From NCBI RefSeq assembly GCF_024385575.1, contig NZ_JANFMV010000001.1, positions 2,943,681 to 3,007,680 of the forward strand: a stretch of 64,000 bases of DNA, read 5' to 3'. The position numbers and the translations under genes are program-made. The notes below the pieces were generated by a model. It worked only from the letters and a program-made list of their open reading frames with translations. It searched no databases and was not told where the DNA came from. This DNA comes from Rhizobium sp. NRK18. GTDB taxonomy: Bacteria; Pseudomonadota; Alphaproteobacteria; Rhizobiales; Rhizobiaceae. Positions 1 to 64,000 of this stretch are shown here, in pieces. Position 1 is the stretch's first letter; the number at the start of each line of letters is the position of its first letter.

Positions 1-76
1 AATGCCTCCCCGCTTAAAACTCAATTGAGCTTTAATGTAGCGCATATGAGCAAATTTTCAAGACAGCAGGCTCGTG

Positions 77-1075
77 TCACATCTCCAGCATGATCTTGCC
101 GATGTGGCGGCTGGTTTCCATCAGGCGGTGGGCCTTGACGACGTCGGAAAACGGCATGGTGGTGTGGACGACCGGGGCGACCTTGCCTTCGTCGAGCAGC
201 GGCCAGACCTTCATCAGGAGCTGGTCGCGGATCTCGCGCTTTTCGTCGGTCGTGCGCGGACGCATGGTCGAGCCGGTGACGGTCAGCCGCTTGACCATGA
301 TCGAGGTCAGGTCGACCTTTTCGGCAACCGCGCCTCCCAAAAAGGCGATGATGACGAGGCGGCCGTCGCGGGCGAGCGAGCCGACATTGCGCTGGAAATA
401 GGAGGCGCCGATCATGTCGAGGATGACGTCGACGCCGGCCTTGCCGGTCTCCTGGCGGATGACGGCGGCGAAATCCTCCTCGCGGTAGTTGATGGCGCGC
501 TTCGCACCCAGTTCGACGCATGCATCGCATTTCTCCTTCGAGCCCGCGGTCGTGTAGACCTCGGCGCCGAAGGCGCTGGCGAGCTGGATCGCAACCGTGC
601 CGATGCCGCTCGACCCGCCATGGATCAGCACCTTCTCGCCTGCCTTCAGCCCGCCCATCATGAACAGGTTGGCATAGACGGTGAAGAAGGTTTCGGGGAT
701 CGCGGCGGCGCGCAACCCATCGTAGCCCTTCGGGAACGGCAGCGCCTGGCCGGCGGGAACCGCGCAATACTCGGCATAGCCGCCGCCATTGGCGAGCGCA
801 CAGACCGGATCGCCAATGGAAAAGCCTTCGACATCGGACGCCATCGCCGCAACCGTGCCGGCAACCTCGAGGCCGAGGATCGGACTTGCGTCTTTCGGCG
901 GCGGATAGGTGCCCTGCCGCTGGGCGACATCGGGACGGTTGACGCCCGCCGCCTCGACCTTGACGAGGATTTCGCCGGCTTTCAGCTCCGGCAGCGGTCC
1001 GTCGGCAAGGTGCATGACTTCCGGCGCGCCGGGCGCGGCAAGCGCCACGTAGCGCATCTTTTCGGGCAATGACAC
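77..1075 (-). CDS. NAD(P)H quinone oxidoreductase, PIG3-like
   Basis: This 332-residue protein belongs to the medium-chain dehydrogenase/reductase superfamily. The N-terminal GroES-like half contains LGLEVAGTV. The Rossmann half carries the cofactor loop [15 protein letters not shown] at about residues 152-166, followed by a stretch containing [11 protein letters not shown] that is typical of the PIG3/TIGR02824 quinone oxidoreductases. The Cys/His zinc ligands of alcohol dehydrogenases are absent, which fits a zinc-independent enzyme that reduces quinones with NADPH in the cytoplasm. The physiological substrate cannot be read from the sequence. It is transcribed alone, downstream of the EAL protein gene and in the same direction. 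Bases 1-76 beyond its stop hold no gene that I can see. Confidence 0.85.
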
Positions 1076-1161
1076 GGGCTAATCCCCTTTCAGGCTGCGA
1101 CTCACACGTCCTGACAGAGACTATAGGGCGCTGACCGGCGATTTCACCCGTCAATCGAAAT

Positions 1162-2955
1162 TCAGATGACGCGGAAGACGAGACCCGCGTCGCTCTCCTT
1201 GGCCTCGCCCTTGATGTCGGCAATGGCCGTGCTGATGCGGCCGATGTCCTCGATGACGAGGCCCGAGGGGAGCTCGATGACGGCGATCGAGCAGCGCAGC
1301 AACGGGAAAAACTGCCGCTCGCCATTGCGCCCATGGCCCAGGATGCCGCCGGCAGCGCGGTCGGCCTCGGAGTAGAGTTCGGCGGCGTCCGAGCTGAAGT
1401 CCTGCTGCAGGCGGGCGAGCACGGCGGCGATTTCTGCCCGGTTGCGGGTCGACGAGCCGATGAAGAAGTCGTCGCCGCCGATATGGCCGAGGAAATCGCC
1501 CTGCGAGAAGAAATAGCGATGCATCAGGCGGGCGAAGAGCGCGATCGCATGGTCGCCGGCCTGGAAGCCGTAGTGATCGTTGAAAGGCTTGAAATTGTCG
1601 AAGTCGCAATAGCAGAAGAAGCGGGTCTCATCGCCGTCACGCGCGCTCATCTGCATGAAGTCGCGGATCGAACGGTTGCCGGGCAGCCCCGTCAGCGGGT
1701 TCTGGTCCTGGGCGATGCGCACCTGCTTCTCGTTGATGATCTTGATCAGCGAGGCGGCGGAGATGACGCCGGCATAGCGCATGTTTTCCGTCAGGATGAT
1801 GCAGTCGGCGCCCTCGACATTGGCGAATGTCGCCATCAGGCTTTCGGCATTGCTGTCGAGGCCGACCACCGGCACGCGGTCAACGAAATTGGCGATGGTG
1901 CGCTCGTAGAGCCGGTTCTTAAGCAGGTCGCGGCCGTATGGCTGGTAGATATATTCCTTGAGATGGTGCTCGTGGATGACGCCGCGCGGTTCGTCATTGG
2001 CGTTCAGCACCGGAAAGAAGGCCTGCTTGGGGTTCTGGCGGAAATGGTTGAACACGCCCTCGATGCCGTCGTTCTCGTGGACGACCGGCAGGACTTCGAC
2101 CTGCTTGCGGATGAGGATCTCGTCGAGCGACTGCAGGGCAGGCTTGGGACGGCCGACCTCCTGCAAATGCGGGAACGACTGTCGCAGTTCGGCGATCGCC
2201 GTGGTCGGCTTCGCGATGTACCAGCCCTGCACGAGATCGGCGCCGTATTCGCGGCAGGCCAGGAACTCGGCCTCCGTCTCCACGCCCTCGGCGATGACGC
2301 GCACGCCCAGGACGTGGGCCATGTTGACAAGGTGCTTGAAGAGATGGCGCTTTCGGCCGCTCTTGTCGATGCCGGAGACGAAGTGGCGGTCGATCTTCAG
2401 GTAGTCGACCGGATAGTCGCAGAGCAGCTTGGTCTCGCCATGGCCGACGCCGAAATCGTCGATCGCCAGCTTGAAGCCTGCCTTGCGGGCTTTCTCGAAG
2501 AAGGCACCGAATTCCGGAACGCTGGTGTTGTCGAAGCGCTCGGAAAGCTCGAAGCAGATGGAGGATGGCGGGATCGCGTTCTTGGAAAGGTGGCGCACGA
2601 GGCGCTCGATGATGTCCTCGCCCTGCGGGATCAGCCGGACATCGACATTGAGGAACAGCGTCGTTGAGGCAAAATCCGGAAGGGTGGCGAACTTGGCCAG
2701 CGAGCGGCTGGCGAGCATCTGTTCAAGGGCGGCCAGATGGCCAGAGCTTGCGGCATGATCGAGGAAATCGATCGGGCTGGCAAAGCCGATGCGATCGAAG
2801 CCGCGCAGCAGGGATTCATAGCCGAAGACGGCGCCGGTGCCGGCCTCGACGATCGGCTGGAATGCCGTTTCCACGACCAGCTTGGCCAGGGACACCAACT
2901 GGTCGTCGGCAAAACGGCGCACGACTTCCGCGCCGACAGTCGCTAAAGCGGACAT
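1162..2955 (-). CDS. EAL-CBS-GGDEF cyclic-di-GMP signalling protein
   Basis: The protein has 597 residues in three parts. An EAL phosphodiesterase domain comes first (about 30-265), with ESLLR at 47-51, FLNVD near 101, DDFG at 166-169, LKID at 186-189, AEGVE at 222-226 and QGWYIAKP at 243-250, so most catalytic and metal-binding positions look intact. Two CBS-like repeats follow (about 280-405). A C-terminal GGDEF domain has the variant GGDDF at 493-497, so cyclase activity is doubtful and a regulatory role is possible. The protein probably degrades c-di-GMP in the cytoplasm under control of a nucleotide bound by the CBS pair. The ATG at 2955 is preceded by GGGAG at a good distance. A TTG 17 codons upstream lacks a ribosome site. 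The ligand of the CBS pair is unknown. Confidence 0.85.
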   Translation of the reverse strand: MSALATVGAEVVRRFADDQLVSLAKLVVETAFQPIVEAGTGAVFGYESLLRGFDRIGFASPIDFLDHAASSGHLAALEQMLASRSLAKFATLPDFASTTLFLNVDVRLIPQGEDIIERLVRHLSKNAIPPSSICFELSERFDNTSVPEFGAFFEKARKAGFKLAIDDFGVGHGETKLLCDYPVDYLKIDRHFVSGIDKSGRKRHLFKHLVNMAHVLGVRVIAEGVETEAEFLACREYGADLVQGWYIAKPTTAIAELRQSFPHLQEVGRPKPALQSLDEILIRKQVEVLPVVHENDGIEGVFNHFRQNPKQAFFPVLNANDEPRGVIHEHHLKEYIYQPYGRDLLKNRLYERTIANFVDRVPVVGLDSNAESLMATFANVEGADCIILTENMRYAGVISAASLIKIINEKQVRIAQDQNPLTGLPGNRSIRDFMQMSARDGDETRFFCYCDFDNFKPFNDHYGFQAGDHAIALFARLMHRYFFSQGDFLGHIGGDDFFIGSSTRNRAEIAAVLARLQQDFSSDAAELYSEADRAAGGILGHGRNGERQFFPLLRCSIAVIELPSGLVIEDIGRISTAIADIKGEAKESDAGLVFRVI

Positions 2956-3063
2956 GAGAAGGGCTCCCGGTATGAAATACATTAAATACCGGGGCAGCCT
3001 GACCAAAAGGCGTCAACAAACCCTTATGTCAACATGACAGTTTGATGAAGATTTTGCGACACT

Positions 3064-3318
3064 TCAGGCGCGAGACCGGTTGCGATGCGCGTCGAACAGT
3101 TCGGCGATGCACACGCGCCCGGCATAGGCCTTGTCGCCCAGCGTGATGGTGGGGGCCTTGTCGTCCGGTTCCACCTGCCCTTCCGCCCGAAGGCTTTCCG
3201 ACCAGAGGTGCAGCGCTTCGCGAACGACCTGGCTGCCGGAGGCATAGCCTCCGTTCTCGACGGCGGCGCGGATTTGCGCGGCCTGCTGCGGCGATACCGA
3301 AACTGCGATCATGGGCAT
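3064..3318 (-). CDS. Orphan ParD-like ribbon-helix-helix antitoxin
   Basis: An 84-residue protein starting MPMIAVSVSPQQ, with the ParD/CopG pattern: a short N-terminal beta strand, then helices containing ENGGYASGSQVVREALHLW. Such proteins are type II antitoxins that bind DNA and neutralise ParE/RelE toxins. The ATG at 3316-3318 is preceded by AGGAG. The open frame continues upstream for 77 codons, but that part has no antitoxin features and I left it out. No ParE-like gene lies next to it: upstream is non-coding sequence and the divergent betI, downstream is the EAL gene. The last 25 residues are acidic then basic and resemble a toxin-binding tail. It is therefore a solitary antitoxin or a leftover of a module. 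Confidence 0.7.
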   Translation of the reverse strand: MPMIAVSVSPQQAAQIRAAVENGGYASGSQVVREALHLWSESLRAEGQVEPDDKAPTITLGDKAYAGRVCIAELFDAHRNRSRA

Positions 3319-3650
3319 GGCTTGTCTCCTATCCCGATCTAGCGGCCGCGACCAGGCGCTTTGCCGCCGTTTGGATCCGGGCGACAGGCCTTGCGGCCCG
3401 GTGCCCGGGACATCGTCCGGGGATGGCGTTGCGGGCTTATCTCGTCTCCGGAAGGTTCCGGTGCGAGTGCCGTCCCATCGCGGACAGGGTTCTGACACAT
3501 CCTCTACAAACGCCACAGTCATTATGGTCCCAATCGAAAGGCCTGTCAAAACACGCAGTGTCGCAGCGCGTGGGCAACCGGAACAGTCGGCGAATTTTTT
3601 CTTGATTGATCAGTCAATAAAAAATATCCTGCCGCGGAAAGGACCCCATC
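3319..3650. other. Intergenic region between antitoxin gene and betI
   Basis: These 332 bases hold the promoters of two divergent genes. The part next to the antitoxin gene is GC-rich and shows nothing recognisable to me. The part next to betI becomes AT-rich and contains the BetI operator and the betI ribosome site AAAGGA. I see no RNA gene or further reading frame with a plausible start. Confidence 0.5.
3602..3617 (+). promoter_or_regulatory. BetI operator upstream of betICBA
   Basis: The 16-base imperfect palindrome TTGATTGATCAGTCAA lies 33 bases before the betI start in AT-rich sequence. It resembles known BetI sites, which are built from TTGATTG-type half sites. BetI normally releases its operator when choline is present, so this site probably gives choline-inducible, autoregulated expression of the operon. 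Confidence 0.7.
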
Positions 3651-4253
3651 ATGCCCAAAGTCGGAATGGAACCGGTGCGCCGCAAGGCGCTGATCGACGC
3701 CGCACTGCTGACCATCGGCCAGCACGGGTCGCTGAGCGTGACCATGGCGGAAATCGCCAGGGAGGCTGGCGTCTCGTCGGCGCTCGCGCACCACTATTTC
3801 GGTTCGAAGGAACAGTTGCTGCTGGAAACCGTGCGATCGCTGCTGCGCGATCTGCGCAACGACGTGACCGCGGCGCTGACGAATGCCGCCTCGCCGCGCG
3901 AGCGCCTGTCGGCGATCCTGCGCGTCAGCTTCCAGGAAGACCAGTTCGCGCCGGGCACGATCGCCGCCTGGCTCGCCTTCTACGCCGAGGCGCAGCGCTC
4001 CGAGGAAACCCGACGGCTGCTGGTGATCTACGCCAAGCGGCTGCGCTCCAACCTGCTGTCGGGCCTGAAGCGCATCTGCCCGCCCGACGATGCGGTCAGG
4101 ATCGCGGAAGGCGCAGCGGCGATGATCGACGGGCTGTACATTCGCCAGAGCCTGAGGTCGGCGCCGGTGTCGTCCGGTGCCTCCGTCGCGCTCATCGAGG
4201 ATTACCTGACGGTCAAACTGAGACCGTTTGAACGCGCGGGAGGCGCAGCATGA
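3651..4253 (+). CDS. betI: Transcriptional repressor BetI
   Basis: A 200-residue TetR-family regulator. The N-terminal helix-turn-helix spans about residues 29-57 and includes [20 protein letters not shown]; the rest is the all-helical choline-sensing domain with the BetI-typical [18 protein letters not shown]. In rhizobia and enterobacteria BetI represses the choline-to-betaine genes and is relieved by choline. The ATG at 3651 follows AAAGGA at good spacing. Its stop overlaps the betC start by four bases (ATGA), so the two are translationally coupled. The operator at 3602-3617 is in position for autorepression. Confidence 0.95.
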
Positions 4254-5776
4254 CGGAACGTCCCAATATCCTGATCATCATGGTCGACCAGCTGAACGGC
4301 ACGTTCTTCCCGGATGGCCCTGCCGATTTCCTGCATGCGCCGCACCTCAAGGCGCTTGCCGCCCGCTCGGCGCGCTTTACCAACAACTATACCTCGTCGC
4401 CGCTCTGTGCACCGGCGCGCGCCTCCTTCATGGCCGGGCAATTGCCGAGCCGCACCCGCGTCTACGACAATGCGGCGGAATACGTCTCCTCGATCCCGAC
4501 CTATGCGCATCACCTGCGCCGCGCCGGCTATTACACCGCGCTTTCCGGCAAGATGCATTTCGTCGGCCCGGATCAGCTGCACGGTTTCGAGGAACGGCTG
4601 ACGACCGACATCTACCCGGCGGATTTCGGCTGGACGCCGGACTACCGCAAGCCCGGCGAGCGGATCGACTGGTGGTACCACAATCTCGGCTCGGTCACCG
4701 GCGCCGGCGTCGCCGAGATCACCAACCAGATGGAATATGACGACGAGGTCGCGTTCCTCGCCAACCAGAAGCTCTATCACCTCGCCCGCGAGAACGACGA
4801 TGCCACGCGTCGCCCGTGGTGCCTGACGGTCTCGTTTACCCATCCGCACGACCCCTACGTGGCCCGGCGCAAGTTCTGGGATCTCTACGAGGAGTGCGAG
4901 CATCTCGACCCGGTCATCGGCGACATTCCGTTCGAGGAGCAGGATCCGCATTCCAGGCGGCTGATGCTGGCCTGCGACTACGAGAACTTCGCGATCACGA
5001 AGGAGAACATCCGCCGCTCGCGCCAAGCCTATTTCGCCAACATTTCCTATCTCGACGAGAAGGTCGGCGAACTGATCGACACGCTGACGCGCACGCGCAT
5101 GCTGGACAACACCTACATCCTGTTCTGCTCCGACCATGGCGACATGCTCGGCGAGCGCGGTTTGTGGTTCAAGATGAACTTCTTCGAAGGCTCCGCCCGC
5201 GTGCCGCTGATGGTCGCCGGACCGGGCATTGCGGCGGGCCAGCATCTGGCTCCGGTCTCCAATCTCGACGTGACGCCAACGCTCGCCGATCTCGCCGGCA
5301 TCTCGCTCGACGATATCATGCCGTGGACGGACGGCGAAAGCCTGAAGCCCGTCATTGACGGCGGAAAACGCACCTCGCCGGTGCTGATGGAATATGCCGC
5401 CGAAGGCTCCTACGCGCCGATGGTGGCGATCCGCGAGGGCAAGTGGAAATACGTCCATTGTGGGCTCGACCCGGACCAGCTGTTCGACGTCGACGCCGAC
5501 CCGCGTGAGATGACCAACCTTGCCGGCGATCCGGCGCATGCTGCCGTCCTTGCCGATTTCCGGGCCAAGCGCGCGGCACGCTGGGACATGGATGCGTTCG
5601 ACGCGGCCGTGCGCGAAAGCCAGGCGCGCCGCTGGGTGGTCTACGAGGCGCTTCGTAACGGCGCCTACTATCCATGGGACCACCAGCCGCTGCAGAAGGC
5701 ATCCGAGCGCTACATGCGCAACCACATGGATTTGAACATCCTCGAAGAATCAAAGCGTTACCCAAGGGGCGAATAA
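4250..5776 (+). CDS. betC: Choline sulfatase
   Basis: A 508-residue type I sulfatase that hydrolyses choline-O-sulfate to choline and sulfate in the cytoplasm; there is no signal peptide. The N-terminus [12 protein letters not shown] supplies metal-binding aspartate. CAPAR at 53-57 is the C-x-P-x-R signature, whose cysteine is converted to formylglycine. [13 protein letters not shown] carries further metal ligands. The C-terminal tail, containing [12 protein letters not shown], is typical of the BetC family. It links the bet pathway to the sulfate genes downstream, because the reaction frees sulfate as well as choline. It overlaps betI by four bases and betB by one base (TAATG). Confidence 0.95.
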
Positions 5777-7239
5777 TGCGAGCACAACCGAAAGCCAGCC
5801 ACTTCATCGACGGAGAGTATGTCGAGGACACCGCCGGCACCCCGTTCGACAGCATCTATCCAGCCACCGGCGAAGTGATCGCCAGATTGCATGCCGCGAC
5901 GCCGGCGATCGTCGAAAAGGCTGTCGCCAGTGCCAAGCGCGCCCAGAAGGAATGGGCGGCGATGGCGCCGTCCGCGCGTGGCCGCATCCTGCGCAAGGCC
6001 GCCGACATCATCCGTGAGAGGAACCGCGCGCTTTCCGAGCTGGAAACGCTCGACACCGGCAAGCCGATCCAGGAAACGATCGTCGCCGATCCCTCATCCG
6101 GCGCGGATTCGCTCGAATTCTTCGGTGGCGTCGCAGCGGCCGGTCTGAACGGCGACTATATCCCGCTCGGCGAGAGCTTCGCCTATACAAAGCGCATGGC
6201 GCTCGGCGTGTGCGTGGGCATCGGCGCCTGGAACTATCCGCAGCAGATCTGCTGCTGGAAGGCGGCGCCGGCGCTCGCCTGCGGCAATGCCATGGTGTTC
6301 AAGCCATCGGAAATGACGCCGCTCGGGGCATTGAAGATCGCCGAAATCTTCATCGAGGCCGGCGTGCCGAAGGGCGTCTTCAACGTCGCGCAGGGCGACC
6401 GGACGACCGGGCCGCTGCTCGTCAACCACAAGGACGTCGCCAAGGTGTCGCTCACCGGCTCGGTGCCGACCGGCCGCAAGGTCTATGAGGCGGCTGCTTC
6501 CGGCCTGCGCCACGTCACCATGGAGCTTGGCGGCAAGTCGCCGCTGATCGTCTTCGACGACGCGTCGCTGGAAGATGCGATCGGCGGCGCGATGCTCGGC
6601 AATTTCTATTCGACCGGGCAGATCTGCTCGAACGGCACCCGCGTCTTCGTGCAGAAGGGCATCAAGGAAAAGTTCCTCGCCCGCCTGAAGGAACGCACCA
6701 AGGTCATCAAGCTCGGCGACCCCATGGACGAAGCGACCCAGCTCGGCCCGATGGTTTCGGGCGCGCAGCGCGAGAAGGTGCTCGGCTACATGGAGACGGC
6801 GAAGAAGGAAGGCGCGCGGCTGATCGTTGGCGGCGGCATTCCGAACGATGTGCCGGCTGAAGGCTTCTATATCCAGCCGACCGTGTTTGCCGACGTCACC
6901 GACGACATGACGATCGCCCGCGAGGAAATCTTCGGCCCGGTCATGTCCGTCCTCGATTTCGACACGGAAGAGGAAGTGATCGCCCGGGCGAACGCCACGG
7001 AATTCGGCCTCGCCGGCGGCGTCTTCACCGCCGACATCACCCGCGGCCACCGGGTCGCCGACCAGATCGAAGCGGGCACGGTGTGGATCAACGCCTACAA
7101 CCTGACCCCGGTCGAAATGCCGTTCGGCGGCGTCAAGAGCTCCGGCTTCGGCCGCGAAAATTCGCTCGCAGCACTCGACCACTATTCGGAGCTGAAGACC
7201 GTCTACGTCTCCATGGGCCCGGTCGACGCGCCTTATTGA
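5776..7239 (+). CDS. betB: Betaine aldehyde dehydrogenase
   Basis: A 487-residue NAD(P)-dependent aldehyde dehydrogenase that oxidises betaine aldehyde to glycine betaine, the osmoprotectant. Family residues are visible: the cofactor/active-site stretch [10 protein letters not shown], the general base in MELGGKSPL at about residue 250, the catalytic cysteine in [12 protein letters not shown] at about 284, and the EEIFGPV block. The ATG overlaps the last base of the betC stop, so I start here and not at earlier in-frame codons inside betC. The gene is followed not by betA directly but by a toxin-antitoxin pair on the other strand. Confidence 0.95.
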
Positions 7240-7259
7240 GGTTCAAAACGATGGCCGGA

Positions 7260-7610
7260 TCAGACAACCAGATCGTCCAGATCGACGGACAGCGCGGTGG
7301 CGATGCGTTTCAGCACGTCTACCGATCCCGTCTTCTTGCCGGTCTCGATGTCGGACAGATAGGGTTGCGAAATGCCCGCCGCCGCCGCCAGCGCCGTTAT
7401 GGTCAAGCCGCGATATTTGCGGTAGGTGCGGATGCGGCTGTCGGTTTCCGCGAGTTCAGCAACCAACTCGTGAGGCCATGTTTCCTCGCCCGCAGCGACG
7501 CGCGCCATGATCTTGTTGGCGTGGATGACATCAACGAGATCCTCATAATCTTCCTCGCTCAGAAGAATATAGTTCTTGCCGTCGATGGTCAGCCGCTGAA
7601 TGTCGCCCAT
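7260..7610 (-). CDS. XRE-family antitoxin (HigA-type order)
   Basis: A 116-residue protein. The first half (ILLSEEDYEDLVD) looks like the short N-terminal region of Phd-like antitoxins. The second half (about 60-116) is a Cro/C1 helix-turn-helix with LTITALAAAAGISQPYLSDI and the LKRIATALSVDLDDL ending. It would bind its own promoter and neutralise the toxin encoded six bases upstream. The toxin-first gene order is as in higBA modules. The pair lies antisense within the bet operon, between betB and betA. The end of the gene is only 20 bases from the betB stop. Confidence 0.85.
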   Translation of the reverse strand: MGDIQRLTIDGKNYILLSEEDYEDLVDVIHANKIMARVAAGEETWPHELVAELAETDSRIRTYRKYRGLTITALAAAAGISQPYLSDIETGKKTGSVDVLKRIATALSVDLDDLVV

Positions 7611-7616
7611 GTCTCG

Positions 7617-7862
7617 TCACTCCTTGTAAATGCCGCCGCGGGGGCCGGCATCGATAACCATGACGACGATACCCTGATCGTCAATGATGACGCGGTCCTG
7701 GCCGACACGGATGCGGTAGTATTGGCTACCCTGCATCTTCTTTATGTCCACGCTTTCGCCGCGTGCGTAGGCTTCCAGCTTCGCGATTATCGCCAACCTG
7801 CGTTTCGGCTGCATACGGTCGAGGCTTTTCTTCGCGTCGCGGCTGTACTGGATAGCCTTCAT
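7617..7862 (-). CDS. RelE/ParE-superfamily toxin
   Basis: An 81-residue basic protein with the RelE/ParE fold pattern: an N-terminal strand (KAIQYSRDAKKSLDRM), two helices, then beta strands ending in YYRIRVGQDRVIIDDQGIVVMVI. Members either cleave mRNA on the ribosome or poison gyrase; the sequence alone does not say which. It is first in a two-gene operon with the XRE antitoxin. A perfect inverted repeat lies eight bases before the start codon, suggesting tight autoregulation. Confidence 0.85.
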   Translation of the reverse strand: MKAIQYSRDAKKSLDRMQPKRRLAIIAKLEAYARGESVDIKKMQGSQYYRIRVGQDRVIIDDQGIVVMVIDAGPRGGIYKE

Positions 7863-7869
7863 AACAACA

Positions 7870-7888
7870 ATATAGCCAATCGCTATAT
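7870..7888 (-). promoter_or_regulatory. Inverted repeat in the toxin-antitoxin promoter
   Basis: The arms ATATAGC and GCTATAT form a perfect 7-base inverted repeat around CAATC. It sits in the promoter region of the toxin gene and is AT-rich compared with its surroundings. It is the likely operator for the XRE antitoxin alone or in complex with the toxin. The binding itself is inferred. Confidence 0.6.
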
Positions 7889-7992
7889 CTCAATCAATCT
7901 CTTCACGTGGCAGTCGGCTTATCCGACCGCTGAAGATCCTTTCCCAGCGCCCGGAATTCAGGTCCCAAGGGCAGCAGGCTCCGGAGAATAAC

Positions 7993-9642
7993 ATGCAGGC
8001 AGATTACGTCATCATCGGTTCGGGTTCGGCGGGCGCCGCCATGGCTTACCGGCTGTCTGAGGACGGCAAGAATTCTGTGATCGTTCTGGAATTCGGCGGC
8101 TCCGACGTCGGCCCCTTCGTGCAGATGCCGGCAGCGCTCGCCTATCCGATGGGCATGAACCGCTATAACTGGGGCTATGTCAGCGAGCCCGAGCCGCATC
8201 TGAACAACCGGCGGATGATCGCGCCGCGCGGCAAGGTGATCGGCGGCTCCTCCTCGATCAACGGCATGGTCTATGTGCGCGGACATGCGGAAGACTTCAA
8301 CCGGTGGGAAGATCTTGGCGCGCAGGGCTGGTCCTATGCCGACGTGCTGCCCTACTTCAAGCGGATGGAGAGTTCCCATGGCGGCCAGGAGGGTTGGCGG
8401 GGGACCGACGGGCCGCTGCATGTGCGCCGCGGCAAGGCAGAAAACCCGCTCTACCAGGCCTTCATCGAGGCCGGACAGCAGGCCGGCTTCGAGGGCACGG
8501 AAGACTATAACGGCGAGAAGGGCGAAGGCTTCGGCCTGATGGAGCAGACGAGTTGGAAGGGTCGGCGCTGGTCGACCGCCAACGCCTATCTGCGGCCGGC
8601 GCTCAAACGCAAGAACTGCCACCTGATCCGCTGCTTTGCCCGCCGCATCATGATCCAGAACGGCCGTGCGGTCGGCGTCGAGATCGAACGCGGCGGCAAT
8701 GTCGATGCGGTGCGCGCCCGCAAGGAAGTGATTGTGGCGGCGTCCGCCTTCAACTCGCCGAAGCTGCTGATGCTGTCGGGCATCGGCCCGGCCGAACACC
8801 TGAAGGAGATGGGCATAGAGGTCGTCGCCGACCGTCCCGGCGTCGGCCAGAACCTGCAGGACCACCTGGAGTTCTACATGCAGCAGCACTGCCTGCAGCC
8901 GATCACGCTCTATTCGAAGAATAACTGGTTCTGGAAGGGTGTCATCGGGGCGCAGTGGCTGTTCTTCAAGAAGGGCATCGGCACGTCCAACCAGTTCGAG
9001 GCGGCCGCCTTCATCCGCTCGGCGCCCGGCGTCAAATGGCCGGACATCCAGTACCATTTCCTGCCGATGGCGATTTCCTATGACGGCTCGTCGCCGGCCA
9101 AGGCACATGGTTTCCAGGCCCATGTCGGCTACAATATGTCGAAATCGCGCGGCCAGGTGACGCTGCGCTCGCCGGATGTCGCGGCGCCGCCGGTCATCCA
9201 GTTCAACTATATGAGCGAGCAGGAGGACTGGATCAAGTTCCGCCATGCGGTCCGCATCACCCGCGAGATCTTCTCGCAACCGGCCTTCGACCCCTATCGC
9301 GGCCCGGAACTTTCGCCCGGCCCGCGCGTGCAGAGCGACGAGCAGATCGACGGCTTCCTGCGCGAGCATCTGGAAGGCGCCTATCATCCCTGCGGCACCT
9401 GCAAGATGGGGTCGGCGAACGACCCGATGGCGGTCGTCGATCCGCATTGCCGGGTGATCGGCGTCGAGGGCCTGCGCGTCGCCGACTCGTCAATCTTCCC
9501 GCACGTGACCTACGGCAACCTGAACGGCCCGTCGATCATGACCGGCGAGAAGGCCGCCGACCACATTCTCGGCCGCGATCCCCTGCCCCGCTCCAACCAG
9601 GAACCGTGGATCAACCCGCGCTGGGAGACGAGCGACCGGTAG
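7993..9642 (+). CDS. betA: Choline dehydrogenase
   Basis: A 549-residue GMC-family flavoprotein that oxidises choline to betaine aldehyde at the membrane and passes electrons to the respiratory chain. The FAD-binding motif is at the N-terminus ([15 protein letters not shown]), followed by [14 protein letters not shown]. The C-terminal active-site region has [10 protein letters not shown] and [13 protein letters not shown]. The length matches the family. The ATG follows CCGGAG. The 750-base gap from betB, filled by the antisense toxin-antitoxin pair, means that betA either depends on read-through across about 0.75 kb or has its own promoter. Confidence 0.95.
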
Positions 9643-9774
9643 AATCGGGGTAACGGCTGAAGTTTTTTGGAAAAATTCCGGAACTAACCTTGAAACCGAG
9701 GAACAAGGGGAGTTTAACCGCTGCTATCAGCCACTCTGCAGCAGCCCTCCAATCGCCTGAAAGCGCCATAAAAA

Positions 9775-11154
9775 ATGCCAAACTACCGGAAAGCGAAACT
9801 CCTCAGACGGTCACGCGTTTTCTGGGGGTCCGCCCGGATTTGGAAACCGCGCGCGGTGTTCTGGATCGGCGCGCTGGCGATCGGCGTGGTCTCCGTCCTG
9901 TTTGCCAAGGCGGCCGACATGGCGCAGCATTACTTCCAGTTGCTCACCGTCGGCGGTCCGGCATGGCATGCCTATCTGCCGCTGATCATCACGCCGGCCG
10001 GTTTCATCTTCTGTGCCTACATGGCGATCGTCTATTTTCCGAATTCGCAAGGCTCCGGCATTCCGCAGGCGATCGCCGCGCGGCACCTGCGCTCGCACGA
10101 AGCCCGCGAGCGGCTTCTGTCGATGAAGGTCGGCGTCGGCAAGGTGGCGCTCACCATCGTCGGCCTGTTCTGCGGCGCCTCGATCGGCCGTGAAGGCCCG
10201 ACCGTTCAGGTCGGCGCGGCAATCATGCAGTATGCCGCCAGGATCGGCGGCATGGCGCAGGCGCGCGGCCTCATTCTTTCGGGCTCTGCCGCCGGCATCG
10301 CCGCCGCCTTCAACACGCCGCTCGCCGGCATCGTCTTCGCCATCGAGGAGATGAGCCGCAGCTTCGAATCGCGCGCCAACGGCGCGGTGCTCACCGCCGT
10401 CATCCTCTCCGGTCTGGCGGCCCTCGGCCTTGTCGGCCACTACACCTATTTCGGCACCATGAACGAGGTATCCGTCGGCATGGTCGAATGGGCGCTCGTC
10501 TTCATCTGCGGCATCGGCGGCGGCATCCTTGGCGCAGCCTTCTCCGGCGGCGCGCTCTATCTGACGATCCGCATCAAGCGCTGGTCGCTCGCAGCGCCCT
10601 TGAAGCGCGCGCTTCTGCTTGCAGGCCTCTGCGGCCTCGGCGTTGCCGTCATCGGCGTCGCTTTCGGCGGCACCACCTTCGGCACAGGATATGACGTGGC
10701 ACGCGGCGCGCTGGAAGGCCAGGCGGCCGATCCGTTCTTCTTCGTCGGCAAGCTGGTCGCCGGCTTCCTGTCGATGATTTCCGGCATTCCTGGCGGCATC
10801 TTCGCGCCGTCGCTCGCCGTCGGCGCCGGCTTCGGCTCGACGGTCGGCATGGTGCTCGGCACCAATATCGGCCTTGCCGCCCTGCTCGGCATGGCCGGCT
10901 ATTTCGCCGGTGTCGTGCAGGCGCCGATGACCGCCTTCGTCATCATCCTGGAAATGACCGGCAACCATGAAAGCGTGATCGCCATCATGGCAACGGCCAT
11001 GCTCGGCTACATCACCTCGCGCCTCTTGTCGCCCGAGCCGCTCTATCACGGCCTGTCGCGCGCCTTCATCGCCGACAGCATCCGTCACACGCGCGCCAGC
11101 CAGCGCGCCGAGCAGGATCCCGCCGAGGCGGCCGAAGCGGCCCCGGCGAAGTAA
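9775..11154 (+). CDS. ClC-family chloride channel/transporter
   Basis: A 459-residue integral membrane protein with the classical ClC signatures: GSGIPQ, GREGPTVQVGAA (with the gating glutamate) and GGIFAPSLAVGAG. About ten or more hydrophobic segments are visible. It has no C-terminal CBS domains, unlike the second ClC gene at 38.3 kb. ClC proteins move chloride, often in exchange for protons. Next to the bet genes it may help in osmotic or ionic balance, but that is inference from position. I see no strong ribosome site before the ATG at 9775. It converges with cysA, only four bases separating the two stops. Confidence 0.9.
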   Translation: MPNYRKAKLLRRSRVFWGSARIWKPRAVFWIGALAIGVVSVLFAKAADMAQHYFQLLTVGGPAWHAYLPLIITPAGFIFCAYMAIVYFPNSQGSGIPQAIAARHLRSHEARERLLSMKVGVGKVALTIVGLFCGASIGREGPTVQVGAAIMQYAARIGGMAQARGLILSGSAAGIAAAFNTPLAGIVFAIEEMSRSFESRANGAVLTAVILSGLAALGLVGHYTYFGTMNEVSVGMVEWALVFICGIGGGILGAAFSGGALYLTIRIKRWSLAAPLKRALLLAGLCGLGVAVIGVAFGGTTFGTGYDVARGALEGQAADPFFFVGKLVAGFLSMISGIPGGIFAPSLAVGAGFGSTVGMVLGTNIGLAALLGMAGYFAGVVQAPMTAFVIILEMTGNHESVIAIMATAMLGYITSRLLSPEPLYHGLSRAFIADSIRHTRASQRAEQDPAEAAEAAPAK

Positions 11155-11158
11155 CTGC

Positions 11159-12193
11159 TCAGAAAAGCTCCCAGCGCGTCGGCCGGAAGGCGATCTCCCC
11201 GCCCGGCTCGACCGCGAGGTTCAGCGGCACGTCGATCTCGATGAAGCCCTCCTCGCCGATGCCGGTGTCGATTTCGGCGATGCGGGTGCCGGCGAGCCGG
11301 CGAACCGAAACCACCCTGCCCCTGAGGGACGGCCCCTCCTCCACCAGTTCGACATCCGCCGGACGGAAATAGATGCGCGTCGAGCCGGCATGGCGCCTGT
11401 CGGCATGAACACCGCTCGGGCCCATGTTGAAGAGAACCTCCGAACCATCGACCAGCACCGGCAGGTTGGCGCTGTCGCCGACGAAGGAGAAGACGAAGGC
11501 CGATTCCGGCTGGTCGTAGATGTCGTCCGCCGAGCCCACCTGCTCGATCCGGCCATTGCTCATGACGACGACCCTGTCGGCCAGCTCCAGCGCCTCCTCC
11601 TGATCGTGGGTGACGAACAGGGTCGTGTGGCCGGTGCGGTCGTGAAACTCCCGCAGCCATTTGCGCAGGTCCTTGCGGACTTTGGCATCGAGGGCGCCGA
11701 ACGGTTCGTCGAGCAGCAGCACCTTCGGCTCGATCGCCATGGCGCGGGCGAGCGCCACGCGCTGGCGCTGGCCGCCCGAAAGCTGCGCCGGATAGCGGCC
11801 TTCGAGGCCGGCAAGCTGGACCATGTCGAGGAGTTCCAGTACGCGGCGGCGGATCTCGGCCTTCGGCGGGCGATCCGGTCGCTTGCGCACATCAAGGCCG
11901 AAGGCGATGTTGTCGAACACCGTCATGTGGCGGAACAGTGCGTAGTGCTGGAAGACGAAACCGGTCTGACGCTCCTGAACGCTTTTCCAGGAGGCGTCTT
12001 CGCCGCCGAACAGGATGCGCCCCTGGGTCGGCTGTTCGAGGCCGGCGACGAGCCGGAGCAATGTCGTCTTGCCGGAGCCGGACGGCCCAAGCAGCGCCAC
12101 CAGTTCGCCGGAACGGATGTTCAGCGACACGTCGTGCAGTGCCGGAAAATCCCCGAATTCCTTGCGGATCTTGTCAATGCGGATATCCATCAT
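11159..12193 (-). CDS. cysA: Sulfate/thiosulfate ABC transporter ATP-binding protein
   Basis: A 344-residue ATPase with Walker [13 protein letters not shown], signature [16 protein letters not shown], Walker [13 protein letters not shown] and the switch histidine in VTHDQEEAL. The C-terminal TOBE-like domain (about 240-344) is typical of CysA. It powers sulfate import together with CysT, CysW and the periplasmic binding protein encoded upstream. It is last in the sbp-cysT-cysW-cysA operon, six bases after cysW. Two adjacent ATG codons follow AGGAG; the second has slightly better spacing. Confidence 0.93.
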
Positions 12194-12199
12194 CCTCTC

Positions 12200-13084
12200 C
12201 TATCTGTGTGCGCCGTTGCCGACGTCATTGCCGAATTTCAGTTCGAGGACGGCCCTCAGCCCCATCGTCACCAGAGCCAGCACGGCAAGCATCGAGGCGA
12301 CCGCGAAGGCGCCGGCGATGTTGTAGTCGTTGTAGAGAACCTCGATCTGCAGCGGCATGGTGTTGGTCTTGCCGCGCACATGGCCCGAGACGACCGACAC
12401 GGCGCCGAACTCGCCCATGGCGCGGGCGTTGCAGAGGAGGACGCCGTAGAGCAGCGCCCATTTGATATTGGGCAGCGTGACCCGGAAGAAGGTCTGCCAG
12501 CCGGATGCGCCGAGCGAAATCGCCGCCTCCTCGTCGCCGGTTCCCTGCGCCTCCATCAGCGGGATGACCTCGCGGGCGATGAACGGGAAGGTCACGAAGA
12601 TCGTCGCCAGCAGGATGCCCGGAAAGGCAAAGATCACCGGGAAACCGAGATCCTTGAGCCGCGGCCCGAGCCAGGAATCCGCCCCGAAGAGGAGGACGTA
12701 GACGAGGCCCGCAATGACCGGCGAAACGGAGAACGGCAGGTCGATCAACGTCGTCAGGAAGGTCTTGCCGCGAAAATCGAACTTGGCGATCGCCCAGGCG
12801 GCGGAAATGCCGAAGACGAGGTTGAACGGCACCGCGACGGCGGCGACGGCGAGCGTCAGGCGGATGGAAGCGAGCGTATCGGGATCGCCGATCGCCTCGA
12901 CGAAGCTCGGCCAGCCGGCGCGCACGGTCTCGGCGATGACCGTGCCGAGCGGCAGGATCAGGAACAGCGTCAGGAAGACAAGCGCCAGCGCGATGATCGT
13001 GACGCGGACGGCAAGGGGTTCCGATACCGGGTCCTGCACCTTCGGGGCCGGCAATGGTGCAGAGGAGATTGTCTCATCAAGCAT
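12200..13084 (-). CDS. cysW: Sulfate ABC transporter permease CysW
   Basis: A 294-residue inner-membrane permease with about six transmembrane helices. The MalF/CysTWA-type cytoplasmic loop motif is present (EEAAISLGASGWQTFFRVTLP), which docks on CysA. ARAMGEFGAVSVVSGHVRGKT is diagnostic of CysW. It overlaps the end of cysT by eight bases, so both permease subunits are made together. Confidence 0.93.
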   Translation of the reverse strand: MLDETISSAPLPAPKVQDPVSEPLAVRVTIIALALVFLTLFLILPLGTVIAETVRAGWPSFVEAIGDPDTLASIRLTLAVAAVAVPFNLVFGISAAWAIAKFDFRGKTFLTTLIDLPFSVSPVIAGLVYVLLFGADSWLGPRLKDLGFPVIFAFPGILLATIFVTFPFIAREVIPLMEAQGTGDEEAAISLGASGWQTFFRVTLPNIKWALLYGVLLCNARAMGEFGAVSVVSGHVRGKTNTMPLQIEVLYNDYNIAGAFAVASMLAVLALVTMGLRAVLELKFGNDVGNGAHR

Positions 13085-13937
13085 GAGCGCCTCCCCGCTT
13101 CTGACTCCAGCTCTGGATGAGATTGATGAGGAAGAGCATGAGGAAGGAGATAACCAGCATGATCGTCGCGATCGCGGTTGCGGCCGGATAGTTGAACTCC
13201 TCCAGACGGATGACGATCAGCAGCGGCGCGATCTCGGAGACGTAGGGAATGTTTCCGGCGATGAAGATGACCGACCCGTATTCGCCGATGCCGCGGGCAA
13301 GCGCCAGTGCGAAGCCGGTCAGGATCGCTGGCAGAAGGTGGGGAAATACCACGTTCACCAGTGTCTGAAGCCGCGTCGCGCCGAGTGTGGCGGAGACTTC
13401 CTCGGTCTCGCGGCTGATCTCCTCGATCAAGGGCTGCACGGTGCGGACCACGAAGGGAAAGCCGACGGCGATCAGGGCGACGACGATGCCGGGGGGCGCA
13501 TAGGCGATCTTGATGCCGAACGCGGCAAAACCCTGGCCGACGAGCCCCTTCGGCGCGTAGATGGCGGTCAGCGCGATGCCGGCCACCGCCGTCGGAAGGG
13601 CGAAGGGAAGATCGACGATCGCGTCGACGAGACGGCGTCCGGGAAAGCGGTAACGCGTCAGCGCCCAGGCGGTCAGCGTGCCGAAGACAGCATTGACCGC
13701 CGCGGCGATGAGCGCGGACAGGAAGCTGATCTTCAATGCAGCGGCGATGCGCGGCTCGGCGGCCAGGGCAAGGATCCCGGCCGGGCCGATCGATCCGGCT
13801 CTCAGCACCAGGGCCGAGAGCGGGATGAGCACCACGAGAGCGAGCATGGCGAGCGAGAGGCCGAGCGCCGGTCCGAAACCCGGAATGACGCTCGGCTTTC
13901 GCCACTGCCAGCCTTTCAAGGAAAGAGCGGCAGCCAT
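13077..13937 (-). CDS. cysT: Sulfate ABC transporter permease CysT
   Basis: A 286-residue permease partner of CysW with about six membrane segments, the docking motif EEVSATLGATRLQTLVNVVFP and the CysT-typical ALARGIGEYGSVIFIAGNIP. I start at the ATG at 13935-13937, four bases after the binding-protein stop and preceded by GGGAA. Longer versions would overlap the upstream gene. It imports sulfate or thiosulfate as part of the four-gene operon. Confidence 0.92.
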   Translation of the reverse strand: MAAALSLKGWQWRKPSVIPGFGPALGLSLAMLALVVLIPLSALVLRAGSIGPAGILALAAEPRIAAALKISFLSALIAAAVNAVFGTLTAWALTRYRFPGRRLVDAIVDLPFALPTAVAGIALTAIYAPKGLVGQGFAAFGIKIAYAPPGIVVALIAVGFPFVVRTVQPLIEEISRETEEVSATLGATRLQTLVNVVFPHLLPAILTGFALALARGIGEYGSVIFIAGNIPYVSEIAPLLIVIRLEEFNYPAATAIATIMLVISFLMLFLINLIQSWSQKRGGAHA

Positions 13938-13941
13938 GCGA

Positions 13942-14961
13942 TCAGTTCCCCGGCTTGTAGAGGCTGTCGAAGACGCCGCCGTCACCGAAGAATTTCGGCT
14001 GCGCGATCTTCCAGCCGCCGAAATCGGCGATCGTCACCAGGTCGAGCTTGGGGAAGCGGGCGAGCAGCTTCGGATCGACACCGGACGGATTGGACGGCCG
14101 GTAATAATGACTTGCCGCCAGCGACTGGCCTTCCGGCGAGTAGAGATATTCGAGATAGGCCTCGGCGACCGCTGTGGTGCCCTTGGCATCGGCATTGCCC
14201 TTTACCAGCGCCACCGACGGTTCCGCCTTGATTGAGACGGAAGGTGCGACGATCTCGAATTCATCCGGCCCGAGCTCGTCGAGCGCCAGGAAGGCCTCGT
14301 TCTCCCAGGAGATCAGCACGTCGCCGATTCCCCGCTCCGCGAAGGTCTGGGTGGCGCCGCGGGCGCCGGTATCGAGCACCGGCACATGCTGGAAGAGCTT
14401 CGTGATGTAGTCGCCAACCTTGGCGTCGTCACCGCTATACTGCTTCTCGGCCCAGGCCCAGGCGGCCAGGAAGTTCCAGCGGGCGCCGCCCGACGTCTTG
14501 GGATTGGGTGTGACCACCTGAACGCCGTCCTTGATGAGATCGGCCCAGTCGTGAATGCCCTTCGGATTGCCCTTGCGGACCAGGAACACGATCGTCGAGG
14601 TGTAGGGAGCGCTGTCGTCCGGCAGCAGGGTTCGCCAATTTTCGGGGATCTTTCCGGTCCTGGCGGCGATGGCGTCGATGTCGGCCTCCAGCGCCAGCGT
14701 CACGACATCGGCGTCGAGGCCGTCGATGACCGAGCGCGCCTGCTTGCCGGAACCGCCATGCGACTGATCGATGGTGACGTCCTCGCCGGTCTTGCCCTTC
14801 CAGTAGGTCTCGAAGGCGACGTTGTAGTCCTTGTAGAACTCGCGGGTCGGATCATAGGAGACGTTGAGGATTTCCTGGCCGGCGATGGCTGGGATGATGG
14901 TGCCGGCGGCCAGATACATCGCCAGGGTGAAGACACCGTATTTCAGCTTTCTGCGTGACAT
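13942..14961 (-). CDS. cysP: Periplasmic sulfate-binding protein
   Basis: A 339-residue Sbp/CysP-family protein. The signal peptide is about residues 1-28, ending at AIAG. The mature part starts [16 protein letters not shown] and has the sulfate-site stretch [17 protein letters not shown], both typical of the family. It captures sulfate for CysTWA. The ATG at 14959-14961 follows a perfect GGAGGT at ideal spacing, which decides against an in-frame GTG nine codons upstream. A 23-base near-perfect palindrome in its promoter points to repression by a dimeric regulator. It could bind thiosulfate as well. Confidence 0.92.
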
Positions 14962-14991
14962 GCTGTTACCTCCGTTTGTTGATTGCACTAA

Positions 14992-15020
14992 AACTCTATC
15001 TACTAGGTAGAGTTAGTCAA
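14992..15020 (-). promoter_or_regulatory. Promoter and 23-base palindromic operator of the sulfate uptake operon
   Basis: On the minus strand TTGACT (15020-15015) and TAGAGT, 16 bases apart, make a plausible -35/-10 pair. Between and over them, 14992-15014 is a near-perfect 23-base palindrome with outer arms AACTCTA and TAGAGTT and only one mismatched pair besides the central base. A palindrome of this length lying in the spacer is what Rrf2-family repressors use, and an Rrf2 gene starts 600 bases away. The link between this site and that regulator is inferred. Confidence 0.6.
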
Positions 15021-15167
15021 CAATCGGCATTCACAACGCAAAAGAGGTTCCCGCCGCTCGGGTCGGCGTCGAAAAACATTCCCTGAAAATCGGCTTTCGC
15101 GGCAACGGCGAAGGTGAAAGGTCGGCAGCCGGAAGAAAGCCGTTTCAGCCGTCAGACGCCCGAAAGC

Positions 15168-15608
15168 TTACGCCAGGGCGTCGATCGTGCCGGCTTCACC
15201 GACGATCGCGTCGGCGATGGTGGTGTGAAAAAGCACCTGTCGAGTCGCATCCGCGACACGGGCGAAGACCTGACGGATTTCGCAGCTGTCCTCGCCCGAA
15301 CAGTCCTCACAGCGGCGATAAGCCGTCAGCGACAGACAGGGCAACGGCGCGATGGGGCCGTCGATGATGCGCAGGATTTCGCCGAAGGTGATCTGATCGG
15401 CCGGGCGCAGCAGACGGTAGCCGCCGTCGCGTCCGCGCCGGCTTTCGACGATGCCCTGGTTCCGCAGACTCAGCAGAATCTGCTCGAGGAACTTCTTCGG
15501 GATCTTCTGGCCTTCGGCGATCTCGGAAATCATCAGCGGCTTGCTGTTGTCCGCCCTTGCAAGGGCGACCAGCGCTCTCAATGCATATTTTGCCTTTTGT
15601 GAGATCAT
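15168..15608 (-). CDS. Rrf2-family regulator with four clustered cysteines
   Basis: A 146-residue regulator. The N-terminal winged helix (MISQKAKYALRALVALAR; LLSLRNQGIVESRRGRDGGYRL) is typical of Rrf2. Cysteines at 91, 100, 103 and 109 lie where IscR (92, 98, 104) and RirA (91, 99, 105) carry the Fe-S cluster ligands, so an iron-sulfur cluster is likely. It sits between the sulfate-uptake operon and the divergent cysH-cysD-cysN genes, which suggests control of sulfur assimilation according to cysteine or Fe-S status. The ATG at 15606-15608 has only a weak ribosome site, but the protein begins as the family usually does. Confidence 0.85.
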   Translation of the reverse strand: MISQKAKYALRALVALARADNSKPLMISEIAEGQKIPKKFLEQILLSLRNQGIVESRRGRDGGYRLLRPADQITFGEILRIIDGPIAPLPCLSLTAYRRCEDCSGEDSCEIRQVFARVADATRQVLFHTTIADAIVGEAGTIDALA

Positions 15609-15866
15609 CGCAGCCAATCGTTTGCCGCCTGATGCCGGCACGTCGTCATTCCCTCTATGGCCGGTGTGCCTGCGAATGCCTGTCAAATCAAGTGCGCACG
15701 GAAACGCAAAGCGGCCGCGGTCACGCTTTTGCGCGTTCTCGGCGCTCTGGAGAGATATTTGCTCTCCCGGCCTGCGGTTTGGAAATCCGTTTTTCTGTCT
15801 TTCACCCGGTCGACCTGAAATACTTCGGTCCAATCGGAATTGAATTGCAAAAGACGGGACGAGCAC

Positions 15867-16616
15867 ATGACGGCCATTGGCAAGAATGCAGCCGCGGAAT
15901 CGCTGAACGAAAAGCTTGCAGGCCTGGACCTCGCGGGCCGGCTGGCGCTGGTGTCCGAACTCGGCGGCCGCGCCGTTTTCACCACCTCCCTCGGCATCGA
16001 GGACCAGGTGATCACGCACGCGATCGGCATGCACTGTCTTGCGATCGACGTCGTGACGCTGGAGACCGGCCGGCTGTTTCCCGAAACCGTCAACCTGATC
16101 GGCGAGACCGAAGAGCGCTACGGCATCAACATTCGCCGCTTCGAGCCAAACAAGGCCGATATCGACGAATACGCCGCCAAGTACGGCATGAACGGTTTCT
16201 ACGAAAGCGTCGAGGCGCGGCACGCCTGCTGCGCGGTGCGCAAGCTGAAGCCGCTCGGTCGCGCACTGGAAGGCGCCTCCGTCTGGATCACCGGGCTGCG
16301 CCGCGGCCAGTCGGGCAACCGCTCCGACACGCCGTTCGCCGAGTATGATGCCGAACGCGGGCTCATCAAGGTCAATCCGCTGGCCGATTTCGACATCGAG
16401 ACCATCCGCGAGTTCGTCGCCAACCACGAGGTACCGGTCAACCCGCTGCATGCACGCGGCTATCCGTCGATCGGCTGCGAGCCCTGCACCCGCGCCATCA
16501 AGCCCGGCGAACCGGAGCGCGCCGGCCGCTGGTGGTGGGAAAACGACGAGAAGCGCGAATGCGGCCTGCACGTGCCGGAAGCGGCGTCCTCGTCGATCAC
16601 CTCGAGTTCGCTTTGA
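15867..16616 (+). CDS. cysH: Assimilatory APS reductase (CysH family)
   Basis: A 249-residue enzyme that reduces adenylyl sulfate to sulfite with thioredoxin. The cysteine pairs C121-C122 and C204-x2-C207 bind the [4Fe-4S] cluster found in APS-specific reductases and absent from enterobacterial PAPS reductases. The catalytic cysteine is in KRECGLH near 232. This fits the absence of a CysC (APS kinase) domain in the neighbouring CysN. I start at the ATG at 15867, preceded by GGGACGAG; another ATG nine codons upstream is possible. It is the first gene of the reduction set, divergent from the Rrf2 gene. Confidence 0.92.
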   Translation: MTAIGKNAAAESLNEKLAGLDLAGRLALVSELGGRAVFTTSLGIEDQVITHAIGMHCLAIDVVTLETGRLFPETVNLIGETEERYGINIRRFEPNKADIDEYAAKYGMNGFYESVEARHACCAVRKLKPLGRALEGASVWITGLRRGQSGNRSDTPFAEYDAERGLIKVNPLADFDIETIREFVANHEVPVNPLHARGYPSIGCEPCTRAIKPGEPERAGRWWWENDEKRECGLHVPEAASSSITSSSL

Positions 16617-16619
16617 GGA

Positions 16620-16736
16620 CATAGCCCCTCACCCTGGCCCTCTCCCCGCTTGCGGGGCGAGGGAAAGAAGACGCCGAGGCTGTGCCTCCTTCTCCCCGCA
16701 GGCGGGGAGAAGGTGCCGGCAGGCGGATGAGGGGCA
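16620..16736. repeat. RIME-like palindromic intergenic repeat
   Basis: Between cysH and cysD lie two strong hairpins: CTCTCCCCGC/GCGGGGCGAG around 16640-16662 and CCTTCTCCCCGC/GCGGGGAGAAGG around 16687-16713. They are flanked by CCCCTCACCC and, on the other side, GGCGGATGAGGGG. This arrangement matches the rhizobial intergenic mosaic elements (RIME), which are short, non-coding and repeated across rhizobial genomes. Only one copy is seen in this window. When transcribed it may affect cysH-cysD message stability. Confidence 0.75.
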
Positions 16737-16792
16737 GCAAGAAACACCGACTGTTTGAACCGGCATTTCCGGTTCCGAAAAAGGCAAGACAG

Positions 16793-17743
16793 ATGCACAT
16801 TTCAGAGTTCGATGCCCATATCCAGGATCCGCCGACCAAGGCGCCGCTCGATCCGCACCTGAAGGCGCTGGAAAACGAGGCGATCCATATCTTCCGCGAG
16901 GTTGCCGCCGAGTTCGAGAACCCGGTCATGCTCTACTCGATCGGCAAGGATTCCTCCGTGCTCCTGCATCTGGCGCGCAAGGCGTTCTATCCGGGCCGCG
17001 TTCCGTTCCCGCTCCTGCACATCGATACCGGCTGGAAGTTCCCGGAGATGATTTCGTTCCGTGACGAAATGGCCCGCCGGTTCGACCTCGACATGGTGGT
17101 CTACACCAATCCGCGCGGCGCGAGCGAAGGCATCGGCCCCTTCACCCACGGCTCGTCCTACCACACCGACGTGATGAAGACGGAAGCGCTGCGCCAGGCG
17201 CTCGACGCCGGCAAGTACGACGCCGCCTTTGGTGGCGCGCGCCGCGACGAGGAGGCAAGCCGCGCCAAGGAGCGCATCTACTCCTTCCGCACGCCCGACC
17301 ACAAATGGGATCCGCGCAACCAGCGTCCGGAGCTCTGGAACGTCTATAACGGCATGATCCGCCGCGGCGAAAGCGTGCGCGCCTTCCCGCTGTCCAACTG
17401 GACCGAAGTCGATATCTGGCGCTACATCCAGGCCGAAGCCATTCCGCTGCCGCCGCTCTACTACGCCAAGAAGCGAAAATACGTGGAGCGCGACGGCATG
17501 CTGATGTGGGCGGAAGACCCGCGCTTCGAGGCGCTGCCGGGCGAGCAGATCCAGGAAGGCATGCTGCGCTTCCGCACGCTCGGCTGCTGGCCGCTGACCG
17601 GCGGCATCCGCTCCAATGCCACGACACTCGACGAGGTGATCGCCGAACTGGAGATCGCCACCGTCTCCGAACGCCAGGGCCGAGCGATCGACAGGGACCA
17701 GGCCGGTTCGATGGAAAAGAAGAAACGCGAAGGATATTTCTGA
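16793..17743 (+). CDS. cysD: Sulfate adenylyltransferase subunit 2
   Basis: A 316-residue catalytic subunit of ATP sulfurylase, which with CysN makes adenylyl sulfate from sulfate and ATP. The N-type PP-loop is [36 protein letters not shown] and [11 protein letters not shown] are typical of CysD. The ATG at 16793 starts [10 protein letters not shown]. The frame stays open for 37 codons upstream, but that part reads through the RIME-like hairpins and is not coding. The stop is one base from the cysN start. Confidence 0.93.
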
Positions 17744-17744
17744 G

Positions 17745-19223
17745 ATGACCGCCATTGCAGCAGCAGCCGTTTCCGCCATCCCGGAAACCGCACCGGAAAA
17801 AGCCACCCGCGATTCGCGCCCGCTCCGCCTGATCACCTGCGGTTCGGTCGATGACGGAAAGTCGACGCTGATCGGCCGTCTTCTCTGGGACACCAAGGCG
17901 GTCAAGGAAGACCAGGCCGCCACCCTCGAACGCGATTCGAAGGGCAAGCAGAACGATCTCGGCCTGCCCGATTTCGCCCTGCTTCTCGACGGCCTGCAGG
18001 CGGAACGCGAACAGGGTATCACGATCGACGTCGCCTATCGCTATTTCTCGACCGACAAGCGCTCCTTCATCGTAGCCGACACGCCCGGCCATGAGCAGTA
18101 TACCCGCAACATGGCGACCGGCGCCTCGACGGCCGATCTCGCCGTGCTGCTGGTCGATGCCCGCACCGGCATTCTGGAACAGACTCGCCGGCATGCGACC
18201 ATCGCGACGCTGATGGGCATCCGCCAGTTCGTGCTCGCCGTCAACAAGATCGACCTGACCGGCTACGACAAGGCGGGCTTCGAGCGCATCGCCCACGAGT
18301 TCCGCGAGCTGGCGCTGTCGCTCGGCGTCAAGCAGGTGACCGCCATTCCGATGTCGGCGCTGAAGGGCGAGAACGTCGTCTATGACGGCAAGGCCGCGAT
18401 GCCGTGGTATGACGGCCCGACGCTGGCCGAGACGCTGGAGCTTGCAACCGTTCGCTCCGCCCAGACGGTCGGCTTCCGCCTGCCGGTTCAGCGCGTGTCG
18501 CGTCCCGGAGAAAGCTTCCGCGGCTACCAGGGCACGGTTGCCGGTGGCGCGGTGAAGCCGGGCGACAGCGTCGCCATCCTGCCGTCGGGCATGATCGCCA
18601 ACGTCAAGCAGATCGTCACCTTCGACCTCGTGCGCAATGCCGCCGTCGCCGGCGATGCGATCACGCTCGTCCTCGACCGGCAGGTCGACGTGGCGCGCGG
18701 CGACATGATCGTCTCGCTCGACAGCCAGCCGCAGACGGGTCTCGCCTTCGACGCGCAGATCGTCGCGCTGCAGCCGGACGGCATTCAGCCGGGCAAGCGC
18801 TACTGGCTGAAGTCGGGCTCGCGCCGCCAGCGCGTGCAGGTGCAGCCGGTCAGCCGGCTGGACCTGAAGAGCGGCAAGTGGGAGCAGACCGAAGACGCCT
18901 TCGCCATGAACGCCATCGGCAAGGTGCATCTCTCCTTCGACGAGGCGGCGATCTTCGATCCCTACGAGCAGAACCGGTTCACCGGCGCCTTCATCCTGAT
19001 CGACCCGGACACCAACAACACGGTGGCCGGCGGCATGATCACCGCCAAGCGTTCCGATCTCTCCGGCATCAATGCCGCCGATGCCCGCGTGCTCGTGTCG
19101 CTGCCGACCGATCTCGCCGACCAACTGATGGCGACGGAGATCTTCGCGAACCGCCGCGACGAGGCCGAAATCCGCCGCGTCAGCGCCGGCAAGGCAGCCG
19201 AAGTGTTCGACAAGCTCGACTGA
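17745..19223 (+). CDS. cysN: Sulfate adenylyltransferase subunit 1 (GTPase)
   Basis: A 492-residue elongation-factor-like GTPase that drives the CysD reaction. G1 is GSVDDGKSTLIGRLL, G3 DTPGHEQY and G4 NKIDL. Beta-barrel domains follow, with FRGYQGTVAGG. The protein stops where CysN does and lacks the C-terminal APS kinase domain of CysNC/NodQ fusions. The ATG lies one base after the cysD stop. A perfect intrinsic terminator follows the gene. Confidence 0.93.
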   Translation: MTAIAAAAVSAIPETAPEKATRDSRPLRLITCGSVDDGKSTLIGRLLWDTKAVKEDQAATLERDSKGKQNDLGLPDFALLLDGLQAEREQGITIDVAYRYFSTDKRSFIVADTPGHEQYTRNMATGASTADLAVLLVDARTGILEQTRRHATIATLMGIRQFVLAVNKIDLTGYDKAGFERIAHEFRELALSLGVKQVTAIPMSALKGENVVYDGKAAMPWYDGPTLAETLELATVRSAQTVGFRLPVQRVSRPGESFRGYQGTVAGGAVKPGDSVAILPSGMIANVKQIVTFDLVRNAAVAGDAITLVLDRQVDVARGDMIVSLDSQPQTGLAFDAQIVALQPDGIQPGKRYWLKSGSRRQRVQVQPVSRLDLKSGKWEQTEDAFAMNAIGKVHLSFDEAAIFDPYEQNRFTGAFILIDPDTNNTVAGGMITAKRSDLSGINAADARVLVSLPTDLADQLMATEIFANRRDEAEIRRVSAGKAAEVFDKLD

Positions 19224-19246
19224 CAAACCTCCTCCCAAGGATGAAG

Positions 19247-19279
19247 AAAACCCCGCAGACATCATGTCTGCGGGGTTTT
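19247..19279 (+). terminator. Rho-independent terminator of cysHDN
   Basis: A perfect stem AAAACCCCGCAGACA with its complement around a 3-base loop ends in TTTT. It lies 24 bases after the cysN stop. The A-run on the other side could also stop minus-strand transcription arriving from the small membrane protein gene. Confidence 0.9.
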
Positions 19280-19369
19280 CATTTCAGGAACAGTATCTGC
19301 CGGGGCGGAGGGGGGGGCGATATGGCAGATCCACTTCCTGACGGGGACCGTTGTCGTTCCGCGTCTCTT

Positions 19370-19465
19370 TTAGAAGAAGAAATACCAGATCAGCAGAACG
19401 AGCACGAAGGGCACGCCCAGGAGCCAGAGTATCAAAGCGCGGATCAACTTGTTTTCCTTTCCCAT
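19370..19465 (-). CDS. Small single-pass membrane protein (31 aa)
   Basis: This short frame encodes 31 residues: a basic start (MGKENKLIRALIL), then a continuous hydrophobic segment with WLLGVPFVLVLLIWYFFF and the stop. The layout of a charged N-terminus plus one membrane helix is like small membrane proteins found next to various rhizobial genes. The ribosome site is weak (GAGA directly before the ATG). It lies downstream of the PilZ gene on the same strand. I do not know its function, and short hydrophobic frames can arise by chance. Confidence 0.5.
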   Translation of the reverse strand: MGKENKLIRALILWLLGVPFVLVLLIWYFFF

Positions 19466-19553
19466 TCTCTTTCGAGTTCGGTGGGAAAACGCGCTTGTGA
19501 GCGGTTGGTTCCGTGTCTGATGTATTTTTTTGAGGGCGCCCGGAAAAAAGGCG

Positions 19554-19814
19554 TCAGGAATTGAAGGAGACGCCGACTTCCTTCAGCTTGCGCCACTTGA
19601 TCTCGCAAGAGTGGCGTGTGTCGTCCGAAAAGACGAGTTCGAAGGTTTCGGGAAGCTGCATGGCATTTTCGACGAGCAACTTGGCGCCCTTCGCCGACAT
19701 GTTGCGCACCGTGCAATTGATCGTGCTATACTCGTGATTGAAGACGATGCGGCCCGCCTTCAGCGAGCGCATGCGGTGTTCGCTGCGTCTGTCTTCCGTG
19801 TTTGCGCTATCCAT
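19554..19814 (-). CDS. PilZ-domain protein
   Basis: An 86-residue stand-alone PilZ domain. The N-terminal basic stretch RRSEHRMRSLKAG holds the R-x3-R type c-di-GMP contact. CTVRNMSAKGAKLLVE matches the second PilZ motif ([D/N]-x-S-x2-G), with an extra residue pattern (N-x-S-A-K-G). Such proteins bind cyclic-di-GMP and pass the signal to a partner. It could be a downstream receptor for the EAL-CBS-GGDEF protein, but that is only a guess from shared chemistry. It appears to be transcribed alone or with the small membrane protein. Confidence 0.8.
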   Translation of the reverse strand: MDSANTEDRRSEHRMRSLKAGRIVFNHEYSTINCTVRNMSAKGAKLLVENAMQLPETFELVFSDDTRHSCEIKWRKLKEVGVSFNS

Positions 19815-19985
19815 CTGACCGCTCCTGACCTCATGTCATGCACGCCACCGATGTAAGACCGCATAGCTTAACGATCCGCAAACACCGGTTGCAGGATTTT
19901 AATGACACCCTTAATTTGCCCGGGTTCAGGCGCCCGGGCGACGATAAAGGTTGCAAATCGGCACAATGGGCAACGTGTGCGGCCC

Positions 19986-21203
19986 CTAGCCAAGCAAAGT
20001 CTTCAGGTCCGAAGCCGGATCGGCAAGGGCGGCCTTGTCGGGGTTGATGCCGCTTTCCAGCATCTTCTTGCCGGTGACATAGGCCTTGGCGTCGTTGATC
20101 GCGTCGACGGCGATCAGTCGTCCTTCGCGGAAATACCAGACCGAAGAAGCCCCTTCCCGCTGGCCGGGGCGAAGCAGCGTTTCGTCATAGCCCCTGTTGA
20201 AGCCGGCGATCTGCAGCTTGACGTCGTACTGGTCCGACCAGAACCATGGTTTGGGATCATATGCCGTCTCGCCGCCGGCCATGACGGCGGCGGCCGCCTC
20301 GGCCTGGTCGACCGCGTTCTGGACGCTTTCGAGCCGGATTTCCTCGCCCTGCCAGGGGAAGACCGCACAGTCGCCCATGGCGAAGATGGACGGATCGGAG
20401 GTCCTGCAGAAAGCATCCACGACGATGCCGTTGGCAACCGCGAGGCCGGCCTCGGCGGCGGCACGATCGTTCGGCGTGACGCCGATGCCGACGACGACGA
20501 GATCGACCGGAAGGTTGGAGCCGTCCGACAGTTCGGCTGCGGTCACCCGGCCGCCCTCGCCAATCAGGCGGTGCAGGCCGGTTTCCTCGCGGATGGTGAC
20601 GCCGTGGCTTTCATGAACGGCGCGCATGATGTCGGCGGTTTCCTTCGCCGCGACGCGCTTCAGGATGCGGTCGGCCATCTCGATGACGGTGACCTCGAGG
20701 CCGAGCTTGCGGGCAACGGCTGCCGCTTCCAGGCCGATATAGCCACCGCCGATGACGAGCAGCCGGCGGCCCGGCGTCATCGCTTCGGCAAGCCGGTCGC
20801 AATCGTCCTTGTCGCGCACGGTGAAAACGCCGGCAAGTTCGCCGCCGATGGCCTCCGGCAGCCGGCGCGGGGTCGCGCCTGTGGCAAGCGCCAGCGTCTC
20901 GTATTCGACCCGCTCGCCATCCTGAAGACGGACGGTCTTCGCCGTCCGGTCGATTTCCTCGACCCAGGCGGAGAGCCGGATTTCGACGTTGTTGTCGGCA
21001 AACCAGCTTTCCGGCCTAAACAAGAGCCGGTCGAAGGTCATCTCGCCGAGCAGATATTTCTTGGAGAGCGGCGGGCGCTGATAGGGAAGGCTCGTCTCGG
21101 AGCCGAGGATCGTGATCGGACGCTCGTCCTTCAATGCCCTCAATTTGGCCGCCAGCGCGAAGCCCGCCTGCCCTGCTCCGACGATCACCAGCCTGCCAGC
21201 CAT
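19986..21203 (-). CDS. FAD/NAD-dependent ferredoxin reductase-like protein
   Basis: A 405-residue flavoprotein of the rubredoxin/ferredoxin reductase type (as in rhodocoxin and putidaredoxin reductases). The FAD dinucleotide motif VIVGAGQAGFALAAKL is at the N-terminus, PPLSKKYL follows, the NAD motif VIGGGYIGLEAAAVARKLG is at about 148-166, and the second FAD motif FAMGDCAVFP is at about 285. The C-terminal reductase domain has PWFWSDQYDVKLQIAG. It moves electrons from NADH to a small iron-sulfur or P450 partner, none of which is encoded nearby. The ATG at 21203 has only a modest ribosome site. Confidence 0.87.
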   Translation of the reverse strand: MAGRLVIVGAGQAGFALAAKLRALKDERPITILGSETSLPYQRPPLSKKYLLGEMTFDRLLFRPESWFADNNVEIRLSAWVEEIDRTAKTVRLQDGERVEYETLALATGATPRRLPEAIGGELAGVFTVRDKDDCDRLAEAMTPGRRLLVIGGGYIGLEAAAVARKLGLEVTVIEMADRILKRVAAKETADIMRAVHESHGVTIREETGLHRLIGEGGRVTAAELSDGSNLPVDLVVVGIGVTPNDRAAAEAGLAVANGIVVDAFCRTSDPSIFAMGDCAVFPWQGEEIRLESVQNAVDQAEAAAAVMAGGETAYDPKPWFWSDQYDVKLQIAGFNRGYDETLLRPGQREGASSVWYFREGRLIAVDAINDAKAYVTGKKMLESGINPDKAALADPASDLKTLLG

Positions 21204-21329
21204 GCCACTCTCCGAATATCGTTAGTATAGAAACGAATTTACCGACATGAAGGTCTAGCGCATCGCCGGTCAAACGCCAAGAGGCCGGACATCAAAGGGA
21301 CGTGTGCCCTGCGTGAGATCCAAGGCCTT

Positions 21330-21367
21330 CCAAAAAAGAAGGGCGCAGCCGACACGCTGCGCCCTTC
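21330..21367 (-). terminator. Terminator after the CbiM-like gene
   Basis: A perfect 12-base stem (GAAGGGCGCAGC/GCTGCGCCCTTC, 21338-21349 and 21356-21367) with a 6-base loop is followed on the minus strand by TTCTTTTTT. It lies 20 bases beyond the stop of the CbiM-like gene. Confidence 0.88.
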
Positions 21368-21386
21368 CTGTCTCATGCCGGCGGTC

Positions 21387-22067
21387 TCAGGCGGCCTGAT
21401 GCAGGCGGCGCGCGAAGAGCGGACCGCGGCTCGCCTTGTCGAAGGACTTGGCGGCAGCAAGCACGGCGAGATCGATCAGCGGCTCGATGAGCACGACGCT
21501 CATATAGGCGATGCCGAAAGAGCCGACGGCGGCAAGGTTGTCAGCGCCGAAGCCCTGGCCGTAGAGCGCCCAGAAGGCCACCCAGGCGACGATGCCGCCC
21601 TGATAGGTGGTCGAGAGCGCCAGCGCCTGTTTGTAGGTCACATCGACATAGGCCGTGCGGGCCGGAACGATGCGGCGGGCGACCGCGCCGATGGCCCAGA
21701 GCGGCACGAGCAGCGTCGTGACGTTCATGCCGTATTGCGGCAGGTCGAAGGGCGCGAAGAAGACGCCCTGGATCAACAGACCCAATGCCAGGCCGATCGC
21801 CGCCGGCCCCGCCCCGAACATCAACAGCAGCGTCGAGCCGAGGATCAGGTGCACCTCGGAAACGCCGACCGCATGATGCGGGAGAACTTGAAAGAAGGAA
21901 AAGACCAGCGCGGTCGTAACCGTGCTGCGCATGGCAAGGGCAGCAATGCCGCCATCGCGACGGACGGTATCCACCGCCATCTTGAGGCCGAGCCCGAGGG
22001 CTCCGGCTGCCGTTGCGTAGGAGAGAACGATCTTGGCGCCGTCGACGACGCCGGGTTCGATATGCAT
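21387..22067 (-). CDS. CbiM-family cobalt ECF-transporter permease
   Basis: A 226-residue membrane protein starting MHIEPGVVDGAKIVLSY, which has the N-terminal MHI of CbiM/NikM substrate-binding components, whose free amino end and histidine bind Co or Ni. About six hydrophobic segments follow, and HHAVGVSEVHLILG is a family block. The cobalamin riboswitch immediately upstream supports cobalt uptake for B12 synthesis. No CbiN, CbiQ or CbiO gene follows; a strong terminator ends the transcript after this gene, so the energising partners must be encoded elsewhere or be dispensable. Confidence 0.85.
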   Translation of the reverse strand: MHIEPGVVDGAKIVLSYATAAGALGLGLKMAVDTVRRDGGIAALAMRSTVTTALVFSFFQVLPHHAVGVSEVHLILGSTLLLMFGAGPAAIGLALGLLIQGVFFAPFDLPQYGMNVTTLLVPLWAIGAVARRIVPARTAYVDVTYKQALALSTTYQGGIVAWVAFWALYGQGFGADNLAAVGSFGIAYMSVVLIEPLIDLAVLAAAKSFDKASRGPLFARRLHQAA

Positions 22068-22130
22068 GTTGGCTCCTTTCCGCGCCCACCGCGCGGCAAG
22101 TCAATAAAATGGGCGAAATGCCCGGCGATG

Positions 22131-22322
22131 ATGGCAGGTCTCCTGGCTCGCGGGTCTTCATTCGGCCTGCCTTCCCGACTTCGTTTCGAAGCCAGTGGCA
22201 TCAAGGCGTCATTCGCCGCTCACAGTTGCGGGGGCAGCCATGGTCTCGGTCCCTGATGGGTACGCCTCACCATGTTCCCTTTTTATCCGCCCTCCCCTTG
22301 ATTGGGGTTCGGCGGAACCATC
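22131..22322 (-). ncRNA. Cobalamin riboswitch
   Basis: Read on the minus strand, the leader carries the conserved blocks in order: GGTTCC, AAAAAGGGAA with GGTGAGGC, the B12 box core GCTGCCCCCGCAACTGTGA, GCCACTGG, GGGAAGGC, and the closing GAGCCAGGAGACCTGCC. It lies 64 bases before the CbiM-like gene and should lower its expression when adenosylcobalamin is plentiful. The exact 5' boundary is approximate. Confidence 0.95.
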
Positions 22323-22451
22323 GGCGTCAGTCGTAGAGCACGAATTTTGCCGATGCAACCGCTGGATTGCGGAAATGCACGTCCAACTTGCCGCATTGTC
22401 ATCGGGGCCGACGGGTGATATTCGGATGCGCATATTTCGAGTGGGGCATCG

Positions 22452-22850
22452 ATGAAACGGCGGAACGGGACGATCAGGAACCTGTTGCACATTCTGTGTG
22501 CGCTGGCCGTGTTCGCCATCGGCTTCGCGCACAAGTCCCCTGTCCTTGCTTCGCAGATACCCGCCTCCGAGCTAGCCGCCTATGCGCTGCCGGACGGCTC
22601 CATCCCGTTCATCTGCGACAGCGCTCTCGGCGACGAGACCGGCGGCAAGAAGCATGTACACGACCATGGCTGCGAAGCCTGCCGGATCAGCGCCGGCACG
22701 ATGCTCGTGGTCCCGCCGTCCGTCGGCGGGCCGCAGGTCTGCGTTTCCGCTTCGGAACGCCTGCCCGCCTACCGCGAAGCCTTCTACCGCCAGCTGTTCC
22801 CGCCCAACGCCGCACCGCGCGCACCACCCTTCACTGGCATTCCTGTCTGA
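22452..22850 (+). CDS. DUF2946 family protein
   Basis: A 132-residue exported protein. The N-terminus MKRRNGTIRNLLHILCALAVFAIGFAH is a signal peptide or membrane anchor. The middle has HVHDHGCEACRIS, a cluster of three His and two Cys likely to bind a metal. DUF2946 proteins often sit near copper genes. Here a Crp-type regulator and a PCu(A)C copper chaperone follow in the same direction with gaps of 76 and 59 bases. I infer a periplasmic metal-related role. The gene is divergent from the cobalamin riboswitch, so its promoter lies in 22323-22451. Confidence 0.75.
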   Translation: MKRRNGTIRNLLHILCALAVFAIGFAHKSPVLASQIPASELAAYALPDGSIPFICDSALGDETGGKKHVHDHGCEACRISAGTMLVVPPSVGGPQVCVSASERLPAYREAFYRQLFPPNAAPRAPPFTGIPV

Positions 22851-22926
22851 ACCGCAGCCGTCTAACGACGGCCGCTTTCACAGTTCGCGCCGGATTTCCG
22901 TCTCCTGACGGGCTCTGCCGGCGCCC

Positions 22927-23634
22927 ATGCCGGATCGACACATCATGTTACAGAGGATCACCGCGGACCCCGTTCCGTCCGCCCGATCGACGACACGGCC
23001 GCAACGGCCAGTCGCCGTATCCCATAACCAGGCGCTCGGCCGCTTCGCAGCCGGTGAGGCGATTTCGATCGCTCGCAGAGGACGACCTGGCCTCCTCGCC
23101 ATCCGCGACGGCTGCGTGGCGCTTCACCAGACATTGCAGGACGGCCGCCGCCAGATCCTGGACATTCTCGGCCCCGGCCGGATGTTCGGAAAAGGCGTGA
23201 CGGATCATCTCGACTGTCAGGTCGAGGCGCTCGCCTTCACCAGGGTGGAGATGGTCTCCGCCGAGGACGGCACCCCCGCCGAACCGTCGGCTGCGCTCAT
23301 CACGTTCACACAAAGGTTGCAGGATCACATCACGCTGCTCGGGCGAAGGACGGCGCAGGAGCGGGTCGCCGTGGCGATCCTCGATCTCGCCAGCCAGTTC
23401 GAACGTCGCAATCACGATCCGCGCTCGTGCCGAAGCACGTTCCGCCTCTACCTCAAACGGGTCGACCTTGCCGACTGGCTGGGCCTGACGCTTGAAACGG
23501 TCAGCCGCAACCTGAACGGCTTCAAGCGCGCCGGGCTCATCGACTTCTCGACACCTGAACTCGTGACCATCAACGACCGCAAGCGGATTGCCGCCATCGC
23601 CGGCGCGCCCGAACGGCGCGCGTCGCAGCCATGA
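22927..23634 (+). CDS. Crp/Fnr-family regulator
   Basis: A 235-residue regulator. An N-terminal cyclic-nucleotide-binding-like barrel (about 40-125, with LAIRDGCVALHQTLQDG) is followed by a dimerisation helix and a C-terminal helix-turn-helix VDLADWLGLTLETVSRNLNGFKRAG. The recognition helix has the E-x2-S-R pattern of FNR-type proteins. Only three scattered cysteines are present, so an oxygen-sensing Fe-S cluster is unlikely. It may regulate its copper-linked neighbours. The start is uncertain: the ATG at 22945 is an alternative. Confidence 0.85.
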   Translation: MPDRHIMLQRITADPVPSARSTTRPQRPVAVSHNQALGRFAAGEAISIARRGRPGLLAIRDGCVALHQTLQDGRRQILDILGPGRMFGKGVTDHLDCQVEALAFTRVEMVSAEDGTPAEPSAALITFTQRLQDHITLLGRRTAQERVAVAILDLASQFERRNHDPRSCRSTFRLYLKRVDLADWLGLTLETVSRNLNGFKRAGLIDFSTPELVTINDRKRIAAIAGAPERRASQP

Positions 23635-23693
23635 TCTGTCCATCACGATTTCAACCAAATCCACCCTCACCCATCGAAAGAAAAGGAAACACC

Positions 23694-24230
23694 ATGAAAA
23701 CCACGACAATCCGCATTCTCACCCTCATCGTCGCGCTGATAACGGCGCCGCTTGCCTGGGGGCACGAGTTCAAGGTCGGCGATCTCGAAATCATCCACCC
23801 GAATGCCCGTGCCATGATCCCCGGCGCCAAGGTCGGCGGCGGCTATCTGAAGATCATCAATCATGGCACCACCGATGATCGCCTCGTGGCGATCAAGTCT
23901 GACCGCTCCGACAATGTGCAGCTGCATGAGATGTCGGTCGTAAACAATGTGATGAAGATGCGCGAACTGCCGGACGGCATCGACATTCCGGCCGGCAAGA
24001 CCGTCGAATTGAAGAAGGGCGGCCTGCATGTGATGTTCATGGATGTTACCCAGCCGTTCAAGGAAGGCGAGATGGTCAAGGCGACGCTGGTCTTCGAAAA
24101 GGCCGGCCCCGTCGACGTCGAATTCAAGGTCGGAGATGCCAGCGGCAACGACAATGGCGACATGAAGGGCATGGACATGAAGTCGATGGACGGCATGAAC
24201 CACGACGCCATGCCGAAAATGGGCAAGTAA
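23694..24230 (+). CDS. PCu(A)C-family copper chaperone with Met/His-rich tail
   Basis: A 178-residue periplasmic protein. The signal peptide is 1-23 (ends AWG). The core has the PCu(A)C copper site: HEM, a methionine ten residues on, and HVMFMD about 21 residues later. A C-terminal extension of about 25 residues is packed with methionine and also has His and Asp (MKGMDMKSMDGMNHDAM), as in copper-scavenging tails. The family delivers Cu(I) to cytochrome c oxidase CuA or cbb3 sites. The ATG at 23694 follows AAGGAAA; the frame is open upstream but that part is not coding. Confidence 0.9.
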   Translation: MKTTTIRILTLIVALITAPLAWGHEFKVGDLEIIHPNARAMIPGAKVGGGYLKIINHGTTDDRLVAIKSDRSDNVQLHEMSVVNNVMKMRELPDGIDIPAGKTVELKKGGLHVMFMDVTQPFKEGEMVKATLVFEKAGPVDVEFKVGDASGNDNGDMKGMDMKSMDGMNHDAMPKMGK

Positions 24231-24253
24231 GCCGGAATACGACTGCTGAAAAC

Positions 24254-24282
24254 GACAGCCGCCGAGCGCATCGGCGGCTGTC
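24254..24282. terminator. Bidirectional hairpin between the copper and peptide-transport operons
   Basis: GACAGCCGCCGA and its exact complement flank a 5-base loop. On the minus strand the stem is followed by GTTTTC, so it best terminates the eight-gene peptide operon ending at 24295. On the plus strand the T-run is poor. Both convergent transcripts end here. Confidence 0.8.
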
Positions 24283-24294
24283 TGTTGCCGAACG

Positions 24295-25287
24295 TCAGGA
24301 TGTCGCCAGCGGATAATGGCAGGCGACGCGGCGATTGCCGTCGATTGTCGAGAGAGCTGGGCGTTCGTTGCGGCATTTGTCCGTCGCATAGGGACAGCGC
24401 GGCGAGAACTTGCAGCCCTTGGGCGGATCGAGCGGGCTCGGAATTTCGCCGGTCAGGATGATGTGCTGGCGCTTGCCGCGGTTCTTCGGCTGAGGGATCG
24501 CCGAGATCAGCGCCTGGGTGTAGGGATGGCGCGGCGCGGCAAACAGCGCGTCGGCATCCGCCAGTTCGACAATCGAGCCGAGATACATCACCGCCACCCG
24601 GGTCGAGACGTGGCGCACGACGGCGAGGTCGTGGGCGATGAAGACATAGGTGAGGTTCAGCCGTTCGCGCAATTCGCTGAACAGGTTGACGATCTGCGCC
24701 TGCACCGAGACGTCGAGCGCCGAAACAGGTTCGTCGGCGACGATCAGCTTCGGTTCGACGGCAAGCGCACGGGCGATGCCGATGCGCTGGCGCTGGCCGC
24801 CGGAAAACTCGTGCGCATAGCGGTCGAGATATTCGCGCCGCAGGCCGACGAGGTCCATCAACTCGGCAAGCCGCGTCTCGATCTCGCCCGGCGGCCTCAG
24901 CTTATGGATCGTCAGCACCTCGCCGAGGATGTCGCGCACGCGGCGGCGGGGATTGAGCGAGGCGGAGGGATCCTGGAAGATCATCTGCATCTTGCGCCGG
25001 GCGGGCTTCAATTCGCCCTCGCCGGCTTTCGTGATATCCGCGCCGTCGAAGGTCAGCGTGCCGGAGGTGATGTCGTAGAGCCTTGTCAGGCAGCGGCCGA
25101 GGGTCGACTTGCCGCTGCCGGATTCACCCACCAGCCCCAGCGTTTCGCCCGGATAGACGTCGAGCGAGATGTCCTCGACCGCGTAGAGCGTCCGGCCGGA
25201 GCCTGGCATGATCGTCTTGCCGACGGTAAAGTGCTTGGTCAGCGACTGCGTGGACAGGAGCGGCGCTTTTTCGGCATGCAAGGTCAT
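24295..25287 (-). CDS. Peptide ABC transporter ATP-binding protein (DppF/OppF-like)
   Basis: A 330-residue ATPase with Walker [16 protein letters not shown], signature FSGGQRQRIGIARALA, Walker B LIVADEPVSALD and the C-terminal oligopeptide-transporter extension with CKFSPRCPYATDKC (cysteines that may bind an Fe-S cluster in this family). With the DppD-like ATPase it powers the importer. The ATG at 25285-25287 overlaps the preceding stop as ATGA and follows GAGGAA; earlier in-frame codons lie inside the upstream gene. It is the last gene of the operon. Confidence 0.92.
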   Translation of the reverse strand: MTLHAEKAPLLSTQSLTKHFTVGKTIMPGSGRTLYAVEDISLDVYPGETLGLVGESGSGKSTLGRCLTRLYDITSGTLTFDGADITKAGEGELKPARRKMQMIFQDPSASLNPRRRVRDILGEVLTIHKLRPPGEIETRLAELMDLVGLRREYLDRYAHEFSGGQRQRIGIARALAVEPKLIVADEPVSALDVSVQAQIVNLFSELRERLNLTYVFIAHDLAVVRHVSTRVAVMYLGSIVELADADALFAAPRHPYTQALISAIPQPKNRGKRQHIILTGEIPSPLDPPKGCKFSPRCPYATDKCRNERPALSTIDGNRRVACHYPLATS

Positions 25288-26309
25288 GCGGGTTCCTCGA
25301 GGGAGAGAATGGAGGCGCGCAGGTCTTCGCATTCCGGCGATTGCAGGACGCAAAGTGCCGACTGGTGGCCGGATGTCTGAAGCGGCGGCCGCTCGGCGCA
25401 TTCCGGCCGGGCAAACCGACAGCGCGGCTGGAACCCGCAGCCCGACGGGATGGTTTCCGGCGTCGGCGGCATGCCGGGAATTGCCGGCAGGTTGTCCATG
25501 CGCGCGCCCGTCAGCGGCGGAATGGAGGCAAGCAGGCCCCAGGTATAGGGATGCATGGGGTTGGAGAAGACCTCCTCCGTCGTGCCGCGCTCGATGATGC
25601 GGCCAGCATACATGACGTGCACACGGTCGGCGACTTCGGCGACGACGCCCATGTCGTGGGTGATCAGGATGATCGCTGAGCCGAAGTCCTTGCGCAGCTT
25701 CAGGAGCAGATCGAGCACCTGCGCCTGAACGGTCACGTCGAGCGCCGTGGTCGGCTCGTCGGCGACCAGCAGCTTCGGATTGCAGGAAAGCGCCATGGCG
25801 ATGACGGCCCGCTGGCGCATGCCGCCCGAAAGCTGGTGCGGATAGCGGTCGACGGCTTCCGACGGGTTGGCGAGGCCGACCTCGCCGAGCAGCTCGATCG
25901 CCCGCAGCCGTGCGGCGCGCTTCGAGATGTCCTCATGGGCGCGGATCTGTTCGGCGATCTGCCAGCCGATCGTGTAGACCGGCGTCAGCGCCGTCATCGG
26001 GTCCTGCGAGATGAGGCCGATCTCCTTGCCGCGCACCCGGCGCATTTCCCGTTCGCTCATTTCCAGGATGCGCTTGCCGCGGAAGGAGACGGCGCCGTCG
26101 ACGAAAGTCGTGCGCGGATCGTGCAGGCCGAGCAGCGACAGCAGGGTCACCGACTTGCCGGAACCGGATTCGCCGACGATCGACAGGATCTCGCCTTCCC
26201 TGACCTTGAAGGAGATGTCCTGGATGGCGCGGGCACGACCGCGATCGGTGGCGAAGGAGACCGAGAGGCCCTGCACGTCGAGCAGAACGGGGGGTTCGTT
26301 GTTGGTCAT
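25284..26309 (-). CDS. Peptide ABC transporter ATP-binding protein (DppD/OppD-like)
   Basis: A 341-residue ATPase: Walker [17 protein letters not shown], signature [15 protein letters not shown], Walker [13 protein letters not shown], and the C-terminal [19 protein letters not shown] block of the Opp/Dpp ATPases. It pairs with the DppF-like protein, whose start overlaps its stop. It lies four bases after the DppB-like permease gene. Confidence 0.92.
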
Positions 26310-26313
26310 GGCG

Positions 26314-27285
<972 letters not shown>

Positions 27286-27295
27286 GGTGATCTCC

Positions 27296-28339
27296 TCAGC
27301 CGATCTTGGTCTTGGGGTCGAGCGCGTCGCGCACGCTGTCTCCAAGCACGTTGAGGGCCAGCACGGTCAGGACGATGGCGAGACCGGGCGCAAGGGCTAC
27401 GACCGGGCGGCTGTATAGCAGCGTCTGGCCGTCCTGGATGATGGTGCCCCAGCTCGCATCCGGAGCCTGTACGCCGATCGACAGGAAGGAGAGCGCGGAT
27501 TCGGTGACGATGTTGAGCGCCATCATCAAGGGGATGTAGACGATCAGCGTCGTCGTGACGTTCGGCAGGATGTCCTTGAAGAGGATGCGCCAGCGCGGAA
27601 TGCCGAGCCCCTTGGCGGCGAGCACGAACTCGCTCTCTTTGAGCGTCAGCACCCGCCCACGGATCGGCCGGGCGATGTAGGGCACGTAGATGATGCCGAT
27701 GATGCCGATCGGCAGAAGAAGACTGCCGGAGGTGATCTCGATCGGCCCGATGGAGATCCCCTGCGAGATCAGGACGATGGAAAGCGAGATCGCCAGCAGG
27801 TAAACCGGGAAGGCCCACAGGATGTCGAGAATGCGCGACAGGACCATGTCGGTTAAGCCGCCGAAGAAGCCGGCGGAAATGCCGACGAGCGCGGCGAGCA
27901 CAAGACAGATGGCGGTGGCCGAGCCGGCGATCAGCAGAGAGTTGCGGCCGCCATAGAGCAGCCGGGCGGCGACGTCGCGGCCTTGCGCATCGGCGCCCAG
28001 GAGATACTGCGCCTGCCATGTCGGGCCGATCGGCGTGACGCCAAGACCGAGCCCTTCTGTCGAGGCCTGCATGATCTTCGTGCGCTTGCCGTCGATCATG
28101 ATCTTGCCGCTGAGGTTCGAGCGGAACGGATCGGTGCCGGAAACGTGGCTCGCATAGAGGGGAGCGGCGAGACTGGACAGAATGATGATGAGGAGAATGA
28201 CGGCGGCGGCAATCGCTGATCTGTCGGACTTGAGGATCCGCCAGGCCCTCTGCCACGGGCTTTGACCGCCCCTTGCCACAGGCGCTCCTGCGGCTCCACC
28301 GTCTTCCATATCGTCAGTCATTGCTGATGCTTGCGACAC
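27296..28339 (-). CDS. Peptide ABC transporter permease (DppC-like)
   Basis: A 347-residue permease. After a hydrophilic N-terminus of about 35 residues comes the first membrane segment and the long periplasmic loop usual in DppC. The docking motif is SEFVLAAKGLGIPRWRILFKDILP. It starts with GTG at 28339, preceded by AAGGAAG at good spacing; the first in-frame ATG six codons later has no ribosome site. The loop of about 80 residues between the first two helices is longer than usual. Confidence 0.9.
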   Translation of the reverse strand: MSQASAMTDDMEDGGAAGAPVARGGQSPWQRAWRILKSDRSAIAAAVILLIIILSSLAAPLYASHVSGTDPFRSNLSGKIMIDGKRTKIMQASTEGLGLGVTPIGPTWQAQYLLGADAQGRDVAARLLYGGRNSLLIAGSATAICLVLAALVGISAGFFGGLTDMVLSRILDILWAFPVYLLAISLSIVLISQGISIGPIEITSGSLLLPIGIIGIIYVPYIARPIRGRVLTLKESEFVLAAKGLGIPRWRILFKDILPNVTTTLIVYIPLMMALNIVTESALSFLSIGVQAPDASWGTIIQDGQTLLYSRPVVALAPGLAIVLTVLALNVLGDSVRDALDPKTKIG

Positions 28340-28370
28340 TGTATCTTCCTTGAAGGGCCGGCTGTTCGAA

Positions 28371-28391
28371 GGTCCGGTCCGAAACCGGACC
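28371..28391 (-). promoter_or_regulatory. GC-rich hairpin ahead of the DppC-like gene
   Basis: GGTCCGGT and ACCGGACC pair around a 5-base loop in the gap between the binding-protein and permease genes, 32 bases before the GTG start. There is no T-run. With the stronger hairpin at 28472-28499 it makes this 168-base gap highly structured. Confidence 0.45.
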
Positions 28392-28471
28392 GGACCCCTC
28401 GCAAATCGGGGTGGGGGACCTGCGAGGCTGAGCTGAATCCAGCGTGACAGCCTTCATCAGATCAAGCAGAG

Positions 28472-28499
28472 GGAGACGCCCGAAAGCCCGGGCGTCTCC
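28472..28499 (-). promoter_or_regulatory. mRNA hairpin after the binding-protein gene
   Basis: GGAGACGCCC and GGGCGTCTCC form a perfect 10-base stem with an 8-base loop just after the binding-protein stop. No T-run follows. Such stems commonly protect the binding-protein message from 3' decay, so that it outnumbers the permease message. That role is inferred. Confidence 0.6.
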
Positions 28500-28507
28500 G
28501 CGTATGA

Positions 28508-30205
28508 TCACTTCACCCAGGACTGGCTGATGACCCAGCGGAACTGGTTGGAGAAGATGAAGTTGCCGACGCGGGCCGAGGTGAAGTCGACATTCTTCGG
28601 CGTGAACAGCGGCGCCAGCGGTGCCTGTTCCATGAAGGCGGTGTCGATCTTCGCCCATTCGGCATTGGCGCCGTCCGGATCGGTGATCGACTGGGCCATG
28701 GCGGCCTTCATCTTCGCATCGAGATCCTTGTTGCAGTAGCCGGCGATGTTGATCGAGGAATCGCTGCCCGGGGTAAACGACGCGCAGGACAGGAGCACGT
28801 TCAGGAAGTTCGAAGCGGCCGGATAGTCCATGTACCACTGCGAAACGCTGATCTGCACCTTGTTCTCGGTGTTCTGAATGTAGGTGAACTGGATGTTCGG
28901 CGAGATCGCCTTCACCGTCGCGTCGTAGCCGAGTTCGGACAGAACGCTCTGGATATAGGTGCCGATGGCGCGCGAGGTGGCATTGTCCTCGGCGATCACG
29001 GTGACCTTCTGGCCGGCCGTGCCGGATTCCTTGACCAGTTCCTTGGCCTTCTCCATGTCGGGCGCCGACCATTCCGGACCGGGGTCCTGCGTGTAGATGC
29101 AGTTGTCGACATGGCCGGGAAAGTCCGGCGGCAGGATCTGGCAGACCGGCTGGGCGAGCACGTCGCCGCCGAACAGGCCGACGAGCGCATCGCGGTCGAT
29201 CGCATAGTTGACGGCCTGGCGGACGCGGACGTCATCGAACGGCGCCAGGTTGGTGTTCATCGGCGCATACCAGAAGGCGGCCAGCGGATTGACGTGGACC
29301 TGGCTCGCATACTTGGTGCCGAGCTCCGGCAGACGGTCGGCCGGCGGGGTGTCGAACATCCAGTCGACCTGGCCGTTCTGGATGGCGTTGATCGCGGCTT
29401 CCTCGGTCATGCCGAAGCGGTAGACGATCTCGTCCGGATAGCCGTCCGGCTGGGCGTCGACGCTCCATTCCTTGAATTCAGGATTGCGCTTCAGCACCAT
29501 CTTGTCGTTCGGATCGTAGCTGGCGATGACATAGGCGCCGGTGCCGGGAGGGGCTTCCGTGCCGAGATCCTTGGCGGCGGTGTCGGCCGGCAGGATGGTG
29601 GCATGCGGGACGGCGAGCTTGTCGAAGAATTCGGAATCCGGTTCGACGAGATGGAAGGTGACCGTGCCGGCCGCGTCATCGCCCTCGATGCCGCCTTCGA
29701 GCGTGCAGGTGGCGCCGTCCTTCAGGCATTTATCGGCGCCGACGATATTGTTGTAGAAGCTGCCGGAGGTCGGGCCGTTGATCTTGAAGATGCGCTGGAA
29801 CGAGGCGACGACGTCGGAGGCGGTGACGTCCTTGCCGTTGGAAAACTTGATGCCCTTGCGCAGCTTGAAGACATAGGTCTTGCCGTCATCCTGCGGCTCG
29901 GGCAGCGCTTCGGCGAGGTCCAGGACGATCTCGAAGCCTTCCTTGCGGTCCGCCTGCTTGAACTTCAGCAGTCCGTCATAGGTCATCTGGAAGACCTGCC
30001 AGAACTGCGCCGTGTAGTTGATCATCGGATCGACGGTGCCGGCGGCGGAGACGGCTGACAGCGTCATGGTGCCGCCGCGGTGCTCCTGCATCAGCTGGGC
30101 GCGGTCTTCGGCGCGGGCGCCTGAGGAAAGCGCCGTCTGGGCAAGAAGCGCTGCGGCCAGAAGGCCCGCGCCTTTCAGTGAAGTCCATTTTCTGTGGTGC
30201 ATCAT
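28508..30205 (-). CDS. Family 5 peptide-binding protein of ABC transporter
   Basis: A 565-residue periplasmic binding protein of the SBP_bac_5 family. The signal peptide is about 1-32, ending GARA. Family blocks include YVFKLRKGIKFSNGKDVTASD and VRQAVNYAIDRDALVG. It captures peptides or related amides for the DppB/C/D/F-like importer encoded next. The proline iminopeptidase upstream suggests that proline-containing or small peptides are substrates. Two adjacent ATG codons follow AAGGAACAGGG; I use the first. Confidence 0.92.
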   Translation of the reverse strand: MMHHRKWTSLKGAGLLAAALLAQTALSSGARAEDRAQLMQEHRGGTMTLSAVSAAGTVDPMINYTAQFWQVFQMTYDGLLKFKQADRKEGFEIVLDLAEALPEPQDDGKTYVFKLRKGIKFSNGKDVTASDVVASFQRIFKINGPTSGSFYNNIVGADKCLKDGATCTLEGGIEGDDAAGTVTFHLVEPDSEFFDKLAVPHATILPADTAAKDLGTEAPPGTGAYVIASYDPNDKMVLKRNPEFKEWSVDAQPDGYPDEIVYRFGMTEEAAINAIQNGQVDWMFDTPPADRLPELGTKYASQVHVNPLAAFWYAPMNTNLAPFDDVRVRQAVNYAIDRDALVGLFGGDVLAQPVCQILPPDFPGHVDNCIYTQDPGPEWSAPDMEKAKELVKESGTAGQKVTVIAEDNATSRAIGTYIQSVLSELGYDATVKAISPNIQFTYIQNTENKVQISVSQWYMDYPAASNFLNVLLSCASFTPGSDSSINIAGYCNKDLDAKMKAAMAQSITDPDGANAEWAKIDTAFMEQAPLAPLFTPKNVDFTSARVGNFIFSNQFRWVISQSWVK

Positions 30206-30273
30206 GTTCCCTGTTCCTTATCGTTCGTGAGCTTCTCGTTTGAAACGTCGCGGCGCCTTGGCGGTGCTCGTGA

Positions 30274-31167
30274 TTATGCTGCCTTCTCGTCGAGGAATGC
30301 CCCGACGACGGCCATGCAGGCCTCCCGTTCCTCCACATGCGGCATGTGGCTGGACTGTTCGAAAATCGTCCAGCGCACGTCCGGAATCTCGTCGGCATAG
30401 GGCTGGACGCAGGCTTCGGTCGCCTCGTCATAGCGCCCGGAGATCAGCAGTACGGGAACGTTGATGGTGCCAAGCCGTCCGACGATGGACCAGTCCTTCA
30501 TCGTGCCGATAACGTGGAATTCGTTCGGGCCGTTCATCGTGTGATAGACGGTCGGGTCCTGGTCGATCGCATCGAAGGTGCGCTTGACCTCCGCCGGCAT
30601 CGGCACGACGCGGCAGACATGGCGCTCGTTGAAGACGTCGGTCGCCGCCTTGTATTCGGCGGTGTCGGTCGTTTCCGCCTGTTCGTGCTTCAGAAGCGCA
30701 GCCTGCACTTCGGCCGGCAGTTCGTCGCGCAGGCGGTTGGCCTCCGAGATCCAGGTCTTCATCGCGGCGGGCGAATTGGCGATCACCAGCGCCTTCAGGC
30801 CGGCCGGGCGGTCGACCGAGAACTCGGCGCCAAGCATGCCGCCCCAGGACTGGCCGAGCAGGCAGTAGCCGTCGCGGATGCCGAGATGGTCGATGAGGTT
30901 GTGCAGTTCCTTCTTGAAGAATTCGACGGTCCAGAAGTCGCCACCCTTTTCCGGCAGGTGCGTCGACTTGCCGTTGCCGACCTGATCGTAATGGACGACG
31001 GCGCGACCGGTTTCGGCGATATCCTTGAAGCTGTCGACATAGTCATGCGTGCAGCCTGGACCGCCATGGGCGACGATCAGCGGCGGCTTGCCGGATTTCA
31101 AGTCTCCCGTGACCCTATACCAGGTCTTGTAGTCTCCATAGGGCGCATAACCTTCAACGACTGACAC
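30274..31167 (-). CDS. Proline iminopeptidase-like alpha/beta hydrolase
   Basis: A 297-residue cytoplasmic hydrolase of the tricorn-F1/proline iminopeptidase family. The oxyanion loop is [13 protein letters not shown], the nucleophile elbow [11 protein letters not shown], the late Asp is in [11 protein letters not shown] and the His in [11 protein letters not shown]. It would cleave N-terminal residues from peptides brought in by the transporter encoded next. The start is GTG at 31167, preceded by GAGGAGAC. It lies 31 bases after the AmiR-like gene in the same operon. It may instead be an amidase acting on a proline amide. Confidence 0.88.
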
Positions 31168-31198
31168 GAACGATGTCTCCTCTGTCTTTTTCCGTTTT

Positions 31199-31789
31199 TC
31201 AGGCGCCCGTCAGGGTGCGCCCGTCATTGTTGCAAATGGCTTCCGCCGCTTCCTCGACGGTGATCCGCCAGGTCATGGCGAAGGCGCGCAGGCGCTTCAT
31301 GGCGCTGGCTTCGTCCTCGCCGCATTCCTGCATCAGCTTGACGACGGCGCGCACGACCACGGGGCGCTGGCGCAGCCTGCCTTCGAGCGAGCGGATGTCG
31401 TCTTCCTGGGCGCGGGCGTTCTCGTAGGCATGCGCGGCAATCAGCAGCGCGCTGTAGGCCCCAGTCGAGCCGATCGGCTTCAGGAGATGGGCATTCGAGC
31501 CCTGCGACAGCGCCCATTCGATCCGTCCCGGCGCTTCCGAGCCGATCAGCGCGATGACCGGCATCGGCGCATGGCCGGCGGGCCAGGGAAACTGTCCGTC
31601 ATGGCCCATATCAGCATCGAAGAAGACGACATCGGCGTCGACGTCCGTTTCCAGCAATTGCGGCCAGACCACCCGGACATGAATGTGCAGAGCTTCGAGC
31701 TGGCGCTGCAGCGCATCGACGGCCGGATGCGGGCGGTGGAGAATGACGGCGTGCCAGCCGGCGAGCGTGGGTCTCTTACGCTGGTTCAT
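31199..31789 (-). CDS. ANTAR-domain antitermination regulator (AmiR-like)
   Basis: A 196-residue protein. Residues 1-125 form a degenerate receiver-like domain without the phospho-acceptor pattern, as in AmiR. A coiled-coil stretch follows, then the ANTAR domain at about 135-190 ([33 protein letters not shown]). ANTAR proteins bind paired hairpins in nascent RNA and prevent termination. Its start overlaps the AmiC-like stop by four bases, the same order as in the Pseudomonas amidase operon, where AmiC sequesters AmiR until an amide is bound. The leader of this operon has a terminator-like hairpin that it could act upon. Confidence 0.87.
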
Positions 31790-32988
31790 TTGACCACCTT
31801 CAGCGGCGGCCGTGAAAGACCGGCCGACGCTTCGTCACGGATCTTCAGGGGTGGAAAGTGCACGTCGGCGCAGACGAGATAGGGATCGGCCGGCACCGCC
31901 TCCGGAGCGCTTTCGAGAATGTCGAACTCGCACCGGCCGTTCGAACGGCCGAGAAGCGGACGCAGGGCGGCGTGATGGGTCTTCGGATCGATCTTCAACG
32001 GTCCGAGCGGCGTCGAGTACAGCCGCGACGTCACCATTTCGCGGATCACGCGGGGATCGTCGGTCGCCGCATCGGCAATCGTCTGAGCGAGGATCGACAC
32101 CGCCATATAACCGGAGACATAGGGCGAAGTCGTGGGCCGGGCGCCGTTGCGGGCCGCCATGCGGGCCTTGAAATCGCGGTTCTCGGGCGTGTCCAGCCCG
32201 TCGAAATAGGTCGAGGTGGTGATGTGGCCGGCCGCCGCGTCTCCGAGGCCCGCAAGCCCGCTTTCGGTCAGGTTGCAGGAAATGACCGGGCGGACCTCGT
32301 GTGAAAATTCGGGGTCCTGTCGGCCGAGCGCGCTATAGGCCTTGATAAAGGCGTTCGACGACTGACCGACGAGATTGCTGAGGATGAAATCGGGCTTCTT
32401 TTCGCGGATTTCGGCGATCAGATGCTCGACCTCGGCCGAGCCCAGCGGGACGTAGCGCTCGGCAAGCACCTCGCCACCGGCAGCCTCGGTGAATTCGCGG
32501 GCGATGCGGCCGATCTCCCAGCCCCAGATATAGTTCGACCCGATCACGAAAGGCCGGCCGCCGAAGCGCGGGAAGGCATATTCGAAGAGAGGCAGCAGAT
32601 GCTGGTTCGGACAGGCTCCGAGATAGATGACCTGATCGCTCGCTTCATAACCTTCATAGGGGAAGGCGTACCAGAGCAGTGCGCCGTGGCGCTCGACGAC
32701 CGGCAGCACTTCCTTGCGGCTCCAGGAGGTGATGGTGCCGATCACATGGCGGCAATTGGCATTGCGGATCGCGGCATCGGCGAGCACGGCATACTGTTCG
32801 GCGCTGCCGCGCGGATCGGCGATCACCGGCTCCAGCCGAAAGGCAAAGCCGGCATCCGCATTGACTTCCGCGATCGCCGCAAGCGCACCGTCGATGGCTT
32901 CCTGCCCCAACGCCGCATAGGGACCCGACGAGGAGTAGAGAAGACAGACGGGGATCAGGTCACGCGTGCTCAAGCGGTTCACTTTCAC
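31786..32988 (-). CDS. AmiC-like cytoplasmic ligand sensor
   Basis: A 400-residue periplasmic-binding-protein fold of the AmiC/UrtA (leucine/amide-binding) class. There is no signal peptide: the N-terminus MKVNRLSTRDLIPVCLLYSSSGPYA goes straight into the fold, as expected of a cytoplasmic sensor. Visible family blocks are GTITSWSRKEVLPV, WYAFPYEGYE and GSNYIWGWEIGR, the last typical of AmiC. It likely holds the AmiR-like protein inactive until a small amide or peptide ligand binds. The start is a GTG with a poor ribosome site. It heads the eight-gene operon. Confidence 0.85.
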   Translation of the reverse strand: MKVNRLSTRDLIPVCLLYSSSGPYAALGQEAIDGALAAIAEVNADAGFAFRLEPVIADPRGSAEQYAVLADAAIRNANCRHVIGTITSWSRKEVLPVVERHGALLWYAFPYEGYEASDQVIYLGACPNQHLLPLFEYAFPRFGGRPFVIGSNYIWGWEIGRIAREFTEAAGGEVLAERYVPLGSAEVEHLIAEIREKKPDFILSNLVGQSSNAFIKAYSALGRQDPEFSHEVRPVISCNLTESGLAGLGDAAAGHITTSTYFDGLDTPENRDFKARMAARNGARPTTSPYVSGYMAVSILAQTIADAATDDPRVIREMVTSRLYSTPLGPLKIDPKTHHAALRPLLGRSNGRCEFDILESAPEAVPADPYLVCADVHFPPLKIRDEASAGLSRPPLKVVK

Positions 32989-33020
32989 AAGAAGAACGAA
33001 AACAGCAGGCCCAGAAACGA

Positions 33021-33061
33021 CAAAAGCCCCGACACGTTCTTTGGGAACGTAAATCGAGGCT
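33021..33061 (-). terminator. Terminator-like hairpin in the leader of the AmiC/AmiR operon
   Basis: On the minus strand an 8-base outer stem (AGCCTCGA/TCGGGGCT with one G-U pair), an inner stem ACGTTC/GAACGT with loop CCAAA, and then TTTT. It lies between the predicted promoter and the AmiC start, 33 bases before the GTG. A terminator within the leader of an operon encoding an ANTAR protein suggests attenuation relieved by that protein. I could not identify a convincing pair of ANTAR hexaloop hairpins. Confidence 0.6.
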
Positions 33062-33097
33062 CACTTGCCGTGGCGTCCAGTGCCTATGTTGGGTCAA

Positions 33098-33126
33098 ACG
33101 ATAGGACCAGATTAAATTTCGGTCAA
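33098..33126 (-). promoter_or_regulatory. Predicted promoter of the AmiC/AmiR-peptide operon
   Basis: TTGACC (33126-33121) and TATCGT (33103-33098) are separated by 17 bases on the minus strand, in an AT-rich stretch. The predicted transcript would start near 33091, giving a leader of about 100 bases that contains the terminator-like hairpin. The rest of the 379-base gap 32989-33367 holds the GntR operator near its right end and nothing else I recognise. Confidence 0.5.
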
Positions 33127-33333
33127 TATGGATTTTTGCTTATTTTTAGCACAACCGCAGCGCGGGCCGACAGCGCCCGCGCACCGCAATTGAAGCTTCA
33201 CGCCTCTTCCGAGGGGCTGAAACTCATGGCCTCCGCAATCGCTTCCCCGCAATTCCCTGCAATTCCTTGCGCTTCAGCCCGTCAGATTGCGAAGATCGCA
33301 TCCTGCTCTTGACGGATGAGCTCGGTAGTGATT

Positions 33334-33347
33334 GATTGTTGACAATC
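33334..33347 (+). promoter_or_regulatory. GntR-type operator
   Basis: GATTGT-TG-ACAATC is a perfect inverted repeat 21 bases before the GntR gene start, within a longer ATTGAT...ATCGAT context. FadR/FCD regulators commonly bind short TTGT/ACAA palindromes at their own promoters. Control of the amino acid transport operon by this site is inferred. Confidence 0.6.
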
Positions 33348-33367
33348 GATCATCGAGGGAAATCAGG

Positions 33368-34078
33368 ATGGCTTCAGACGCGCAGGCCTTCAATCGCGTG
33401 AAAAAGGCGACGTTTCGCGATCACATCGCCGACGCGCTCAAGGCCGCGATCCTCAACGGCGACCTGGCACCCGGATCGCAGGTGACCGAGTCCAGCCTGG
33501 CCGACAAGTTCGGCGTCAGCCGCGGGCCGTTGCGCGAGGCAATGCGCCAGCTGATCGACGACGGCCTGCTGATTGCCGTTCCCTATACCGGCACGCATGT
33601 CGTCGGCCTGTCGCTCGAGGACATACGGGAAATCTACTCCATGCGCGTGACGCTGGAGATCTTCGCCTTCGAACTGGTCTGGGACCGGCGCGACAATGCC
33701 TTTCGCGACGGATTGCTGGCCCGCCATGCGGAACTGACCCGGACGATCGACGCCCAGGACGATGCGGCGAGCATCCATGCCGAGCTGCAGCTGCACGGCT
33801 ATGTCTACGAGGCCTCCGGTCACAGCATTCTCCTGAAATCATGGGAAAGCCTGAAAGGACGGCTGCAGCTCTACTGGGCGGCACATCATCGCGCGCATGG
33901 CATTCGCGGCCCGCGCCGCGACAGCCACGACAACTATGTCGCGACCGCGCTCGGCGACGACATCGAGGCGCTGCGCACGGAAATCCGCGCTCACATGGCG
34001 CGCGGCGGCAGCCAGACCGAGGCCTTCGTCGCGCATCTGCAGCCGATTGCACCGACCAAGGCCGGCAAGGCCCTGTGA
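33368..34078 (+). CDS. GntR-family (FadR/FCD) regulator
   Basis: A 236-residue regulator. The winged helix at about 15-80 contains SSLADKFGVSRGPLREAMRQL. The all-helical FCD ligand domain follows, with metal-ligand-type residues (YSMRVTLEIFAFEL, HAELQLHGYVYEASGH). It probably senses an organic acid or amino acid and represses the ABC transporter genes that follow 112 bases later. The ATG at 33368 follows AGG directly; an upstream frame would run through the operator palindrome. Confidence 0.88.
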   Translation: MASDAQAFNRVKKATFRDHIADALKAAILNGDLAPGSQVTESSLADKFGVSRGPLREAMRQLIDDGLLIAVPYTGTHVVGLSLEDIREIYSMRVTLEIFAFELVWDRRDNAFRDGLLARHAELTRTIDAQDDAASIHAELQLHGYVYEASGHSILLKSWESLKGRLQLYWAAHHRAHGIRGPRRDSHDNYVATALGDDIEALRTEIRAHMARGGSQTEAFVAHLQPIAPTKAGKAL

Positions 34079-34190
34079 CAAAAGACGAATTCCGGACCAA
34101 TGGCCGCATGGATGCGCCCTTCGGTCTTTGCCAATTGAATGAGAAGCCCGAAGCGGCCGAATTCACGAAACCTGACAGAGGATTGAAGTC

Positions 34191-35024
34191 ATGAACACCA
34201 CACGCCGCAATTTCATGGTCGTCACCGGCCTTTCGCTCGCCGCGCTCACCGTGCCGGCATTCGCAGACGATCCGTCGACGCTCGACAAGATCAAGGCCAG
34301 CGGCAAGCTGCGCATCGGCGTCACGTCGGCAGAGCCGTGGTTCTTCAAGGACCCGATGACGGAGAAATGGACCGGTGTGGGCGTCGCCATGGGCCAGAAG
34401 CTCGCCGACAAGCTCGGCGTCGAACTGGTGCCGGTCGAAACCACATGGGCCAATGCGGTCGCCGCCCTGCAGGCCGACCAGATCGACCTGATGTTCGTCC
34501 TCGACCCGACCGAGGAGCGCCGCAAGGCCGTCGATTTCCCGGAAGCGCCGCTGTTCTACTATGCGCTCGGCGCGCTGGTTGCCGAAGATTCCGACGCCAA
34601 GACCTGGGAGGACCTCGACAAGGCCGGCACCCGCGTCGGCGTCGTGCTCGGCACGTCGGTCGACAAGAACGTCACCGCCATGATGAAGAATGCCGAGATC
34701 AGCCGCTTCTCCAACAATGACGAGGCCGTCGCGGCATTCGCAGCCAAGCGCGTCGACGTCGTCGTGCTGTTCCACCCGGCGCTGGTCGTCCAGTACGCCC
34801 GCCTGAAGCTCGGCAAGGTCATCCTGCCGCAGCCCGTCACCCCGGTCGCCACCAGCGCCGGCATGCGCAAGGAAGACAACCCGGCCTTCAAGAACTGGGT
34901 CAGCGAACAGTTCGCCGAGCTCTACAAGGTCGGCGTTCCCGACGAACTCTTCAAGGCCTACATGACCTCGAAGGGCATCGATCCCAGCGGCATACCGGGC
35001 CTCGTCAAGGAAGCCTGGAACTGA
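34191..35024 (+). CDS. Polar amino acid ABC transporter binding protein
   Basis: A 277-residue SBP_bac_3 family protein. The signal peptide MNTTRRNFMVVTGLSLAALT ends near AFA; the twin arginine followed by N-F makes Tat export possible. The core has KLRIGVTSAEPWFFKD and the closing stretch GSVDKN-like GTSVDKNVTAMM. It presents an amino acid or a related acid to the permease pair downstream. A strong hairpin after its stop probably stabilises this message. Confidence 0.9.
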   Translation: MNTTRRNFMVVTGLSLAALTVPAFADDPSTLDKIKASGKLRIGVTSAEPWFFKDPMTEKWTGVGVAMGQKLADKLGVELVPVETTWANAVAALQADQIDLMFVLDPTEERRKAVDFPEAPLFYYALGALVAEDSDAKTWEDLDKAGTRVGVVLGTSVDKNVTAMMKNAEISRFSNNDEAVAAFAAKRVDVVVLFHPALVVQYARLKLGKVILPQPVTPVATSAGMRKEDNPAFKNWVSEQFAELYKVGVPDELFKAYMTSKGIDPSGIPGLVKEAWN

Positions 35025-35033
35025 TGCGCTGAC

Positions 35034-35069
35034 GCGGTCCGGGCCAGTTCCTCCCCTGGCCCGGACCGC
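35034..35069 (+). promoter_or_regulatory. mRNA hairpin after the amino-acid-binding-protein gene
   Basis: A perfect 14-base stem, GCGGTCCGGGCCAG and its complement, closes an 8-base loop directly after the binding-protein stop. ATTGTT follows without a clean T-run, so partial termination or 3' protection is more likely than a full stop. The same arrangement occurs in the peptide operon at 28472-28499. Confidence 0.65.
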
Positions 35070-35134
35070 ATTGTTCTCCTGATGTTCGGCAGGCGCGTCG
35101 CCGCGCCGCCGACCCGGCACCGGAATTCCAGATC

Positions 35135-35800
35135 ATGAGCTACAAATGGGACTTCTCTCCCGTCCTGGAGAGATCGGACATCCTGTTGATCGGCCTCGCG
35201 AACACGGTCAAGATCGCCGCCGTCTCCATCGTCTTCGGCGTGGCGGTCGGCATGCTGCTCGCCCTGATGCGGCTCTCCGACAAGCGGCTCGTCCGGGCGC
35301 CGGCGATCGCCTTCATCGAGTTCTACCGCAACACGCCGCCGATCATCCATTTCTTCTGGTTCTTCTATGCGCTGCCGGTGGTGATGAACATCAGCCTCGA
35401 CCCGTTCGTGGCTGCCGTCCTGGCGCTGTCGACCCAGTCGGGCGCCTTCTACGCCGAGGTCTTCCGCGGCGGCATCGTGTCGATCGAGAAAGGCCAGTGG
35501 GAAGGCGCACGCGCGCTTGGCATGAGCCGGTCGGCGCTGATGCGGCGCATCATCCTGCCGCAGGCGATGACCCGGATGATACCGCCCTTCGTCGAACGCT
35601 CCTTCGAGCTTCTGAAGACGACGGCGCTCGCCTCGACGCTCGCCTATGCCGACCTCCTCTACCAGGCGATGCTGGTCAACAGCGAGACCTTCCGCCCGCT
35701 CGAGGTCTACACGACCATTGCGCTCATGTACGTCGCCCTGCTGGTCACGGCCAGTGCGCTTGCCCGGTTCGCCGAAGCGCGGCTGACGGCCTATCGATGA
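35135..35800 (+). CDS. Amino acid ABC transporter permease (HisMQ-type)
   Basis: A 221-residue permease with about five membrane segments and the family loop EVFRGGIVSIEKGQWEGARALGM for docking on the ATPase. EFYRNTPPIIHFFWFFYALP is typical of polar amino acid permeases. It pairs with the very similar permease encoded 12 bases later to form a heterodimeric channel. Confidence 0.92.
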   Translation: MSYKWDFSPVLERSDILLIGLANTVKIAAVSIVFGVAVGMLLALMRLSDKRLVRAPAIAFIEFYRNTPPIIHFFWFFYALPVVMNISLDPFVAAVLALSTQSGAFYAEVFRGGIVSIEKGQWEGARALGMSRSALMRRIILPQAMTRMIPPFVERSFELLKTTALASTLAYADLLYQAMLVNSETFRPLEVYTTIALMYVALLVTASALARFAEARLTAYR

Positions 35801-35812
35801 GGGGGTGACGCG

Positions 35813-36478
35813 ATGTCCTATCAGATCGATTTCAACCTCATCCTGCAGAGCTTCCCGGTCCTCATGCGCGGACTGGTGGTCACGATCGAACTCTGGCTGC
35901 CGAGCGTGGCGATCGGCGTTTCGCTCGGCCTGTTTTTGGCCCTTGCCCGGCTGTCGCCCTTTGCCGCCCTGCGGTGGCCGAGCCTCGTCTATATCGAGCT
36001 GTTCCGCGATACGCCGGTCCTGATCCAGCTCATCTGGTTCTTCTATGCGCTGCCGATCCTGATCGGCCTGCAGATGACGCCGTTCGAGGCCGCCCTGCTC
36101 GGCCTGACGCTCAATACCTCGGCCTATGCGGCGGAGATCTTCCGCGGCGGCATCCAGTCGGTGGTCCGCGGCCAGTGGGAGGGCGCCAAGGCGCTCGGCA
36201 TGACCGGGGCGGCCACGCTCCGCCGGATCATCCTGCCGCAGGTCTTCAAGCGCATGCTGCCGGCCTTCACCAACCGGGCGATCGAGGTCGCCAAGATGTC
36301 CTCGCTCGCCTCCGTGCTGTCGGTGCACGAACTCATGTACCAGGGCCGGCTGTTGAGCTCGACCTATTACCGGCCGCTCGAAATCCTGACCACGGTCGCC
36401 TTTGTCTATTTCGTCCTGATCTATCCCGGCAGCTATCTGTCCGCACGCCTCGAGCGGCGGATGGCGGCCAGGGACTGA
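35813..36478 (+). CDS. Amino acid ABC transporter permease (HisMQ-type)
   Basis: A 221-residue permease, same length as its neighbour, with ELFRDTPVLIQLIWFFYALP and EIFRGGIQSVVRGQWEGAKALGM. It forms the second half of the channel. GGGGTGA precedes the ATG at close range. The equal length and shared motifs suggest an old tandem duplication. Confidence 0.92.
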   Translation: MSYQIDFNLILQSFPVLMRGLVVTIELWLPSVAIGVSLGLFLALARLSPFAALRWPSLVYIELFRDTPVLIQLIWFFYALPILIGLQMTPFEAALLGLTLNTSAYAAEIFRGGIQSVVRGQWEGAKALGMTGAATLRRIILPQVFKRMLPAFTNRAIEVAKMSSLASVLSVHELMYQGRLLSSTYYRPLEILTTVAFVYFVLIYPGSYLSARLERRMAARD

Positions 36479-36503
36479 GCGCGGCGAGAACGGGAGAATT
36501 CCG

Positions 36504-37280
36504 ATGTCCAACGCCATCATCCGCGTCACCGGCCTCAACAAGTGGTTCGGTGACCACCACGTCCTCAAGGGCATCGACTTTGCCGTCGAGCCGGGCGAGC
36601 GAATCGCCATCATCGGCGGCAGCGGGTCGGGCAAGAGCACCTTCCTGCGCTGCCTCAACTTCATGGAGATGCCGACCTCCGGCACGATCGAGCTCGACGG
36701 CAATGTTCTCGGCAAGCCGTCCGGCAACGGCGATCAGCGCACTTACGGCGAGAAGCAGCTTTGCGAGGTGCGCGAGCGCGTCGGCATGGTGTTCCAGCAG
36801 TTCAACCTCTTCCCGCACATGACGGTCATCGAGAACGTCATGGAAGGCCTCCTCACCGTCAAGAAGATGAAGAAGGCCGAGGCGCGCGAGATCGCCATGG
36901 CGGAGCTCAACAAGGTCGGGCTCTCTGACAAGGTCGACGCCTATCCGGGTCGGTTGTCTGGCGGCCAGCAGCAGCGCGTGGCGATCGCCCGGGCGCTGGC
37001 GATGGAGCCGGAAATCCTGCTCTTCGACGAACCCACCTCCTCGCTCGACCCGGAACTCGTCGGCGAGGTGCTGCGCGTCATCCGCAAGCTAGCCGAGGAA
37101 GGCCGCACCATGCTGCTCGTCACCCACGAGCTCGGCTTCGCCTATCACTTCGCCACCAAGGTCATCTTCCTCGCCGACGGTGTCTTCCACGAGGTGGGCA
37201 CGCCGGACGAGGTGCTCAAAAACCCGAGAGAGGAACGCACCCAGGCCTTCCTCCAGCGCTTCACCGAATTCTCATTCTGA
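36504..37280 (+). CDS. Amino acid ABC transporter ATP-binding protein (GlnQ-like)
   Basis: A 258-residue ATPase with Walker A GGSGSGKSTFLRCLN, Q-loop FQQFNLFPHMTV, signature LSGGQQQRVAIARALA, Walker B ILLFDEPTSSLDPEL and switch THELGFAYH. It drives the two HisMQ-type permeases. GGGAG precedes its ATG. The aminotransferase gene follows 47 bases later. Confidence 0.92.
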   Translation: MSNAIIRVTGLNKWFGDHHVLKGIDFAVEPGERIAIIGGSGSGKSTFLRCLNFMEMPTSGTIELDGNVLGKPSGNGDQRTYGEKQLCEVRERVGMVFQQFNLFPHMTVIENVMEGLLTVKKMKKAEAREIAMAELNKVGLSDKVDAYPGRLSGGQQQRVAIARALAMEPEILLFDEPTSSLDPELVGEVLRVIRKLAEEGRTMLLVTHELGFAYHFATKVIFLADGVFHEVGTPDEVLKNPREERTQAFLQRFTEFSF

Positions 37281-37327
37281 GAGCCGAGCCTCTCAGCCCC
37301 AAGCATATGTCCGAAAGGGAAAGACAC

Positions 37328-38248
37328 ATGAACCCGACCGTTGCCAGCAATACGAGCTCCCAGGGATATGTCGACGACGAGCGCAACGAGCATGTCCAGA
37401 TCTACGTCAACGGCGAGTTCTTCGCCCGCAACGAGGCCAAGGTATCGATCTTCGACGCCGGCTTCGTGCTGGGCGACGGCGTGTGGGAAGGCCTGCGGCT
37501 CATCAACGGCAAGCTGCTGGCGCTCGACGAACACCTCGACCGCCTCTACGAGGGGGCCAACTCGATCCAGCTCGACATCGGCGTCACCCGTCAGCAGATG
37601 ACCGACATCCTGTGGGAGACGCTCAATCGCAATGCCATGACCGACGGCGCGCATATCCGCCTGATGGTCACGCGCGGCAAGAAGAAGACGCCGAACCAGG
37701 ACCCGCGCTTCGCGCTCGGCCAGGCGACCATCGTCGTCGTCGCCGAATTCAAGAAGCCGAAGCCGGAATCGAAGCAGAAGGGCCTGTCGCTGCTGACCTC
37801 GACCATCCGCTGCAGCACGCCGGATGTCTTCGACCTGCGCCTCAATTCGCACAGCCGTCTCAACTTCATCCAGGCGCTGATCCAGGCGATCAATGCCGGG
37901 GCCGACGAGGCGCTCATGCTGGACCAGAGCGGATTTGTCGCAAGCTGCAATTCGACGAATTTCTTCATCGTGCGCGGCGACGAAGTCTGGACCTCGACCG
38001 GGCGCTTCAACTTCTGCGGCATCACCCGCAAGAAGGTGATCAGCCTCTATGCCGGGGCCGGCAAGACGGTGCGCCAGCACGACTTCACGCTCGCGGAAGT
38101 CTACGGCGCGCAGGAAGCCTTCGTGACCGGCACGCTCGGCGGCATCACGCCCGTGACAAAGATTGACGGAAGACAGGTCGGGGACGGTTGCCCCGGCCCG
38201 GTAACGGCGTATATAGCGGAGCTTTACGATCGCTACATCCACACCTGA
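37328..38248 (+). CDS. Class IV aminotransferase
   Basis: A 306-residue PLP enzyme of the branched-chain/D-amino-acid aminotransferase class. VSIFDAGFVLGDGVWEGLRL is the N-terminal family block, the catalytic lysine region corresponds to DLRLNSHSRLNFIQAL, and ESGFVA-like QSGFVASCNSTNFFIV and TGTLGGITPV are phosphate-binding regions. It probably deaminates the amino acid imported by the preceding transporter; D- versus branched-chain specificity cannot be decided. Notably the usual lysine position reads NSHSRLNF, so the catalytic Lys must be checked by alignment. The ATG at 37328 follows GAAAGGGAAAG; one seven codons earlier lacks a ribosome site. Confidence 0.85.
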   Translation: MNPTVASNTSSQGYVDDERNEHVQIYVNGEFFARNEAKVSIFDAGFVLGDGVWEGLRLINGKLLALDEHLDRLYEGANSIQLDIGVTRQQMTDILWETLNRNAMTDGAHIRLMVTRGKKKTPNQDPRFALGQATIVVVAEFKKPKPESKQKGLSLLTSTIRCSTPDVFDLRLNSHSRLNFIQALIQAINAGADEALMLDQSGFVASCNSTNFFIVRGDEVWTSTGRFNFCGITRKKVISLYAGAGKTVRQHDFTLAEVYGAQEAFVTGTLGGITPVTKIDGRQVGDGCPGPVTAYIAELYDRYIHT

Positions 38249-38250
38249 CG

Positions 38251-40032
38251 ATGTCCGAAATTACCGTGCCAGACGACAGGAGCGCCGAGACAGACACCTC
38301 CCGGCACTCGATAATCCCACGCAAGGTCCGTGCGCTCATTCGCAGCGACGAGACGTCACTGGCGCTGCTCGCCGCCGTCATCGGGGCGATTGCGGGCCTG
38401 TGCGTGGCCGGCATGGTGTTCGTCATCCAGTGGGTTCACCACGTTCTCTTCGCCGTCGAGGGCCATGAGGTCAGTGGCGCGGAATTCGTCGAGCCCTTGC
38501 GGGCGTTCTTCGTGCCGGCGCTCGGCGGCATTCTCGTCGGCCTGCTCGCCTTCATCCACCAGCGCCGCAAGACCCTGCAGATCATCGACCCGGTGGAAGC
38601 CAACGCGCTTTATGGCGGCCGCATGCCGATCCGCGGCAGCCTGTTTCTCGTCCTGCAGACCATGGTGTCGAACGGCGTCGGCGGCTCGATCGGCATGGAA
38701 GCCGGCTATACGCAGATCGGCTCGGCGCTCGCCTCTAAGATCGGCAAGCTCTTTCACGTGCGCCGCAACGACTTGCGCACGCTGGTCGGCTGCGGGGCGG
38801 CCGGCGCCATCGCGGCAGCCTTCGATGCGCCGCTGACCGGCGCGTTCTATGCGTTCGAACTGATCATCTCGACCTATTCCATCGGCATGCTGGCGCCGGT
38901 CGTCGTGGCCGCCATCTCGGCCTTCGGCGTGATGAAACTCGTCATGCCGCTGCCCTCCTTCCAGGTCGGCTTCGCCGGTGCGCTGTCGCTGTCGGACTAT
39001 ACGCTCGTCTTCTTCATGGCCTTCCTCAGCTCGCTCGTGGCGATCGCCATGATGATGACGGTCACCTTCATGGAGCGGCTGTTTGCGGCGAGCCGGTTGC
39101 CGGTGTGGGCCCGACCCGTCGTCGGCGGCATCTGCGTCGGTGCGATGGCGCTGGTGACGCCGGCGGTGCTGTCGTCCGGCCACTCGGCCCTGCATGTCGG
39201 CTTCGGCGCCTATTATACCGCCCCCTTCCTGCTCCTGCTGATCGTCCTCAAGATCCTCGCCTCGGCGACCTCGATCGCCAGCGGCTTTCGCGGCGGACTA
39301 TTCTTTGCCTCGCTGTTTCTCGGCGCCATGCTCGGCAAGCTCGTCGCCATCGGCTGGATGCTCGCCTTCGGCCTGCAGATCCCGGCCATGGTGGTGGCAA
39401 TCATCGGCATGTGCGCGATGGCGACCGCCGTCCTCGGCGCGCCCCTGACCATGTCCTTCCTGGCGCTGGAGACCACCGGCAGCCTGCCGCTGACGGCGGC
39501 GGTGCTCGCAGCGGCGGTCGTCTCGTCGCTGACGGCGCGGCGGGTGTTCGGCTATTCGTTCGCCACCTGGCGCTTCCATCTGCGCGGGGAATCCATCCGC
39601 AGCGCCGCCGATGTCGGCTGGGTCAGGGAATTGAGCGTCGGGCGGATGATGCGCAAGGACGTGCGGACCGTCCTCGTCGATACGCCTCTCGAGCGCGTTC
39701 GACGCGACTTTCCGCTGGGTGCCACGCAGCGCGTGATCGTCACGGATTACGATGGCCGCTACTGCGGCATGGTCTTTGTCCCCGACCTGCACCGCGACGA
39801 TGGCGAGGTGGCGGAAAGCCTTTCCGATCTGCTGCGGTTCACCGAAACCATGCTGACGCCCGACCAGAATGTCCGCCAGGCGATCGACCTCTTCGAGAAA
39901 GCCGAATGCGACGCGCTGGCCGTCGTCGAGAACCGGTCATCGATGCGCGTCCTCGGTCTTTTGACCGAACAGCACGCGCTCCGCCGTTACAGCGAAGAAC
40001 TCGATCGCCGCGCCAACGAAACCAATCGCTAG
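38251..40032 (+). CDS. ClC-family channel with C-terminal CBS domains
   Basis: A 593-residue protein. About ten membrane segments fill residues 40-430, then two CBS repeats (about 450-580, with MMRKDVRTVLVDTPLERVRRDF and LTPDQNVRQAIDLFEKAECDALAVVE). The chloride-site motifs are unorthodox: GMEAGYTQ in place of GREGPTVQ (gating Glu kept), and GFRGGLFFASLFLGAMLG in place of GGIFAPSL. The start lies two bases after the aminotransferase stop, so it is read as part of the amino acid operon by coupling; no ribosome site is seen. CBS domains may gate it by adenine nucleotides. Confidence 0.88.
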   Translation: MSEITVPDDRSAETDTSRHSIIPRKVRALIRSDETSLALLAAVIGAIAGLCVAGMVFVIQWVHHVLFAVEGHEVSGAEFVEPLRAFFVPALGGILVGLLAFIHQRRKTLQIIDPVEANALYGGRMPIRGSLFLVLQTMVSNGVGGSIGMEAGYTQIGSALASKIGKLFHVRRNDLRTLVGCGAAGAIAAAFDAPLTGAFYAFELIISTYSIGMLAPVVVAAISAFGVMKLVMPLPSFQVGFAGALSLSDYTLVFFMAFLSSLVAIAMMMTVTFMERLFAASRLPVWARPVVGGICVGAMALVTPAVLSSGHSALHVGFGAYYTAPFLLLLIVLKILASATSIASGFRGGLFFASLFLGAMLGKLVAIGWMLAFGLQIPAMVVAIIGMCAMATAVLGAPLTMSFLALETTGSLPLTAAVLAAAVVSSLTARRVFGYSFATWRFHLRGESIRSAADVGWVRELSVGRMMRKDVRTVLVDTPLERVRRDFPLGATQRVIVTDYDGRYCGMVFVPDLHRDDGEVAESLSDLLRFTETMLTPDQNVRQAIDLFEKAECDALAVVENRSSMRVLGLLTEQHALRRYSEELDRRANETNR

Positions 40033-40156
40033 GCCGTTCCGCACCATCCCACCAAGGCAATTGCCCACTTCCGCTTGCAGGATCGGCGGGAACAACGGAA
40101 AATGGCGTCCGGATCGCGAACGATCCTGCCTCCGGCCGAAGACATGCGGCGCGGAT

Positions 40157-40207
40157 GCAAATAAATGTGCCGTGGTAATGAACCTTTCGGCCATCCGGGA
40201 ACACTTA
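40157..40207 (+). promoter_or_regulatory. ECF-type promoter of the sigma factor operon
   Basis: TGAACC (40179-40184) and CACTTA (40202-40207) are separated by 17 bases. The block AATGAACCTTT-N14-CACTTA recurs exactly upstream of ribA (47542-47572). The upstream box GCAAATAAATGT (40157-40168) recurs at the dehydrogenase promoter. Transcription would start near 40214, 24 bases before the sigma factor ATG, implying autoregulation. Confidence 0.75.
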
Positions 40208-40237
40208 ACGGTGCAGACAGCAAGGCGACACATCAGA

Positions 40238-40837
40238 ATGGGCATACTCAAAGCCGTCCGGTCGACATTCAAGGCAGGCTCCGCCGACGCGGATCTGCGC
40301 CTTCTGAAAGCGATCGCGGCCGGTGACGTGACCGCGTTCGAGCGGCTGCATGGTCAGTATTTTCCGAAGCTGATGCATTTCGCCAAGCGGGTCATCGACA
40401 ATGAAGAGGCCGCCGAAGAGATCGCCAATGACACGCTGATGGTGGTCTGGCGGACCGCCGACCGGTTCGAGGGACGCTCGAAACCCTCATCGTGGATCTT
40501 CGGGATCGCCTACCGGCTGGCGCTGAAACAGGCGCGCAGCAACGGCCGGCACAAGGGAACGGTGGCACTGGAGGAAGACATGGCGCAGGACGAACAGGAC
40601 ACCGCCGACGCCATCATGAACCAGAAGGATATCCACGCGGCCCTGCAGCAGCTGACGCCAGAGCTGCGCGCCGTCGTGGAGCTCACCTATTACAACGGTT
40701 ATCTCTACAAGGAGATCGCCGACATCCTCGGCTGTCCCGTCGGCACCGTGAAGACGCGGATGATGACCGCGCGCCAACGCCTGCACGCCATGCTGTCCGA
40801 CGATTTGCCCACCTATTCGGAGAACGCCGTTGCTTGA
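40238..40837 (+). CDS. ECF-family RNA polymerase sigma factor
   Basis: A 199-residue sigma-70 family group 4 factor. Region 2 spans about 28-95 (FERLHGQYFPKLMHFAKRV through RSKPSSWIFGIAYRLAL). Region 4 spans about 135-190 (LTPELRAVVELTYYNGYLYKEIADILG, then PVGTVKTRMMTARQRL). It should be held by the zinc-finger anti-sigma factor encoded next and released by a periplasmic or redox signal. The ATG at 40238 fits the predicted promoter. In-frame upstream codons lie before or inside that promoter. Its stop lies within the anti-sigma start region, so the two are coupled. Confidence 0.93.
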   Translation: MGILKAVRSTFKAGSADADLRLLKAIAAGDVTAFERLHGQYFPKLMHFAKRVIDNEEAAEEIANDTLMVVWRTADRFEGRSKPSSWIFGIAYRLALKQARSNGRHKGTVALEEDMAQDEQDTADAIMNQKDIHAALQQLTPELRAVVELTYYNGYLYKEIADILGCPVGTVKTRMMTARQRLHAMLSDDLPTYSENAVA

Positions 40838-41453
40838 CCGTCGCCCCCTCCTGCCCACTGACAGTCACGAAGGCATCATGGAGCTCGTCCCGTGGTATGT
40901 GAACGGCTCCCTGCCGAAGGACGAGGCGGATGCCGTGAAGCGCCATGCGCTCACCTGCCCCGCATGCGCCGATGAAATTGCCCGCCAGCGCAGGCTCGCC
41001 GGCCATGTCGCGACGGAGGAAGCGTTCGAGGCCCCGGTCGCCCGCAGCTGGGAGACCCTGCGTGACCGGATCGCCTCCGAAAACCGCGTTCGCCAGCCGG
41101 CCTTCAGCCTCTGGACCTGGCTCAGGCAGCACCAGGCTGGCATGATGCTCTCGGGCGTCGGTGCTGCGGCTTGCGTGCTGGTCGCGGTGATGATGATGCC
41201 GACCAATGCCGACTTCCGGACCCTGACGGCGAGCGGCACTGCGGCCAACGACACCATCAAGTTCCAGACGACGCCCGGCGTCAGTGCCAGCGAGCTGCAG
41301 TCCGTTCTCGGAAAATACGGCCTGGAACTGGAAAGCGGTCCGTCGAAAGCCGGCGTCTACACGACGAAAGCGAAGAGCGGCACCGATCTGGCGGCCCTTT
41401 CGAAATCGCTGATGTCCTCGCCCGAAATCATCTTTGCAGCACCGGCCGAATGA
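40830..41453 (+). CDS. Membrane zinc-finger anti-sigma factor with protease-prodomain-like tail
   Basis: A 207-residue membrane protein. The cytoplasmic zinc-binding anti-sigma domain has H39-x3-C43-x2-C46 (RHALTCPAC). One membrane segment spans about 103-123. The periplasmic part, about 140-207, has the pattern TPGVSASELQSVLGKYGLEL, SGPSKAGVYTTK and SSPEIIFAAPAE, which resembles the N-terminal prodomains of subtilisin-like proteases and I9 inhibitors. I infer that it may bind the subtilisin encoded next. It starts with TTG at 40830, preceded by GGAG, overlapping the sigma gene by eight bases; the next gene overlaps its stop as ATGA. Confidence 0.88.
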   Translation: MLDRRPLLPTDSHEGIMELVPWYVNGSLPKDEADAVKRHALTCPACADEIARQRRLAGHVATEEAFEAPVARSWETLRDRIASENRVRQPAFSLWTWLRQHQAGMMLSGVGAAACVLVAVMMMPTNADFRTLTASGTAANDTIKFQTTPGVSASELQSVLGKYGLELESGPSKAGVYTTKAKSGTDLAALSKSLMSSPEIIFAAPAE

Positions 41454-42631
41454 CCATGACCCGCACCGCTCTAGCCGCCCTGATCAGCCTTGCCACAGCG
41501 TTTTCGGCTGCTGCCCAGTCCGCGCCGCCCGAGCCGCCCTACCGGCTGGTTCCGGCCAATTCGATTGCGGCAAACACGCATCTGATCCTCACCGTGCCGC
41601 TTGCCGATCGCAATGGCATCGATGCGCTGGCCGACGCGCTGGAGGCGACGTATCACGTCACGCTGACGGCGGAATGGCCGCTTTCCGCCATCGGCGTGCA
41701 CTGCCTGGTGATGGATATCGACCGCAACACGGACGTCGACCGGCTGATGGCCGACCTCAGCGCCGACCCTAGGATCAGGACCGTGCAGCGCGTCCAGGAT
41801 TTCGACACGTTCGAGACGCCCTACTCCGATCCTTATTATCCTGCGCAGTATGCGCTTGCCGAGATCAATGCCGGACCGGCGCAGAAGATTTCGAAAGGCG
41901 CCGGGGTGAAGGTCGCGGTGGTGGATTCGGCGATCGACGGATCCCATCCCGACCTTGCCGGACGGCTGGCGTCGTTTCACAATTTCGTCGACACGCAGCC
42001 GGCCGACACGCTGGCCGAAGCCCACGGCACCGCGATGGCCGGGATCATCGCCGCCGATGCGGCCAACGCCACCGGCATCGTCGGCGTCGCGCCGGAGGCA
42101 AATCTCAGCGAATTTCGAGCCTGCTGGCAATCGCCGGGCGGTCCCGGTCACTGCAACAGCTTCTCGCTTGCCCGAGCGCTCAACTTCGCGATCGTCAACG
42201 ACTTCGACATCATCAACATGAGCCTCGGCGGGCCGGCCGATCCGCTTCTGGAGGAACTTGTCCAGTCGGCGATCGGCAAGGGTGTCGTCGTCATCGCCGC
42301 CTGGGGAGACGGCAAGACGCCCGCCTTCCCGGCCTCGGGACCCGGCGTCATTGCCGCCGGAAAATCCGCCGACGAGGGCATTCCGGCCCCGGCCGTCGAC
42401 GTCATCTCGACGGCGCCGCATGACGACTACCGCTACGTATCCGGCTCGTCGGTGGCGACTGCGCATGTGACCGGCGTCGCCGCCCTGCTGCTCGCCGCAA
42501 AACCGGGGCTGAGCCCCCAGCAGGTGAAACAGGCGCTGGAAGCTGGTGTGACGACGCGCGACGGGGCGCCGATGCTGGATGCTTGCAAGGCGCTGCATTC
42601 GGTCATGCCGGACGCGCCGGCTTGCGAATGA
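41450..42631 (+). CDS. Secreted S8 (subtilisin-like) serine peptidase
   Basis: A 393-residue exported protease. The signal peptide is about 1-23 (ends AAAQS). A prodomain-like region follows (about 42-116), ending in DPRIRTVQRVQ. The catalytic triad is D159 (VAVVDSAIDGSHPDL), H192 (AHGTAMAGIIA) and S334 (GSSVATAHVTG). The stretch that normally reads AAGN, with the oxyanion-hole Asn, reads AAWG (283-286), so activity may be reduced or specialised. It is the third gene of the ECF operon and may process the anti-sigma factor or be inhibited by it. No other protease gene for anti-sigma cleavage is present here. Confidence 0.9.
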   Translation: MTMTRTALAALISLATAFSAAAQSAPPEPPYRLVPANSIAANTHLILTVPLADRNGIDALADALEATYHVTLTAEWPLSAIGVHCLVMDIDRNTDVDRLMADLSADPRIRTVQRVQDFDTFETPYSDPYYPAQYALAEINAGPAQKISKGAGVKVAVVDSAIDGSHPDLAGRLASFHNFVDTQPADTLAEAHGTAMAGIIAADAANATGIVGVAPEANLSEFRACWQSPGGPGHCNSFSLARALNFAIVNDFDIINMSLGGPADPLLEELVQSAIGKGVVVIAAWGDGKTPAFPASGPGVIAAGKSADEGIPAPAVDVISTAPHDDYRYVSGSSVATAHVTGVAALLLAAKPGLSPQQVKQALEAGVTTRDGAPMLDACKALHSVMPDAPACE

Positions 42632-42690
42632 GCGGTGCGACCGACGGCGACCGACGATTCGCGTCCTGATTGTCTTTCCGCTACTTTTTC

Positions 42691-42729
42691 TTGCCGGTGA
42701 TGAACCATCAGGGGCGCAATGGGTACTCA
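42691..42729 (+). promoter_or_regulatory. ECF-type promoter of cytochrome b561
   Basis: TGAACC (42701-42706), a 17-base spacer and TACTCA (42724-42729). The upstream context TTGCCGGTGATGAACC is nearly identical to TTGCCGGCGAATGAACC before ribA, and both are preceded by a pyrimidine run (ACTTTTT). It should drive cytochrome b561 and the RibD-type reductase gene behind it. Confidence 0.68.
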
Positions 42730-42791
42730 GTTGCAGATGACGACGGCAAGGGGCGGTCGTCTATCACTTCGGGGACATATTGGAGACCAGA

Positions 42792-43367
42792 GTGCTGAAC
42801 ACGATCGAAACAGAGGCGCATGAAGGCGTCACCGGGCCGTCGCAGGCGTTTATCCGCGTGCAGCGATATCCGGCGACGACGCGCATTCTTCACTGGGCGA
42901 TCTCCGCCCTCGTGCTCATCACATGGCCCCTCGGCTTCGTCATCCACTTCATCAAGAACGAATCCTCCCTGAGCTTCTACAACGTGCATGAAAGCTTCGG
43001 CTTCATCATCCTCTGGCTGATGCTGGTCCGGGTCGGCAACAAGCTGCTGACCCGCAGCCCGGAGCACGAAGGTCCGGCCATCGAGAAATTCGCGGCCAAT
43101 GCCGTGCACGGTCTGCTCTATGCCTTCCTGATCATCATGCCGGTCACCGGCTTTCTGGCGACCAATGCGCATGGATTTCCGCTGGAATGGTTCGGCCTCT
43201 TCGAGGTCTGGAGCCCGATCGGCAAGACACCGAGCATCGCCTGGACGCTTTCCGGCATCCACTACTGGAGCGCATGGATCCTGCTGGCCCTTTTTGCGTT
43301 ACATATTGGCGCCGTGCTTATGCATCATGTCATCAAGCGCGACGTGACGCTCTACCGGATTCTGTAG
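42792..43367 (+). CDS. Cytochrome b561 family protein
   Basis: A 191-residue di-heme membrane cytochrome with four hydrophobic segments. The heme-ligand histidines are in TRILHWAISALVL, FYNVHESFGFIIL, ANAVHGLLYAFLII and LFALHIGAVLMHH. Such proteins transfer electrons from quinol to periplasmic acceptors such as superoxide or small redox molecules. I start at GTG 42792 because TTGGAGACCAGA provides a ribosome site; a TTG at 42780 is possible. The RibD-type reductase follows 29 bases later. Confidence 0.88.
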   Translation: MLNTIETEAHEGVTGPSQAFIRVQRYPATTRILHWAISALVLITWPLGFVIHFIKNESSLSFYNVHESFGFIILWLMLVRVGNKLLTRSPEHEGPAIEKFAANAVHGLLYAFLIIMPVTGFLATNAHGFPLEWFGLFEVWSPIGKTPSIAWTLSGIHYWSAWILLALFALHIGAVLMHHVIKRDVTLYRIL

Positions 43368-43396
43368 GAAAGACCTTGGCGATACAGTCGATCGAC

Positions 43397-44188
43397 ATGA
43401 CAGACGAAACCTGGAAACGGCTCCTTGCCTTGAGGCAGAGAGCCGCGGCCCGTCCGCAGGCGCATGATCCGGCGCTTGCCGTCTATGGCCCGATCGCGGA
43501 GGCGAAAGGCCGGTTCGTGCTGGCCCAGGTGGGCCAGTCGCTCGACGGCCGCGTGGCAACCCCGGCGGGCGACGCCCGCGACATTTCCGGACCGGACGGG
43601 CTTGCCCATCTGCACCGTTGCCGAGCGCTGGTCGATGCCGTCATCGTCGGCGAACACACGGTCTCGGCAGACGATCCGCGGCTGTCTGTCCGCCTCGTTG
43701 CCGGCCCCAGCCCGGTTCGCGTCGTCATCGACTGTCACGCGCGGCTGACGGGCACGGAGAGCCTGTTTTCCGATGGCGGAGCGCCGGTCATCGTGTTTCG
43801 CAGCGCAGAGGCCGAAGGCGCGCCGCTCGGCAATGCCGAGGTGGTCCGCCTCTCGCCCTGCGAAAACGGGCTGGCGACGAAGGACATCCTGGACGCGCTT
43901 GGCGCACGCGGTCTCGACCGGATCCTGGTCGAGGGTGGCGCCAGGACCATTGCCCGCTTCATCGAGGCCGGCCTCGTCAACCGCCTGCACGTCGCGGTGT
44001 CGCCGATCATCATCGGCTCCGGACCAAGCGGCATCAGCCTGCCGCCGATCGAACGCCTCGCGAGCGCCCATCGCCCGGACACGAAAGTCTACAGTCTCGG
44101 CAGCGACATCCTGTTCGACTGTCTGCTGAAGCCGGGAAGCCCATCACCCTCGAAAGGCGATGAGGTCCAGGTGACCGACTTCGCATAG
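43397..44188 (+). CDS. RibD C-terminal-type pyrimidine reductase
   Basis: A 263-residue dihydrofolate-reductase-fold protein of the RibD_C family. FVLAQVGQSLDGRVAT (40-55), VGEHTVSADDPRLSVR (about 80-95) and DRILVEGGARTIARFIEAGLV are the family blocks. There is no deaminase domain, and residues 1-38 are unlike one. In riboflavin synthesis this fold reduces the ribosyl chain of the GTP cyclohydrolase II product with NADPH. Next to a second GTP cyclohydrolase II and a PTPS-like gene it probably acts in a dedicated pathway. Its 3' end overlaps the convergent methyltransferase gene by 45 bases. A TTG upstream is an alternative start. Confidence 0.87.
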   Translation: MTDETWKRLLALRQRAAARPQAHDPALAVYGPIAEAKGRFVLAQVGQSLDGRVATPAGDARDISGPDGLAHLHRCRALVDAVIVGEHTVSADDPRLSVRLVAGPSPVRVVIDCHARLTGTESLFSDGGAPVIVFRSAEAEGAPLGNAEVVRLSPCENGLATKDILDALGARGLDRILVEGGARTIARFIEAGLVNRLHVAVSPIIIGSGPSGISLPPIERLASAHRPDTKVYSLGSDILFDCLLKPGSPSPSKGDEVQVTDFA

Positions 44189-44938
44189 GCTGCCGGGCCT
44201 GCCGATCGCCTCGATGCGGAAGGACAACCAGTCCTCGATCTCGTCGGTCGACCTGCCGGACATTTCCACGAGCGGCTGGTGGAAGCCGAGGAGAAAAGCC
44301 TCCTGCAGCGCGGCCGACGACGCATCCATCCGCCACGGGCTCGGTCTCGTGAACACCGCGTAGCCGCTTGCGCCGAGATGTCTTTCCAGACAGGCGGTCG
44401 CACCCGGCCCCAGAGCCGGACCAAAACCCTTGTCGGTCTGCTGGTGCCGGTTGAAGGCAGCGACCATGTCGCCATCGAGCGGATGGGCGTACGACCAGGA
44501 AACGACGCCATCATAATTCAACGCCGCATAGAGCCCGCAGCCATGCTCGGCCAGTCGCTGTACGAAGGCTGCACAGAACTCGTCCGACACCAGATCGAAC
44601 AGCGCCGAGGCGGTGATGACGGAGATGTCCTCGAGAGGCAGGGCGTCGAGATCGGTGAGATCGAACGGCCGGTAGCCGACGTTGTCCGCTGCACCGATCC
44701 GGCGTTCCGCTTCTTCAAGCAGCAGCGGATCGTGATCGAGCAGGAGCCAGCGGGTATCGGCAGGCAGATGGTCGACGAGGCTGCGCCATGTCGAGCCCGT
44801 GCCGCAGCCGATATCGAGAATGGCCGGATCTTCGGCATCGTGCAGATGACCGGCAAGCATGCCGGTAAGGACGGGGTCACGGGCCGCCCTGTCGGCCGGT
44901 TCGCGCAGCGCCAGCCAGTCCTTATCGAAGCCGCTCAT
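44144..44938 (-). CDS. SAM-dependent methyltransferase
   Basis: A 264-residue class I methyltransferase with motif I ILDIGCGTGSTWRSL near 57-71 and an acidic residue after the second strand (LLLDHDPLLLEEAERR). The later region is family-specific, with LYAALNYDGVVSWSYAHPLDG. The acceptor is unknown; in this cluster a pterin-like or glycosyl product is a reasonable guess. It is the last of four genes (dehydrogenase, PTPS-like, glycosyltransferase, methyltransferase) joined by ATGA overlaps, starting at the ATG 44936-44938. Confidence 0.85.
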   Translation of the reverse strand: MSGFDKDWLALREPADRAARDPVLTGMLAGHLHDAEDPAILDIGCGTGSTWRSLVDHLPADTRWLLLDHDPLLLEEAERRIGAADNVGYRPFDLTDLDALPLEDISVITASALFDLVSDEFCAAFVQRLAEHGCGLYAALNYDGVVSWSYAHPLDGDMVAAFNRHQQTDKGFGPALGPGATACLERHLGASGYAVFTRPSPWRMDASSAALQEAFLLGFHQPLVEMSGRSTDEIEDWLSFRIEAIGRPGSLCEVGHLDLIAFRG

Positions 44939-45978
44939 AGCTGCGCCTCCAGGGTTTGGGAGATGATCCGCGCCGTCTCCGGCCAATCAGGCAGTTTCTC
45001 ACCGGCCCGTCGGGCGGCATCGGCCATTCGGCGGCGCAAGGCTTGATCGGACAGCAGCGTGCGGAGCGATCCGGCGAAGGCTTCGACGTCGTCGGCCGGC
45101 GTCAGGAAGCCCGCCTCCTCCGGCACCACCTCGGGAATGGCCCCGGCCCGGCAGGCGACGATCGGCAGGCCCTGCGACAGGGCCTCGGCGAACACCATGC
45201 CGTAGCCCTCATAGCGGCTCGCCAGCGCGAAGATATCGCCGGTCGCCATCAACTGGCGAATGTCCTCGCGCTCGCCAATGAGCGAGATGCGACCCGAAAG
45301 ACCAAGCCTTTCGATCTGCGCGGCAAGTGCCGCCGCCGTTTCGGGATGCAATGTCCTGCTGCCGGCAATCGTCGCCCGCCATGGCAGGTCTTCAACGCTC
45401 TTCAAGGCATCGATCAGCACGTCATGGGCCTTGCGCGGCGTCAGCGTGCCGACGGCAACGATATGCGGTGGCTCGCCGTTTCCGGGCGCGAGCGGGGCCG
45501 GACTGGTGCCGGGCGGCGCGACGGTGATCCGCTCCCGCTCCACGCCAAAATTGGCAATCAGTTCGCGGGCCGTGCCGTTGGACGTCACGACGACATGGCG
45601 CACGACGGACAGCGCCCGTTGTTCGCTTTCATGCAGACGCGCCTGCGTTTGCGCGTCGATGCCGCTTTCGAGCGCAAGCGGGTGGTGGACGAGAGCAACG
45701 ATCCTCAGCCGCGCCGCCTCTCGCCCCGCCCATTCGTCGAGAACACCGAAGGCGAGACCGTCGATCAACACGAGGGTGCCATCGTCGAGAGCAGACAGCC
45801 GGCTTTCGGCTTCGCGCCTTGCCTCCGGCGTCGGTGCCGGGAACCCCTCGCCCAGGGGCAGCAGGCTGACGGACCAGCCGAGCGCCTGCAGCCCAACGAT
45901 CATCTCGCGGTCATAGCCGTAGCCGCCGGTCTTCAATTGCAGGTCGCCGGGATAGGCGAAGACGAGATCCCGGCTCAA
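44935..45978 (-). CDS. Family 4 glycosyltransferase
   Basis: A 347-residue GT-B glycosyltransferase. The C-terminal nucleotide-sugar domain has PHIVAVGTLTPRKAHDVLIDAL, DIFALASRYEGYGMVFAEALSQGLPIVACRAGAIPEV-type E-x7-E elements (here given as separate family blocks), and the N-terminal acceptor domain begins VFAYPGDLQLKTGGYGYDREM. It transfers a sugar from a nucleotide donor. Its position between PTPS-like and methyltransferase genes recalls pterin glycosyltransferases of cyanobacteria, but the acceptor here is inferred. It overlaps both neighbours by four bases. Confidence 0.88.
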   Translation of the reverse strand: MSRDLVFAYPGDLQLKTGGYGYDREMIVGLQALGWSVSLLPLGEGFPAPTPEARREAESRLSALDDGTLVLIDGLAFGVLDEWAGREAARLRIVALVHHPLALESGIDAQTQARLHESEQRALSVVRHVVVTSNGTARELIANFGVERERITVAPPGTSPAPLAPGNGEPPHIVAVGTLTPRKAHDVLIDALKSVEDLPWRATIAGSRTLHPETAAALAAQIERLGLSGRISLIGEREDIRQLMATGDIFALASRYEGYGMVFAEALSQGLPIVACRAGAIPEVVPEEAGFLTPADDVEAFAGSLRTLLSDQALRRRMADAARRAGEKLPDWPETARIISQTLEAQL

Positions 45979-46373
45979 AGCTCGGCCTCGTACCAGCCGC
46001 GGGCAACATGCGATTCATGCAGGGTCACGCGGATTTTTGCGATGCGATGGCTGCCGGGGCCGAGGCGCTTTTCGCCGACCGCCTTCTTGAGCTCGTCGAA
46101 GATGTGCTTGGCGATCACTTCCGTCGTCGACACCTTGCCCTTGAAGGCGTCGAGATTGTCGAGGTTCTGGTAGTTGAGCGGCTTGACCACCTCGCCCAGC
46201 ACCGTCGTCGCGGCGCCGATGTCGACGGCAAGCCCGTCCTCGTCGACGTCGGCGGTGAAGAATGCGGCATCGACCACGAAGGTGGCACCGTGGGTTGCCT
46301 GGGCTGGACCGAATACGGGACGGGGAAGGCTGTGGGCGATCATGATATGATCGCGGACTTCGACTGCAAACAT
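45975..46373 (-). CDS. 6-pyruvoyl-tetrahydropterin synthase-like protein, non-canonical active site
   Basis: A 132-residue protein of the PTPS/QueD fold. The first zinc histidine is kept (H14 in MIAHSL). The C-x3-H-G-H block reads AQATHGA, so the catalytic Cys is missing and the third zinc His is Ala30. The catalytic L-D-H block reads LNY (66-68). E120 (LHES) is kept. It is therefore unlikely to be a standard PTPS or QueD and may bind a pterin or catalyse another step. The ATG at 46371-46373 follows GAAGAGAC; a longer frame has no support. It is the second gene of the minus-strand operon. Confidence 0.85.
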   Translation of the reverse strand: MFAVEVRDHIMIAHSLPRPVFGPAQATHGATFVVDAAFFTADVDEDGLAVDIGAATTVLGEVVKPLNYQNLDNLDAFKGKVSTTEVIAKHIFDELKKAVGEKRLGPGSHRIAKIRVTLHESHVARGWYEAEL

Positions 46374-46386
46374 GTCTCTTCTTTCT

Positions 46387-47385
46387 TCAGTAGCGGATGC
46401 GGTGGCACAGCGTGCCGGGGTCGGACAGGATGTTCGGATAGGCGGAGGCAATGTCCGCGAAGGCGGTCTCGCCGGAAATCAGGGCATCGAGGCGATCGTC
46501 GGCCAGCAGGTCCAGCGCCTTGGCGAGCCGTCTGGCAAAGCTCCAGCGCGCACGCCTTGCCGGGGGAACTGCCCCGACCTGCGAGCTGATGAGCGACAGC
46601 CGTCTGGAATGGAATGCGCCGCCGAGCGGCAGCGACACGTCTGCATCGCCATACCAGCTCGCCTCGACGATGCGGGCCTCGAAGGCTGCATGCTCGAGCG
46701 CTTGGGCAAGTGCCGCGCCGGAGGCGGAGGCATTGATGAGGACGTCGAATTCGCCGAAAAGGCTTTCGCTTTCCGCGAAGGGTATGCCGAGGCTGCCAGC
46801 GAGATCGCGGCGGTCCGGATTGCGGTCGACCAGCACAACGTCCGTGCCGATGATGCGGCTTGCGAGGTATGCGACCAGCGAGCCGACGACACCGGCGCCG
46901 AAGACCGCCACCCGGTCGCCGGGCAGGATGCCGGCATCCCAGACGATGTTCAGCGCGGTTTCCATGTTGGCGGCCAGAACGGCGCGCTCGGGCGGCAGAT
47001 TGTCCGGCAGCGGCACGACCATATCCGCGGTCGTGACGAATGCCGACTGATGCGGATGCAGGCAGAAGACGGTCCGGCCCAGGAGATCGCCATCCCCTGC
47101 TTCGACACGCCCGACGAGGCAATAGCCGTATTTGACCGGAAAGGAGAAATCGCCGGCCATATGCGGTCCGCGCATGCGCTGGCGTTCCGCGTCCGGCACC
47201 TTGCCGGCGAAGACCAGCGATTCCGTGCCTCGGCTGATGCCGCTGAAAAGGGCGCGGACCAGCACGTCGCCTTTTTCGGGCGCGCGGAGCATTTCCGGGC
47301 GCAGCTCGCATTCCCCCGCGGAGGAGAACCACAGGGCCTTGGCCTGACCTTCAATCACATTCGCCGCCACAGTCTGACCATCCAA
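46387..47385 (-). CDS. Medium-chain dehydrogenase of the pterin-like cluster
   Basis: A 332-residue (with this start) alcohol-dehydrogenase-fold protein: AGECELRPEM near the N-terminus, FSGISRGTESLVFAG, KYGYCLVGRVEAG and the nucleotide motif VAVFGAGVVGSLVAYLASR. The structural-zinc four-cysteine lobe is absent. Related proteins act on cyclitols, sugars or bacteriochlorophyll-type side chains. The ATG at 47467-47469 would be in frame but lies inside the upstream promoter box; TTG 47385, preceded by TGGAGAAA, or GTG codons at 47370 and 47358, fit a transcript starting near 47421. The substrate is unknown; it may oxidise or reduce the side chain of the product. Confidence 0.82.
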   Translation of the reverse strand: MDGQTVAANVIEGQAKALWFSSAGECELRPEMLRAPEKGDVLVRALFSGISRGTESLVFAGKVPDAERQRMRGPHMAGDFSFPVKYGYCLVGRVEAGDGDLLGRTVFCLHPHQSAFVTTADMVVPLPDNLPPERAVLAANMETALNIVWDAGILPGDRVAVFGAGVVGSLVAYLASRIIGTDVVLVDRNPDRRDLAGSLGIPFAESESLFGEFDVLINASASGAALAQALEHAAFEARIVEASWYGDADVSLPLGGAFHSRRLSLISSQVGAVPPARRARWSFARRLAKALDLLADDRLDALISGETAFADIASAYPNILSDPGTLCHRIRY

Positions 47386-47427
47386 TTTCGCGTTTCTCCA
47401 ATCCAATCCGCTGTGCTTTTCACATCG

Positions 47428-47479
47428 TAAGTACGCTTCAGCCGGAAAATGGTTCGGTGCAGCCGACATTTATTTGCCG
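47428..47479 (-). promoter_or_regulatory. ECF-type promoter of the dehydrogenase operon
   Basis: On the minus strand CGAACC (47456-47451), a 17-base spacer and TACTTA (47433-47428). Just upstream is GCAAATAAATGT, identical to the box before the sigma factor promoter. It lies back to back with the ribA promoter. It drives dehydrogenase, PTPS-like, glycosyltransferase and methyltransferase genes. Confidence 0.7.
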
Positions 47480-47532
47480 GACGCGTCAAGGCGACCCCGT
47501 AAACAAGCCCGTTGCCGCGGCCGTCACTTTTT

Positions 47533-47572
47533 TTGCCGGCGAATGAACCTTTGACTGGCGTTCAGGCACTTA
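47533..47572 (+). promoter_or_regulatory. ECF-type promoter of ribA
   Basis: TTGCCGGCGAATGAACC followed by a 17-base spacer and CACTTA (47567-47572). The block AATGAACCTTT-N14-CACTTA is identical to that before the ECF sigma factor. Transcription would start near 47579, 28 bases before the ribA ATG. Confidence 0.75.
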
Positions 47573-47606
47573 TGCACGACAATATCCGCCAAGACAGGAT
47601 CGACAC

Positions 47607-48713
47607 ATGGCAATGGCAGCGAGCACTCCGTTTCAATTTTCGACGCCGGCAATGGATGTGGAGCGGGCCGTTGCCGAACTTCGGTACGGCCGCCCGGTGA
47701 TCATCAGGGACGGCAAGCAGCGGCTGGCGGCGCTGGCGCTCGACAGCGTCGCGCCGGATCTCTACGACCAGTTCGCAGCCGCCGTCGGAAACACACAGGC
47801 GCTGTTTCTGACCGCAGAGCGCGCCGCAAAGCTGGGTTTATCCGCCGAAGATGGCATCGCCGTGCCGTTGAAGGACGTCTCCTTTGCCGAGGCATCCCGA
47901 CTGGCCTATGCCCTCGATGTCGACAAGCCGCGCCTCTGGCAGGACGGCGATGCGGCCATGCAGGCGGCGGCGGAGCTTGCCCGCACCGCCCTGCTGCTGC
48001 CGGCCGTCATCTGCGCCGACGTCACGGAAATCGAAGACCGTTTCGCCGCCTGTTGCTCGCTCGACCATGGCTTGCTGGCAAAGGTCAGCGCGGCCCGTCA
48101 GACGTTCGAGATCGTGGTGCGCACGCCCGTTCCGCTGAAGGATCTGGGGCGGGCAGACTTCGTCGTCTTCCGTGGCGGGCTGGCGCAGAAGGACCAGGTC
48201 GCGATCGTCGTCGGCAAGCCGGACACGTCCCGGCCCGTTCCGGTGCGCATCCACTCCTCCTGCCTGACGGGCGATCTCTGCGGATCGCTGAAATGCGATT
48301 GCGGCGACCAGCTGCGCAACGGCCTTCGCCAGCTGAAGGAAGCGGGCGGCGGCGTGCTCCTCTATCTTGACCAGGAAGGTCGCGGCACCGGCATCGGGGC
48401 CAAGATGCGCGCCTATGGCTACCAGCATAAGGGCCTCGACACGATCGATGCCGACGCCATGCTGGGCTTTGGCGAAGACCACCGCCGCTACGAGGCGGCG
48501 ATCGCCATGCTGAGGCTGCTCGGCATCGCAAAGGTGGTGCTGCACACCAACAATCCGAGCAAGATCGCCGCCTTGAAGGCGGGAGGGATTTCCGTCGAGG
48601 CGCGGGTCGCCGTCACCGGCACGGTCAATGACGAGAATGTCCGCTATCTGGAGACGAAAAGGCTCCGCGCCGGCCACATGATCGACCTCAGCGCGATGAT
48701 CGCGGCGGAATAG
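47607..48713 (+). CDS. ribA: GTP cyclohydrolase II with degenerate RibB-like domain
   Basis: A 368-residue RibBA-like protein. Residues 170-368 are GTP cyclohydrolase II: zinc ligands C219, C230, C232 (C-x10-C-x-C), YLDQEGRGTGIG (usual YLRQEGRGIG) and HTNNPSKI. Residues 15-165 align with DHBP synthase (RPVIIRDGKQRLAALAL, LTAERAAKLGL), but the acidic catalytic loop D-D-E-D-R-E-N-E-G-D is gone, so this half is probably inactive. It opens GTP to a diaminopyrimidine, the precursor of riboflavin, toxoflavin-like azapteridines or other pterins. In this setting it likely supplies a specialised product and not riboflavin. It heads an operon with the lipid-type genes. Confidence 0.9.
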   Translation: MAMAASTPFQFSTPAMDVERAVAELRYGRPVIIRDGKQRLAALALDSVAPDLYDQFAAAVGNTQALFLTAERAAKLGLSAEDGIAVPLKDVSFAEASRLAYALDVDKPRLWQDGDAAMQAAAELARTALLLPAVICADVTEIEDRFAACCSLDHGLLAKVSAARQTFEIVVRTPVPLKDLGRADFVVFRGGLAQKDQVAIVVGKPDTSRPVPVRIHSSCLTGDLCGSLKCDCGDQLRNGLRQLKEAGGGVLLYLDQEGRGTGIGAKMRAYGYQHKGLDTIDADAMLGFGEDHRRYEAAIAMLRLLGIAKVVLHTNNPSKIAALKAGGISVEARVAVTGTVNDENVRYLETKRLRAGHMIDLSAMIAAE

Positions 48714-48723
48714 GCGGGCGGCG

Positions 48724-49512
48724 ATGGACCTGACATTTCCCTCTCCCCCGAACGACGGACGGCAGCCTGGCCAAGCGCTGCCGCCGCACCTCTTCGCCAA
48801 TGCGATTGCAATCCTTGCAAGCGTCTTCGTATCGTCGATCGTGCTCTCCTACATCCTGCGGCCGCATCTGGCGCTCTGCGCCAGCGCGCTCGCCTTCGCA
48901 AGCGTGCTGACGCTCGTCATCTTCGCGCTTGTGGTGCGCGGCCTGCCCTATCACCGGCACAAGGTCTTCGGCGCCGCCAATGCCGTGACCGCCATTCGCA
49001 CCGCCATCGTCAGCCTTCTGGCCGCGACGGTGTTCTTCGCCATCGACATGCACGCTCCCGCCTCGGTGCTGTGGATCATGATCGGCCTCGTCATGCTGGC
49101 GCTCATTCTCGACGGTTTCGACGGCTATCTGGCGCGTGCGCTGGCGCAGGAATCCGATCTCGGGGCCCGCTTCGACATGGAGGTCGACGCCCTCCTCATT
49201 CTCGTCCTGTCGGCGGCGGCGCTGTTTCTCGACAAGGCCGGCGTCTGGGTGCTGGCGATCGGGCTGATGCGCTACGGTTTCATCGCCGCGCAATATGCGA
49301 TGCCGGCGCTTGGCGCACCGCTGCCGCCATCCACCCGCAGGAAGGCAATCTGCGTGGTGCAGGTCGCCGCTCTCTGCATCATTCTCGTTCCAATCGTTCA
49401 GCCGCCATTTTCCAGCGCCATCGCCGCCGCGGCGCTGGCCCTGCTCGCCTATTCCTTTGCGGTTGACACCTCCTTCCTGCTTGGGAAAGGAGCGCCACGG
49501 CCATGCAAATGA
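48724..49512 (+). CDS. CDP-alcohol phosphatidyltransferase
   Basis: A 262-residue membrane enzyme with about six hydrophobic segments. The active-site motif is DGFDGYLAR followed by GARFD and a further Asp (D-G-x2-A-R-x8-G-x3-D-x3-D type), all acidic ligands present. It joins a CDP-activated lipid or alcohol to an alcohol acceptor. In this cluster the acceptor might be a polyol or the pterin-like product, but housekeeping phospholipid synthesis cannot be excluded. It starts ten bases after ribA and overlaps the next gene by ten bases. Confidence 0.86.
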   Translation: MDLTFPSPPNDGRQPGQALPPHLFANAIAILASVFVSSIVLSYILRPHLALCASALAFASVLTLVIFALVVRGLPYHRHKVFGAANAVTAIRTAIVSLLAATVFFAIDMHAPASVLWIMIGLVMLALILDGFDGYLARALAQESDLGARFDMEVDALLILVLSAAALFLDKAGVWVLAIGLMRYGFIAAQYAMPALGAPLPPSTRRKAICVVQVAALCIILVPIVQPPFSSAIAAAALALLAYSFAVDTSFLLGKGAPRPCK

Positions 49513-50255
49513 AAACGCGACTGGATACCGCCGCCGGTCTCGCCCGGTCGCTTGCCATCTATTACGGCCAGCCCTGGCGCCGGCAGGCGCTGAGACGCTT
49601 CTACGAAGGGCTCGTCTCGCCGGGCGATCTGGTGTTCGATATCGGCGCCCATGCCGGCAGCCGCAGCAAGACGCTGCTGTCGCTTGGCGCGCAGGTGGTG
49701 GCCGTCGAGCCGCAGCCTGTCTTCGCCGACCTGATCGAGAAGCATTTCGCCGGAAGGCTGGCGGGCTTCGAGCGCGTCGCCGTCGGCGCGGAGGTGGGAG
49801 AGATATCGCTGCGGATATCCAGCCGCCATCCGACGGTCACCAGCACGTCGCGCCGCTTCATCGACAGCGTGCGCGATGCCGACGGTTTCCGGCAGGTCAG
49901 ATGGGACCGGGAGATCACCGTACCGATGACCACGCTCGACCTGCTTATCGAGCGCTACGGACGACCGGATTTCTGCAAGATCGATTGCGAAGGCGCAGAG
50001 GCGGATATCCTTCGGGGCCTTTCCAGTCCGGTCAGACTGATTGCCTTCGAATATATCCCGGCCATGCCATCGGTGACGCGCGAGGCGATCGCGCGGCTGA
50101 CGGCGCTTGGCGATTATCGCTTCAACCGCGTCGTCGGCGAAAAGCACCAGTTCATCAACAGCGGCTGGAAGGATGCCATCGCCATGCTGAGGGAACTGGC
50201 GGAACTGCCGCCGGCAAGTCCGTCGGGCGACATCTACGCCCGGCTGGAATCCTGA
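49503..50255 (+). CDS. FkbM-family methyltransferase
   Basis: A 250-residue SAM-dependent methyltransferase of the FkbM family. Motif I is LVFDIGAHAGSRSKTLL near 43-58, VVAVEPQPVFADLI follows, and FCKIDCEGAEADIL is the family-defining second block. Members methylate hydroxyls of polyketides, sugars or polysaccharides. It overlaps the preceding gene and is the last plus-strand gene of the ribA operon. A possible second start is two codons later. It is 12 bases from the convergent flippase-like gene. Confidence 0.86.
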   Translation: MQMKTRLDTAAGLARSLAIYYGQPWRRQALRRFYEGLVSPGDLVFDIGAHAGSRSKTLLSLGAQVVAVEPQPVFADLIEKHFAGRLAGFERVAVGAEVGEISLRISSRHPTVTSTSRRFIDSVRDADGFRQVRWDREITVPMTTLDLLIERYGRPDFCKIDCEGAEADILRGLSSPVRLIAFEYIPAMPSVTREAIARLTALGDYRFNRVVGEKHQFINSGWKDAIAMLRELAELPPASPSGDIYARLES

Positions 50256-50269
50256 TGGCGAGGCATTCC

Positions 50270-51196
50270 TCAAGCCTTTCCGATGCGGCCCTGCCAGAGC
50301 GAGACGGCGACCGAGATCAGTCCCGGTATGGCGGCGCCAACCAGCGAGAGAAGGCCGTAGGCAAGGCTTGCCGCCAGGCCATCGACGCTCGCATAGCCGA
50401 ACAGCGGCCAGAGTGCCGCCGCCGCCGTTTCCCGCGTGCCCCAGCCGCCAATACCGGCGGGTATCAGCATGGTCAGAAGGCACAGCGGAATGACGGTGAA
50501 GGCGGCGATCGGCGGCAGCGGGGCGCCCACGGCGTCGGAGGCGATCATGAAGGTGGCGATATAGCCGCCGACGATCAGCACCCCGAGGCCGGCCTGCACC
50601 AGCCACGCGCCGTCCTTCCAGAACACGGCGGCGAGGTCCGGTCCGAGACCGCGAAAGCGGGCCGGCAGCCGGGCGTTCCGCAGGGCAATGGCGAGGCCGA
50701 GACCGGCAATCACAAGCGCGGCCGCAATCCAGATCACCACACCGAAATTGCCGGGAAGCTTCCCGCCGAGGAAAAGCGGCCAGGCGATGAGACCGCCGCA
50801 GACCAGCGCGAAGAAGACCAGCTGGCCAGACAGCCGTTCCAGAAAGACGGCGGCGGCGGGACGCTTCCAGCCGCCCTCGCCTTCGGCACGGCTGCGATAG
50901 GCACGCACCGCATCGCCGGCCATGCCGCCCGGCAGGACGAGGTTCAACGCGCTGCTGACATAGTATTCGCGGATCGCCACCGACAACGGCATTTCCTGAC
51001 CGAGCCGCCGCGCGGTAAAGCGCCAGCGCCAGGCGGACGCGACGATCTGCACCTGCACTGCGGCAAGCGCGGCGATGATGTGGCCGGGCGGCACCTTCTT
51101 GAGGGTGTCGATGAGTTGCGTGGTGCCGGTCGCCCAGATCAGGGCTGCCAGCAGCGCGAGGCAGAGAAACGCCGACATGACGGCAAGCTTGCGCAA
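50270..51196 (-). CDS. Lysylphosphatidylglycerol synthase/flippase-like membrane protein (UPF0104)
   Basis: A 308-residue integral membrane protein with about eight hydrophobic segments. VSSALNLVLPGGMAGDAVRAYR and IPAGIGGWGTRETAAAAL are the two signature regions of the AglD/MprF-N superfamily, which moves or modifies membrane lipids and glycan carriers. I start at TTG 51196 (LRKLAVMSAFL) because AGGTGG precedes it and the N-terminus looks right; an ATG six codons later is the alternative. It is on the strand opposite to ribA and the sulfatase-like gene. Confidence 0.83.
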   Translation of the reverse strand: MRKLAVMSAFLCLALLAALIWATGTTQLIDTLKKVPPGHIIAALAAVQVQIVASAWRWRFTARRLGQEMPLSVAIREYYVSSALNLVLPGGMAGDAVRAYRSRAEGEGGWKRPAAAVFLERLSGQLVFFALVCGGLIAWPLFLGGKLPGNFGVVIWIAAALVIAGLGLAIALRNARLPARFRGLGPDLAAVFWKDGAWLVQAGLGVLIVGGYIATFMIASDAVGAPLPPIAAFTVIPLCLLTMLIPAGIGGWGTRETAAAALWPLFGYASVDGLAASLAYGLLSLVGAAIPGLISVAVSLWQGRIGKA

Positions 51197-51285
51197 CGTT
51201 CCACCTTTCCCGGACTGCCGCGTGACGATGACCAGACTACCGCCGAAAGCCAATCGGTCGGCCCAGCATTTGAAAGACCCTGTCG

Positions 51286-52941
51286 ATGACAAGAAATGAC
51301 GCGCCGGGCAAGAGCGGCGATGCATCAATGACCAGATTGCTGCTCGCAGGCCTGTTCTTCCTCCTCATCAGCTTTGCCGCACTGACCCTGCCGGATCATC
51401 CAGGTGCCTTCTCGCTCGGCGCCTTCCTGCGCCTGCCGCTGGAAATTCCGCTACTTCTTCTTCTCCTGCTCCTGCTTCCCCGCCGTCCGGCAAAGATCCT
51501 CGCTGCTGCGTCGTCCGTGGCGGTCTTCGCGCTCCTGTTCCTGAAGATCGCCGATATCGGCGTGCAGTCCGCCTTCCAGCGCCGCTTCAATCCCTATCTC
51601 GACGTCAAGATGCTCGGCGACGGCTGGAATATCTTCTCCGGCTCCATCGGGCTCGTGCCGGCCGGCCTCGCCGTCGGTGCCGTGATCGGTGTCTTCTGCC
51701 TGTTGCTCTTTCTGTTCTACCGCTCGCAGTGCCGGATCGCCGGCCTTGTCGGGAGCATGAGGCGCAGCGCGACGGTTGCCGCCTCCGGACTGCTTGTGCT
51801 CGGTGTCGGGCTCTGGCTTGCCGGTCCGTTTGCCGGCGTGCGCGCGGATTTGCGCGCCGTCTCCTATCTCGGCAACCGGCTCACACTGGTGCAGCAATCC
51901 ATTGCCGACATGCGGCAGTATGAGCGCGATCTCGTCGCCCACGATCCGGCAGCCGGCGAGGCTAACCTGTTTTCCGGCATCAAGGGCCGTGACGTGGTGC
52001 TGATCTTCGTCGAATCCTATGGCCGCAGCGCCGTCGAGGATCCGCGTTACAGTCCGCTGATCAAGCCGCGGCTGGCGGCATCCGAGGCGCAATTGTCGGC
52101 CGCCGGCTTTGCTTCGGCCTCCGGCTGGTCGCGCTCGCCGACCATGGGAGGGCTCAGCTGGCTGGCGCACGGGACATTTCTTTCCGGACTTTGGACCGAC
52201 AATCAGGCGCGGTACGACCGGCTGATGATCAGCAAGCGGGCGAGCCTCAACAGCCTGTTTCGCAAGGCCGGGTGGCGGACGGCGGCGGTGATGCCGGCGA
52301 TCACCATGGACTGGCCGGAGGCGCGCTATTTCGGTTACGACGACATCTTCGTCGCGAAGGATCTCCGCTACAAGGGCAAGCCCTTCAACTGGATCACCAT
52401 GCCGGACCAGTACACCCTGTCGGCCTTCCAGCGGCTGGTGCGCGATCCGGCCCGCGCCAAGGGCCAGCCGGTGATGACGGAAATGGCGCTGATTTCGAGC
52501 CATGCGCCCTGGACCCCGGTCGCCAAACTGATCGACTGGAACGAAGTCGGCGACGGAACGGTCTTCAACGGTCAGGCCGAGAGCGACGAGAGCCCCCGCG
52601 CCGTCTGGTCGGACGGCGACAATGTCCGCCGTCACTACATCGCCACCATCGACTATTCGCTGCAGACGCTCAGCGACTATATCTCCCGCTTCGGCGACGA
52701 TGCCATCTTCATCATCCTCGGCGACCACCAGCCGGCGCCGATCGTCACCGGGCCGGATGCGTCAAGGGCAGTGCCCGTGCACATCATCAGCCGCGATGCA
52801 GCACTGGTCGCCCGCTTCGAAAAGGAAGGCTTCGTCAACGGCATGCTGCCCTCGCCCGATAGCCCCGAGCTGCCGATGGACACGATGCGCGACCGGCTGA
52901 TCCGGGTGTTCTCAGCGAATGACACGACAGCCGGCGGGTAG
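51286..52941 (+). CDS. Membrane-anchored sulfatase-like (LtaS/OpgB-type) transferase
   Basis: A 551-residue protein. Five hydrophobic segments fill about residues 15-185. The periplasmic domain has the alkaline-phosphatase-superfamily metal sites: VVLIFVESYGRSAV, the nucleophile region SPTMGGLSWLAHGTF, and ILGDHQPAPIV. Relatives transfer phosphoglycerol or phosphoethanolamine to glycans and lipids. It is divergent from the flippase-like gene. The ATG at 51328 is another possible start. No ECF-type promoter is seen before it. Confidence 0.83.
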   Translation: MTRNDAPGKSGDASMTRLLLAGLFFLLISFAALTLPDHPGAFSLGAFLRLPLEIPLLLLLLLLLPRRPAKILAAASSVAVFALLFLKIADIGVQSAFQRRFNPYLDVKMLGDGWNIFSGSIGLVPAGLAVGAVIGVFCLLLFLFYRSQCRIAGLVGSMRRSATVAASGLLVLGVGLWLAGPFAGVRADLRAVSYLGNRLTLVQQSIADMRQYERDLVAHDPAAGEANLFSGIKGRDVVLIFVESYGRSAVEDPRYSPLIKPRLAASEAQLSAAGFASASGWSRSPTMGGLSWLAHGTFLSGLWTDNQARYDRLMISKRASLNSLFRKAGWRTAAVMPAITMDWPEARYFGYDDIFVAKDLRYKGKPFNWITMPDQYTLSAFQRLVRDPARAKGQPVMTEMALISSHAPWTPVAKLIDWNEVGDGTVFNGQAESDESPRAVWSDGDNVRRHYIATIDYSLQTLSDYISRFGDDAIFIILGDHQPAPIVTGPDASRAVPVHIISRDAALVARFEKEGFVNGMLPSPDSPELPMDTMRDRLIRVFSANDTTAGG

Positions 52942-52951
52942 GCACGCCCTC

Positions 52952-54301
52952 TCAGGCATCCTCCATCACCGCAATCTGCGGCGTGCCGTCGATGACCAGC
53001 CGGATCTGGCCGCGTTCGGGGCGCTCGATGCCGATGGGGCCGCCGCGCTCTTCCAGCCGGCGGCGCAGCAGGATCAGGCGCGTTTCCAGATTGTCCTTGA
53101 AGTCGGGGAGGTTGAAGGTGCGGTCGCGGCGGATTTCGCGGTTGGAAAATTCGGCCCGGCCCGTCTCCACATAGCTGCGGACGAAATGGTAGAGCAGCCG
53201 GCCCGGCACGCCGCGGATGACATAGTCGTTGTCGATGAAGACACCGCCGTCGCGCGGGAAATACTGGAAGCTGAACGCCTGCCCCTTGTCGGCGCTCGAT
53301 ACCGGGGCCACGCCGCGTCCGGCCGCGTCGCTCGCGGCATCGGCAAGTTCGAAGATGGCAAGACCGGCCGCAATCTGGCGGGCGATGATCTCTAGTGCGG
53401 CCTCATGGGCGTGGGAAAAGGCGAAGCTCTCCTCGGATTCGGCGAAGACCACGCCGGAAAGACGGCCGCTGGCGATCAGCGGCACGGCGATCTGGCATTG
53501 GACCTGTTCGATGGCCGGCATGGGGATGTCGTCCCGGTTCAGGCCCGCGGCCAAAGCCACGGCCGAGACATAGCGCTGGCTGCGGCGCATGTCGGCGATG
53601 CGCAGCGTCAGGCCGCGTTCGGCGGCCACCCCGATGATGCCGTCGCCGAAGGCGATTTCGGCGCCGAAGCCGTAACGCGGATAGCCGCGGCTGGCGACGG
53701 TCGACAGCTTGCGCCCCTCGCCGTCGGCGACCAGGATCATCGAGTGGCGGAAGCCGCAGCGCTCCTCGAGGGTTTCCAGGCTGCGGTCCAAGAGCGTTTC
53801 GGGGTCGGCTATGGCCGAAAGTTCCGCTGTTGCCGCAGCGGCCTCCGCCAGCCAGTCGCGAGCGACGACCGGGTTTTCCGGCGCGGTCTCGATCGGGGCG
53901 ACCGGATCGATGCGCCGGCAGCGTTCGACCCGGTAGATGTCGACGGCGCGGAGTTTCAGCATGTGCGACTTGCCCTGCAGGCTCGCCATCACATCGAGCT
54001 GTGCCGAAATGCGGTCGAAGATTGGGCCGGACCGGGACGAACTGACGAAGACCAGATCCAGCACGTGCTGCAGGCCCATGCGGCCGTCGAGCACGACGAC
54101 GGTCGCCCGGCCATTGGCGGCGACATTGGCCGCCGTCTTGGAGAAGAACTGGTTGGACAGCGCCACGTGGTGGCTGTCCACGTAGTAGACATGCGACAGG
54201 TAGGAAAGGTTCGGAATGCCGCTCGCATCCGTCGTTGCGATGACGGACGGCATGATGCCTTCGAAACTGTCGCGGATGGCTTCGAGCGGCACGCCGGTCA
54301 T
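52952..54301 (-). CDS. Flavin-split-barrel, GAF and winged-helix-like fusion protein
   Basis: A 449-residue protein with three regions. Residues 1-145 are a pyridoxamine-phosphate-oxidase-like FMN-binding split barrel (PSVIATTDASGIPNLSYLSHV). Residues about 165-315 form a GAF domain (LETLEERCGFRHSMILVADG; FGDGIIGVAAERG; QCQIAVPLIASGRLSGVVFAE). The last 100 (RDRTFNLPDFKDNLETRLILLRRR, then IRLVIDG) resemble a DNA-binding winged helix. It may sense flavin redox state or a small ligand and act on DNA; this is inferred. The start overlaps the stop of the preceding split-barrel gene as ATGA. Confidence 0.8.
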   Translation of the reverse strand: MTGVPLEAIRDSFEGIMPSVIATTDASGIPNLSYLSHVYYVDSHHVALSNQFFSKTAANVAANGRATVVVLDGRMGLQHVLDLVFVSSSRSGPIFDRISAQLDVMASLQGKSHMLKLRAVDIYRVERCRRIDPVAPIETAPENPVVARDWLAEAAAATAELSAIADPETLLDRSLETLEERCGFRHSMILVADGEGRKLSTVASRGYPRYGFGAEIAFGDGIIGVAAERGLTLRIADMRRSQRYVSAVALAAGLNRDDIPMPAIEQVQCQIAVPLIASGRLSGVVFAESEESFAFSHAHEAALEIIARQIAAGLAIFELADAASDAAGRGVAPVSSADKGQAFSFQYFPRDGGVFIDNDYVIRGVPGRLLYHFVRSYVETGRAEFSNREIRRDRTFNLPDFKDNLETRLILLRRRLEERGGPIGIERPERGQIRLVIDGTPQIAVMEDA

Positions 54302-54771
54302 GACTGGCTCCGCTGAACCCGCTCGCCGGCCTCCGGACCGGGCGTCTGGATGAAAAGGTCGACCGGCCAGAAGCGGATGGCGGCCAGATCGACATTCGAA
54401 AAGACGGTGGAAAGCTGCAGCCGGCTGACGCCGAGCCTATCCATGATCGCCAGCATGCGGTCGCGATAGTCGCTGGCCTTGGCTGACTGGACCTCCGTCG
54501 CCACGTCCACGCCGGCAATCGTTCCCTTGATCTGCAGGGCCCGGTAATTGTCCGGCTGGCAGACGGTCATGGCGATCGGACCGCCCTTCCTGGCATTGGC
54601 GAAGAAATCCGGCCACTGGCTGGAGGAGACGAGAAGCACGAGTTCACCGGTGTCGGCGTCGAAATAGGCGCCGCAACCACGGCCGACATGGGCGCGCAAC
54701 GCGCCGTCGCGCGTCGCCGCGATCATCATCACATTGCCGGCAATGAAAGATGCGACATCGTCTTCAAGCAT
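54298..54771 (-). CDS. Pyridoxamine 5'-phosphate oxidase-like protein
   Basis: A 157-residue FMN-binding split-barrel protein (MMIAATRDGALRAHVGRGCGAYFDADTGE, written here as family blocks AATRDGALRAHVGRG and GELVLLVSSSQW). It lacks the C-terminal segment of true PdxH and is closer to general stress FMN-binding proteins. Its stop overlaps the start of the split-barrel-GAF fusion, so the two probably work together. Upstream is a 211-base gap shared with the divergent hemerythrin gene. Confidence 0.8.
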   Translation of the reverse strand: MLEDDVASFIAGNVMMIAATRDGALRAHVGRGCGAYFDADTGELVLLVSSSQWPDFFANARKGGPIAMTVCQPDNYRALQIKGTIAGVDVATEVQSAKASDYRDRMLAIMDRLGVSRLQLSTVFSNVDLAAIRFWPVDLFIQTPGPEAGERVQRSQS

Positions 54772-54858
54772 AGGTCCCTGAGCCCAACCCGATCAACCGG
54801 CACCCTTTTACCACGGTTGCAATTCTCCGGCACGCACCACCATCCGCGATAGGAAATA

Positions 54859-54899
54859 TTTAGGAAGCGGCCTGCGCGCTTAGCAAGCTTTTAGGAAGC
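54859..54899. promoter_or_regulatory. Direct repeat upstream of the hemerythrin gene
   Basis: TTTAGGAAGC occurs at 54859-54868 and again at 54890-54899, 31 bases apart from start to start, about three helical turns. The repeats lie in the 211-base gap between the divergent split-barrel and hemerythrin genes. They could be regulator half sites. The function is unknown. Confidence 0.4.
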
Positions 54900-54982
54900 C
54901 CGGACGGGCAGCCACGGCTATCTGGTTGTTCCGCCGCACCGGCAGTCGGCGCGGCCCGAAACACACCTTCAAGGAACAGATC

Positions 54983-55690
54983 ATGACCCATGCAGACACC
55001 ATGGCGCACATCCCTGCGCTCAACGGACGCTACGATATCTACGGCAATATCCACAAGGGCCTCCGCCGCACGCAATGCCTGCTGCTCGCCCGGCTGGGCG
55101 CCAACGACTTCGGCAATGCCGAGACGACCGAAAAGCTTCTGGCCGACATGCGCCGGCTCCTGTCGATGGCCTCGGCCCATGTGAAGCACGAAGACACCGA
55201 AATCCACGCCGCCCTGCACCGCCGCGGCGTCGAGACCGGCCTCGTCGACGAGCAGCACGACGATCACCGCGCCGCCTTCCAGGTGCTCGAAGACAAGATC
55301 GTCGCCGTCGAGACAACCTCCGGCGCGGCGCGGGCGGAAGCGGGACGCGGGCTCTATCTCGCGATGGCCGCCTATATCGCCGACGACTTCGCTCACATGC
55401 ACGAAGAAGAAACCGTGCTCTGCCCGATCCTGTGGCAGACCTTTTCCGACGACGAGCTGCTCGGCATCGAGATGCGCATCATCAGCGCCCTGCCGCCGGA
55501 AGAAAACATGGCGTTCACGCGGATGATGCTGCCGGCGATGAACCCCGCGCAGCGGCGCATGATGGTCGGCGGCATGCAGCAGAGCCTGCCGCCGGAAATC
55601 TTCAACGCCATCGTCGAGTTCGCCATCCGTCCGGCGCTGACCGATGCGGATTTCCAGGCACTGCGTGCCGACATCGGGCTTGCCGCATGA
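54983..55690 (+). CDS. Hemerythrin-domain protein
   Basis: A 235-residue protein with a four-helix hemerythrin-like domain: GNIHKGLRR, SAHVKHEDTEIH, DEQHDDHRAAF and DFAHMHEEE supply the His/Glu pattern of the di-iron site. The last 80 residues (FTRMMLPAMNPAQRRMMVGGM) are an extra helical region. Such proteins bind oxygen or nitric oxide, or repair iron centres under nitrosative stress. The ATG at 54983 follows AAGGAACAG. The YceI gene follows 120 bases later. Confidence 0.85.
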   Translation: MTHADTMAHIPALNGRYDIYGNIHKGLRRTQCLLLARLGANDFGNAETTEKLLADMRRLLSMASAHVKHEDTEIHAALHRRGVETGLVDEQHDDHRAAFQVLEDKIVAVETTSGAARAEAGRGLYLAMAAYIADDFAHMHEEETVLCPILWQTFSDDELLGIEMRIISALPPEENMAFTRMMLPAMNPAQRRMMVGGMQQSLPPEIFNAIVEFAIRPALTDADFQALRADIGLAA

Positions 55691-55810
55691 GCGCGCCTTC
55701 AGCCGCGAGACCTCTCATCAACGGCTTCGAAGCCGACCGCTGCCGGGATTGCGCCCGGCGCGGCCGCGGTTGCCGCAGCCTCTTTTCCCTTCCCTTCAAG
55801 GAGAATGACC

Positions 55811-56464
55811 ATGACCATCAAATCCCTTCTGAGCGCGATCCTCATCGCCTGCCCGGCCGCAGCCATCGCGGCGGACGCTGCCCCGAGCGGGCGCTATGAA
55901 CAGGACGGCCCGCACACCAGCGTAACCTGGCGGATCGACCATTTCGGCCTGTCGCACTTCACCGCCCGTTTCATCAATTCCAAGGCACGGCTCGACTGGA
56001 ACAGCGAGAGCCCCGAGCAATCGCGGCTGACCGTCGAAATCGACCCACTACAGGTCCGTACCGACTTTCCGTTCCCGGAGGTCGAGGATTTCGACGCGAA
56101 GATCGGCGGCAACGCGGATTTCCTCGCCGGAGCCCCGATCCGCTTCGTCTCGACGAAGATCGTCATCGACGGCGAGAAGACCGGCCGCGTCTTCGGCGAC
56201 CTGACGCTGCGCGGGGAAACCCACCCGGCGGTGATGGACGTCACCCTCAACGGCTCGATGGCCGAACACCCGTTCGAAAAGATCGCCAAGCTCGGCTTTT
56301 CGGGGCACATGGTCGTCAAGCGCTCGCAATGGGGGCTGACCTTCGCGATTCCCGCCCTCAGCGACGACATCGACGTCGCGATCGAAACCGAGTTCAAGCC
56401 GGAAAAGCCGAAACGGCAGGCGGCGCTGCCGGAGGTCGTGCGCCGGAAGAGCATCATTGACTAG
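55811..56464 (+). CDS. YceI-family periplasmic protein
   Basis: A 217-residue exported lipocalin-like protein. The signal peptide is about 1-21 (ends IAADA). The beta-barrel has RYEQDGPHTSVTWRIDHFGLS, FDAKIGGNADFL and GDLTLRGETHPAVMDVTLNG, all YceI hallmarks. Members bind polyisoprenoids or quinone-like lipids and are often induced by base or oxidative stress. AAGGAG lies seven bases before the ATG at 55811, which favours it over the ATG two codons earlier. The last 25 residues, rich in Lys, Arg and Pro, extend beyond the barrel. Confidence 0.9.
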   Translation: MTIKSLLSAILIACPAAAIAADAAPSGRYEQDGPHTSVTWRIDHFGLSHFTARFINSKARLDWNSESPEQSRLTVEIDPLQVRTDFPFPEVEDFDAKIGGNADFLAGAPIRFVSTKIVIDGEKTGRVFGDLTLRGETHPAVMDVTLNGSMAEHPFEKIAKLGFSGHMVVKRSQWGLTFAIPALSDDIDVAIETEFKPEKPKRQAALPEVVRRKSIID

Positions 56465-56531
56465 ATCGGGGACGATATCGGGAAAATGCGCGCGCCGCTG
56501 GCCTTCGCGAGACGGCCGGCGGCCTGACATG

Positions 56532-56557
56532 AAAAAAGCCCGCTTTCGCGGGCTTTT
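56532..56557 (-). terminator. Terminator after tRNA-Pro
   Basis: AAAAGCCCGC and GCGGGCTTTT pair around TTTC, with a run of six T on the minus strand beyond the stem. It lies four bases past the tRNA 3' end and may also stop plus-strand transcription from the YceI gene. Confidence 0.88.
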
Positions 56558-56561
56558 CGGC

Positions 56562-56638
56562 TGGTCGGAGTGGAGTGATTCGAACACTCGACCCCCTCGT
56601 CCCGAACGAGGTGCGCTACCAGGCTGCGCTACACTCCG
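56562..56638 (-). tRNA. tRNA-Pro (anticodon CGG)
   Basis: The 77-base minus-strand sequence folds as a standard cloverleaf: acceptor CGGAGTG/CACTCCG, D-loop AGCCTGGTAGC, anticodon stem CCTCG/CGAGG with loop TTCGGGA giving CGG, T-arm with GTTCGAATC, and an encoded CCA end. It reads the proline codon CCG. Confidence 0.97.
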
Positions 56639-56848
56639 TGACCAACGGCGCCTCTATAGACCAGCAATTTTGATTGCACAAGCGCCCTGACGACATTTTT
56701 GCGAAGGAATTTCAAAGCGGCCGAAACGGGGCGATTTCGTGTCACAAATTTTTGCTGTGTGCCGTCAACCACACAAACACGCTCGGCAAAACCTGCTAAG
56801 GGACACATCACCGATTGTACCGGACTTCAAACAACAGGATCCTTTTCC

Positions 56849-57187
56849 ATGCGCGTTCGCATCCTTGCCGCCGCTTTGATGACTGCCACCCTTTCCGCCT
56901 GCGCCACCACGGGCGCGGCCACCCCGATTGAAGCCGCGTGGAGCGGCAAGGAAGCCGGCAAGTTCTTCGCCGCCTACGGCCCGCCCTCTTCCGACCGTTC
57001 GGAAGCTGGCCTCACCGTCTACAACTGGACCGGCGGCTACAAGACCGTGAAGGGCCGCTCCTACCGCTGCTCGGCCGTCATCAGCGTCGACAAGAGCTAC
57101 ACCATCCGCTCGATCCGCGTCCTCGGCGACCGCCCCGGCGTCAACGGCCCGTCCTACTGCGAGGAACTGCTGGTCGGTTCGAACTGA
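56849..57187 (+). CDS. Small conserved lipoprotein
   Basis: A 112-residue protein with a lipoprotein signal peptide, lipobox LSAC at about residues 15-18. The mature part has SGKEAGKFFAAYGPPSSD and ends with two cysteines (YRCSAV and SYCEEL) that could form a disulfide. I do not recognise a functional family. The ATG follows AGGA. A clear terminator follows. The frame stays open 50 codons upstream, but that part has no signal peptide or coding character. Confidence 0.8.
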   Translation: MRVRILAAALMTATLSACATTGAATPIEAAWSGKEAGKFFAAYGPPSSDRSEAGLTVYNWTGGYKTVKGRSYRCSAVISVDKSYTIRSIRVLGDRPGVNGPSYCEELLVGSN

Positions 57188-57226
57188 AGATGGCGTGGGC
57201 TGAGAGGCCTGACTCAATTGATACGG

Positions 57227-57257
57227 TCCCGCCGGGGAAACTCGGCGGGATTGTTTT
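57227..57257 (+). terminator. Terminator of the lipoprotein gene
   Basis: TCCCGCCG and CGGCGGGA form an 8-base stem with an 8-base loop followed by TTGTTTT, 40 bases after the lipoprotein stop. Confidence 0.85.
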
Positions 57258-57332
57258 ATCAGCGAATGGAAAACGGCGAACGCTGTCCCTGCTTTGCTTG
57301 CTGAAACCTGTTCGAATGTAATCTGAAATCGG

Positions 57333-57407
57333 TGGCTGGGGTGCCTGGATTCGAACCAGGGAATGGCGGTACCAAAAACCGCTGCCTTACCGCTTGGCTA
57401 CACCCCA
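57333..57407 (-). tRNA. tRNA-Gln (anticodon TTG)
   Basis: A 75-base minus-strand cloverleaf: acceptor TGGGGTG/CACCCCA, D-loop AGCGGTAAGG, anticodon stem GCGGT/ACCGC with loop TTTTGGT giving TTG, T-arm GGTTCGAATCC and encoded CCA. It reads CAA and probably CAG glutamine codons. Confidence 0.97.
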
Positions 57408-57587
57408 ACAGATCCGTGACGCGCACATGACTGCGAAGCGGTGACGGGCTATTAGCAAGAAGCGGCGACGGCGGCAACGGTTTGTGACGGCTGCCTCCGC
57501 ATTTTCTTTTTCAGCAGAATTCATTGGTCTATCAGCGGCGCGCTTGCTACGTCTTCGGCAACAAGACCCGCCCGCACCGGAGCCCCC

Positions 57588-57884
57588 ATGTCGACATTCC
57601 GCGCCAGACCGCCTGCCGTTCCGACCGTCCTCCTCGACGACGCCGTCGTGCGCGTGACGCGCTGGGACTTCGAGCCGGGGGCCGATACCGGCCATCATGT
57701 GCACGGCATGGGCTATGTGGTGGTGCCGATGACCGACTGCCATTTCCTGATCGAGGACAAGGACGGCGAGCGGCGGGTGACATCGAAGGCCGGCGAGGTC
57801 TACAGGCGCGACGCCGGCGTCGAGCACAATGTCGTCAATGGCGGCGAGAGCCCGATGTCCTTCATCGAGATCGAGTACAAGTAA
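57588..57884 (+). CDS. Small cupin-fold protein
   Basis: A 98-residue single cupin. The metal-binding pattern is GADTGHHVHGMGYVVVPM in the first motif and HNVVNGGESPMSFIEIEY in the second. Such proteins bind a metal and may be enzymes or sensors; the substrate is unknown. The metallo-beta-lactamase-fold gene follows 17 bases later, so they are probably co-transcribed. Confidence 0.8.
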   Translation: MSTFRARPPAVPTVLLDDAVVRVTRWDFEPGADTGHHVHGMGYVVVPMTDCHFLIEDKDGERRVTSKAGEVYRRDAGVEHNVVNGGESPMSFIEIEYK

Positions 57885-57901
57885 GGGACCGGACCGCGAC
57901 G

Positions 57902-58816
57902 ATGGCAAGCGACGACATCTCCTTCGACCGCGCCTTCGAGCCGGCCTATGGCCGGGCGGTCGATGTGGCGCCGGGGGTCCAACGGCTGACGGTCAATAAT
58001 CCGAGCCCCTTCACCTTCCACGGCACCAACAGCTATATCGTCGGCGGGACATCCGTGGCGGTGATCGATCCCGGGCCGGAGGATGAGGCGCATTTCCAGA
58101 CGCTGATGGAGGCACTGGCCGGCCGCGAGGTCACCCACATCGTCGTCAGCCACACGCATCGCGACCACTCGCCGCTCGCCAGAAGGCTGAAGGAGGCGAC
58201 CGGCGCGATGACGGTGGCGGAGGGGCCGCACCGCCCTTCCCGGCCGCTGCATGCCGGCGAAACCAATCCGTTTGCCGAAAGCTCGGACACGGATTTCGTT
58301 CCCGACCGGGCGCTTGGCGACGGCGAGACGCTGGCGGGCGACGGCTGGAGCCTGACGGCCGTCCTCACCCCCGGCCATACCGCCAACCACGCGGCCTTCG
58401 CGCTCGAGGGCACCGGCATCCTGTTTTCCGCCGATCACGTCATGGCCTGGGCGACTTCGATCGTCGCGCCGCCGGACGGCAGCATGGCCGATTACATGGC
58501 CTCGCTCGACGCGCTCATTGCCCGCGACGACGTGCTCTATCTGCCCGGCCATGGCGGGCCGGTGCGCGAGCCGAGGAGCTTCGTGCGCGGCATGAAGACC
58601 CACCGGCGCATGCGCGAGCGCGCCATCCTGGAGCGGCTGAAGGCCGGCGACCGGCAGATCGCCGAGATGGTGAAGGTCATCTACCGCGAGACCGATCCGC
58701 GCCTGCATGGCGCCGCGGCGCTGTCGGTCCTGTCGCATCTGGAAGAGATGATCGAAAAAGGCATGGTGACGACCGACGGGCCGCCGCGGCTGACGGGCGT
58801 CTACTTCCCGGCCTAG
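57902..58816 (+). CDS. Metallo-beta-lactamase-fold hydrolase (LACTB2/glyoxalase II-like)
   Basis: A 304-residue hydrolase. The metal site is THRDH-type: VVSHTHRDHSPLA near 80, then the third histidine in LTPGHTANHAAF and the aspartate in FSADHVMAWATS. A C-terminal helical region with LEEMIEKGMV follows, as in LACTB2-type proteins with a small winged helix. It hydrolyses a thioester, phosphodiester or RNA; the substrate cannot be told. The ATG at 57902 lies 17 bases after the cupin stop. Confidence 0.88.
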   Translation: MASDDISFDRAFEPAYGRAVDVAPGVQRLTVNNPSPFTFHGTNSYIVGGTSVAVIDPGPEDEAHFQTLMEALAGREVTHIVVSHTHRDHSPLARRLKEATGAMTVAEGPHRPSRPLHAGETNPFAESSDTDFVPDRALGDGETLAGDGWSLTAVLTPGHTANHAAFALEGTGILFSADHVMAWATSIVAPPDGSMADYMASLDALIARDDVLYLPGHGGPVREPRSFVRGMKTHRRMRERAILERLKAGDRQIAEMVKVIYRETDPRLHGAAALSVLSHLEEMIEKGMVTTDGPPRLTGVYFPA

Positions 58817-58822
58817 TCCGGA

Positions 58823-59701
58823 CTATTTCGCGGCGATGCCGAGGAGATCGGCGTCGAGCGCGCGCAGGAAACTGTCGGTGATGCGCGCGCCGTAGCCGAG
58901 ATCGTGCGGCCCGTAGCGCGACATGGTGCGCACATCGACAATGGTGGTGTCGAAATCCTCGCGCAGGCGGATCATCACGTCGAAGGGAAAGCCGAAGACC
59001 AGCGTGCGCACGGAGCCCTGCAGCAGCACGTCCGGCGGGCGCAGCGCGGCGATGCTGGCGTCATCGCCGGAGGGCTCGGGGCGTGGCGAGGGAATGGGAA
59101 CGGCCGGCGTTTCCGGCTGGTCCGAGGATGGCGGTGCGAAATCGGTGCCCTTGGTTGCGACGATGGCGATACGCTCGGCGGCGGCGACGCGCATCACCGC
59201 CTCCTGCACGCGGTCGAGCGCGCCTTCGTAGCGGCGGCCGTTGAGGCCCGGATAGGCGGCGATCTGCAGTGTGCGGTCGCGGGCGAAATCCTCCGGCGGG
59301 CGCGGCAGGGTCAACTGATTGGCCTCCGGCGGCTTCAGCCAGGGAATTTCCTCGACGAGTTCGGTCTGCACGTCATAGATCGGCGGCAGCGTCACATAGG
59401 CGTAGATGGCGGCACCGGCGGCGGCAAGCGGGATGGCGGCATAGAGCAGCGCCTTGGCCGAAGCGACGCCGCCCTTGGCGCCCCAGTACCAGAGGCGGAC
59501 GAAACCGATCGCGGCGAGAAACACGGCGATCAGCGCCGCGGCGGCGCTCAGCATGGCGAGGACAACGAAATTCGGCGTCAGGATGAAGCCGAAGCGGTGC
59601 AGCACGGCAACGACGAGGAACAGGAGCAGGGCGAAACGGGCGACGCGCAGCGCGAGACGCGCCGAATAGGATTGTGGCCGGTCGAAGCGGACTGTCTTCA
59701 A
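58823..59701 (-). CDS. DUF1499 membrane protein
   Basis: A 292-residue protein with three hydrophobic segments near the N-terminus and a soluble DUF1499 domain (YEGALDRVQEAVMRVAAAER; FPFDVMIRLREDFDTTIVDVR; DLGYGARITDSFLRALDAD). The domain is uncharacterised and often linked to oxidative-stress or lipid genes. I start at TTG 59701 (AGGGAAA precedes it); a TTG 20 codons earlier is possible but has no clear site. It converges with the metallo-beta-lactamase-fold gene, six bases apart. Confidence 0.78.
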   Translation of the reverse strand: MKTVRFDRPQSYSARLALRVARFALLLFLVVAVLHRFGFILTPNFVVLAMLSAAAALIAVFLAAIGFVRLWYWGAKGGVASAKALLYAAIPLAAAGAAIYAYVTLPPIYDVQTELVEEIPWLKPPEANQLTLPRPPEDFARDRTLQIAAYPGLNGRRYEGALDRVQEAVMRVAAAERIAIVATKGTDFAPPSSDQPETPAVPIPSPRPEPSGDDASIAALRPPDVLLQGSVRTLVFGFPFDVMIRLREDFDTTIVDVRTMSRYGPHDLGYGARITDSFLRALDADLLGIAAK

Positions 59702-59808
59702 AGATTTCCCTGCCTTTTCCCCATTCCAAGCCGAACCGGCTTTGAACCCCTGCTCCCGCAAAGTCTTAGAATTTCAACGGCAAACAGGCAAGCGCGACCG
59801 GCGACGGA

Positions 59809-60648
59809 TCACTCCTCCGGCGCGATGTCGTCCGCGGCGGACGGATCGAGCGGCACCTGCAGCGTCTGGAAGGCCGGGTTTTCCACCGCACCCGGCGTCG
59901 GCAATTGCGGCGCCGGCAGCTTGGCGCCGAGTTCCGGCGCATACATGGCGGCAAGCTCGATGATGCCGATGACGATAAGCCAGCTGCCGATGATGCGGCC
60001 TGCAATGCGGATCCACGGGCCGGGAAACTGCCGCAGCAGAAAGGCCGGCGCGAGGACCATCCACAGGGCGGTCAGCACCGCGCCCATGGCGAACTGGAAG
60101 ACGCTGGTGCCGAAGTCATCGAGCCCGATGAAGAGCGACAGCGAGAAGGCGATGATGACGGCGGAAGCAATCGCGAACGGAAAGCGCCGCTCGCCCGGCA
60201 GCCACAAGACCGCACCGGAGATCATCAGGGCCGAGGGTGCGACGAGAAACAGGTAGCCGGACGCACCGGTCGACTGGATCAGCCGGAAGATCGGCGGGAA
60301 GAGGCTCAGCAGCACCACCAGCACACCGAAGAAGGTGAGCGCGATGCGGGCGAACTGCCGCGCCGTGGCCTGCGCGCAGACCACGCCGAGGCCGATCATC
60401 GCCAGGACAAGGTCGTAGACGGAGAAGGTGAACAGGAAACCGAGTTCGGTGAAGCCGTAGTCGTGCGGGAAGACCTGCGAGAAGAACAGGAGCACGAAGC
60501 CGATGCCGAGGAAACCGGCCGAAAAACGGAAGCTGTCGCGCTGGTGCCAGGCCTTTTCCGGAATGGCGGGCATGGGCGCGGAGAGCTTCGGCCTAGATTT
60601 CGTCGCCGGCCGGTTCTGGCTGCCCTTGCTGGTTCGTCTTGCCGTCAT
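59809..60648 (-). CDS. Uncharacterised multi-pass membrane protein
   Basis: A 279-residue protein: a basic hydrophilic N-terminus of about 40 residues (ARRTSKGSQNRPATKSRP), then about seven hydrophobic segments and a proline-rich acidic tail. I do not recognise the family. Its ATG overlaps the HupE-like stop as ATGA, so both are made together and may function together, for example in metal handling. About 100 bases separate it from the DUF1499 gene. Confidence 0.72.
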   Translation of the reverse strand: MTARRTSKGSQNRPATKSRPKLSAPMPAIPEKAWHQRDSFRFSAGFLGIGFVLLFFSQVFPHDYGFTELGFLFTFSVYDLVLAMIGLGVVCAQATARQFARIALTFFGVLVVLLSLFPPIFRLIQSTGASGYLFLVAPSALMISGAVLWLPGERRFPFAIASAVIIAFSLSLFIGLDDFGTSVFQFAMGAVLTALWMVLAPAFLLRQFPGPWIRIAGRIIGSWLIVIGIIELAAMYAPELGAKLPAPQLPTPGAVENPAFQTLQVPLDPSAADDIAPEE

Positions 60649-61241
60649 GCGAGAAGATAATAGATGCCGGCGAGCGCGATGAAAGCCCCGCCGAGACGAA
60701 TGATGCGGCCCTGGTAATAGCGTCCGAGCAAGAGGCCGATGCCGACGCCGGCGACGTGGATGAGGCCGGTCGAGACCACGAAGCCGACCGCATAGGCCGC
60801 GGGATCGGCGGCAGCGGGCAGGAAGCGGCCATGGGCATAGCCGTGGAAAATGGCGAAGAAGGCGATGATGATGATGGCGACGGCTTCCGGCGCCTTCCAT
60901 TTGAGCGCGATGACGCCACCGAGCACGATCAGCGAAATGGCGATCGCCATGACGACGATGTTGTCTGGCACGAGCCCCATCATGCCGAGTACGCCGCCAA
61001 CGCACATGATCATCGGGAAGGTCGCCGGCAGCGTCCAGACCGAGCGGCCGCCCATCTGCGCGCCCCAGAGACCGACGGCCAGCATCGCCAGGAAATGGTC
61101 GCCGCCCAGAAGCGGATGCTCGAAGCCGCTGCCGAAACCGCCCATCGGCCCGCCGAGCTGGTGGGCGGAGGCGGTCGTCGCCAGCGCCATCAGGACGGCA
61201 AGCGGGAAGACACCTTGGCTGACCAGTCTTCGAACATGCAT
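60645..61241 (-). CDS. HupE/UreJ-family metal permease
   Basis: A 198-residue membrane protein. A signal peptide-like start ends TASAHQLGG. HPLLGGDHFLAMLAVGLWG is the H-P-x3-G-x-D-H motif and FHGYAHGR the second histidine motif of HupE/UreJ, which carry nickel or cobalt. Six membrane helices are predicted by eye. The ATG at 61239-61241 puts the signal peptide in the right place; earlier in-frame codons exist. The gene is 90 bases from ppdK and precedes an unknown membrane protein gene. Confidence 0.86.
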   Translation of the reverse strand: MHVRRLVSQGVFPLAVLMALATTASAHQLGGPMGGFGSGFEHPLLGGDHFLAMLAVGLWGAQMGGRSVWTLPATFPMIMCVGGVLGMMGLVPDNIVVMAIAISLIVLGGVIALKWKAPEAVAIIIIAFFAIFHGYAHGRFLPAAADPAAYAVGFVVSTGLIHVAGVGIGLLLGRYYQGRIIRLGGAFIALAGIYYLLA

Positions 61242-61331
61242 GAGATCGGCAATTCCTCGATTCGCTCGCGGCATCATAGCGACATGGATACGCAATCAAA
61301 GGCCGGTTTCAACCGGGCAATTGTCACGGCC

Positions 61332-64000
<2,669 letters not shown>

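Follow-up and report, generated by a model that had tools for sequence, protein, structure and literature searches.

The ECF sigma factor encoded in a 64,000-nucleotide stretch of the Rhizobium sp. NRK18 genome (the whole of which we call the window) very probably drives its own operon and three neighboring operons of a pterin-type gene cluster, that is, an autoregulated regulon of twelve genes, as judged from the promoter sequences ahead of these operons. A first-pass annotation had proposed such a regulon on the basis of four matching promoters, and the proposal is supported by a count of the motif over the whole genome, by a matrix derived from other species, by the retention of the sigma factor's own promoter ahead of most of its orthologs, and by the presence of the motif ahead of pterin operons in two other lineages.

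A sigma factor module beside a pterin-type cluster

The twelve genes form four operons (3 + 2 + 4 + 3), within which they overlap or are tightly spaced; two further genes adjoin the cluster:

40238..40837, + strand: ECF sigma factor of 199 aa that has only regions 2 and 4 (above the Pfam cut-offs for Sigma70_r2 and Sigma70_r4_2)
40830..41453, + strand: anti-sigma factor (zf-HC2, PF13490, 30.4 bits against a cut-off of 22.2)
41450..42631, + strand: S8 subtilase, with a signal-peptide-like start and D/H/S motifs recognized by eye
42780..43367, + strand: cytochrome b561
43397..44188, + strand: RibD_C reductase without a deaminase domain
44144..44938, - strand: SAM methyltransferase
44935..45978, - strand: GT4 glycosyltransferase
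45975..46373, - strand: PTPS homologue of the SCO6650 type
46387..47385, - strand: BchC-like zinc-binding dehydrogenase (TTG start proposed; BchC model match below its cut-off)
47607..48713, + strand: GTP cyclohydrolase II (RibA), PRK08815 equivalog
48724..49512, + strand: CDP-alcohol phosphatidyltransferase
49503..50255, + strand: FkbM methyltransferase
50270..51328, - strand: LPG-synthase-TM protein, a cluster neighbor (no site; upstream score -0.2)
51286..52941, + strand: large membrane protein, sulfatase-like by eye, with no Pfam family (no site; upstream score 1.2)

The cluster contains a dehydrogenase-PTPS-methyltransferase core together with a GTP cyclohydrolase, and the label "pterin-like" given to it in the first pass fits its GTP cyclohydrolase II, PTPS, and RibD_C genes and the SCO6650-type PTPS match. 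The pathway is accompanied by a CDP-alcohol transferase, an LPG-synthase-TM protein, and a cytochrome b561, which we cite for the membrane-linked product considered below. The LPG-synthase-TM gene and the large membrane-protein gene accompany the cluster in many relatives.

In region 2.2, the sigma factor reads AxxExxND by eye, with one residue of the acidic pair kept. A hydrophobic segment in the anti-sigma factor was seen by eye rather than by a membrane predictor, and its C-terminal domain is modeled as a beta-alpha-beta-beta-alpha-beta fold with a pLDDT above 90, the pTM of the whole protein being only 0.37. The idea that this C-terminus is a copy of the subtilase prodomain was rejected (hhalign probability of only 6.7); against Pfam it gave a Fervidolysin_NPro-like hit below cut-off (E 0.048), and against PDB sequences no convincing match. 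There is no sign of a recent foreign origin of the sigma operon, its G+C content being 0.651 versus 0.641 for the window.

Four promoter sites of one type

The pentamer GAACC is found at positions 40180, 42702, 47455 (minus strand), and 47545, where the first-pass annotation had placed it, and is followed in each case after exactly 17 bases by YACTYA. A matrix built from 16 orthologous sigma promoters of other species, without any window sequence, ranks these four sites first to fourth (25.3, 19.8, 16.4, and 13.1), the next best score in the window being 9.0:

40180..40207, + strand: ECF promoter of the sigma operon, GAACC-N17-CACTTA (25.3, rank 1)
42702..42729, + strand: ECF promoter of cytb561-ribD, GAACC-N17-TACTCA (16.4, rank 3)
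47428..47455, - strand: ECF promoter of the dehydrogenase-PTPS-GT-MT operon, GAACC-N17-TACTTA (13.1, rank 4, weakest)
47545..47572, + strand: ECF promoter of ribA-CDPOH-fkbM, GAACC-N17-CACTTA (19.8, rank 2)
40157..40168, + strand: upstream box GCAAATAAATGT, one of two window copies
47466..47477, - strand: upstream box GCAAATAAATGT, the other window copy
42691..42700, + strand: upstream box TTGCCGGTGA, TTGCCGGYGA type
47533..47542, + strand: upstream box TTGCCGGCGA, TTGCCGGYGA type

The sigma and ribA sites are indeed identical over AATGAACCTTT-N14-CACTTA, and the 12-mer GCAAATAAATGT, described as common to two promoters, has just two copies in the window, 11 bases (sigma) and 10 bases (dehydrogenase) ahead of the -35. 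The second box, TTGCCGG(C/T)GA, does lie ahead of the cytb561 and ribA -35 elements but is present five times in the window and is therefore weaker evidence. The claim that every operon of the cluster is preceded by a site holds for the sigma operon and the three biosynthetic operons but fails for the LPG-synthase-TM gene and the large membrane-protein gene. An A/T-rich UP-element ahead of the -35 was considered and set aside as weak (35-50% A+T versus 36% for the window). At the cluster promoters, 30-50 bases lie between the last base of the -10 and the proposed start codon, and the dehydrogenase promoter, which has the lowest matrix score, reads CCGAACC at the -35. Sigma-70-like sites number 4 in the region versus 1.3 expected, with none at the four operon heads, and terminators show no excess there (5 versus 5.7 in shuffles).

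Over the whole genome (4,545,028 bases), where random occurrence of the motif would have shown itself, GAACC-N17-YACTYA is found four times, and all four are the cluster sites, each ahead of an operon and all within 7.4 kb; a reversed-pattern control has 3 matches in the same genome. A looser form, GAACC-N18-ACTNA, occurs on average 0.14 times per shuffle over 100 shuffles of the window (maximum 2), and when one mismatch is allowed in the YACTYA form there are still only four sites in the window, a number that 6 of the 100 shuffles reach. At lower stringency the relaxed genome pattern shows no excess (159 matches versus 172 for the control), so that weaker targets are indistinguishable from background. 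From the roughly 100 of the 159 matches that were listed, matrix scoring covered eight off-cluster cores picked by eye, three cluster sites, and the 30 loci L138-L167. Two one-mismatch sites score 20.1 and 17.4 but lie within or antisense to unrelated genes, neither being sense-upstream of a gene; others score 13.8 (L154) and 12.8 (L162), and the dehydrogenase site falls within this off-cluster background. At high stringency, no target other than the pterin cluster emerges in this genome.

The motif in other genomes

The sigma-anti-sigma-subtilase module has orthologs at 56-70% identity. In leave-one-out scoring, 15 of the 16 orthologous sigma promoters reach 16.7-31.2 (the exception, L007, scores 7.9 and differs in spacing), although the training sites were chosen by a GAACC rule and these ortholog scores are partly circular, whereas the window sites are independent. 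The sigma promoter of G286, outside the training set, scores 28.9; two divergent sigma loci (L021 and L022) score 4.9 and 3.9.

Seven of the 12 genomes with both cluster and sigma factor have at least two pterin operon heads scoring 12 or more, versus none of the 20 sigma-less genomes (Fisher p 2.4e-4, unadjusted), the seven representing three lineages rather than seven independent cases. As background, of 1740 330-mers drawn at random from these loci, sigma-plus ones included, 99% score below ~8.3 and the highest scores 19.8; in 16 sigma-less loci taken as a whole, the top scores go up to 18.5, at places other than the operon heads tested. The four Cohaesibacter-type genomes all have sites at cytb561 (23.3-25.4), ribA (22.6-24.2), and the sigma gene (23.4-27.3), the motif being strong ahead of the pterin operons, with weaker examples at T6SS genes. 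In two Roseibium genomes it precedes cytb561 and the dehydrogenase gene, and it is clearly present there ahead of both T6SS-side genes and pterin operons. No motif was found at the pterin operons of the other five sigma-plus genomes (R. halophytocola, G286, R. album, Albimonas, and Oceanicella), and the link between sigma factor and pterin cluster is therefore not obligatory.

These five genomes are what speaks for a narrower reading, in which the sigma factor controls its own operon only, perhaps with a T6SS since lost, and the pterin sites are relics or serve a different ECF sigma factor of this genome with overlapping specificity; ECF sigma factors with a similar -35 do occur in the order (GAACC...CGACTGA near the 36-39% paralogs at L087 and L091). 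We consider this unlikely: none of the 20 clusters in ortholog-less genomes, two of which (G054 and G055) have such a 36-39% paralog, carries the sites, the -10 of the pterin sites matches that of the sigma factor's own promoter, and the pairing recurs in Cohaesibacter and Roseibium. There is a slimmer chance that the motif is the conserved site of some other regulator overlapping the promoters rather than an ECF promoter. The shared boxes ahead of the -35 would suit additional protein contacts, but the motif is bipartite with a fixed 17-base spacing, lies at a typical distance from start codons, and accompanies most sigma orthologs while being absent from sigma-less pterin operons. That the sites are a chance collection of look-alikes in a genome rich in G+C is very unlikely, for although single matches are cheap, given the three control matches and the single scores of 13-18 elsewhere, the clustering of the exact matches ahead of operons, the ranking by an independent matrix, and the recurrence in other lineages all count against it.

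The sigma module, the cluster, and T6SS loci

The pterin-type cluster is widespread and separate from the sigma module, and usually exists without it: among 394 genomes of the family, 79 have its dehydrogenase and 2 have the sigma factor. The gene set occurs in Rhizobiaceae, Streptomyces, and haloarchaea; of four annotated plasmid copies, three include a GTP cyclohydrolase, none being present in the Methylosinus stretch. The usual home of the sigma module is a T6SS locus, with the sheath genes TssB and TssC adjoining it in 17 of the 22 loci examined and a Hanks-type kinase gene present in the T6SS loci of sigma orthologs. In the window, the module lies outside any T6SS locus and beside the pterin cluster, and searches for the sheath proteins VipA/VipB found none in this genome, the same searches being positive in 1 of 14 control genomes.

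In the four Cohaesibacter-type genomes, T6SS, sigma factor, and pterin cluster lie together in one ~46-kb locus. Simple deletion of the T6SS from such a layout is too simple an account of the window, because the sigma gene there flanks the cluster on the opposite side. In a tree of the pterin cluster, the window groups weakly (0.56) with Cohaesibacter inside a supported clade (0.998) that includes the sigma-less G406, and Roseibium falls outside this clade; the link between sigma factor and cluster may have been gained once or several times.

Comparison with known systems

ECF15 sigma factors (RpoE2/EcfG) use a cGTT-type -10 and are switched through NepR/PhyR, whereas the module here has a zf-HC2 anti-sigma factor and a subtilase. 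They resemble it in their GGAAC-type -35, for example, at the rpoE5 promoter (PMC6180224, Table 1), and in that paper RpoE2 has 320 targets. The same paper describes the Sinorhizobium meliloti ECF26 sigma factors RpoE1/3/4/6, which have membrane anti-sigma factors and mostly small regulons, RpoE6 adjoining a serine protease gene (PMC6180224). The window module is similar as an alphaproteobacterial ECF system with a putative membrane anti-sigma factor and a protease gene alongside, but the ECF26 consensus, GGAATA/GT (PMC6180224), differs from GAACC/CACTTA here. The ECF26 targets listed are sulfite and other genes (PMC6180224), and the words pterin, cyclohydrolase, ribA, and cytochrome b561 are absent from the text of that paper.

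In Xanthomonas citri, according to PMC13147305, the ECF43 system EcfK-PknS controls a T6SS, and ECF43 sigma factors are switched by kinase phosphorylation and lack the usual region 2.2 acidic pair. The likeness lies in an ECF sigma factor controlling a T6SS and in the kinase gene found in T6SS loci of the orthologs. The window sigma factor, by contrast, has neither the uncharged region 2.2 positions nor a kinase partner: it is paired with a zf-HC2 anti-sigma factor and a subtilase, keeps one acid of the pair (by eye), and is encoded in a genome without T6SS sheath genes and in a locus with no kinase gene among those scanned against Pfam. Among the matches listed in the open PMC literature, which leaves most subscription papers outside, none connects an alphaproteobacterial ECF sigma factor with both a T6SS and this pterin cluster.

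On the biosynthetic side, the only PDB sequence match of the window PTPS up to E 0.001 is Streptomyces coelicolor SCO6650 (3d7j; E 1.3e-37), for which no ECF link was found within the data of the present analysis. A similar gene set that includes a GTP cyclohydrolase II lies on a Streptomyces plasmid; it differs in having a creatininase-family gene and, over the stretch displayed, neither a cytochrome b561 nor a RibD annotation.

Proposed mechanism and significance

In the regulon that we propose, an envelope signal would inactivate the putative membrane anti-sigma factor, perhaps through a cleavage step in which the neighboring, probably secreted subtilase takes part. The freed sigma factor would then direct RNA polymerase to GAACC-N17-CACTTA promoters, amplifying its own operon and switching on the cytb561-ribD, dehydrogenase-PTPS-glycosyltransferase-methyltransferase, and ribA-CDP-alcohol transferase-fkbM operons, whose products would make up an envelope-directed pteridine pathway starting from GTP. 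From the genome comparisons, the best reading is that this regulon is a remnant or a re-use of a T6SS-plus-pterin programme. A further possibility, which we put forward tentatively and with considerable doubt, is that one ECF module co-induces the T6SS and the pteridine pathway, the product being a pteridine linked to the membrane that would protect the envelope or act in antagonism, and that in the window lineage the weapon is gone and the regulator still drives the chemical arm.

The association of the sigma factor with T6SS loci and, in three lineages, with the pterin cluster provides a testable lead on the purpose of the cluster, and the window would offer a naturally occurring instance of a regulator found without one branch of the regulon it normally controls, whether that branch was lost or was never present.

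Four predicted promoters precede twelve genes in rows

The sites of all four ECF promoters proposed in the first-pass annotation are present where it placed them, and the rows of genes behind them, whose members overlap or almost touch, add up to the twelve genes it gave as the minimum size of the regulon; the predicted promoters are as follows:

40180..40207, plus strand: promoter of the sigma, anti-sigma and subtilase genes
42702..42729, plus strand: promoter of the cytb561 and ribD genes
47428..47455, minus strand: promoter of the dehydrogenase, PTPS, glycosyltransferase and methyltransferase genes
47545..47572, plus strand: promoter of the ribA, CDP-alcohol transferase and fkbM genes

At each site, 30-50 bases separate the end of the -10 element from a plausible start codon. 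GAACC-N17-YACTYA has four matches genome-wide, all of them these sites, compared with three matches to a reversed control pattern in the complete genome, and the looser form GAACC-N18-ACTNA occurs on average 0.14 times per shuffled window. The cytb561 and ribA promoters have ACTTTTT..TTGCCGGYGA.ATGAACC in common (42683-42706 and 47526-47549), as if one had been copied from the other.

A promoter matrix from other species recovers the four sites

A search of named genomes for sigma orthologs gave 100 stretches encoding a relative; the best 80 of the 100 were retained, and among these 18 loci (L005-L022) carry a sigma factor 56-70% identical to that of the window. We trained a matrix on the upstream sequences of 16 orthologs (L005-L020), excluding the window sequence and leaving out L021 and L022, which lack such a site upstream of sigma. 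By this outside matrix the four sites rank first to fourth in the window, with scores of 25.3, 19.8, 16.4 and 13.1, the next match scoring 9.0. Because the training sites were chosen by a GAACC rule, scoring them with the matrix is partly circular, which does not apply to the window, T6SS-side and pterin scores. In larger scans a single score of 13-18 is nothing unusual (16 sigma-less loci have best matches of up to 18.5, and an off-cluster site in the window genome scores 13.8); what carries weight is that several sites together stand at operon heads. The matrix scans covered the fetched loci, and the window genome may hold further, weaker off-cluster sites.

The pterin cluster also occurs without the sigma factor

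Counting the window genome, the dehydrogenase is present in 18 of 61 relatives and, with G286 also counted, in 79 of 394 family genomes; the sigma factor is found in two of the 394 family genomes and in five of 397 order genomes, namely that of the window and four of one Cohaesibacter-type genus. We fetched 20 sigma-less clusters, comprising 16 of the 17 other genomes of the 61-relative search (a weak dehydrogenase match, G041, was left out) and four from the family search. The first 16 all keep the dehydrogenase, PTPS, glycosyltransferase and methyltransferase, with cytb561 nearby in 14, ribD in nine and ribA in seven. In no cluster of the 20 do two operon heads score 12 or more: the cytb561, dehydrogenase, ribA and CDP-alcohol transferase heads all score 6.0 or less, and among the other genes one reaches 12 (a glycosyltransferase in L174, 12.7). 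The cluster core also lies on plasmids of Streptomyces, Palleronia, Methylosinus and Haloarcula (L189, L190, L191 and L192). A large membrane protein kept beside the cluster (51286-52941 in the window) looks sulfatase-like by eye; apart from a chance-level match, it hits no Pfam family at E values up to 5.

Judging from the encoded enzymes, the pathway probably begins from GTP. By eye, GTP cyclohydrolase II keeps its cysteine motif and catalytic tyrosine; RibD_C is present without a deaminase partner. The sole PDB match of the PTPS is SCO6650, to whose type it belongs. The Streptomyces plasmid copy has an extra creatininase-family gene and the haloarchaeal (Haloarcula) copy has GTP cyclohydrolase IIa in place of GTP cyclohydrolase II, enzyme replacements that suggest an early riboflavin-type pyrimidine as the true entry compound; in S. 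meliloti, the creatininase family provides the formamidase that acts on an early intermediate (PMC9478397). Speculatively, a lipid-linked or envelope product is hinted at by the CDP-alcohol transferase and the membrane proteins of the cluster.

Elsewhere the sigma module usually accompanies type VI secretion genes

In orthologous loci, the sigma, anti-sigma and subtilase genes are followed by genes for a peptidoglycan-binding-domain protein, a Tll0287-HAMP protein, a protein kinase and T6SS components (by Pfam, ImpA_N, VipA, Pkinase and Tll0287-HAMP in L009, and VipB and Hcp in L008). The 22 sigma loci compared are L005-L022, G286 and those of three more Cohaesibacter-type genomes; TssB and TssC were found in 17 of them, the exceptions being L013 (a short contig), L016, L020, L021 and L022. 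The motif precedes both tssB (scores 15.3-28.1) and the peptidoglycan-binding gene (12.8-25.0) in L005, L006, L007, L010, L012 and L130, and the Tll0287-HAMP gene in L014, L015, L017 and L019 (17.5-24.1). T6SS-side sites are weak in L008 (10.9 and 9.1); of the heads tested in L009, L011 and L018, only that of the sigma operon carries a site. The hits assigned to TssC in L014, L015 and L017 lie within the tssB coding sequence and likely reflect conserved coding, not promoters.

The motif also precedes further genes, here named by eye: TssK-like genes (G669 and G735), a peptidase-type gene resembling VanY or extensin (G669, G286, L011, L017 and L018) and one for a small, PF03640-like secreted protein (L011 at 5694, L013 at 9342), which suggests the last as a further candidate regulon member. 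L016 (Loktanella sp. D2R18) is a second sigma copy (60%), on a contig shared with L011, with its own motif and, by eye, a TssM-like gene nearby.

The anti-sigma factor has a zf-HC2 domain, and the neighboring subtilase has, by eye, a signal-peptide-like start and D, H and S motifs. The predicted model of the anti-sigma C-terminal domain has, at high local confidence, the order beta-alpha-beta-beta-alpha-beta, which is that of subtilisin prodomains. Sequence comparison gives no support for a relation to the prodomain, so that a part for the subtilase in cleaving the anti-sigma factor would be a proposal only.

EcfK-PknS (ECF43) controls a T6SS in X. citri (PMC13147305; PMC8103513); the sigma module here would resemble it in placing a T6SS under ECF control, but EcfK-PknS control runs by phosphorylation (PMC13147305). 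The ECF26 sigmas of S. meliloti use GGAATA/GT promoters (PMC6180224). Among the literature matches listed, mainly open-access, no paper joins an alphaproteobacterial ECF sigma factor, a T6SS and the pterin cluster.

Sigma factor and pterin cluster are linked in three lineages

Of the 18 named loci with a sigma factor, 13 had their genomes searched for the dehydrogenase, and seven of these have it; adding the window, G286 and three more Cohaesibacter-type genomes brings the number of genomes with both sigma and cluster to 12. Two or more pterin operon heads reach a score of 12 in 7 of these 12 versus 0 of the 20 sigma-less clusters (Fisher 2.4e-4, uncorrected for kinship). The seven (the window, Roseibium litorale, R. 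suaedae and four Cohaesibacter-type genomes) represent three lineages; two such heads were not found in R. halophytocola, G286, R. album, Albimonas or Oceanicella, all of which have sigma and cluster. Pterin cluster, T6SS and sigma operon lie within one ~46 kb stretch in the four Cohaesibacter-type genomes and within ~52 kb in G286. Unlike the Cohaesibacter-type layout, the window has its sigma operon immediately upstream of cytb561, and neither VipB nor VipA is found in its genome, which is listed as 100% complete. The T6SS may have been lost from a joint regulon, or the sigma factor may have been recruited anew.
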